Assembly: GCA_948329525.1 (NCBI GenBank)
Contig: CAOJBM010000013.1
Coordinates: forward strand, 1-32,407
Direction of reading: 5' to 3'
DNA: 32,407 nt
Origin: an uncultured Mycoplasmatota bacterium
Lineage (GTDB): Bacteria > Bacillota_I > Bacilli_A > RF39 > UBA660
Below are positions 1 through 32,407 of this stretch, piece after piece. The number at the start of each line of letters is the position of its first letter. Positions within the stretch are counted from its first letter, which is position 1. The translations under genes and the position numbers were made by a program. The notes beneath the pieces are model-generated. The model did no database searches, was not told the DNA's origin, and saw only the letters and a list, made by a program, of their open reading frames with translations.

Positions 1-124
1 ATAATACTGATATATATTTGTTATTATTTTAGAGATAAGAGAAATAGACTTTATAGAATATAAAATTATAACAAATAGCATAAATATTAGATAAATGATA
101 TAATGTATAAAAGGAGTAAAATAT

Positions 125-592
125 ATGATTAAAAAATATCTTATTGTGTTTTTAATAAGTATGTTGCCTTTGATAGAATTAAGAGGTGCTATACCCTATG
201 CTGTTTTATATGAATTACCTAAAATACCATCATTTATTATTTGTATTATAGGAAATATGATACCTGTACCATTTATTTATTTATTTGCCAGAAAAGTATT
301 AGAATTTGGCAAAGATAAAAAATTTATTGGGAAATTTTTTACTTGGTGTTTGGAAAAAGGTAAGAAAGGTGGACAAAAGTTAGAAGCGAAAGCTGGAAAA
401 GGCTTATACGTAGCATTATTATTGTTTGTTGGTATTCCCCTACCTGGAACTGGTGCTTGGACTGGAACTCTTGCAGCAAGTTTTTTAGAAATGGATTTTA
501 AAAAAAGTGTTTTAGCAGTTACTTTAGGAGTATTATTAGCTGGACTTATAATGCTTGCTGTATCTTATGGATTGTTTGAGGTAATTTTTTAA
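125..592 (+). CDS. Small multidrug export family membrane protein (COG2426, PF06695)
   Basis: Integral membrane protein of about 155 aa, the usual length for the Sm_multidrug_ex family. Both hallmark segments are visible: PLIELRGAIPYA near residues 15-26 and PLPGTGAWTGTLAA near residues 105-118. Three to four hydrophobic spans surround a basic central loop (about 60-90). The molecular function of this family is poorly established; the drug-export label comes from weak historical evidence, so transport substrate is unknown. An AGGAG ribosome site lies 8 bases before the ATG and a TATAAT -10 box lies at 99-104. Its stop overlaps the next start by one base, so the two genes are almost certainly co-translated. 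Confidence 0.85.
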   Translation: MIKKYLIVFLISMLPLIELRGAIPYAVLYELPKIPSFIICIIGNMIPVPFIYLFARKVLEFGKDKKFIGKFFTWCLEKGKKGGQKLEAKAGKGLYVALLLFVGIPLPGTGAWTGTLAASFLEMDFKKSVLAVTLGVLLAGLIMLAVSYGLFEVIF

Positions 593-1221
593 TGACAGAA
601 GTTTATTTAATGACTAGTGGAGAACTATATAATAAAGATGATATAATAATTATTCATGATAATGATAATAGAAAAGAAGTTGATGAGAAAGCTTTTTTGA
701 GTGTAGGTGGAGAAAAAGAAGTTGAAAGATTAAGTAAGAATCCTAAATTACAAAGTTTTGATGCCATTTATTCTTCAAATTTTATTAGATCTTTAGAAAC
801 AGCCAAATACATAGCTTTAGAAAATAATACAATAATCCATATTGATGATAGGTTTAATGAACGAATTATAGGAGATATAGAACCTATGGAAGTGTCTGAA
901 TTACGAATTTTACAAGCAAAGAACTTTGATTTTAAATTACCTAATGGTGAATCTTTAAATGAAGTAAAAAAAAGAAGTCAAAAAGCTTTAAAGGAATTAC
1001 TTAATAATGAATTAGGAAATAAAATTTTAATTATTAGTCATCCTATAGTTATTACAGCACTGCTAAGTACCTGGTGTGTAAGAGGATTTAACTTTGATTA
1101 CGATATTATTCTAAGTTATTCTGATAAAGCAATTATTGATAATAATTTTGCTTCTTCTAATATTATTAAGCTTGAGTTTGATGAGACAAATTTAATTGAC
1201 ATAAATACATTTGATTTATAA
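592..1221 (+). CDS. Histidine phosphatase superfamily protein lacking the RHG catalytic motif
   Basis: The fold of the phosphoglycerate-mutase/histidine phosphatase family is recognisable: YSSNFIRSLETAKYIA near residues 60-75, the NER..G segment near 88-93, an NGES segment near 117-120 and a C-terminal IISHPIVITALL. The N-terminal strand, however, reads VYLMTSGEL where active members have LxRHGE. The phosphorylated histidine and its arginine are therefore missing while the second histidine (SHP) is kept. I infer a catalytically dead or re-purposed member. It starts on the stop codon of the upstream membrane protein gene, suggesting a functional link such as cytosolic regulation, but no partner role is established. 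Confidence 0.8.
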   Translation: MTEVYLMTSGELYNKDDIIIIHDNDNRKEVDEKAFLSVGGEKEVERLSKNPKLQSFDAIYSSNFIRSLETAKYIALENNTIIHIDDRFNERIIGDIEPMEVSELRILQAKNFDFKLPNGESLNEVKKRSQKALKELLNNELGNKILIISHPIVITALLSTWCVRGFNFDYDIILSYSDKAIIDNNFASSNIIKLEFDETNLIDINTFDL

Positions 1222-1286
1222 AATCATATTTATGTTCTTTTCATTTTTAATGGCAATATTTTAATAATTGCGAAAAAAGTCAGGGC

Positions 1287-1325
1287 ATAGTTTTTCCAAC
1301 GATAAAGATAATTTGGAAAAGCTAT
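1287..1325 (+). terminator. Intergenic hairpin after the 592-1221 gene
   Basis: Arms at 1287-1299 and 1313-1325 pair over 13 bp with one G-U wobble, separated by a 13-nt loop. It lies 65 bases after the stop of the upstream gene. No long T-run follows directly, so it may be a transcript-end stabilising hairpin or a weak terminator working with the stronger hairpin at 1349-1372. Confidence 0.45.
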
Positions 1326-1348
1326 TCGTTTATTTTTAAAATAAATCA

Positions 1349-1372
1349 AAAAAACTGATTACTCAGTTTTTT
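1349..1372. terminator. Bidirectional Rho-independent terminator
   Basis: A perfect 10-bp stem (1349-1358 with 1363-1372, loop TTAC) carries an A-run on one side and a T-run on the other, so it can end transcription from both converging genes. The stop codon of the minus-strand FemX-like gene is inside the stem. Confidence 0.85.
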
Positions 1373-2562
1373 CTAAGTCCACGATAAATTTTTAATAGAA
1401 TAGGCAATACATAATACCAAATTTTTTTGTTAACTAAATCAAATTCACCAATAAATTCAATATAATCGCCCCCAAATTTTTTCTTATATTCATAAATACC
1501 AGCTAGGTTTTTGTACTTCGTTTCAGGGTCTCCTACAACTCCAAATAAGTCAAAATACTCATATTTATTTTCATATGCATCAGCTATAAATTCGTAATAC
1601 AACCTATTAACTGCTCCCGTATACAAAGCAGTATCATCATTTCCAATATATAAAGACCAAGCTCCAGTTTTAGAATAAGTACAAATTAAACTACCAATAA
1701 CTATGTCTTCAACTTTATTGATTTTCTTAAAGTATTCAATATCTTTTTTGATTTTTTCTTTTCGGTTATCTTTCTTTTCTTTTTCAAGTTCCGTTTCCAA
1801 CTTAGTTATAATTTTAGCTGGATTTACCACCGCATTAAATACTTTAATATAGTTTTCTTTTTTTAACTCATCAAAAATATTTTGATAGTAATTTTTGCTA
1901 TATTCATGAAAGTTATCTTTATTAGAGACAATTTTAATAAGTTCATAGAATTTAGTAATATCATCACTTAAAGATATTTTTATATCATAATTATAACTTC
2001 TTTTTAAAGTCTTTGTAAAAGAAGAGCTCATTTTACTTTTTATTTCTTCTAAATCTTTATATTTATTAAAATAAGTTCTAAAAGTATATCTTGGTTGATT
2101 TCTTTCATACAATTTATTAAATCCTTTATGAATATATCCTAAATTCAAAAAATTATTAAATATCTGATAGTTATTTTTTCCATTTTCTTTTATTGTTCCA
2201 TCAATATTAATTTCATGATAATAAAGTGGTGGGTCAAGTTTTAAATAAATAGCATTTTCTTCTTTTAAGAAGTTTTTAAGTCCTTTTGTGAATTCTTCTA
2301 ATACTTTATTATTGGAAAAGTCCATTGTAAAACCTCTTGGAGCATAGAAATAACACATTTTAAAAGGTGTTTTTTTCTTTAAAAGAAGAGTTGCTGCTAC
2401 TAACTTATTACTATCATCTTTTAAACCAACATAGATATTTTCATATCCTCTTGTTTTGCTTTGTGCAACACCCCATTCGTAAGATTGCATAAAATGATTA
2501 TTTAAAGTACTTTCCCAAAATTCTTGATATTCTTTTTTCGATAAGTTTTTTACAAATTGCAT
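1363..2562 (-). CDS. FemX/MurM-like peptidoglycan interpeptide-bridge aminoacyltransferase (FemAB family)
   Basis: This family transfers an amino acid from aminoacyl-tRNA to the lysine (or equivalent) side chain of lipid II at the inner face of the membrane. The 399-aa protein has the two tandem GNAT-like subdomains of FemAB: the N-terminal HFMQSYEWGVAQSK segment (about 23-36), a YAPRG segment (about 73-77) and the C-terminal GIYEYKKKFGGDYIEFIGEFDL block (about 355-377). A charged helical insert near residues 250-290 matches the coiled-coil arm of Fem proteins. A GGTGAT ribosome site precedes the ATG. It is transcribed alone, divergent from mgtE and convergent with the upstream pair. The amino acid added cannot be read from the sequence. 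Confidence 0.88.
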   Translation of the reverse strand: MQFVKNLSKKEYQEFWESTLNNHFMQSYEWGVAQSKTRGYENIYVGLKDDSNKLVAATLLLKKKTPFKMCYFYAPRGFTMDFSNNKVLEEFTKGLKNFLKEENAIYLKLDPPLYYHEINIDGTIKENGKNNYQIFNNFLNLGYIHKGFNKLYERNQPRYTFRTYFNKYKDLEEIKSKMSSSFTKTLKRSYNYDIKISLSDDITKFYELIKIVSNKDNFHEYSKNYYQNIFDELKKENYIKVFNAVVNPAKIITKLETELEKEKKDNRKEKIKKDIEYFKKINKVEDIVIGSLICTYSKTGAWSLYIGNDDTALYTGAVNRLYYEFIADAYENKYEYFDLFGVVGDPETKYKNLAGIYEYKKKFGGDYIEFIGEFDLVNKKIWYYVLPILLKIYRGLRKN

Positions 2563-2668
2563 ACTATCACCTAATGATAATTATAACATATTGATGATGA
2601 AAAATTTGTAAAAAGCTCGCATTTTAGAATTAAAATGTATATAATTAAATAAAGTGAGTGTGGTATTT

Positions 2669-4003
2669 ATGCATAAAGATATATTTGAATTAATAGAAAG
2701 CAAAAAATATTCTTTAGTGAAAGAGCACTTGAGTACTTTAGATGAAGCTGATATAGCAGAAATTCTAGAAGAAGTAACAGATGAGAATTTAATTAAAATA
2801 TTTCGTCTTCTTTCAAAAGATTTAGCAGCCTCAGTTTTTAGTGAGTTAGAAGTTGATAAAGAACAAACTATTATTAATTCTTTATCGACTAAAGAAGCAG
2901 CAAGTATTGTTGATAAAATGTATTCTGATGATGCTGCTGACTTAATGGAGGAAATGCCTGCTAATGTTGTTAGTAGAGTATTATCGAAGACAAATGCTGA
3001 AACAAGAAAAAGTATTAATAATCTTTTAATGTATCCGCAAGATTCGGCAGGAAGTATAATGACTGTGGAAGTTGTCGATTTTAAAGAAAATATTACAGTT
3101 AAAGAGGCAATAAGGAAGTTAAGAAAATTAGAAGTAGACGTGGAAACAATAAACTATTGTTTTGTTTTAGATAATAAAAGAACTCTTCTTGGTCTTGTTT
3201 CTTTAAAGCAATTATTATTTGCTAATTCTGAAACTTTAATTAAAGATATAATGGAGAAAGATGTTATTTACTTAAATACACTTGATGATCAAGAAGAAGT
3301 AGCATATAAATTTAAAAAGTATGATTTAACTGTGATGCCAGTTGTTGATAAAGAAAAAAGATTAGTTGGAATTATTACCATTGATGACATTGTGGATATA
3401 ATTGAAGAAGAAACAACAGAAGACATTGAGAAAATGGCTGGTATTATTAGTACTGACAAACCTTATATGAAAACAGGAGTTTTTGAAACATGGAAAAAAA
3501 GAATACCTTGGTTATTACTTTTAATGATATCAGCAACATTTACAGGTAAGATTATAGCTAGTTACGAGACGGCTTTAGCAACGTACGTTGTCTTAACTGC
3601 TTATATTCCAATGTTTATGGACACAGGAGGTAATGCTGGAGGACAAGTGTCTGTTACGATTATTCGTGGTCTTTCTTTAAATGAGATTAAGTATAAGGAT
3701 ATTTTTAAAATAATTTGGAAAGAATTTCGAGTAGGTGTTTTAATTGGTCTTACTCTAGCTATGGCTAATTTTATTAAGTTAATATTAATTGATGGGGTAG
3801 GAACTACTATTGCTTTAGTGATTTGTTTAACTTTAATAGTTACTGTTGTAATTGCGAAACTTATTGGGGCTTTACTTCCAATAGTTGCGAAACGTTTAGG
3901 TTTTGACCCTGCTGTTATGGCAAGCCCTTTTATAACGACGATAATTGATGCATGTTCTTTAATTATTTATTTTAACTTTGCTGTGTTGTTACTCAAGATA
4001 TAA
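2669..4003 (+). CDS. mgtE: Magnesium transporter MgtE
   Basis: Magnesium-gated Mg2+ channel of the cytoplasmic membrane. Domain order is complete: an acidic superhelical N domain (about 1-125), two CBS domains (about 130-250), a connecting helix rich in Glu, and five transmembrane helices from about residue 275 to the end, including the conserved MFMDTGGNAGGQ segment that forms part of the pore. Length (444 aa) is normal. A GTG 15 bases upstream is open in frame, but the ATG at 2669 follows a GTGTGG site at normal spacing and is preferred. An AT-rich -10-like TATAAT lies at 2640-2645. The gap to the divergent FemX-like gene is only about 106 bp and has no room for a full M-box. Confidence 0.95.
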   Translation: MHKDIFELIESKKYSLVKEHLSTLDEADIAEILEEVTDENLIKIFRLLSKDLAASVFSELEVDKEQTIINSLSTKEAASIVDKMYSDDAADLMEEMPANVVSRVLSKTNAETRKSINNLLMYPQDSAGSIMTVEVVDFKENITVKEAIRKLRKLEVDVETINYCFVLDNKRTLLGLVSLKQLLFANSETLIKDIMEKDVIYLNTLDDQEEVAYKFKKYDLTVMPVVDKEKRLVGIITIDDIVDIIEEETTEDIEKMAGIISTDKPYMKTGVFETWKKRIPWLLLLMISATFTGKIIASYETALATYVVLTAYIPMFMDTGGNAGGQVSVTIIRGLSLNEIKYKDIFKIIWKEFRVGVLIGLTLAMANFIKLILIDGVGTTIALVICLTLIVTVVIAKLIGALLPIVAKRLGFDPAVMASPFITTIIDACSLIIYFNFAVLLLKI

Positions 4004-4143
4004 TATTATTTAAAATTACTTTCAATAATGTTTTTTTTGTATGCAATAATCTATTTATTGTAAGATTCTATTAAAAAAATTAAAGAAATAAAGAGGAAAT
4101 TCGCCTTTCACAGTGTAAGTATAAGGGGGTAGGAGGAAAAATA

Positions 4144-4432
4144 ATGCAATCAAACTTACCTTTTGATTTAACTCTTGATATAGAATTTAAAACACTTTGG
4201 TATCATGGTAATAAGTATGTTAGGAAGTGCTTAATGAATGCTTGCCTATGCTATGCAAGAGAAGCTTGAAGACTATGATTTAGGAACAAATGAACAAGGT
4301 GTTAAAAAGGAAAAACAAAATACTATAACTATGATAAAATCTTTGTATGCAAATAATGTAGATATAAAAGTTATAGCAAAAAGTACCAAGTTAACTATAA
4401 AAGAAATTAAAAATATCTTGGGAGTGAGTTAA
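4144..4432 (+). pseudogene. Rpn/PD-(D/E)XK nuclease-family transposase remnant, internally deleted and frameshifted
   Basis: A strong AGGAGG site precedes an ATG at 4144 that opens a short frame (FDLTLDIEFKTLWYHGNKYV) ending at a TGA shortly after 4260. The adjacent frame continues from 4238 with MLAYA, then a TNEQG segment, and finishes with a tail of the type VIAKSTKLTIKEIKNILG. Heads with an FKTLW-like segment followed by a TNE-G segment, and tails with IAK-TGL-EEI, are typical of COG5464 Rpn/PD-(D/E)XK nuclease proteins, which are normally about 280-350 aa. Here the nuclease core between TNEQG and the tail is missing and the frame changes by one base near 4238. I infer a dead remnant; the C-terminal 64-aa frame could still be called as a hypothetical protein. 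Confidence 0.6.
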
Positions 4433-4458
4433 AATTATAGAGAAGTCTACAATTTTTA

Positions 4459-4887
4459 TTAATTATAAGATAGTAGCCAATCAGCAGAAATGTTATATTT
4501 ACGGCAAATATCGATAACAAATGCTGTTTGGATAGGAAATCTATTGTGCTCATAATTAGAGATAACAGTTCTTGCAACATTTATTTCGTTTGCTAATTGT
4601 TCTTGAGTTAAATTATTTTTTTTCCTAATTTCTTTAATTTTTGTTGCGACACTATTCATGTCAAAAACTATTTTAACAGTTTTTTTCTTTTCATTAGAAA
4701 ATCCTAATGAATAATCTAGAGTTATATTGGTTAAATTACATAAATTGACTAGATGTTTTAAAGGAATAATTTTTTCTCCTGTTTCCCATCTTCCGTAAGT
4801 TGATTTAGATACTTTTAACTTTTCTGCCATTTCTCTTTGTGTCAAGTCTAATGTTTCTCTAATTTCTCGTAATCTCTCTAAATTCAT
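4459..4887 (-). CDS. Tandem HTH XRE-family transcriptional regulator
   Basis: A 142-aa protein made almost wholly of two Cro/CI-type helix-turn-helix domains: residues about 3-55 (LTQREMAEKLKVSKSTYGRWE) and about 80-135 (LTQEQLANEINVARTVISNYE). There is no catalytic or ligand domain. An in-frame start 27 bases upstream is open, but the ATG at 4887 follows AGGTG at good spacing. It is divergent from the two-gene surface-protein operon starting at 4995, and an inverted repeat overlies that operon's promoter. I infer that it represses the neighbouring operon and perhaps itself; this is not proven by sequence alone. Confidence 0.85.
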   Translation of the reverse strand: MNLERLREIRETLDLTQREMAEKLKVSKSTYGRWETGEKIIPLKHLVNLCNLTNITLDYSLGFSNEKKKTVKIVFDMNSVATKIKEIRKKNNLTQEQLANEINVARTVISNYEHNRFPIQTAFVIDICRKYNISADWLLSYN

Positions 4888-4935
4888 AACATTCACCTTA
4901 ATATATTTTCTCAAAGAACTTATTATTTAAAAATT

Positions 4936-4967
4936 TTGTCCCACAATGATGACAATTATGGTATAAT
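4936..4967 (+). promoter_or_regulatory. Promoter region of the 4995 operon with inverted-repeat operator candidate
   Basis: A consensus TATAAT sits at 4962-4967, 27 bases before the ATG. TTGTC (4936-4940) and GACAA (4951-4955) form an inverted repeat with 10 bases between the arms, just upstream of the -10. Placement over the -35/spacer region next to a divergent double-HTH gene fits a repressor operator. TTGTCC could also act as a -35, but its spacing (20 bp) is long. Confidence 0.5.
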
Positions 4968-4994
4968 GATATTAATAATAGTAGGAGTGATATC

Positions 4995-5255
4995 ATGAAA
5001 AGATTAAAAAAATTTAGAACATTAGAAAACAAAATAAATATAAGTGCAAAAATATTTTGTGGCTTATTAATCATAGGAATAGTATTAGTAGGAAAGACTT
5101 ATGCAGAGTATAAAGAAGAAACAGAAGTAACTTTTATTAATGTTAAAGTAAGATGGCCAAGAGCAGCTGAAATAAGTTATGTAACAACACATAACGAAAA
5201 TGTGACAACGGTTGAACAAGCTTTAACTGATTTATATGAAAGGCTTGGTAGTTAA
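4995..5255 (+). CDS. Small membrane-anchored/secreted protein, unknown function
   Basis: An 86-aa protein with a basic N-terminus, one hydrophobic segment (about 18-36, ending in an A-E-Y region that could be a signal-peptidase site) and a short extracytoplasmic part. It finishes with VEQALTDLYERLGS. The following gene has the same plan: a hydrophobic start and then a V..SLDELY motif, so the two look like paralogous N-terminal modules, of which this one has no C-terminal domain. The V-x-x-ALxxLY motif is like the NVQxALDELY linkers common in phage-tail and surface proteins of gut Firmicutes. AGGAG precedes the ATG. Function not recognised. Confidence 0.7.
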   Translation: MKRLKKFRTLENKINISAKIFCGLLIIGIVLVGKTYAEYKEETEVTFINVKVRWPRAAEISYVTTHNENVTTVEQALTDLYERLGS

Positions 5256-5256
5256 T

Positions 5257-6150
5257 ATGAAAAAGAGCGCAAAGTCAATAGTGGCTTTATTAATAACCTT
5301 TATAATAGGAATAAGTACAACAGTGGGAGCAGCAACAATTTTTAATAGTAAAGATATAACATATAGTAGTGACAAAACAGAAGTTACAAATGTTAAAGAC
5401 TCATTAGATGAATTATATAATAAATCAGAAAATATTGGGAAGTGTTTAGAAGGAAATTTGTGTCGAGAAGCAGTAATTAAAAATGTTCAATTAGGAGATT
5501 ATATCAGTATGACTCCAACAAGTACAAATTATACAATATCAAAAGATTTAACAGGATATACTACTGATCAAACGATTAATCCAAGTGAATTAAATTTATG
5601 GCGAGTAATAAGTAAAAATTCAGATGGAACAGTAGATGTTGTATCAGAGTATGTATCAAGTAAGAAAGTAAAATTTGATGGAAAAGATGGCTATATGAAA
5701 TTTATTGGAACACTTAACATAGTTGCATCTCAATATACAAATGCAAAATATGTAAGTAGTACAAGATATTTAGGGTATACTGATCAAAAAGAAACTTGTA
5801 CAGGTACATTGTCTACGACTACATGTCCAAGTGATACAGGATATGAAAAAGATGTAGAGTCTATACGAAGAATTTTGGGCTCTCTTGAAAGTAAAACTCC
5901 TAGTGAAACTAAGTCAGGATATTGGATAGCATCTCGTCTAGTATTTGCTAAATTGTATTATGTTAGGGGTGTTGGAGGGGCTACCAATATGAGTTATGAT
6001 GTTTGTTCCCAGTGGTTATATGGATCTGGGGCCATTTATAATATGGGAGTTCCTGATGAAAACATTCGTCCTGTTTTAACTTTAAAAGCTGATATTTCTA
6101 TAGTATCTGGTGATGGAAAATCAGCAAAAACTGCCTATCAGTTGGGATAA
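5257..6150 (+). CDS. Secreted surface protein with C-terminal C-type-lectin/DUF6273-like domain
   Basis: A 297-aa exported protein. Residues 1-26 form a signal peptide or N-terminal anchor, followed by a VKDSLDELY linker (about 47-54), a Cys pair (C63, C69), a domain with LWRVISKNSDGTVDVVSEY (about 114-132), another Cys pair (C181, C190) and a C-terminal block opening with GYWIASR and closing with IRPVLTLK. A W-R at the front and a terminal RPVL strand are the framework of DUF6273/FGE-type C-type-lectin folds. The ATG lies one base after the upstream stop, so translation is coupled; the in-frame upstream ATG at 5236 lies inside the previous gene and is less likely. Residues about 228-268 differ sharply in base composition from the rest. 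Probable surface or adhesion role (inference). Confidence 0.75.
   Translation: MKKSAKSIVALLITFIIGISTTVGAATIFNSKDITYSSDKTEVTNVKDSLDELYNKSENIGKCLEGNLCREAVIKNVQLGDYISMTPTSTNYTISKDLTGYTTDQTINPSELNLWRVISKNSDGTVDVVSEYVSSKKVKFDGKDGYMKFIGTLNIVASQYTNAKYVSSTRYLGYTDQKETCTGTLSTTTCPSDTGYEKDVESIRRILGSLESKTPSETKSGYWIASRLVFAKLYYVRGVGGATNMSYDVCSQWLYGSGAIYNMGVPDENIRPVLTLKADISIVSGDGKSAKTAYQLG
5938..6060 (+). other. Candidate variable region of the C-type-lectin-like domain
   Basis: By hand count, 5941-6060 is about 23% A and 39% G+C, against about 45% A and 27% G+C for 5521-5640 of the same gene. About 25 of its 40 codons end in C or T. It is bounded by conserved-looking YWIASR and IRPVL segments. This is the position and composition expected of a variable region made from A-rich AAY template codons, but no template repeat or reverse transcriptase is in the window. 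Confidence 0.4.
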
Positions 6151-6169
6151 AAGAGCTTTTATAAAAGAT

Positions 6170-6197
6170 TTGTTAATATCTCTTTGTGTGCTATAAT
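6170..6197 (+). promoter_or_regulatory. Sigma-A type promoter for the DUF3990 pair
   Basis: TTGTTA (6170-6175), a 16-bp spacer and a perfect TATAAT (6192-6197). The predicted start of transcription falls at about 6204, on the GGAGG ribosome site (6204-6208), so the leader would be very short. It gives the DUF3990 pair its own transcription unit. Confidence 0.7.
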
Positions 6198-6215
6198 TTT
6201 ATTGGAGGGATGTTT

Positions 6216-6677
6216 ATGTCAAAACAGATAGTGTATCATGGAAGTTATTTAAAAGTTATCAAACCCAAAATAATAGAAGGAAAATATTTTAAAGATTTTG
6301 GAACTGGATTTTATTGTACAATACTTGATGAACAAGCAATAAAATGGGCTAAAAAATATGAAACACCAATATTAAATATATATGAATATAATGAAAATTC
6401 TAAATTAAGGATTAAAGAATTTAGTGTGATGAGTGAAGAATGGCTAGATTTTATTATAAATTGTCGCAATGGAAAAAAACATAACTATGATATCGTAATA
6501 GGAGCAATGGCTGATGACCAAGTTTATAATTATATTTCCGATTTGATAGAAGGAAATATAACAAGAGAAGCTTTTTGGGAACTTGCTAAATTTAAACATC
6601 CAACTCATCAAATTGCTTTCTGTACACAAGATGCACTAGAAACTTTAACTTTTATTGAAGAAAAGGAGCTAGATTGA
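6216..6677 (+). CDS. DUF3990 family protein (ADP-ribosyltransferase-like, putative toxin)
   Basis: The 153-aa protein opens with IVYHGSYLKV..P and continues with GKYFKDFGTGFYCTILDEQAIKWA, the pattern of DUF3990 (PF13151), a family placed in the ADP-ribosyltransferase superfamily. YHGS would supply the NAD-binding His of an H-type ART, and the FGTGFYCT block is the conserved following strand. The C-terminal half contains DIVIGAMADDQVYNYI and a HQIAFCTQDALETL ending typical of the family. The ATG at 6216 is 7 bases after GGAGG and is preferred over ATG 6210. It is followed one base later by a small partner gene. I infer a toxin-antitoxin or signalling pair; the target is unknown. Confidence 0.8.
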   Translation: MSKQIVYHGSYLKVIKPKIIEGKYFKDFGTGFYCTILDEQAIKWAKKYETPILNIYEYNENSKLRIKEFSVMSEEWLDFIINCRNGKKHNYDIVIGAMADDQVYNYISDLIEGNITREAFWELAKFKHPTHQIAFCTQDALETLTFIEEKELD

Positions 6678-6678
6678 G

Positions 6679-7113
6679 ATGTCACAATCTAAAAATGATT
6701 TGTTCTATTTGTGCAGTTTAATAGAATATATTTCACGAATCACAAAAAATACTAAAAAAGATATTGTTATAGCAATTGGGAAAGAAAACTTAACAAAAAT
6801 TTATTCTTTAGCTAGTGTTTTACATACAGAACCAATAGAAAAAATAAGTGATGAAATAATAGATAAATATCATATTTCTATAGGAAATTATTCAAATGAT
6901 TATTATCAACATAAAATACCTACTTTTTGGGACATGGGAAAAATATATCAAAGACTTATTGTTATGAATAGTAAAGATGAAGATTACATAACTTCTTTAG
7001 TAGAGGTTTTAACTTCTTTTATTATCTTAAAATTAGATAATTATGATAGTAGTCTTTATTATGAGAATCCCTCATATCTTTATGAATGTTATAAAGAAGG
7101 AAAAATATTGTAA
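6679..7113 (+). CDS. Partner of the DUF3990 protein (DUF3791-like N-terminus, putative antitoxin)
   Basis: A 144-aa soluble protein. The N-terminal half (LIEYISRITKNTKKDIV through EKISDEIIDKYHI, about 14-67) is helical and looks like small DUF3791-type proteins regularly found beside DUF3990 genes. The second half (about 78-144) has a DMGKIYQRLI segment and a C-terminal YYENPSYLYECYKEGKIL. The ATG follows the DUF3990 stop by one base and AGGAG lies 11 bases upstream, so the pair is one operon. An antidote role is inference from gene order; no DNA-binding motif is evident. Confidence 0.65.
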   Translation: MSQSKNDLFYLCSLIEYISRITKNTKKDIVIAIGKENLTKIYSLASVLHTEPIEKISDEIIDKYHISIGNYSNDYYQHKIPTFWDMGKIYQRLIVMNSKDEDYITSLVEVLTSFIILKLDNYDSSLYYENPSYLYECYKEGKIL

Positions 7114-7122
7114 ATTAGAAAT

Positions 7123-7157
7123 TTGCTTTTTTCTAGTTATTTAGATATAATCTAAAT
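7123..7157 (+). promoter_or_regulatory. Promoter with 19-bp palindromic operator over the -10 box
   Basis: TTGCTT (7123-7128), a 17-bp spacer and TATAAT (7146-7151). The -10 lies in the centre of a perfect interrupted palindrome at 7139-7157: ATTTAGAT, ATA, ATCTAAAT (8-bp arms). Palindromes of the form TTTAG...CTAAA are reminiscent of DtxR/MntR-family operators. With a putative Mn exporter downstream, control by a metal-responsive repressor is a reasonable inference. Confidence 0.7.
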
Positions 7158-7174
7158 GCGAAAGAAGGATACTT

Positions 7175-8017
7175 ATGTTAGATATTATCTTAGATACTTT
7201 AATCGATGTTTTAAAACTATTACCTTTTTTATTTATTGTCTTTCTTTTAATGGAATATATGGAACATAAGTTAAGTAAAAAATCTAATAAAGCTATCAAA
7301 AAAGCAGGCAGATTTGGCCCTATAATAGGCGGTTTTTTAGGCGCTTTACCACAATGCGGTTTTGGTGTTGCTGCAACTAATCTATTTGCTACAAAAATAA
7401 TTTCAATAGGGACATTAATTTCTATTTACTTATCAACATCAGATGAAATGTTAGCTATTTTAATATCTAATAAAGTAGCAATAAGTTTTATTATTTATGT
7501 CTTAATTATTAAAATAGTAATTGCTTTTATATGTGGCTATATTATTGATTTAGTTTTTAAGAAAAGAAATAATAATCAAGAGAAAATTAAAAGTTTTTGT
7601 GAAGAAGAACATTGCCATTGTGAAGAAAGCCTTTTGAAAAGTGCTGTCCATCATACTTTGAATATAGCCTTCTTTATCTTAATAGTAGAGTTTGTCTTAA
7701 ATACATCAATTCATTTTTTAGGAGAAGAAAATATTGCTAATCTTTTAATGGGAAATAGTATTTATGGTTCTTTCTTGACTAGTTTATTAGGTTTAATACC
7801 TAATTGTGCTTCAAGTGTTATAATTACAGAATTATTTATAAATGGTACTATTAAATTTGGTTCTTTAATTGGAGGTTTGTTAACGGGAAGTGGAGTATCT
7901 TTTCTAATTTTATTCAAAGTAAATAAAAACTTAAAAGAAAATATTACTATTTTAATAATACTTTATTTAATCGGGGCTTTAAGTGGTTTAATAATTAATA
8001 TTTTAGGTTTAATTTAA
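7175..8017 (+). CDS. Putative manganese transporter (PF11449, ArsP_2/DUF2899 family)
   Basis: A 280-aa polytopic membrane protein built as two repeated halves of opposite hydropathy. Each half carries a conserved loop: GALPQCGFGVAATNLF (about 56-71) and GLIPNCASSVIITELF (about 208-223), both with a Pro-x-Cys core. Between the halves is a cytoplasmic loop with CEEEHCHCEE (about 142-151), a Cys/His/Glu cluster likely to bind metal. This pattern is that of PF11449, named putative manganese transporter in databases. GAAGGAT serves as ribosome site. The palindromic promoter suggests metal-responsive control. Its 3' end overlaps the convergent tspO by 9 bases. Confidence 0.85.
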   Translation: MLDIILDTLIDVLKLLPFLFIVFLLMEYMEHKLSKKSNKAIKKAGRFGPIIGGFLGALPQCGFGVAATNLFATKIISIGTLISIYLSTSDEMLAILISNKVAISFIIYVLIIKIVIAFICGYIIDLVFKKRNNNQEKIKSFCEEEHCHCEESLLKSAVHHTLNIAFFILIVEFVLNTSIHFLGEENIANLLMGNSIYGSFLTSLLGLIPNCASSVIITELFINGTIKFGSLIGGLLTGSGVSFLILFKVNKNLKENITILIILYLIGALSGLIINILGLI

Positions 8018-8461
8018 GATATAGATACCTATTGTTAAGTAAGTTGCAAGTATAAGCCATAAAATATAGGGTATATTTAAGTAAAAAGTTATTTTTGATT
8101 CTTTAAAGAATAGATAAACTAAATAGATTACAAATATATCTAGTAAAATTATCCATAATATGGAAACAAAACGCCATTTTAGTAAGAAGAATATTAAAGA
8201 CCAAAGTAGATTAATTGTTAATGCAACGTAGTAGATGATGTCTACTTTTTTATTGTTTGGTGAAACTTTTTTAAATAGAAAGTAAGATATTCCTAGTAAT
8301 AGGTAGATAATACTCCAAGCTATAGGAAAAAGAATTTTAGGAGGAGCAAGAAATGGCTTATTTAGATTACTATAATCAATACTACCTGATATTACAAAAC
8401 CAACTATTGAACCTAAGACTATTGGTAAGAAAAGATAAAAAATATTTTTAATTTTGGGCAT
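8009..8461 (-). CDS. tspO: TspO/MBR family tryptophan-rich sensory protein homologue
   Basis: A 150-aa, five-helix membrane protein with the TspO signature: LAPPKILFPIAWSIIYLLLGIS (about 38-59), LTINLLWSLIFFLLKW (about 82-97) and PYILWLILATYL (about 131-142). TspO proteins bind tetrapyrroles and related ligands; the physiological role in Firmicutes is unsettled. An AGGTGAT ribosome site precedes the ATG. The gene converges on the Mn-transporter gene with a 9-base overlap, so antisense effects between the two transcripts are possible. Confidence 0.93.
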   Translation of the reverse strand: MPKIKNIFYLFLPIVLGSIVGFVISGSIDYSNLNKPFLAPPKILFPIAWSIIYLLLGISYFLFKKVSPNNKKVDIIYYVALTINLLWSLIFFLLKWRFVSILWIILLDIFVIYLVYLFFKESKITFYLNIPYILWLILATYLTIGIYILN

Positions 8462-8512
8462 TTTATCACCTTTTTAGAAATTATATGTATTTTTGATTAT
8501 TTTATACTTTAA

Positions 8513-8545
8513 TAGAAGCTTATTATGTGCTATTATAAGCTTCTA
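8513..8545 (+). promoter_or_regulatory. 11-bp perfect inverted repeat before the lipoprotein gene
   Basis: Arms 8513-8523 and 8535-8545 (TAGAAGCTTAT and its complement) are perfectly paired, with 11 bases between. The repeat ends right at the GGTGG ribosome site of the gene at 8556. It may be an operator, since AT-rich -10-like TATTAT sits in the spacer, or a leader hairpin next to the ribosome site that limits or stabilises translation. Confidence 0.5.
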
Positions 8546-8555
8546 GGTGGTATTT

Positions 8556-9287
8556 ATGAAGCAGAAACTTACCATATTTTTATCTTTAATTTTACTATCA
8601 TTAACTAGTGGTTGTGGAAGTAAAAAGGAAGAACAAAATTATAGTAATGTTTATGAAATAGATGGTGTTACATTTTATGAAGGCAATGATTATTTTTTAT
8701 CAAAGGCTTTAGAATGCTCTATTTATAATGAAGAAGAAAATTCTGTTGATATTGGAAATTTAACAGGATCATTTGACTTTAAACATTATGCTTTTATTAA
8801 AGATAATTTTGTTTGTATTGGGGAATTTGATAGTGACTTTGACACTCATACAAAAAGCGTTTATTCTTCTACTTTAACAGTAAAAGATTACTGTAGAAGA
8901 CAACTAGAAGGATATGATGTAATATATGTTGGACCTTATTTTAGATGTTATAAAGAAGGTAATAAATATAACGTATTTTCTTATCCTCTTAGCTTTAATA
9001 AAGAAAAATTATATGATGGAATAGAGGAAAATTATTATTTACCAGAAGGTTCAGAGCTAAAATATTTTGAAGATAGTAAAATTCCTTATGGTGTAAATAC
9101 TTTTTCCAAAGAGAAAACTATTGAAATGATGGAAAAGTATTTAAAAGCAATTTTTATTAATTATGATACAAAGAATTATAAGAAAATAGTAATTCCCGGG
9201 GATGATAAGAAGAAAGAGAAGAATAAGAAAGGTAACATAATGGAGCTTTGTCTTAGACTTGATGAAGAGAGCGAAGATATATTATAA
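8556..9287 (+). CDS. Lipoprotein, unknown function
   Basis: A 243-aa protein with a type II signal peptide: basic start, hydrophobic core and LTSGC lipobox, placing the lipidated Cys at residue 20. The mature part is acidic and has the segments YEIDGVTFYEG and SSTLTVKDYCRRQLEGYDVIYVGPYFRCYKEG, with three further cysteines, and a Lys-rich stretch (KKKEKNKKG) before the C-terminus. I do not recognise a family. GGTGG 7 bases before the ATG at 8556 decides the start over an upstream GTG. mscL follows 19 bases after its stop with no terminator between, so the two may be cotranscribed. Confidence 0.75.
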   Translation: MKQKLTIFLSLILLSLTSGCGSKKEEQNYSNVYEIDGVTFYEGNDYFLSKALECSIYNEEENSVDIGNLTGSFDFKHYAFIKDNFVCIGEFDSDFDTHTKSVYSSTLTVKDYCRRQLEGYDVIYVGPYFRCYKEGNKYNVFSYPLSFNKEKLYDGIEENYYLPEGSELKYFEDSKIPYGVNTFSKEKTIEMMEKYLKAIFINYDTKNYKKIVIPGDDKKKEKNKKGNIMELCLRLDEESEDIL

Positions 9288-9306
9288 TGATTATAGGTGA
9301 TTTGTA

Positions 9307-9750
9307 ATGGAAAAAGATTTATTAAAACAAGGCAAAAGTTTTATTAACGATTTTAAAGAATTTATTTCAAGAGGAAATGTTTTTGATATGGCAGTTGGTG
9401 TGATTATTGGTACAGCTTTTGGTAAAATTGTTACATCAATTGTTAATGATATCTTAATGCCTATAATTGGTGTAATTATTGGAGGACATGATTTTTCTAG
9501 TTTATCAATTGAGATAGGGGACGCAACTATTAATTATGGTATGTTTATTCAAAATGTTATTGATTTTTTAATCGTTGCTTTCTCTATATTTGTTATCGTT
9601 AAAATTGTTAATACAGTAACTCATAAGGAAGAAAAAAAGAAAGAAGAAACACAACCAAAAGATGAACAAGTTATATTATTAGAAGAAATAAGAGATTTAT
9701 TAAAAAAAGAAAAGAAAACTGCTAAAACAAAAAGCAAAACTGATAAGTAA
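9307..9750 (+). CDS. mscL: Large-conductance mechanosensitive channel MscL
   Basis: Homopentameric membrane channel that opens under hypo-osmotic shock. The N-terminal helix and first transmembrane segment ([40 protein letters not shown], about 16-55) is the diagnostic MscL signature. A second transmembrane helix lies at about 82-100, and a charged cytoplasmic helix ([12 protein letters not shown]) forms the C-terminal bundle. The 147-aa length is at the normal upper end because of a Lys-rich tail. The stop codon lies in the loop of the terminator that also serves the convergent gene. Confidence 0.96.
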
Positions 9751-9763
9751 TTTTATCAGTTTT
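9736..9763. terminator. Bidirectional terminator between mscL and the DUF4832 gene
   Basis: A perfect 11-bp stem (9736-9746 with 9753-9763, loop GTAATT) flanked by A-rich and T-rich runs. The mscL stop codon is in the loop and the stop of the converging gene begins at the edge of the right arm. Confidence 0.85.
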
Positions 9764-11598
9764 TAATATTTAATATCAATATAAATTATTAGAAGTAATA
9801 AGAATAACGTGATTCCCCCAAAGATGAGATTTCTTTTAGAAATGAAATTATTTTTCTCTGATTCTTTCTTTACTTCCTTTGTTGTTTTATCTTTTTCATA
9901 GTTATTAGGAATTTCTTCTATAATATATTCTTCTTCGTTTTGGGTAGGTTTTTCATAACTAATTTCATTGTTGTTAATAACCTCATTTTTATTAACAGGT
10001 TTATTTATCACTTTATTAGAATTAAGAGGTTTATCTACTTTCTTTTCTTCCACAATTGGTTCAGTGATATTTGTGTTATTTGCTGGTATCTCTTCTTTAA
10101 CTGGTTCATTTATAGGGGGAGTTTCTATAGGAGGTGTAGGTGTAACTGGCTCTTCAATCGTTGGTTCATCCACTTTTTCAGTTATTGTAACATGTCCAAT
10201 GTAGTTAGCACCAATATCTTCATTATAAATATTATTGTTAGCAAATCGAATAGCTTGGTAGTTGTTATCAGTTTGTAAGTGACCATAACAAGATATTCTT
10301 AAATATACTTTATACTCTCCAATTTCTATATTTTCAGGTAAATTAGCTATTACTATAGGAATACTTGAAATGCTTTTAGATAACCATTTTGTTGGATTTA
10401 TATTAGTATTTATTTCATAAGTATTATTATCATTTTGTAAAACAAGAGTTACTTTTTTCTTATTAATTAAATTGGCAAAGCCAACATTTTCTATTTGTAA
10501 TTTAATAAGTAAAGGGTCATTTTGTTTTATATTTGTAGTCAACTTAGATTCCTTTAAAACAAAGCGATATCCTAAATGATTATTAATATAGTTAAATCCA
10601 CTTTCTCCTTTATATAATATATCTTCGCCATCATATAAAGCATTTTTCCAGTTATCAATTACAGTATTATTCCATCTTAAATTTAAGTAAGTTGTATGAG
10701 TAATAAAGCCTTCTTTAGAAATATAATCTATTGTGTTTAGTGGAGTTCCAGTAGCAAAATTTGCTACTACTTCGCCACCATAGAAAGTATGAGTTGCTTG
10801 ATTACTTAACCATTTTGTTTCGATATCACGATTTTGAAATGTCCCTAAATCACTTTCGGAACCTAAATAACCATCATTATATAATCCGATACGATAATAG
10901 CTAGAATCAGATGTTGTAATAATTTCATTTAAAGTATTTCTATCAATTCCTGCAAAGTGAACATAGTAAGCAGGTGTTCGAACTCCAATCGTAATATTTT
11001 CTGGAACACTTTCTAACATGCTATCAAGAGCAAGACTAACATTTTCTAAAGTACAAATACTACTAGAATGCATTTCTCCCCAAGGACCAAAGAAACCTAA
11101 TTCAACATAAGAAATAACATCTTTATTACTATAAAATACTTGTTTTAATTGTTTAATATGAGTAAGTATCATATTAAGTTCTGGTTCTAAATCTTTTGTT
11201 CCATTAAATCCATCATAGGCAAAGCGAATTATAACACTACCTTTATTTTTCTTAATATTTTTAAAAGTTTTATCTAAAGCATTTAGTGCATCTTCTGATA
11301 GTTCTAAATCTTCTACACCATTGTTAGCTTTTGTAAATGCACTTAAATCAACTCTTAAATGAATTAAATTATAATTTAGGTCTTTAACTTCGTTATCTGC
11401 TACTTTTAAAGAGTATCCAATTGGTTCATAAAAACCTCTTTCGGGATTATCAAAACTTTCTAAAGTTTCATTATAATCAATATCTGTCATTAATGTATAT
11501 TCTTCTTCAAAACTATAAGTCTTAGAAATTAAGAATACACTTAAATTAACAACTAATAGAATAGTAGCAATTAATATAATATTTTTCTTGTTCTTCAA
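9763..11598 (-). CDS. Wall-spanning DUF4874/DUF4832 domain protein
   Basis: About 611 aa. An N-terminal hydrophobic segment (about 6-25) is followed by a DUF4874-type domain with FDNPERGFYEP and YVELGFFGPWGEMHSS, a TIM-barrel-like glycosidase-related fold, then a DUF4832 beta-sandwich (about 330-475, ending in IGHVTITEK). Next is a Pro/Glu/Thr/Asn-rich spacer of about 100 aa (PTPPIETPPINEP, then repeated N-K-V-I-N-K-P motifs) and a C-terminal transmembrane helix with a short basic tail. There is no LPxTG, so both ends appear membrane-held, or the N-terminus is cleaved. A GTG at 11607 overlaps the GGTG ribosome site, so TTG at 11598 is the more likely start. The substrate, probably a wall or host glycan, is unknown. 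Confidence 0.8.
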   Translation of the reverse strand: MKNKKNIILIATILLVVNLSVFLISKTYSFEEEYTLMTDIDYNETLESFDNPERGFYEPIGYSLKVADNEVKDLNYNLIHLRVDLSAFTKANNGVEDLELSEDALNALDKTFKNIKKNKGSVIIRFAYDGFNGTKDLEPELNMILTHIKQLKQVFYSNKDVISYVELGFFGPWGEMHSSSICTLENVSLALDSMLESVPENITIGVRTPAYYVHFAGIDRNTLNEIITTSDSSYYRIGLYNDGYLGSESDLGTFQNRDIETKWLSNQATHTFYGGEVVANFATGTPLNTIDYISKEGFITHTTYLNLRWNNTVIDNWKNALYDGEDILYKGESGFNYINNHLGYRFVLKESKLTTNIKQNDPLLIKLQIENVGFANLINKKKVTLVLQNDNNTYEINTNINPTKWLSKSISSIPIVIANLPENIEIGEYKVYLRISCYGHLQTDNNYQAIRFANNNIYNEDIGANYIGHVTITEKVDEPTIEEPVTPTPPIETPPINEPVKEEIPANNTNITEPIVEEKKVDKPLNSNKVINKPVNKNEVINNNEISYEKPTQNEEEYIIEEIPNNYEKDKTTKEVKKESEKNNFISKRNLIFGGITLFLLLLIIYIDIKY

Positions 11599-11712
11599 AA
11601 TAAACACCTCTTAACTTGAGTTATTATTATAAATTATTTTGAGATTTTTTCAAGAAAAAAATAATCATTACTAATTATTTAAAATTTGTTTAAAAATTTT
11701 TTATTTAATGGA

Positions 11713-12135
11713 CTACAAGGATACATTTTTATCTTTATTAGGTCGATATTTTATAAATTGACCATGCTCATTTAACTCATAACCTAATTTAGTTGCAATT
11801 TTTGTTGTTTGTCCTAAATAACTTGCATCTTCAATAATAATTCCTGTTACTTGTTCATCTTTCATAATTTCATCTTCTAGCATTTGAACAAATCTAGTTC
11901 CATATCCTTTATTTTTAAATTCTTCTTCAATTAATACATATTGGATATCTACAAAATTGTCGCCTCTTTTTGATAAGGTAGCTCTTCCAATAACATTATC
12001 TCCTTCCAATAAATAATATTGAAATTTGGGTCCATTAATTAATCCGTAATATTCTTGGTCTGTTTTATCTCCTTGTAAAATTGGCTCTTCACCTGTTAAT
12101 ATGCACCTTCTATTATATCCTTGTTTCCAGTCCAC
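11713..12135 (-). CDS. GNAT family N-acetyltransferase (5' end frameshifted)
   Basis: The 140-aa frame carries a GNAT fold: a central strand DIQYVLIEEEFKNKGYGTRFVQMLEDE (about 63-89) with the acetyl-CoA-binding loop of the R/Q-x-x-G-x-G/A type degraded to KNKGYGT, then IIIEDASYLGQTTKIATKLGYE. Its only start is a GTG with no ribosome site. An ATG at 12212, with an AGGAT site, opens a frame (MADIQMIKPNRDLAIKLDYL) that joins this one if a single base is added in a run of seven T (A on the coding strand) at 12140-12146. The intact gene was therefore probably 11713-12212. Substrate unknown. Confidence 0.7.
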   Translation of the reverse strand: MDWKQGYNRRCILTGEEPILQGDKTDQEYYGLINGPKFQYYLLEGDNVIGRATLSKRGDNFVDIQYVLIEEEFKNKGYGTRFVQMLEDEIMKDEQVTGIIIEDASYLGQTTKIATKLGYELNEHGQFIKYRPNKDKNVSL

Positions 12136-12212
12136 TTTATTTTTTTACAAATTAAGTAATCTAATTTAATTGCTAAATCTCTATTTGGTTTTATCATTTG
12201 AATATCAGCCAT
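12096..12212 (-). other. Out-of-frame 5' segment of the GNAT gene
   Basis: A 38-codon frame starting at an ATG with an AGGAT ribosome site ends at a TAA inside the GNAT frame. Codons up to the A7 run read naturally into the GNAT protein after a one-base change. This is either a sequencing/assembly indel, a real mutation, or homopolymer phase switching. Confidence 0.55.
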
Positions 12213-12326
12213 ATTTATCCTACTTTCTTTATTTATCTAGTTAAGATTATAACACTTTATTACATGTGATTATAATAGAATGTTAAAAAATATATTTATA
12301 ATAATAAATTATTGTAAATGTTTTGG

Positions 12327-12355
12327 TTGATAAAAAAGGTATTTAATGTTATATT
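12327..12355 (+). promoter_or_regulatory. Promoter of the TetR-ABC operon
   Basis: TTGATA (12327-12332), a 17-bp spacer and TATATT (12350-12355). The -10 is covered by the palindrome at 12348-12360. Confidence 0.65.
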
Positions 12356-12375
12356 ATAACTGATGTTATACATCA
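12348..12375 (+). promoter_or_regulatory. Twin palindromes, candidate TetR-family operators
   Basis: GTTATA-T-TATAAC (12348-12360) is a perfect 13-base palindrome over the -10 box, and TGATG-TTATA-CATCA (12361-12375) is a second, immediately adjacent. GTTATA also recurs at 12365-12370 and 12379-12384. Position between promoter and start codon of a TetR gene fits autorepression, relieved by a ligand of the exported compound. Confidence 0.6.
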
Positions 12376-12397
12376 AGTGTTATATAAAGGAGGAGTT

Positions 12398-12970
12398 ATG
12401 CCACCAATAGCTAAAATATCTAAAGAAGATATAATTAATAAAGCATTAAATATTGCAAGATGCGAAAACTTTAACAGTATAAATGCTAGAAGATTAGCAA
12501 AAGAACTAGGTTGTTCTGTCCAACCAATATTTAGTAATTTTAAAAATATGGAAGAATTAAAAAGAGTCGTTTTTTCTAAGATTTGTGAATTGTTTTATGA
12601 AAGAATTACAAGAGTAGAAGATAGTAGTATTTCAAAATATAAACAAGTTGGACTTAACTATATTAAGTTTGCTAAAGCAGAACCTAATATATTTAAGTTG
12701 ATATTTTTAGAAAATAATAATTATCAAATTGAAGATGAATTATTTACAGATAGAAATAATTATTATATTAAGATAAAAAATTTAATTGAAAATGCTACTG
12801 GGTTAGAACAGCGGGAAATCCCATCTTTTCATTTGAAAATGTGGATTTTTACCCACGGACTAGCTACGCTAGTGGCAAGTAAATGTACATTTACTGATGA
12901 AGAAATAAATGAGTTACTAACAAGTGAGTTTGAAGCTTTACTTGCAATAGAGAAAGAAGGAGTTTTATGA
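12398..12970 (+). CDS. TetR family transcriptional regulator
   Basis: A 190-aa regulator. The N-terminal HTH (about 8-52) reads IINKALNIARCENFNSINARRLAKELGCSVQPIFSNFKNMEEL, the usual TetR helix-turn-helix pattern with an F-x-N-F recognition end. The C-terminal domain includes MWIFTHGLATLVAS (about 145-158), the W-x-x-x-HG motif of TetR C-terminal WHG-type domains. GGAGG before the ATG at 12398 decides the start; an in-frame upstream start at 12377 lies within the operator region. Its stop overlaps the ABC ATPase start by four bases (ATGA). It probably represses this operon through the palindromes at 12348-12375. Confidence 0.93.
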   Translation: MPPIAKISKEDIINKALNIARCENFNSINARRLAKELGCSVQPIFSNFKNMEELKRVVFSKICELFYERITRVEDSSISKYKQVGLNYIKFAKAEPNIFKLIFLENNNYQIEDELFTDRNNYYIKIKNLIENATGLEQREIPSFHLKMWIFTHGLATLVASKCTFTDEEINELLTSEFEALLAIEKEGVL

Positions 12971-13905
12971 AAAAAATAATTGAAGTAAAAAATTTAACAA
13001 AAGCTTATAAGAAACTAACAGCAGTTGATGATTTATCTCTAGAAGTTTATGAAGGAGAAATCTTAGGACTTTTAGGACCCAATGGAAGTGGGAAAAGTAC
13101 AACTATAAATTGTATTTTATCTCTAATTAGTTTTAATAAAGGAGATATTAAAATTTTTGGCAAAACTATTAAACCTGATAGTTATGATATTAAAAAAGAT
13201 ATTGGAGTAATCTTCCAAGAAGTGGCAGTTTTTGAAGAACTAACAGTTTATGAAAATATTGATTACTTTTGTGGGCTATATATTAAAGATAAAGAGAAAA
13301 GAAAAACATATGTTGATGATGCGATTAACTTAGTTGGATTACAAGAATTTGTTACTTTTTATCCTAAGCAATTATCTGGAGGTCTACTTCGAAGACTTAA
13401 TATAGCTTGTGGAATAGCTCATAAGCCAAAACTAATTTTTTTAGATGAACCAACAGTTGCAGTGGACCCCCAAAGTAGAAATAATATTTTAGATGGCATA
13501 AAGAAACTAAGAGATAATGGGGCAACTATTGTGTATACTACTCACTACATGGAAGAAGTAGAAATACTTTGTGACCGAATAATTATTTTAGATAAGGGGA
13601 AAATTCTAGCAAGTGGAACAAGTGATGAATTAAAGAGTCTTGCCAATATTGAAGAAAAAGTAACTGTTGAAGTTGAAAACTTAAAAGAAAGCACAATTAC
13701 AAAAATAAAAGAATTTAAAACTGTCGATGAAGTGGAGTTTACTAATAACGTTTTAATAGTAACATATAAAAAAGGAAAAAATAACTTAGTAGAATTAATT
13801 GATTTTTTAAAAGATGAAAAAGTTGTTTATAATAAAATATTTTCTGAAAGACCAACATTAAATGATGTTTTCTTAGAACTTACAGGTAAGGAGTTACGAG
13901 ACTAA
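12967..13905 (+). CDS. ABC-2 type exporter, ATP-binding subunit
   Basis: A 312-aa nucleotide-binding protein of the drug/antibiotic exporter (CcmA/DrrA-like) class. Walker A GPNGSGKST is at about 38-46, the Q-loop GVIFQEVAVFEE follows at about 79-90, the signature reads LSGGLLRRLNIA (about 137-148; Leu in place of the usual Gln), Walker B LIFLDEPTVAVDP follows and the switch His is in TTHYMEE. Residues about 220-312 form the extra C-terminal domain common in this class, ending in P-T-L-N-D-V-F-L-E-L-T-G. It works with the two permeases that follow without gaps. Confidence 0.95.
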   Translation: MKKIIEVKNLTKAYKKLTAVDDLSLEVYEGEILGLLGPNGSGKSTTINCILSLISFNKGDIKIFGKTIKPDSYDIKKDIGVIFQEVAVFEELTVYENIDYFCGLYIKDKEKRKTYVDDAINLVGLQEFVTFYPKQLSGGLLRRLNIACGIAHKPKLIFLDEPTVAVDPQSRNNILDGIKKLRDNGATIVYTTHYMEEVEILCDRIIILDKGKILASGTSDELKSLANIEEKVTVEVENLKESTITKIKEFKTVDEVEFTNNVLIVTYKKGKNNLVELIDFLKDEKVVYNKIFSERPTLNDVFLELTGKELRD

Positions 13906-15059
13906 TGTTTAGGCATAATTTTTGGTACTCTTTAAAAATACTTTTTCGTAGTAGAGCTTTAATTTTTTGGACTTTTGCTTTTCCTTTAATTTTAGGAACT
14001 TTCTTTTATATGGCTTTTCGTGATATCGAAAAAAATGAGAAGTTGGATGTTATTGATATCGCTATTGTTGATAATGAAGAATTTAAGAATAAGCAAGATT
14101 TAGTGGCTACTTTTGATGAACTAAGTAAAGGAAATAATAAGCTTTTTAATATTTCTTATGTTTCTTTAGAACATGCTTCTACGATGCTTCAAAATAACGA
14201 AATTAGTGGATATCTTTTAGTAACTGATTCCGAAAACAAAATTATTGTCAAAGAAAATGGGGTTAAGCAAACTATTTTTAAGTATGTCTTAGAGGAGATT
14301 GATACAACAAAGAAAATCGTTAACGATATTGTAACAAATAGTACTTTAGAATTTACCCATTATGAAAATATCTATCAAGATGCAATTAAATTGTATAATG
14401 AAAGTGAAGCTAATATTGAAGATATAAGTACTACTAACTTAAGTTATACGATGATTGAATTTTATACCCTAATTGCTATGACTTGTTTATATGGAGGAAT
14501 CCTAGGAATGACAGCAATTAATAAATGTTTAGCTAATATGAGCAATGTTGGAAAAAGAGTTGCTGTAAGTGCTTTGTCAAAATTTAAAATTGTCTTAAGT
14601 AGTTTATTTGCTAGCTATATTGTGCAACTTGTTGGTTTATTTTTACTTCTAATATTCACCATTTTCGTTTTAAAAGTAGATTATGGTCCTCATATTTTCG
14701 AAGTAATTTTATTAAGTGTTGCAGGCTCTTTAGCTGGCTTATCACTTGGTTTAATGTTAGGAGCAGTCTTTAAAACTAAAGAAAATACGAAAATCGGTTT
14801 AGTTCTATCTTTTACAATGTTAGGTTGTTTCTTATCAGGGATGATGGGAATTACAATGAAATATATGGTAGATAAGAATGTTCCAATAGTTAATAAATTA
14901 AATCCAGCAAATATGATAACAGATGGCTTTTATTCATTATATTATTATGACACATTTAATCGTTTCTATTTTAATATAGCTAGTTTACTAATCTTTGCAT
15001 TTTTAATGATTCTCGCTGCATTCATTAGTTTAAGGAGGGAAAAATATGACAGTATTTAA
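13905..15059 (+). CDS. ABC-2 type permease, first subunit
   Basis: A 384-aa membrane protein with one N-terminal transmembrane helix (about 20-38), a large extracytoplasmic domain (about 45-175) and five to six helices in the C-terminal half, the layout of ABC2_membrane_3-type permeases. The segment YGGILGMTAINKCLANMSNVGKRVAVSALSKFKIV is the coupling-helix region, and the PANMITDGFYSLYYYD segment near residue 330 is conserved in these permeases. It starts on the stop codon of the ATPase gene and overlaps the second permease by 14 bases. Confidence 0.9.
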   Translation: MFRHNFWYSLKILFRSRALIFWTFAFPLILGTFFYMAFRDIEKNEKLDVIDIAIVDNEEFKNKQDLVATFDELSKGNNKLFNISYVSLEHASTMLQNNEISGYLLVTDSENKIIVKENGVKQTIFKYVLEEIDTTKKIVNDIVTNSTLEFTHYENIYQDAIKLYNESEANIEDISTTNLSYTMIEFYTLIAMTCLYGGILGMTAINKCLANMSNVGKRVAVSALSKFKIVLSSLFASYIVQLVGLFLLLIFTIFVLKVDYGPHIFEVILLSVAGSLAGLSLGLMLGAVFKTKENTKIGLVLSFTMLGCFLSGMMGITMKYMVDKNVPIVNKLNPANMITDGFYSLYYYDTFNRFYFNIASLLIFAFLMILAAFISLRREKYDSI

Positions 15060-16188
15060 AGCTTTTTTTAAGGTTTTAAACAAAAATAAGTCACCAATTA
15101 TTTTATATACAATAATCTTGATTTGCTTTGGAGCTTTTAACTTCCAAACTAATGATAAAAGTATTTCTTTTGTAGCAGCTAAACCCGATGTTTATATCGT
15201 TAATAATGATACAGAAGAGGGAATAACAGAAAATTTAGTCAACTATATTAAGGATAATAGTAATTTTATAGAATTAGATGAAAATGAATTAGATGATGCC
15301 TTATTCTATCGTGATGTTAACTATATTGTTTATATACCTAAAAATTATCGTAGTGATTTCTTAAATGGTAAGAATCCAAAGTTAGAAGTTAAAAGTACTA
15401 CGGATGCACAAGCTAGTTTTGAAGAAATGCTGCTTGATAGATATTTAAAAGTAGCTAATACCTTACAAGGAATTTATCAAGATGAAGAAGAGTTAATAAG
15501 AGAAATAAATGAAGCTTTAGAAACAGAAGTAAGTGTTGAATTAGATAGCAAAGTAGATGTAACATCCTTATCCAAAGCAACTTTCTTTTATAACTTTTTA
15601 TCTTATAGTATGTTAGCTGGAGTTATTTATGTTATTTGTTTGATTATATCTTCTTTTAATAGCAGAAATGTTCGAAAGAGAATAATTATCAGTAGTATGA
15701 ATTATCAAAAACATAATCGTATTTTACTTTTATCTAATCTTTTATTTGCTTTTACTTTATGGTTAATTTATGTCATTATGAGTATTATTTTATGTGGTAA
15801 TGTTATGTTTACAAATGGGGGAATAATCTATTTAGTTAATTCTCTACTGTTTACTATTATGTCTGTAACTTTAGCTTTATTAATTAGTACGATAGTTAAT
15901 AATAAAGATGCTATTAATGGTATTGTTAATGTTGTTGCTTTGGGTTCTAGTTTCTTATGTGGGGCTTTTGTATCTGTCGAATATTTACCAAGCTTTATTA
16001 TTAAAATAGCTCATTTTTTACCAAGTTATTGGTTTATCAATACTAATGAAATAGTGAAGTATTTAGAAGTATTTAATAGTGATTCTTTAAAACCGATTTT
16101 AATTAATATGGGTATGTTAGTATTGTTTAGTATTTTGTTTATTGTTTTAAATAGTGTTATTTCGAAAAGGAAACAAATAATAGATTAA
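15046..16188 (+). CDS. ABC-2 type permease, second subunit
   Basis: A 380-aa membrane protein with the same plan as the preceding permease: an N-terminal helix (about 17-32), an extracytoplasmic domain (about 40-175) and a C-terminal membrane domain with about five helices. LCGAFVSVEYLPSFIIKIAHFLPSYWF (near 305-330) matches the PxxW/F conserved region of ABC-2 exporters. AGGAGG precedes its ATG, which lies within the first permease gene. The two permeases likely form a heterodimer with the single ATPase. The exported compound is not evident; regulation by TetR suggests a toxic small molecule or antimicrobial peptide. Confidence 0.9.
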   Translation: MTVFKAFFKVLNKNKSPIILYTIILICFGAFNFQTNDKSISFVAAKPDVYIVNNDTEEGITENLVNYIKDNSNFIELDENELDDALFYRDVNYIVYIPKNYRSDFLNGKNPKLEVKSTTDAQASFEEMLLDRYLKVANTLQGIYQDEEELIREINEALETEVSVELDSKVDVTSLSKATFFYNFLSYSMLAGVIYVICLIISSFNSRNVRKRIIISSMNYQKHNRILLLSNLLFAFTLWLIYVIMSIILCGNVMFTNGGIIYLVNSLLFTIMSVTLALLISTIVNNKDAINGIVNVVALGSSFLCGAFVSVEYLPSFIIKIAHFLPSYWFINTNEIVKYLEVFNSDSLKPILINMGMLVLFSILFIVLNSVISKRKQIID

Positions 16189-16199
16189 GAAGAATAGTG

Positions 16200-16442
16200 A
16201 TGTTTAAAATGACTAATAAAACTTATAAAATCATTGAAATTAATAATGATTTAGAAAAAGAAATAGATAATACTCATATAATTATGATGCTTTTGAAACA
16301 ATATGAATATGAACAAAGTTTACCTTTTGCCATTAATGATAAATTACTTTCTGCTTAATAAGAAAGTGAAGATATAATAGATGGAAAAGTTGAAGCTAAA
16401 AGATATAAAAGTTTTGCTGATTTATTAAAGGATGTAGAATAG
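16200..16442 (+). pseudogene. RelB-like antitoxin relic interrupted by two stop codons
   Basis: A frame from ATG 16200 encodes 52 aa and ends in two consecutive TAA codons (16356-16361). The same frame then continues with ESEDIIDGKVEAKRYKSFAD and ends at 16442. The second part has the ...G(K/N)xxAKxYxSFxxLLxDV ending of RelB/DinJ-type antitoxins, and the LPFAINDKLLSA segment before the stops fits the linker of such proteins. No toxin gene follows. I infer a decayed, orphaned antitoxin; only the 52-aa part could be expressed. Confidence 0.5.
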
Positions 16443-16474
16443 AAGTTCAAAATATTTAACATTTGAACTTTTTT
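16443..16474 (+). terminator. Rho-independent terminator
   Basis: A 9-bp stem (AAGTTCAAA 16443-16451 with 16462-16470, 10-base loop) followed by a T-run to 16474. It separates the ABC operon and antitoxin relic from the next operon. The next promoter (-35-like TTAACA in the loop, TATAAT at 16479-16484) begins within it. Confidence 0.8.
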
Positions 16475-16484
16475 ATATTATAAT
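16456..16484 (+). promoter_or_regulatory. Promoter of the Ppx-like/PurA-like operon
   Basis: TTAACA (16456-16461), 17 bp, TATAAT (16479-16484). The -35 lies in the loop of the preceding terminator, a compact terminator-promoter overlap. Confidence 0.6.
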
Positions 16485-16505
16485 TAATTTAGAAAGAAGG
16501 ATATT

Positions 16506-17402
16506 ATGCAGTATTACATTGATTTAGGTTCATCAACAATTAAAGTTTATGGTTATACAAGTGAATTAAAATTACTAGAAGAAAACTCGATTTATTTTAA
16601 AAATGATTTTGATAAGGAAAAGGGGATAAGTGAGGCAAACTTAAATGAGTTATGTACTTATTTTACTAACTTAAAAGAAAAATATGATTTAAAATATGAA
16701 AATACATTTATTTATGTTACTGGTATTTTTAGAGAATTAGTGCAAGAGAAAAAGACTGAATTAGTTAAATTATTTAATGATAAATTTGATTTATATTTTA
16801 ATATTATAAGTCATGGAATTGAAAATTATTATTTAGGAAAAGCATTACAAAATGATTATCAAGATAAAAAAGTATTAATTATAAATATGGGTGGAAAGAC
16901 AACTGAGTTAGTTACTTTTAAAGGGAAAGATATTATTGATACAGTGAATTTAAAAATTGGGGTAGCTGATTTATTAAATAATTTTGATAATGTTAATGAA
17001 AGTATTAGTGGAGTATCAGTTAGTGTTATGGAAGATTTTGTTTTAGATAGATTAAAAGATTTATCTTTAGACCAAGATTATGATTGTGCAATATTTACTG
17101 GTGGTGAGGAACGCTTTGAGTTATTAACCGATTTTAACTTAGTTCCTAATACTTTATTTGACGATGGCATTCATAAATATATGGTTAGTTTTGATGATTA
17201 TGTTGAAGGTACAGAGAAAGTATTTAATGAGATTACAATGGATGAATTATATAAATTAATGCCAGGAAATCCTAAATGGATGGATGGGGCTAGAAGTGGA
17301 GCGATTATTCCTTTAGCATTATTTAGAAAAGGCAATATTCCTTGGATTATACCATCTGATTTGAATTTAATAAATGGTGTAATAAACGATAATTTAAAAT
17401 AA
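16506..17402 (+). CDS. Ppx/GppA-like actin-fold phosphatase homologue
   Basis: A 298-aa protein with the ASKHA (actin/hsp70/sugar kinase) fold elements of exopolyphosphatase/pppGpp phosphatases: phosphate-1 loop YYIDLGSSTIK (3-13), IYVTGIFRE (69-77) in place of the usual ATSAxREA, ISHGIENYYLG (101-111) with a Glu at the position of the catalytic Glu, and phosphate-2 loop INMGGKTTEL (126-135). The C-terminal MDGARSGAIIPLAL resembles the Ppx RADxxxxG region. It has only the two catalytic subdomains, as in short Ppx forms. It stands 19 bases before the PurA-like gene and shares its promoter. Divergence makes the substrate uncertain. Confidence 0.75.
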   Translation: MQYYIDLGSSTIKVYGYTSELKLLEENSIYFKNDFDKEKGISEANLNELCTYFTNLKEKYDLKYENTFIYVTGIFRELVQEKKTELVKLFNDKFDLYFNIISHGIENYYLGKALQNDYQDKKVLIINMGGKTTELVTFKGKDIIDTVNLKIGVADLLNNFDNVNESISGVSVSVMEDFVLDRLKDLSLDQDYDCAIFTGGEERFELLTDFNLVPNTLFDDGIHKYMVSFDDYVEGTEKVFNEITMDELYKLMPGNPKWMDGARSGAIIPLALFRKGNIPWIIPSDLNLINGVINDNLK

Positions 17403-17421
17403 TTTTTTTTGGGGGGTAGGT

Positions 17422-18795
17422 ATGATAAGAAATGTTGTATCTGTAATTGATGGAGCAGCAGGAAGTTGTGGTAAAGCCAAAGTAATTGGAGAAATAGCAA
17501 CTGATAAAAATATCAATCTTGGTGCAAGTGTAACTAATTGTATGCCAAATGCTGGGCATACTTTAGTTGATGAAGAGGGAAAAGCAAGAGTTTTTCGAAA
17601 TATTCCTGTATCGATAGTCAATCCTCATACAGAACTTTTTATTGGACCTGGTTCTGCAATAGATATGGAAATTTTTATTAAAGAATATGAAAGTGTTTTA
17701 GACTTATTGGGTAATCGAAAAATTTATGTTCATGAAATGGTTCCTAAAATATGCGAAAGACATAAAAGATATGAAAGGGAACATGTTAAAAGTGGTTCAA
17801 CATTTAAAGGTTGTGGAGCTGTATTACAAGAGAAAATTATAAGAGATGAAAATTTAGAATTTTTTAGTGGATATAAAAACGCTATTGTTTGTTCTAATGA
17901 TGAATGGTTAGACTTATTACACAAACATTTAGATAATCCCTTAGAATATATCCTATTAGAAGGAAGTCAAGGTTGTGATTTAGACTTAAATCATAGCGGG
18001 AATTATCCTTATGTAACTAGTAGAAATGTTTCTACATCTCAATTATTTGCTGATTCGGGTATTTCTTCGGAATGTTTACTAGAAACTATAATGGTCATAA
18101 GACCATTTCCAATTAGAATTAGTAATATTACTAACAATGGTGATTATATTTATACAGGTACTTATGGTAGAGGAGAAGAACTTACTTGGACGCAAATTAA
18201 TCTAGCCTCAATGTATGGAAGTTATCCTTTTAATGGGGATGTTGAGTGCCTTCCTTATAATATTAATTTAAAATATGTAAAAGAGTTACTTAAAAAATGT
18301 CCCGAAATATATTTAAAACAATTATTTGGAAAAGATTTTAGAAGGGTAAAAATTAATGATTTAAATTTATTACAAATATTAGAACTGGAAAGATTAGTTT
18401 ATAAAGTAAGAGGATTAAGTGAATATGTTACTAAATTTTTAGAGTTACCTATAATTTTAAAAGATTATTTAGAAAATACAATATTTGATTTATCGGAACA
18501 AACTACAGTTACCAAAATGGAACGAAGGGTATTTGATTTATATATTGCTAAGTTAAAAAATAATATTCGAATTAATACACCATCAAATCTTTATTTAAAT
18601 TTTTTCGAGCATTTGGATAGAGAATATATGGGTGAGGTAGGTAACTTTGAAGATTATCATTTTAATAAATATTTAAGAAATTATCTTGATTGGTTGGAAA
18701 ATGAAACTTATGTAGAAATATCGGCTTTAGGAACAGGTGCTAAAAATGGTGAAAGAATTCTAAAGAAAAGTTTGTTAAAAGAGATTGAATATTAA
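17422..18795 (+). CDS. Divergent adenylosuccinate synthetase (PurA) paralogue with altered active site
   Basis: The 457-aa protein is collinear with PurA (about 430 aa): VIDGAAGSCGKAKV (8-21) replaces the GxxGDEGKGK loop; NAGHT (43-47) keeps the catalytic His; GSTFKGCGAVLQEK (125-138) matches the IMP-binding TTGRGIGPAYxDK; LLEGSQGCDLDLNHSGNYPYVTS (178-200) matches EGAQGxxLDxDHGTYPYVTSSN; TYGRGEELTW (247-256) matches TGRxRRxGW; and a C-terminal ISALGTGAKNGE matches the GTP-binding ISTGPDRxE. The catalytic Asp (E. coli Asp13) is Ser15. It is therefore unlikely to be the housekeeping PurA and may use another nucleotide. GGGGGG-type ribosome site precedes the ATG. Operon partner is the Ppx-like gene. 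Confidence 0.78.
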   Translation: MIRNVVSVIDGAAGSCGKAKVIGEIATDKNINLGASVTNCMPNAGHTLVDEEGKARVFRNIPVSIVNPHTELFIGPGSAIDMEIFIKEYESVLDLLGNRKIYVHEMVPKICERHKRYEREHVKSGSTFKGCGAVLQEKIIRDENLEFFSGYKNAIVCSNDEWLDLLHKHLDNPLEYILLEGSQGCDLDLNHSGNYPYVTSRNVSTSQLFADSGISSECLLETIMVIRPFPIRISNITNNGDYIYTGTYGRGEELTWTQINLASMYGSYPFNGDVECLPYNINLKYVKELLKKCPEIYLKQLFGKDFRRVKINDLNLLQILELERLVYKVRGLSEYVTKFLELPIILKDYLENTIFDLSEQTTVTKMERRVFDLYIAKLKNNIRINTPSNLYLNFFEHLDREYMGEVGNFEDYHFNKYLRNYLDWLENETYVEISALGTGAKNGERILKKSLLKEIEY

Positions 18796-18814
18796 TGTTG
18801 AAATTTAAAACGGA

Positions 18815-18843
18815 TTTACTTTTCTTTTAAGATATTTTATACT
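18815..18843 (+). promoter_or_regulatory. Promoter before the sortase gene
   Basis: TTTACT (18815-18820), 17 bp, TATACT (18838-18843), 24 bases before the ATG. The ribosome site is weak. No terminator is visible after the PurA-like gene, so some read-through is possible. Confidence 0.5.
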
Positions 18844-18867
18844 AATTGTTAGAAAGTTGGCTGTACT

Positions 18868-19632
18868 ATGAAAGAGAAGTTAAAAAGATTAAAGGTGCGA
18901 AATGTTATAATAATTATTTTAATAGTAGTCTTTCTTTTTTCTACTTTTAAAATAGTAAGTTTTTATAAAGATATGCATGAAAGTAAAACTGAAGTGGAAG
19001 AATTAGTCGAAGAATATGTTAAAGTAGAAGTTGATGAGGATAATAACAAAGTTGTAACAATTGATTTTGATAAATTAAAGGAAGTTAATAAAGATGTCAT
19101 TGGGTGGATAAGGTATAATGATGAAAAAATTAATTATCCAATCGTTCATACAATTGATAATGATTATTATTTATTAAGGACTTTTACTAGAAAGAGTAAT
19201 CAATCAGGAACTATTTTTATGGATTATCGAAATAAAGGTTTTGATGATAGAAATGTTGTTATTTTTGGTCATGCTCTTTATGATAATACAATGTTTGGTT
19301 CTTTAAGAGAAATGCTAAAAAAAGGTTATTTTGATGATGATAGTAAACGCTTTATTGAAATAATTAATACGGATAATAAGACTTTAACTTATGAGATATT
19401 TAGTTACTATATAATTGAAAAAGAAGAGTATTATATTACAACTTCTTTTGATAGCGATAAAGCATTTACTAGTTTTATAAAAACAATGAAAAGTCGTAGT
19501 AAGAAAAAATTTGATGTTGAAGTAAATACTAGTGATAAAATCCTTACTTTGTCTACTTGTTATGGAACTACTGGGACAACAAAAAGACAAGTGGTGCATG
19601 CTAAGTTAATGAAAAACGAGGTTTTAGAATAA
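18868..19632 (+). CDS. srtB: Class B sortase
   Basis: Membrane-anchored cysteine transpeptidase that attaches surface proteins to the wall. An N-terminal transmembrane helix (about 13-31) precedes a coiled linker and the sortase beta-barrel (about 60-254). Catalytic residues are in place: His135 in IFGHALYDN, Cys231 in TLSTCYG and Arg240 in TTKRQVVHAKL. The TLSTC form and the long helix insert (GSLREMLKKGYFDDD) between His and Cys are class B features. Length (254 aa) is normal. No sorting-signal substrate is encoded next to it; the two membrane-spanning surface proteins in the window lack LPxTG/NPxTN motifs. Confidence 0.93.
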   Translation: MKEKLKRLKVRNVIIIILIVVFLFSTFKIVSFYKDMHESKTEVEELVEEYVKVEVDEDNNKVVTIDFDKLKEVNKDVIGWIRYNDEKINYPIVHTIDNDYYLLRTFTRKSNQSGTIFMDYRNKGFDDRNVVIFGHALYDNTMFGSLREMLKKGYFDDDSKRFIEIINTDNKTLTYEIFSYYIIEKEEYYITTSFDSDKAFTSFIKTMKSRSKKKFDVEVNTSDKILTLSTCYGTTGTTKRQVVHAKLMKNEVLE

Positions 19633-19696
19633 AATTTTATTTAAAAAAGATAGTATATAAGGTATAATAAATGTAACAAATAGGGAGGTTTTGTTT

Positions 19697-20263
19697 ATGC
19701 CAGGAAAAAGAGAAGAATACTTAAGTTGGGACGAAAGTTTTATGGGTGTTGCTATGTTGATGGCTGGAAGAAGTAAAGACCCTTCAACAATAGTAGGTGC
19801 TTGCATTGTAAAAGATAATCGTGTTCTTTCTACAGGATATAATGGTTTAACTAGAAATATGAGTGATGATGTTGTTTATTGGAACTCAACAGGTGAACAA
19901 ACTGGCGAATTAAGTAAAATAAAAAATTCTTGGGTTATTCATGCTGAGCGAAATGCAGTTTATAATTATCGCGGGTCTTTAAAAGATTTACAAGGTAGTA
20001 CTCTTTATGTTACCTTATTTCCTTGTGGGGAATGTGTTAAAACTATAATTCAAATTGGTATAAAAAAGGTTGTGTGGCTTAGAATGTATTCATATCAAGA
20101 AGAAGTTGAAATAAGTAAAATGATGTTAGAAGCAGCAGGAGTTGAAGTATGTGAATTTAACCCTAGTGCTAAATTTGAAAAAAATGAAGTTCAAGAAACA
20201 ACTATGAAAATGCAAAAAATGATAAAAAGATATTCTCCAAAACCAAGTTCTCCTAATAATTAG
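19697..20263 (+). CDS. dCMP deaminase (cytidine/deoxycytidylate deaminase family)
   Basis: A 188-aa zinc-dependent deaminase of the dCMP deaminase/ComEB group, which makes dUMP for dTMP synthesis. Zinc and catalytic residues are visible: His82-Ala-Glu84 in IHAERNA and Cys110/Cys113 in LFPCGECVK. The N-terminal WDESFMGVAMLMAGRSKDPST and the TGYNGL segment are conserved in the group. GGAGG 8 bases before the ATG at 19697 decides the start over TTG 19691. A TATAAT at 19663-19668 supplies a promoter. The C-terminal tail (about 155-188) is Lys/Met-rich and not conserved. Confidence 0.92.
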   Translation: MPGKREEYLSWDESFMGVAMLMAGRSKDPSTIVGACIVKDNRVLSTGYNGLTRNMSDDVVYWNSTGEQTGELSKIKNSWVIHAERNAVYNYRGSLKDLQGSTLYVTLFPCGECVKTIIQIGIKKVVWLRMYSYQEEVEISKMMLEAAGVEVCEFNPSAKFEKNEVQETTMKMQKMIKRYSPKPSSPNN

Positions 20264-20271
20264 GAAAGTTT

Positions 20272-20799
20272 TTATTTTGGCATTCCATAACTTTTAGTTT
20301 GAGTATCATAGAATAAATAATTTTTAGGAGGATTATACGTAAATATAGCAAAAATAATTATGTTAATAAAAATAAGTAAGAAACCAATTAAATTGCTATA
20401 TTTTACTTGATTAGTATTTAAGACTATATAACTTATATAAGAACTAAAAATAAAAGTTAGTAGTAAAATAACAATTGCTATTATGAAGTTGTGTTTAAAT
20501 ATAGAAGTAATAGGAAGATAAAGGATTAAGTAAAACATAATTCCAAATAAAGAAGATATCCCTATTGCTAGAGTAAAATTGTGATAGGGAATATTGAAAC
20601 TTTTATAAAGGAAATATTCAATAATACTTGTAAATATAATAGGCATTGTTATTAATTTCATATGTTCCCAGATACTTTCATTAACTGGGAAAAAGATACT
20701 AGTTATGGGACTAGGAAAAGCTGTGTATAGAAAATGAAATACAACTGATAATAGTAAACATAAAACTACAGAAATAATTTTTATTTTTGTCATAAGCAT
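20272..20799 (-). CDS. DUF6512 family membrane protein
   Basis: A membrane protein of about 175 aa with five to six hydrophobic helices. The segment FFPVNESIWEHMKLITMPI (about 37-55) matches the PVNES-WEH-KL signature of DUF6512, and the end TYNPPKNYLFYDTQTKSYG fits the family's C-terminal N-P-P...D motif. Function is unknown. TTG 20802, ATG 20799 and ATG 20793 are all possible starts and none has a good ribosome site; ATG 20799 was chosen. It converges on the dCMP deaminase gene, with 8 bases between the stops. Confidence 0.85.
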   Translation of the reverse strand: MLMTKIKIISVVLCLLLSVVFHFLYTAFPSPITSIFFPVNESIWEHMKLITMPIIFTSIIEYFLYKSFNIPYHNFTLAIGISSLFGIMFYLILYLPITSIFKHNFIIAIVILLLTFIFSSYISYIVLNTNQVKYSNLIGFLLIFINIIIFAIFTYNPPKNYLFYDTQTKSYGMPK

Positions 20800-20847
20800 C
20801 AATAAATATTATGTTAATTTAAGAATTTTAGACCATTTATTAGAATG

Positions 20848-20887
20848 TGCAAAAAAATTGCATATATTTTTAGTTTAGTGGTATACT
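20848..20887 (+). promoter_or_regulatory. Promoter of the AAA/RloB pair with inverted repeat at -35
   Basis: TTGCAT (20858-20863), 18 bp, TATACT (20882-20887). TGCAA (20848-20852) and TTGCA (20858-20862) form an inverted repeat that includes the -35 box, a possible operator. Confidence 0.5.
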
Positions 20888-20908
20888 ATTAGCAAGGGAG
20901 GTTGTTAT

Positions 20909-22054
20909 ATGTTAATATCGTTTATGGTTAATGGCTATAAAGCTTTTAATAATGCAGCTAAAATATCTTTTAAAGGTAATAAACATATTTCTAACAAAGA
21001 TTATGTTTTTGATAATGGAATATTAAAGTCTGCTATTATTTACGGGCCAAATAATACAGGGAAATCATCATTTATTGATTCTATTACTGTTTTAAAAAGA
21101 ACTATTTTAGATGGTAATTTATCCCTAGATTTAACAAAAATAGATTTTGATTATAACTTTTTTAAAGAAAAAAAGGAAATATCTTATGAGATAAAATTTG
21201 AAGAAAATAAAAAAGTATACCATTATTTTCTATCATTTAGTTATGATGAAGGTATAACTGAAGAAAAATTATTGGTTGACAATATTGAAATATTTGATTT
21301 AAATAAAAAAAATAATAATTCTGCTTTAAATAGTATTATAGATACTTTTAAATTATATAAAAATAAATTAATTATTTCAGTTTTACCTAGTAATTATAAA
21401 ATGTATACTGATGCTTTTTTTAGCTTTTTTAATAAAATGGAAATAATTGATAAAAATGTTAATTTTAGTGACATTGTGGAATTAATTTCAACATTATCCA
21501 AAAAAGAAATGAAGTTATTTAATGAACTAATTTTAGCAGCTGATATTAGTATTGAAAAGGTGGAATATATCGAAGATTTTTCCAAAAATAAAGTATTTAA
21601 TTTATTATCACATTATAAAATGAATAATAATCATAGTGTAATGTTTTCTAGTATTAGTGATTCTTCTGGTACTCAAATATTTATGGCATATATTGCTAAA
21701 ATAATTAAGCTAAAGAAAACAGGAGGAATTTTAATAATTGATGAAATAGATAGAAGTTTACACACATTACTTAGTAAAAGCTTAATTACATTATTTAATG
21801 CAACAGAAAATAAAAATATTCAACTACTTACAACATCACACGATTTAGAATTACTAGATTGCTTAAATTTATTTAGAAAAGACCAAATATGGTTTACTTA
21901 TAAAGATAATAAGCAAGTATATTTTTATTCCTTAAATGATTTTAAACCAGCTTTAGATAAACAAGTTAGAAATAAAACCATGATTAGTTATTTAAAAGGA
22001 ACGTTTGGAGCGTTACCTCATCCTAATATAGAAGAAGTTTTTTATGAAGATTAA
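20909..22054 (+). CDS. AAA family ATPase, RloA/AbiLi-like (AAA_15/AAA_21)
   Basis: A 381-aa SMC/ABC-type ATPase. Walker A IYGPNNTGKSS is at 44-54, an ABC-like signature DSSGTQ at 251-256, Walker B GGILIIDEIDRSLHTLL at 272-288 with Glu279, and the switch His311 in TTSHDLELLD. The end YLKGTFGALPHPN is typical of COG1106 proteins paired with a TOPRIM/RloB partner. GGGAGG precedes the ATG. The next gene begins 11 bases inside this one, so the products are co-translated and probably form one complex. Such pairs occur as RloAB beside type I restriction loci and as the lactococcal AbiL abortive-infection system. I infer an anti-phage role. Confidence 0.85.
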   Translation: MLISFMVNGYKAFNNAAKISFKGNKHISNKDYVFDNGILKSAIIYGPNNTGKSSFIDSITVLKRTILDGNLSLDLTKIDFDYNFFKEKKEISYEIKFEENKKVYHYFLSFSYDEGITEEKLLVDNIEIFDLNKKNNNSALNSIIDTFKLYKNKLIISVLPSNYKMYTDAFFSFFNKMEIIDKNVNFSDIVELISTLSKKEMKLFNELILAADISIEKVEYIEDFSKNKVFNLLSHYKMNNNHSVMFSSISDSSGTQIFMAYIAKIIKLKKTGGILIIDEIDRSLHTLLSKSLITLFNATENKNIQLLTTSHDLELLDCLNLFRKDQIWFTYKDNKQVYFYSLNDFKPALDKQVRNKTMISYLKGTFGALPHPNIEEVFYED

Positions 22055-22523
22055 AGAAGATATATTTCTTATTTATGAAGGTTTAACTGAGGATAAATTT
22101 TTAAATCATTTAATTAATATTTATGAAAATAAATTTAATGTGATTCTAGTAAAAGCTAATGGTGTTGATAAGATAAAAGATAAGTATAAAAAGAAAAAGA
22201 AGACTTTTAATTATTCAAGGTACGCTTTGATGTACGATTTAGATGGGAAGAAAACGATTGATGATATTAAAAAACAATATGAAGGAATAGATTTATCAAA
22301 CACAACATTTTATTTTGTTAATCCTAATTTTGAGCTAGTTTTATTAATGGGGAAGACTAATAATCCTAATATTTATAATATTAATAAAGAAATTGAAAGT
22401 TATTATGGTGTTAAAGAGTATAGGAAACAAGAAAAACAGATAAATAAAATAATGAAACAATTAAAGAATGAAGAAATAAATAATATTTTTAAGCGATTAA
22501 AATTAATTAGTAGAAATGATTAG
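22044..22523 (+). CDS. RloB-like TOPRIM nuclease candidate (AbiLii-like)
   Basis: A 159-aa protein with a TOPRIM-type core: YEGLTEDKFL (11-20) supplies Glu12 and Glu16, and ALMYDLDGKK (61-70) supplies Asp65 and Asp67, the metal-binding D-x-D. NPNFELVLLM (about 91-100) matches the N-P-x-F-E-L-W-L block of RloB (PF13707). It is shorter than typical RloB (about 200 aa), mainly in the C-terminal part. It lies directly behind, and overlapping, the AAA ATPase gene. By family knowledge it is the probable effector nuclease; target and trigger are unknown. Confidence 0.8.
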   Translation: MKIKEDIFLIYEGLTEDKFLNHLINIYENKFNVILVKANGVDKIKDKYKKKKKTFNYSRYALMYDLDGKKTIDDIKKQYEGIDLSNTTFYFVNPNFELVLLMGKTNNPNIYNINKEIESYYGVKEYRKQEKQINKIMKQLKNEEINNIFKRLKLISRND

Positions 22524-22633
22524 ATCTTCTAATTACTATGACTTATTTAATAAAATAGTTGTTTATAATGAAAAAAAGTAAATCTTTTCTTTTTTTATTT
22601 ATTAAATTTGTTATAATAATTAAGGTGGTAGAA

Positions 22634-24784
22634 ATGGAAGAAGTAATAAAAATATTAGTTGAAACATTGAAAGTTTCTGAAAAACAAGTCCGAACTGTTT
22701 TAAAAATGTTAGAAGAAGGAGCAACAATTCCTTTTATAGCAAGATATAGAAAAGTTGAGACTGGAAACTTAAATGAAGATCAAATAAGAGAAATTGAAGA
22801 ACAATTTAAGTATCAAAATAATTTGCTAGAAAGAAAAGAGGCAGTTATAAGACTTATTGATGAAAAAGGACTTCTAACTGATGAATTAAAAGATAATATT
22901 TTAAAATGTACAAAACTAGTTGAAGTAGAAGATATTTATAGGCCTTTCAAAGAGAAGAAAAAAACTAAAGCTAGTGAAGCAATCAAAAATGGGCTTGAAC
23001 CTTTAGCTAAAATGATTATGTCTTTTAAAGTTACTGGAAATTTAGAAGATTTAGCTACAAAGTTTATATCCGAAAATGTTAAAGACACAGATAGTGCTTT
23101 AGAAGGAGCAGGTTACATTATTGCTGAATGGATTAGTGATAACGCTTACTATCGTAAATGGATAAGAAATAATATTTTTCATAATGGAGAAATCGTTTCC
23201 AAAGTAAAAAAAGATGCTCAAGATGACAACAAAACTTATGAGATGTATTATAATTTTAGTGAACCAATTAAATATATTAAACATTATCGAATACTGGCTA
23301 TAAATCGTGGTGAAAAAGAAAAAATATTGAATTTGAGTCTTAAATTTGATGAAGATGCTATAATTACTTATTTAGAAGAAAAATTAATTAAGGATAAAAC
23401 TTCCATTGTTGTTCCAATAGTTAAAAATAGCATTAAAGATTCTTTAAAAAGATTAATTCTACCTAGTATTGAAAGAGAAATAAGATCAGAGTTATCGGAA
23501 AAATCTTCTAAAAAAGCAATTGAGACTTTTGGTACTAATTTAGAACATTTACTTATGACAAGACCCTTAAAAGGAATGACTGTTTTAGGTTTTGACCCAG
23601 GATATGTTAATGGATGTAAGTTAGCAGTAGTTGATGAAACAGGAAAATATTTAGATTCTGTGGTTATAAAACCATTTATCAAGAGTAACAACGCAGAAGA
23701 AAATATTAAAGCAAGTAAGTTAATTGTTAAAAATCTAATTGAAAAGTATCATGTTGATATTATCTCAATTGGCAATGGTACAGCATCAAGAGAGTCCGAA
23801 AAATTTTGTGCTGAGTTAATTAACGAATATAACTTATCTTGCAAATATGCAATAATTAGTGAAGCTGGAGCATCTGTTTATAGTGCATCTCCTTTAGCTA
23901 ATTTGGAATTTCCTGATTTAGCTATTGAAAAAAGAAGTGCTGTTTCTATTGGTAGAAGAGTGCAAAATCCTTTAGCAGAGCTAGTTAAAATTGATCCTAA
24001 ATCAATAGGTGTTGGAGAATATCAATATGACGTTAATCAAAAAGAATTATCAGAAGCTCTTGATTTTACAACGACTAAAGTTGTTAATGAAGTCGGTGTA
24101 AATGTCAATACTGCATCTAAAAGTATTTTAAAATATGTATCAGGTTTAACAAAAAGTGTCATTGAGAATATTTATAAATATAAAGAAGAAAAGAAAATTA
24201 AAAATAGAGAAGAAATTAAGAAGATTAAAGGAGTTACTGATAAAGTTTATGAACAAGCTATTGGATTTTTACGTATACCTGATAGTTTAAATCCGCTAGA
24301 TAATACAGGTATCCATCCAGAGAGTTACGACTTAACAGAAAAGTTATTAGAAAAACTAAATGTTAATATTAATGAACTTAATAAAGAAGAAAATAAAGAT
24401 ATTTTAAAGAAACAAAATGTTAAAGAGTTAGCAAACTCATTAGAAACCGATGTTTATACTTTAGAAGATATTATTAAAGAACTTTTAACACCTGGACTTG
24501 ACCCAAGGGATTCTCTAGACTCTCCTGTTTTAAAAAGTGATATTTTGCATATTGAAGATTTAAAAATTGGTATGGAGCTAACAGGAACAGTTCGTAATGT
24601 TGCTTCTTTTGGGGCTTTTATTGATATCGGACTTCATGACGATGGCCTAGTTCATATTTCAAAAATGAGTAAAAATTTTGTTAAAAATCCTAATGATATT
24701 GTTAGTGTTGGTGATATAGTCAAATGTTATGTCGATAATATTGATTTAGAAAAACAAAAAGTTAGCTTAAGTTTAATAAAATAG
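22634..24784 (+). CDS. tex: Tex family RNA-binding transcription accessory protein
   Basis: A 716-aa cytoplasmic protein with the complete Tex layout: N-terminal helical/HTH domain with EEGATIPFIARYRKVETGNLNEDQIREIEE (about 26-55), a YqgF/RNase H-like domain opening with VLGFDPGYVNGCKLAVVD (about 318-335), the SPLANLEFPDLAIEKRSAVSIGRRVQNPLAELVKIDPKSIGVGEYQYDV block, helix-hairpin-helix domains and a C-terminal S1 domain (about 640-716: GTVRNVASFGAFIDIGLHDDGLVHIS). GGTGG before ATG 22634 decides the start; an upstream in-frame TTG at 22559 would add a hydrophobic 25-aa leader that includes the promoter and is rejected. TATAAT at 22612-22617. Confidence 0.96.
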   Translation: MEEVIKILVETLKVSEKQVRTVLKMLEEGATIPFIARYRKVETGNLNEDQIREIEEQFKYQNNLLERKEAVIRLIDEKGLLTDELKDNILKCTKLVEVEDIYRPFKEKKKTKASEAIKNGLEPLAKMIMSFKVTGNLEDLATKFISENVKDTDSALEGAGYIIAEWISDNAYYRKWIRNNIFHNGEIVSKVKKDAQDDNKTYEMYYNFSEPIKYIKHYRILAINRGEKEKILNLSLKFDEDAIITYLEEKLIKDKTSIVVPIVKNSIKDSLKRLILPSIEREIRSELSEKSSKKAIETFGTNLEHLLMTRPLKGMTVLGFDPGYVNGCKLAVVDETGKYLDSVVIKPFIKSNNAEENIKASKLIVKNLIEKYHVDIISIGNGTASRESEKFCAELINEYNLSCKYAIISEAGASVYSASPLANLEFPDLAIEKRSAVSIGRRVQNPLAELVKIDPKSIGVGEYQYDVNQKELSEALDFTTTKVVNEVGVNVNTASKSILKYVSGLTKSVIENIYKYKEEKKIKNREEIKKIKGVTDKVYEQAIGFLRIPDSLNPLDNTGIHPESYDLTEKLLEKLNVNINELNKEENKDILKKQNVKELANSLETDVYTLEDIIKELLTPGLDPRDSLDSPVLKSDILHIEDLKIGMELTGTVRNVASFGAFIDIGLHDDGLVHISKMSKNFVKNPNDIVSVGDIVKCYVDNIDLEKQKVSLSLIK

Positions 24785-24925
24785 AAATTATATCTTAAAT
24801 TATTATCTAAAAAAACTCAATACGATATCAAAACCTCCAATACAAGGAAAAAAGTAGTATTAAAAACGTGAAATTAAATGACCGCTTTCTAGTTTTTTCT
24901 TTATAATTAATATGGATAAACTACT

Positions 24926-25996
24926 ATGAAAAGAAAGATTTATCAAGAATTACTTAATTGGAAAGAAAAATATATTGAGAAACTATTAACGGTTATTAGG
25001 TCAAGAGAAATAGGTAAAAATTATATAATAAAAGAATTTTGTGATAGTGAATTTGAAAGCTATATTTATATAAATTTATTAAAGCAAAAAGAATAATTGA
25101 TATTTTTAGTACAAATATTAGTACAGAAGAAAAATATAAAAGAATGAAAATATATTTAGATATCGATATAGATATTGATAAGACAATTATTTTCTTTGAT
25201 GAAATTCAAGAATCAGAAGAACTAATTAGTGGTTTAAATTACTTTAATGAGTGTAAAGAAAATTTTAAGATAATTTGTACAGGATATTTTATATAATAAG
25301 TTATTAGATTTATATAGAACATGTATTGGAGGACTTCCTGAAGCAGTTAATAACTATTTCCTTAACGATAAAGATATATTAATTTGGTAAAAGTATTATA
25401 GAAGATGATTATGTTTCTTATTCAAATGATATGAATAAATATGTTGAAAATAAATTTGAAGCCAGTAAGATAGAAAAAATATATAAATCAATACCTTCTC
25501 AATTAGGAAATCAAAGTAATAAATTTTAATATGGAAAAGTAGATAGTAATACTCGAAAATATGATTATGAATCTTCTTTAAATTGGTTGTTATAAAGTAC
25601 TTTAGTTTATAAATGTGATTTATTAAAGAAAGTAGAAATACCACTATTAGGTTTTATTGATGATAATCATTTTAGATAATATGTTGCAGTATAAGAGAAT
25701 ATTAGCAGAAAACTATGTGGCTACTCAAATAATTGCTAATGAGGTTTCATTAATATATTGGGAATCAGGCAATAGAGCAGAGCTAAACTTTATTTTTTAT
25801 AATGACGATGGAATAATACCTATAGAAGTTAAAGCTAGTGATAATATAAATAAGTCAAAGTTTAAAAGTATATAAGGAAAAGTATAAACCTAAATATGGT
25901 ATTAGAATATCACTTAAAAATTTTGACTTTGATAATAATATAAAATCTGTACCTTTATATGCTACATACCTAAATAAAGTAATGTATATTTCGTAA
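24926..25996 (+). pseudogene. Degenerate AAA_14/DUF4143 family ATPase
   Basis: Fragments of one protein appear in order across shifting frames. From ATG 24926: KRKIYQELLNWKEKYIEKLL, then VIRSREIGKNYIIKEF where the Walker A GARQVGKT should be, to a stop at about 25095. Then STEEKYKRMKIYLDIDIDID and Walker B IIFFDEIQESEEL to about 25300. A deletion removes the region after ICTG. Then RTCIGGLPEAVNNYFLNDKD, IEKIYKSIPSQLGNQSNKF and finally ENYVATQIIANEVSLIYWES..DDGIIPIEVKA, with KYKPKYGIRIS up to 25996. This is the AAA_14 plus DUF4143 order. Many stops and frameshifts and a lost Walker A make it non-functional. Confidence 0.88.
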
Positions 25997-26071
25997 TTTT
26001 TTTTATAAAACTAAAGATTTTTTTTAAGAAATTTGATACAATATGAAAAGTGGAAAGAGGGTTCTTTAATT

Positions 26072-28006
26072 TTGAAAAAAATTAATACAATAATCTATTT
26101 TTATTTGCAAATTCTCTTTTTAGAAGTAGTTTCTAAAATTGTTATGGCAGGAAGTTTTTTAAATCTAGGATTACTATATTTAATAGTTTTTACCATTCCT
26201 TTTGCTTTAATTTTATTTTTTATAACAAGATTGTTTAAAGAAAAAATTAATAAAATTTTAACTATTATTTTAAGTCTTCTTATAACTATTTATTTTGGTT
26301 TTCAATATGTGTTTTTTACTTTGTTTTCTGTACCATTTTCCTTTAATACAATTGGACTTGCTAATGCTGTTGTAGAATTTAGTGATATCATAAAAGATAC
26401 TTTAACAAGTAATATTGTATATATAATTATATATACAATTCCATTTTTATTGTTATTAGTACTTCTATTACTAAAAAGAATTAGTTTTAAACAAAATAAA
26501 AAAGAACAAAATATTATTGTTGGTATTTTTCTTTTATTCTCTTTAGTAGCTGATTATATTTATTTAATGCCTAATAAAGAAAAGTTTGATAGCCCATATA
26601 ATTTATTTACAAAAGTTGATGATAGTATCTCAATTATTAATCAGTTTGGATTATTAACCTATACAGAAGTAGATGTTAATCGCGTTTTATTTGGCTATGA
26701 AACAGAAATTATCGAGGAGATAGAAGAACCACCACAAATAGATGGGGAAGTTCCTGGCACTATAACTTATGAAAAAAATGTAATGAATATTGATTTTAGT
26801 TCATTAATCGATAATGAAAGTAATGAAATTTTAAAAGAAATGCATAAATATTTTAATAGCACAGGAGCAACTTATCAAAATGAATATACAGGAATGTTTA
26901 AAGGTAAAAATTTGATTTTTATCTTAGCTGAAGGATTTAATGAAGTAGCTGTGGATGAGACGAGAATTCCAACCCTTTATAAATTAATTCATGAAGGATT
27001 TAATTTCACTAACTTCTATTCACCTGTTTTCTTAAGTACAACAGGTGGTGAGTTTCAAGCAACTACTGGACTTGTTCCTACTCAAGAAATATTAAAAAAT
27101 TGGAAATCCAAAACTCCTTCTATTGATTTTGCTTTAGGTCATAGTTTTAATGCTCTAGGTTATAATGTAAGAAGTTTCCATAACTGGACATACACTTATT
27201 ATCAAAGAGACAAGACTATGAAAACTTTAGGATTCAATAATTACATGGGTTGTGGAAACGGGATGGAAAAACTTCTTAAATGTGACTGGCTACCAAGTGA
27301 CGTTGAAATGATGGAGCAAACTACACCAATGTATCAAAATATCGAACCTTTTGTAACTTATTACGTAACAGTAAGTGGTCATTCTCCTTATGTAAGTGGG
27401 GCGAATATTGTTAAGAAACACTATGAGACGGTTAAAGACTTAAATATGTCGAATAATATTAAGAATTACTTATCTAGTCAAGTGGAATTAGATAAGGCGC
27501 TAGAGGCTTTAATTAACTCACTACAAGCAAGTGGCACATTAGATAATACTGTTATAGCATTAGTTGGTGACCATTATCCTTATACACTTTCAATAGATGA
27601 AATGAACGAAGCAGCTAGTTATAAAAAAGATGATATTGTGGAAGTTAATCATAGTAATTTCATTTTATGGAATAATAATATGGAACCAGTTACTATTGAT
27701 AAAGTAGGAAGCCAAATAGATGTTTTACCCACACTTCTTAATTTATTTGGCATTGAATATGATTCAAGATTAATCGTAGGTAAAGACATTTTAAGTACTT
27801 ATGAAGGGTTAGCAATATTTTCTAATCGTAGTTGGGTTACTGATAAAGGGACATACTTTTATTCATCAAAGAAATTTGTGCCACGTGATGGACAAGAAGT
27901 TGATAACGAATATATCAATCGAATAAATAAAAGAGTATCTAATGCCTTTACAATGAGCAAACTAATAATAGACAATAATTATTATGATAAAGTAGTTCCA
28001 AAGTAA
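26072..28006 (+). CDS. LtaS-like sulfatase-family membrane enzyme (lipoteichoic acid synthase type)
   Basis: About 644 aa. Five transmembrane helices in the first 175 residues precede an extracytoplasmic alkaline-phosphatase-type sulfatase domain: NLIFILAEGFNE with a metal-binding Glu, LSTTGGEFQATTGLVP where LtaS has the nucleophile Thr, VTVSGHSPYV with the substrate His, and ALVGDHYPYTL with the metal-binding Asp-His. LtaS enzymes transfer glycerol phosphate from phosphatidylglycerol; a related polymer ligase role is possible. The open frame reaches TTG 26033, but that overlaps an extended -10 (TGATACAAT), so TTG 26072 after AGAGGG is preferred. Its stop is inside a terminator hairpin. Confidence 0.88.
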   Translation: MKKINTIIYFYLQILFLEVVSKIVMAGSFLNLGLLYLIVFTIPFALILFFITRLFKEKINKILTIILSLLITIYFGFQYVFFTLFSVPFSFNTIGLANAVVEFSDIIKDTLTSNIVYIIIYTIPFLLLLVLLLLKRISFKQNKKEQNIIVGIFLLFSLVADYIYLMPNKEKFDSPYNLFTKVDDSISIINQFGLLTYTEVDVNRVLFGYETEIIEEIEEPPQIDGEVPGTITYEKNVMNIDFSSLIDNESNEILKEMHKYFNSTGATYQNEYTGMFKGKNLIFILAEGFNEVAVDETRIPTLYKLIHEGFNFTNFYSPVFLSTTGGEFQATTGLVPTQEILKNWKSKTPSIDFALGHSFNALGYNVRSFHNWTYTYYQRDKTMKTLGFNNYMGCGNGMEKLLKCDWLPSDVEMMEQTTPMYQNIEPFVTYYVTVSGHSPYVSGANIVKKHYETVKDLNMSNNIKNYLSSQVELDKALEALINSLQASGTLDNTVIALVGDHYPYTLSIDEMNEAASYKKDDIVEVNHSNFILWNNNMEPVTIDKVGSQIDVLPTLLNLFGIEYDSRLIVGKDILSTYEGLAIFSNRSWVTDKGTYFYSSKKFVPRDGQEVDNEYINRINKRVSNAFTMSKLIIDNNYYDKVVPK

Positions 28007-28015
28007 CTACTTTTT
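27989..28015 (+). terminator. Rho-independent terminator overlapping the LtaS-like stop codon
   Basis: A 9-bp stem (27989-27997 with 28005-28013, 7-base loop) with a T-run at 28011-28015. The TAA stop (28004-28006) lies at the loop/right-arm junction. Confidence 0.8.
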
Positions 28016-28052
28016 ATATTTGATATGGTATAATGAGAGTGGAGGAACGCTT

Positions 28053-29873
28053 ATGTGTGGGATAACAGGATTTGTAAGTAAAATAAATAATAAAAAAGAA
28101 ATTATTAAAGCAATGAATAATAGAATTAAACATCGTGGACCAGATGCTGAAGGTATATTTACTGATGAAAATGTAGCTTTAGGACATAGAAGACTAGCAA
28201 TCATTGATTTAAATACAGGTAATCAACCAATTTATAATGAGAATAAAGATATTGTTATTGTTTTTAATGGGGAAATATATAACTTTGTCGAGTTAAGAGA
28301 CGAACTAAAAAAGAAAGGACACAAGTTTGAAACATCTGCTGATACAGAAGTTTTAGTTCATGGCTATGAAGAATGGGGACATAATTTAACGAGTAAGTTA
28401 CGAGGAATGTATGCTTTTGCTCTTTGGAATATGAAAGAAAAAGAATTATATATGGCAAGAGATGAATGGGGTATTAAGCCATTATATTACTATGAAACAG
28501 AAAAAGGGATAATGTTTGCCTCTGAAATTAAAGCATTTTTAGACCACCCCGAATTTGAGAAAGTTTTTAATGATGAAATTCTATCTGCCTATCTTTGCTT
28601 TAATTCAACTCCTACCGAGGAAACTTTTTTTAAGAGAGTTTATCGTCTTCAACCAGGACACCAATTAATATTCAAAAATAGTAAAAAGAAAATAGAAAGA
28701 TTCTTTAAAATGGAATTTCAACCAACGGATAAACCTTTAGAAGAATTAGTTGACGAAATCCATTCATCATTAGAAGAATCGGTTAAATATCATCAAATTG
28801 CTGATGTAGAAGTAGGTTCTTTTCTATCAAGTGGCATTGATTCATCATATTTAGTTGCCTTAGCAAAACCAGAACACACATATACCGTTGGTTCAAGTAA
28901 TAAAAATTATGATGAAAGAGCTCATGCTCAAGATTTAGCCAAAAAATTAGGAATTTCTAATAAATCGAAAAAAATTACAAAAGAAGAATATATCAAGGCT
29001 TTTCCTAAAATAATGTATCATATGGATGAGCCTTTAGCAGACCCTGCTGCCATTGCTCTTTATTTTGTTTCAGAACTCGCAAGCAAAGACGTTAAGGTTG
29101 TATTATCTGGTGAAGGAGCTGATGAATTCTTTGGTGGTTATGGCAAATATTTAGAAGAATATAGCGCTTCTTGGTATATGAAAATTCCTTACTTTATAAG
29201 ACATATTGCATCGAATATTGCAGGGCTTTTTCCTGATGTTTGGGGCTTAAACTTTATTTATCGAAGAGGAAGACACTTAAAAGATTATAATATTGGTATT
29301 GGAAGAGTTTTTCGTGATGAAGAAGCAAGAAGTTTAGTTAAGTGTAAGAATCAAATTAGAACCAAAGAGATAACAGCACCTTATTATGAAGAATACAAAG
29401 ATAGTTCTAGCATCATTCAAAGACAAGTAATTGATTATTATTTTTGGTTAGTTAATGACTTTTTACATGCAGTGGACAGAAACACTATGATGTTTGGGCT
29501 AGAAGCAAGAACACCATTTTTAGATAAGGCCGTTTATGAAGTTGCCCGAAAGTTACCACTTGAAGCAAAGATAACGAAAGAAACAACAAAACCAGCTTTA
29601 AGAATGGCTAGTAAAAAAGTAATTCCTGATGATTCTTATAAAAGAAAGAAATTAGGCTTTCCCGTTCCTTTAAGAGAATGGATGAAGGAAGATGATTTAT
29701 ATAACGAAATCAAAGTGAAGTTTGAAAGTAAGACATCTTCCAAATTCTTTAAGACTAAGAAAATTTTAAAGTTATTAGAAAAACAAAAAAATGATAGTAA
29801 AGCATTATATAAAAAAGTTTGGACGATTTATACTTTTATCGTTTGGTATGATGAGTTTTTTGAAGAAGTTTAA
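28053..29873 (+). CDS. asnB: Asparagine synthetase B, glutamine-hydrolysing
   Basis: A 606-aa two-domain enzyme making asparagine from aspartate, ATP and glutamine. Cys2 follows the initiator Met (MCGITGF), as required for the Ntn-type glutaminase; HRGPDAEG (27-34), RLAIIDL (47-53) and NGEIYN (72-77) are the glutamine-site motifs. The synthetase domain has the PP-loop FLSSGIDSSY (257-266), SGEGADEFFGGY and the C-terminal R-T-P-F-L-D block with KKLGFPVPLREWM. GGAGG before ATG 28053 and the need for Cys2 fix the start. TATAAT lies at 28029-28034, right after the upstream terminator. Length is normal. Confidence 0.96.
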   Translation: MCGITGFVSKINNKKEIIKAMNNRIKHRGPDAEGIFTDENVALGHRRLAIIDLNTGNQPIYNENKDIVIVFNGEIYNFVELRDELKKKGHKFETSADTEVLVHGYEEWGHNLTSKLRGMYAFALWNMKEKELYMARDEWGIKPLYYYETEKGIMFASEIKAFLDHPEFEKVFNDEILSAYLCFNSTPTEETFFKRVYRLQPGHQLIFKNSKKKIERFFKMEFQPTDKPLEELVDEIHSSLEESVKYHQIADVEVGSFLSSGIDSSYLVALAKPEHTYTVGSSNKNYDERAHAQDLAKKLGISNKSKKITKEEYIKAFPKIMYHMDEPLADPAAIALYFVSELASKDVKVVLSGEGADEFFGGYGKYLEEYSASWYMKIPYFIRHIASNIAGLFPDVWGLNFIYRRGRHLKDYNIGIGRVFRDEEARSLVKCKNQIRTKEITAPYYEEYKDSSSIIQRQVIDYYFWLVNDFLHAVDRNTMMFGLEARTPFLDKAVYEVARKLPLEAKITKETTKPALRMASKKVIPDDSYKRKKLGFPVPLREWMKEDDLYNEIKVKFESKTSSKFFKTKKILKLLEKQKNDSKALYKKVWTIYTFIVWYDEFFEEV

Positions 29874-29894
29874 AGAAATAATATAGGTGGTAAG

Positions 29895-30911
29895 ATGTTA
29901 AAAGTAGAAAATGTAGAACCAATATGGGTTGATAGTGTAACAATTTTGCATGATAGTGATTTAGAAAAAGTAGTAGAACTTCCTTTATTAGAACCTTGCA
30001 AAGAATTATTTAGAAAGAATATTAGAACAATTGCTAGTAGTTGTAATAAGTTTAATGCAACTAGTTTAGGTAATTATGGTAATGACTCACGTGTTGGAGA
30101 ATATATCAAAAATAGTATGGGTATTGGGGAACACTATGCATGGCTTATGATTGACTATGATTCTTTGTGTGATGAGAATAAAAAAGTTTTTGAAAACATT
30201 TATGAAAATAATAAGGAATTAGTTCTTTATTCTGTTGATGATTGCTTTTTACTTTTTGGTGCTGATGAAAAATTTCGAGAAAAGTGCAATAAAGGAGTAA
30301 TAAATAACCATTCACATTATGGTTATAGAGTAGTAACTTTAAGATATCCATTAAATGAAAATACAACTTCTAAAGAAGTAAGCAATTACTATATTAATAT
30401 AGTAAATAAACTTAAAAAAGAAGAAAAAGAACTTTGTACTGGTAATGAAATAAGGGTTAAGTTATTTAATTTTGCTAAGAAGTATGAGCAAGAGTTAGAA
30501 AGTAATAATATATTTGTTAATGAAAATAGTTTTTTAGATATTACTTTAATGCCTTATAATACTCCAATGAATGATATGTATGGTTTTGAAGATGAAAGTA
30601 ATATTTTAACAATTTTGTTTATATTAGAAACCTTAAATATAAATGGATTGTTAGAAAACACTAGTAAAATTCAAATAGAAAGTTTTTCTAAAGATAAGAT
30701 TTTATTTACTTATAATGGAAAAGAGTATCAAATTAGTAATGACGATAGTTTAGAAAATAATATTAGTTTTGGAGATTATAACAAGGGATTAGAACATTTA
30801 AAAAAAGAAAAAGAATTATTAGATTTATTTAAAAGTTTTGATTATGGAAATTATCTTTATAGAGAAACAATGGCTTTAGAAGAAGGTTTGAAACATTTTC
30901 CAGGATTTTAA
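29895..30911 (+). CDS. Conserved-looking protein of unknown function
   Basis: A 338-aa soluble, acidic protein with no signal peptide or transmembrane helix. I do not recognise a family. Visible features: TIASSCNKFNATSLGNYGNDSRVGEYIKN (about 46-74, unusually rich in N/S/C and polar), EHYAWLMIDYDSL (about 78-90), NKGVINNHSHYGYRVVTLRYPL (about 131-152), a Lys/Glu helical region (about 165-205) and a C-terminal helix ending KHFPGF. GGTGG before the ATG supports the start. It lies 21 bases after asnB with no terminator between, so it is probably cotranscribed with asnB, and 57 bases before murE. Confidence 0.7.
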   Translation: MLKVENVEPIWVDSVTILHDSDLEKVVELPLLEPCKELFRKNIRTIASSCNKFNATSLGNYGNDSRVGEYIKNSMGIGEHYAWLMIDYDSLCDENKKVFENIYENNKELVLYSVDDCFLLFGADEKFREKCNKGVINNHSHYGYRVVTLRYPLNENTTSKEVSNYYINIVNKLKKEEKELCTGNEIRVKLFNFAKKYEQELESNNIFVNENSFLDITLMPYNTPMNDMYGFEDESNILTILFILETLNINGLLENTSKIQIESFSKDKILFTYNGKEYQISNDDSLENNISFGDYNKGLEHLKKEKELLDLFKSFDYGNYLYRETMALEEGLKHFPGF

Positions 30912-30968
30912 ATTTAGAGTACAATTTATTTAGAAAAAGTATATAATTATAGTATGAGGTGAGAAGTA

Positions 30969-32324
30969 ATGATAAACGTTAAAATTGATTCAAGGAAAGT
31001 AAAAAAGGGAGATATCTTTGTTGCTATTAAAGGTAGTGGAGTAGATGGGCATGATTTTATAGAACAAGCAATTCAAAATGGAGCAGAAAAGATTGTTTGT
31101 GAGCATGGTAATTATGAAGTTGAAACTCTTGTCGTAAATAGTAGTGAAGAATGGGTAAAAAACTATATTAGTGAAATTTATAGTGAAGAAGTAAATCAAC
31201 TTAATATCATGGGAGTTACAGGTACTAATGGGAAGACAACAACTTGTTATTTGACTTATCAAATATTAAATAAATTAGGAATTAAAACTGCTTATATTGG
31301 AACAATCGGCTTTTATTGTAATGGCGAAAGTAGAGAATTACCTAATACAACTCCAAATATAGTGGATTTATATGGGCTACTTTTAGAAGCGAAAGATAAA
31401 GGTTGCACAAATGTCATTATGGAAGTTTCTTCTCACTCATTAATTCTAGAAAGAGTTAAGGGGTTAAGGTTTAAAGTGGCAGCATTTACTAATTTAACAG
31501 AAGACCATTTGGATTTTCATAAGACAATGGATAATTATTTTGAAGCAAAGAACTTAATTTTAAAGCAATTAGAAGGAAGTTATATTGTTAATGTAGATGA
31601 TGAGTATGGTAAAAAGATTTCTTATGATAAGATTGTGTCTTTAGGTTATAATGGAAAAAATATTAAGATATTAGATTTTGCTGATAATTTAAATGGAACT
31701 AAGATTAAGTTTGCTTATAATGGAAAAGAATATGAAATAGATACTAACTTGAAGAGTAATTTTAATGTTTATAATTATTTAACGGCTTTAGCTATTATTA
31801 CGGAAATGGGTGTTAATATTAACGATGTTTTAGAAATAACTAAAGAAATTTATCCACCTAGAGGAAGATGTGAACAGATTAAAGTTAATAATGGGATTGC
31901 TGTAGTTGACTATGCTCATACACCAGATGCTGTTTTAAAGATTATTAAAGCTTTTAGTGAAAATAAAAAGGGAAGAGTAATTACTTTAGTTGGTTGTGGT
32001 GGTGATAGAGACCCACTTAAAAGACCAATAATGGGAAAAATTGCGGTAGAAAATAGTGATTTTGTTGTTTTAACTAGTGATAATCCAAGAACGGAAGACC
32101 CACAAAAAATTATGGCTGATATTTTAGAAGGGGTTAAAACAGATAATTATGTTGTTGTTTTAGATCGAAGAGAAGCAATTGTTAGGGCTTTAGATATGAT
32201 GGAAGATAATGATATAGTTTTATTATTAGGCAAAGGACACGAAGATTATCAAATTCTTGGTCGAGAAAAAGTTCATTTTGATGATAAAGAAGAAGTAGAA
32301 AAGTATTTAAATAGTAAAAAATAG
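30969..32324 (+). CDS. murE: UDP-N-acetylmuramoyl-tripeptide synthetase MurE
   Basis: A 451-aa cytoplasmic Mur ligase adding the third amino acid to UDP-MurNAc-L-Ala-D-Glu. Motifs: substrate-binding DSRKVKKGDIFVA (7-19), P-loop GVTGTNGKTT (82-91), NTTPN (126-130), MEVSSHSL (151-158), TEDHLDFH (177-184), carbamoyl-Lys in YFEAKN (190-195), VDYAHTPDA (313-321) and DNPRTEDP (371-378). DNPR is the form usual in meso-diaminopimelate-adding MurE, whereas Lys-adding enzymes differ at the Arg. The N-terminus is some 15-20 aa shorter than usual, but the ATG follows a GAGGTGAG ribosome site. It stands alone here rather than in a dcw cluster. Confidence 0.94.
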   Translation: MINVKIDSRKVKKGDIFVAIKGSGVDGHDFIEQAIQNGAEKIVCEHGNYEVETLVVNSSEEWVKNYISEIYSEEVNQLNIMGVTGTNGKTTTCYLTYQILNKLGIKTAYIGTIGFYCNGESRELPNTTPNIVDLYGLLLEAKDKGCTNVIMEVSSHSLILERVKGLRFKVAAFTNLTEDHLDFHKTMDNYFEAKNLILKQLEGSYIVNVDDEYGKKISYDKIVSLGYNGKNIKILDFADNLNGTKIKFAYNGKEYEIDTNLKSNFNVYNYLTALAIITEMGVNINDVLEITKEIYPPRGRCEQIKVNNGIAVVDYAHTPDAVLKIIKAFSENKKGRVITLVGCGGDRDPLKRPIMGKIAVENSDFVVLTSDNPRTEDPQKIMADILEGVKTDNYVVVLDRREAIVRALDMMEDNDIVLLLGKGHEDYQILGREKVHFDDKEEVEKYLNSKK

Positions 32325-32367
32325 CATAAAATATAAAAAAGGTAGGCAAAATATGTGAATAATTAGT

Positions 32368-32385
32368 AAAAAGTTCTCTTTTTTT
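32368..32385 (+). terminator. Possible weak terminator after murE
   Basis: AAAAAG (32368-32373), loop TTCT, CTTTTT (32378-32383) plus two further T. The stem has a single G-C pair, so it is weak, and it lies close to the window end. Confidence 0.4.
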
Positions 32386-32407
32386 CATAACTAATAATTA
32401 GTAAAAA

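What the first reader, a model, noticed from the sequence alone, without database searches (positions are those of the whole stretch)
5938..6060. Composition-shifted C-type-lectin segment resembling a diversity-generating variable region
Within one gene, A content falls from about 45% (5521-5640) to about 23% (5941-6060) and G+C rises from about 27% to about 39% (hand counts). The stretch lies at the C-terminus between YWIASR and IRPVL, the framework positions of C-type-lectin variable domains, and most codons end in C/T as expected from AAY template codons after adenine mutagenesis. A diversified or cassette-exchanged surface-binding domain is a reasonable inference. The exported architecture and dedicated repressor add weight.
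Basis: partly seen in the sequence, partly recalled or inferred. Interest (0 to 1): 0.6.

Follow-up and report, generated by a model that had tools for sequence, protein, structure and literature searches.

The report
Untemplated relative of hypermutated surface proteins
The flagged stretch is the variable slot of one member of a large family of exported bacterial proteins; in the same genome other members have this very slot rewritten by an error-prone reverse-transcriptase system, but this copy has no template and looks like an ordinary diverged relative.

Summary
The composition shift is real (A 45% to 23%, G+C 27% to 39%), but a shift that size occurs inside about a fifth of genes here. 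The gene (5257-6150, 297 aa) is one of about 26 paralogous places in a 1.79 Mb Bacilli MAG. The MAG carries three diversity-generating retroelements (DGRs). One, on contig C54, has an Avd-like gene, two template repeats and an RT. Its templates match variable regions in three proteins of the window gene's family, and those regions occupy exactly the flagged slot, between YWLASR and AVRPIVTLK. Against the best template, mismatches fall on template adenines in 22 of 22 cases (C54) and 18 of 18 (C17).

This copy fails the test. It has no template in the assembly, matches the four known templates no better than shuffled sequence, and lacks the AAY-derived codon signature (62% C/T-ending codons against 82%). 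The same-genus MAG has about 20 homologs, equally variable in this slot, with only a retron-like RT. Best reading: a non-templated relative of DGR targets, diversified by duplication, N-terminal homogenisation and ordinary divergence. A C-type-lectin fold could not be confirmed.

The parts
5257..6150 (+). gene of the exported family protein, 297 aa
   Evidence: ORF; about 26 paralogous places in the same genome; 21 strong matches in the same-genus genome
5485..6147 (+). conserved domain shared by the whole family (QLGDYISMTP ... to the end)
   Evidence: alignments A1-A3; search with this part
5920..5937 (+). YWIASR, 5' framework of the slot (YWLASR in DGR targets)
5938..6063 (+). hypervariable slot, 42 codons; same position as the DGR-A variable regions, but without a template
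6064..6078 (+). IRPVL, 3' framework of the slot (VRPIV in DGR targets)
4995..5255 (+). small one-TM protein gene, 86 aa, paired with the family gene
   Evidence: related small gene directly upstream of the family gene also on C49, C15, C10 and C6
4459..4887 (-). divergent XRE-type regulator with two HTH domains; link to the family gene not shown
   Evidence: Pfam HTH_3 and HTH_19; relatives not consistently beside paralogs

Best explanation
The segment is the hypervariable, probably ligand-contacting slot at the C-terminus of one member of a multigene family of exported proteins. In this genome a DGR (Avd-like gene, two template repeats and RT on contig C54) rewrites this same slot in at least three other members by adenine-directed mutagenic retrohoming. 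The window gene is a non-templated relative (a 'VP homolog'). Its slot differs from the others through gene duplication, homogenisation of the shared N-terminal part and ordinary or recombinational divergence of the C-terminal part; there is no sign that it is a current DGR target. SHOWN: family membership, slot homology, template-derived variable regions in relatives, absence of a template for this copy in the assembly, slot divergence to near-chance level while N-termini stay similar. INFERRED: export and surface display, ligand binding, C-type-lectin-like fold, gene conversion as the cause of N-terminal uniformity.
For: Three DGR-type RTs with Avd proteins for two of them. TR-A1 vs C54 variable region 22/22 and TR-A2 vs C17 18/18 mismatches at template A. 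These regions sit between LASR and VRP in C-terminal fragments sharing the window protein's framework. Window slot: no DNA match in own genome beyond chance; best non-A mismatch fraction 0.57-0.64 on all four templates, within the range of shuffles, positive control 0.0; C/T-ending codons 62% vs 82%. Paralogs in the same genus keep near-identical first 40 codons while the slot falls to 40-45% nt identity, in a genome whose only detected RT is retron-like.
Against: The MAG is about 90% complete, and C45/C58/C81 look diversified in this slot without an assembled template, so at least one template may be missing. The slot's low A and raised G+C lie in the direction of the true variable regions. 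The other genome is 89% complete, so its lack of a DGR is not certain.
Confidence: 0.8

Rival explanations
1. The window gene is a current DGR target whose template lies in the unassembled part of the genome.
For: Correct slot, family and genome; A 0.25 and G+C 0.39 in the slot; the MAG is about 90% complete and the C45/C58/C81 set also lacks an assembled template.
Against: All three RTs found already have their own templates, none related to this slot. The codon signature is absent (62% vs 74-82% C/T-ending). The shared GC-rich 3' end TGCGGTGCGTCC of the templated copies is missing.
Confidence: 0.08
2. A former DGR target: the slot was once written from a template that has since been lost and has drifted.
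For: Same slot as the present DGR targets; intermediate composition.
Against: No residual similarity to any template beyond shuffled sequence. The same slot variability is seen in a genus-mate with no detected DGR.
Confidence: 0.09
3. The C-terminal part was swapped in as a cassette from another gene by recombination.
For: Nt identity and four-fold-site identity fall steeply along the gene between paralogs.
Against: No donor segment found in own genome, in 290 other family genomes or in the viral collection. The decline is graded rather than at a sharp boundary, and the framework on both sides of the slot is conserved.
Confidence: 0.03

Closest known systems
Paralogs of DGR variable proteins ('VP homologs') in cyanobacteria (PMC7517822)
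   Same: A set of paralogs in one genome in which some are DGR targets, some remote targets and some only homologous, with the variable part near the 3' end of the gene.
   Different: Different lineage and domain; here no kinase or caspase-like partner domain and no library match for the variable domain. That paper's 50% identity rule was not applied in the same way; here template fit was compared with shuffled sequence.
Multi-target DGR of Treponema denticola, TvpA (PMC4891356)
   Same: One DGR feeding several distant, exported targets, with mismatches at template adenines; the paper also notes additional 'suspicious' target genes.
   Different: TvpA targets are FGE-sulfatase-like; DGR-A targets here have no library match. 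DGR-A carries two templates.
DGR targets of the global metagenome survey (PMC8144416)
   Same: The authors report annotated variable regions as systematically C-Lec, with at least 75% of mismatches facing template adenines in nearly all DGRs; DGR-A and DGR-B fit that bias.
   Different: The window copy has no template, and its fold could not be assigned here.

Membership tests
DGR target (variable protein) | DGR-type reverse transcriptase in the same genome | tested here: met
   Three RTs with (I/L)GxxxSQ motifs; Avd beside two of them; C54 RT closest in the PDB to 8ub7, named only 'Reverse transcriptase' there
DGR target (variable protein) | Template repeat matching this gene's segment except at template adenines | tested here: not met
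   No match in own genome nor in 290 other family genomes; no better than shuffles on TR-A1, TR-A2, TR-B and TR-C
DGR target (variable protein) | AAY-derived codons in the variable region | tested here: not met
   62% C/T-ending codons vs 82% in DGR-A variable regions; 17% of ordinary 42-codon windows reach 62%
DGR target (variable protein) | Variable segment at the same position as in proven targets of the family | tested here: met
   Slot between YWIASR and IRPVL aligns with the DGR-A regions between YWLASR and VRPIV
DGR target (variable protein) | Variation among strains or reads confined to the segment | not testable with these tools
   One genome per species is held and no metagenome scan was allowed
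C-type-lectin fold protein | Detectable C-type-lectin fold or profile | tested here: inconclusive
   No match in Pfam, NCBIfam, PHROGs or PDB sequences; models of pLDDT 43 and 65, the latter of a same-genus homolog, with no Foldseek match at E <= 0.001

The most novel reading that the evidence does not exclude
The whole family, window copy included, is one diversified repertoire: a few members hypermutated by DGRs from templates partly missing from the assembly, and other members acting as frozen variants, with recombination moving slots between them.
Probability: 0.07. Interest if true: 0.65.

Novelty: new member of a known kind. Interest (0 to 1): 0.4.

Why it matters
It shows a DGR embedded in a much larger, unannotated family of exported proteins in a little-studied Bacilli lineage. 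Templated and untemplated copies of the same slot sit in one genome, so the effect of DGR mutagenesis can be compared with ordinary paralog divergence. It is also a caution: composition and framework motifs alone cannot tell a DGR variable region from a non-templated relative.

Tried and rejected
DNA search for a template in own genome and in 291 family genomes: apart from the window itself only 25-nt coincidences in BspA-like repeat proteins of G102 and G114. Viral contigs: no relatives; the alignment query was too divergent to use. DGR-C (C97) was first thought to have lost its template off the contig end; homology to G010:C114 located it downstream of the RT, FGE-like and unrelated to the window. 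Pfam DUF5027 (E 0.048, 13.8 bits against a cut-off of 25) rejected as sub-threshold. Structure models too weak for a fold assignment. Gapped identity of the window slot to DGR variable regions (0.51-0.64) lies mostly within codon-shuffled values; C54, C67 and C81 (shuffle fractions 0.035, 0.05, 0.015) are weak and not corrected for eight comparisons.

Full report
OBSERVATION. The composition shift is as described: A 0.450 to 0.233, G+C 0.267 to 0.392. An A content that low is found in 0.7% of 120-nt windows of sampled CDSs, but an internal A range as large as this gene's is found in 22% of genes. C/T-ending codons make up 62% of the slot; 17% of 42-codon windows reach that. The shift is real but not diagnostic.

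FAMILY. The 297-aa protein has about 26 paralogous places in its own 1.79 Mb, 121-contig MAG and 21 strong matches in the only same-genus genome held (G001). A search of another collection found relatives in the MAG CAOJRP01, titled uncultured Erysipelotrichaceae; contig numbers and positions agree with G001. Only 5 of 145 family genomes, these two included, have matches at E <= 1e-25. No Pfam, NCBIfam or PHROGs family covers the domain. Five copies, the window's included, are preceded by a related small one-TM gene.

DGRs IN THE SAME GENOME. RVT_1 finds three RTs, all with (I/L)GxxxSQ motifs, which I know as typical of DGR RTs. DGR-A (C54): Avd-like gene, template repeats TR-A1 (1173-1330) and TR-A2 (1565-1722), RT; variable regions at C54:39-196, C67:9762-9919 and C17:27737-27894. 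Mismatches at template A: C54 vs TR-A1 22 of 22, C17 vs TR-A2 18 of 18, C67 vs TR-A1 20 of 26. DGR-B (C1): 10 of 10. DGR-C (C97): Avd (PF22296) and RT, with an FGE-like template downstream of the RT, found by homology to G010:C114. A search with that template found no other copy in the genome.

SAME SLOT. The DGR-A variable regions lie between LASR and AVRP in C-terminal fragments that share the window protein's framework. This corresponds exactly to 5938-6063 in the window.

THIS COPY IS NOT TEMPLATED. A BLAST search with 5905-6085 finds nothing beyond chance in the genome, although the same method finds DGR-A variable regions at 80-86% identity with a TR-A query. Best ungapped placement on each template gives non-A mismatch fractions of 0.57-0.64, within shuffled values; the positive control gives 0.0. 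True variable regions show 82% C/T-ending codons, the window 62%. The window also lacks the GC-rich 3' end TGCGGTGCGTCC shared by the templated copies.

LIMIT OF THE NEGATIVE. The MAG is about 90% complete, and contigs C54, C67 and C17 end at or just upstream of their variable regions. C45, C58 and C81 look diversified (C45 vs C81 97.9% identical upstream, 72% in the slot) but have no assembled template. At least one template may therefore be missing, so absence for the window is strong but not final evidence.

HOW THE SLOT DIVERGES WITHOUT A TEMPLATE. In G001, four copies lie close together and share 96-99% nt identity over the first 40 codons, falling to about 40-50% around the slot; identity at four-fold sites tends to fall as well, on small counts. 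The only RT detected in G001 is retron-like. Slot variability in this family therefore does not require a currently detectable DGR. Duplication, N-terminal homogenisation and divergence or recombination of the C-terminal part explain it (inference).

FOLD AND FUNCTION. There is no PDB sequence match. The model of the window protein is poor (pLDDT 43); a model of a same-genus homolog's domain reaches 65 but gives no structural neighbour at E <= 0.001. A C-type-lectin-like fold is plausible because annotated DGR variable regions are systematically C-Lec (PMC8144416), but it is not shown. Export is inferred from the N-terminal hydrophobic segment; binding is inferred from the DGR link.

KNOWN PARALLELS. 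Paralogs with and without template similarity beside DGR targets are described in cyanobacteria (PMC7517822), and multi-target DGRs in T. denticola (PMC4891356). This is a new member of that known kind.

Noticed in passing
L026 (C54): variable region 39-196, Avd-like about 789-1142, TR 1173-1330 and 1565-1722, RT about 1893-2858: A DGR with two related template repeats; different distant variable regions fit different templates (C54 fits TR-A1, C17 fits TR-A2).
   Followed up: yes
L042 10321-11943, L041 9128-10759, L067 5529-6176 (contigs C45, C58, C81): Three family members nearly identical upstream but 65-72% identical in the slot, with DGR-like codon use and no template in the assembly: probably targets of a missing template.
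   Followed up: partly
L024 11444-11543 and 13078-13177 (C1, minus strand): A second DGR with template and variable region (10 of 10 mismatches at template A); its target is an unrelated protein of at least 400 aa without a Pfam match.
   Followed up: partly
L025 (C97) about 2085-2205 minus, with RT and Avd: A third DGR whose template encodes an FGE-like segment (LRGGSFNNS...GFRPAL); its target is cut off at the contig end.
   Followed up: partly
L095 256-4906 (G001 contig 3): Four family genes close together with near-identical N-termini and strongly different C-terminal parts.
   Followed up: partly
L031 4947-5657 (C12): An open frame whose first part resembles the protein downstream of the C54 RT and whose second part is a family fragment: probably a chimeric remnant.
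   Followed up: no
window 6216-7113: A DUF3990 protein gene (E 2e-49) followed directly by a gene of 144 aa without Pfam match; possibly a toxin-antitoxin-like pair.
   Followed up: no
G069:C1 (15 places, e.g. 74826-75608): Fifteen RT matches with the same score and identity in one Bacilli genome, probably a mobile group II intron.
   Followed up: no
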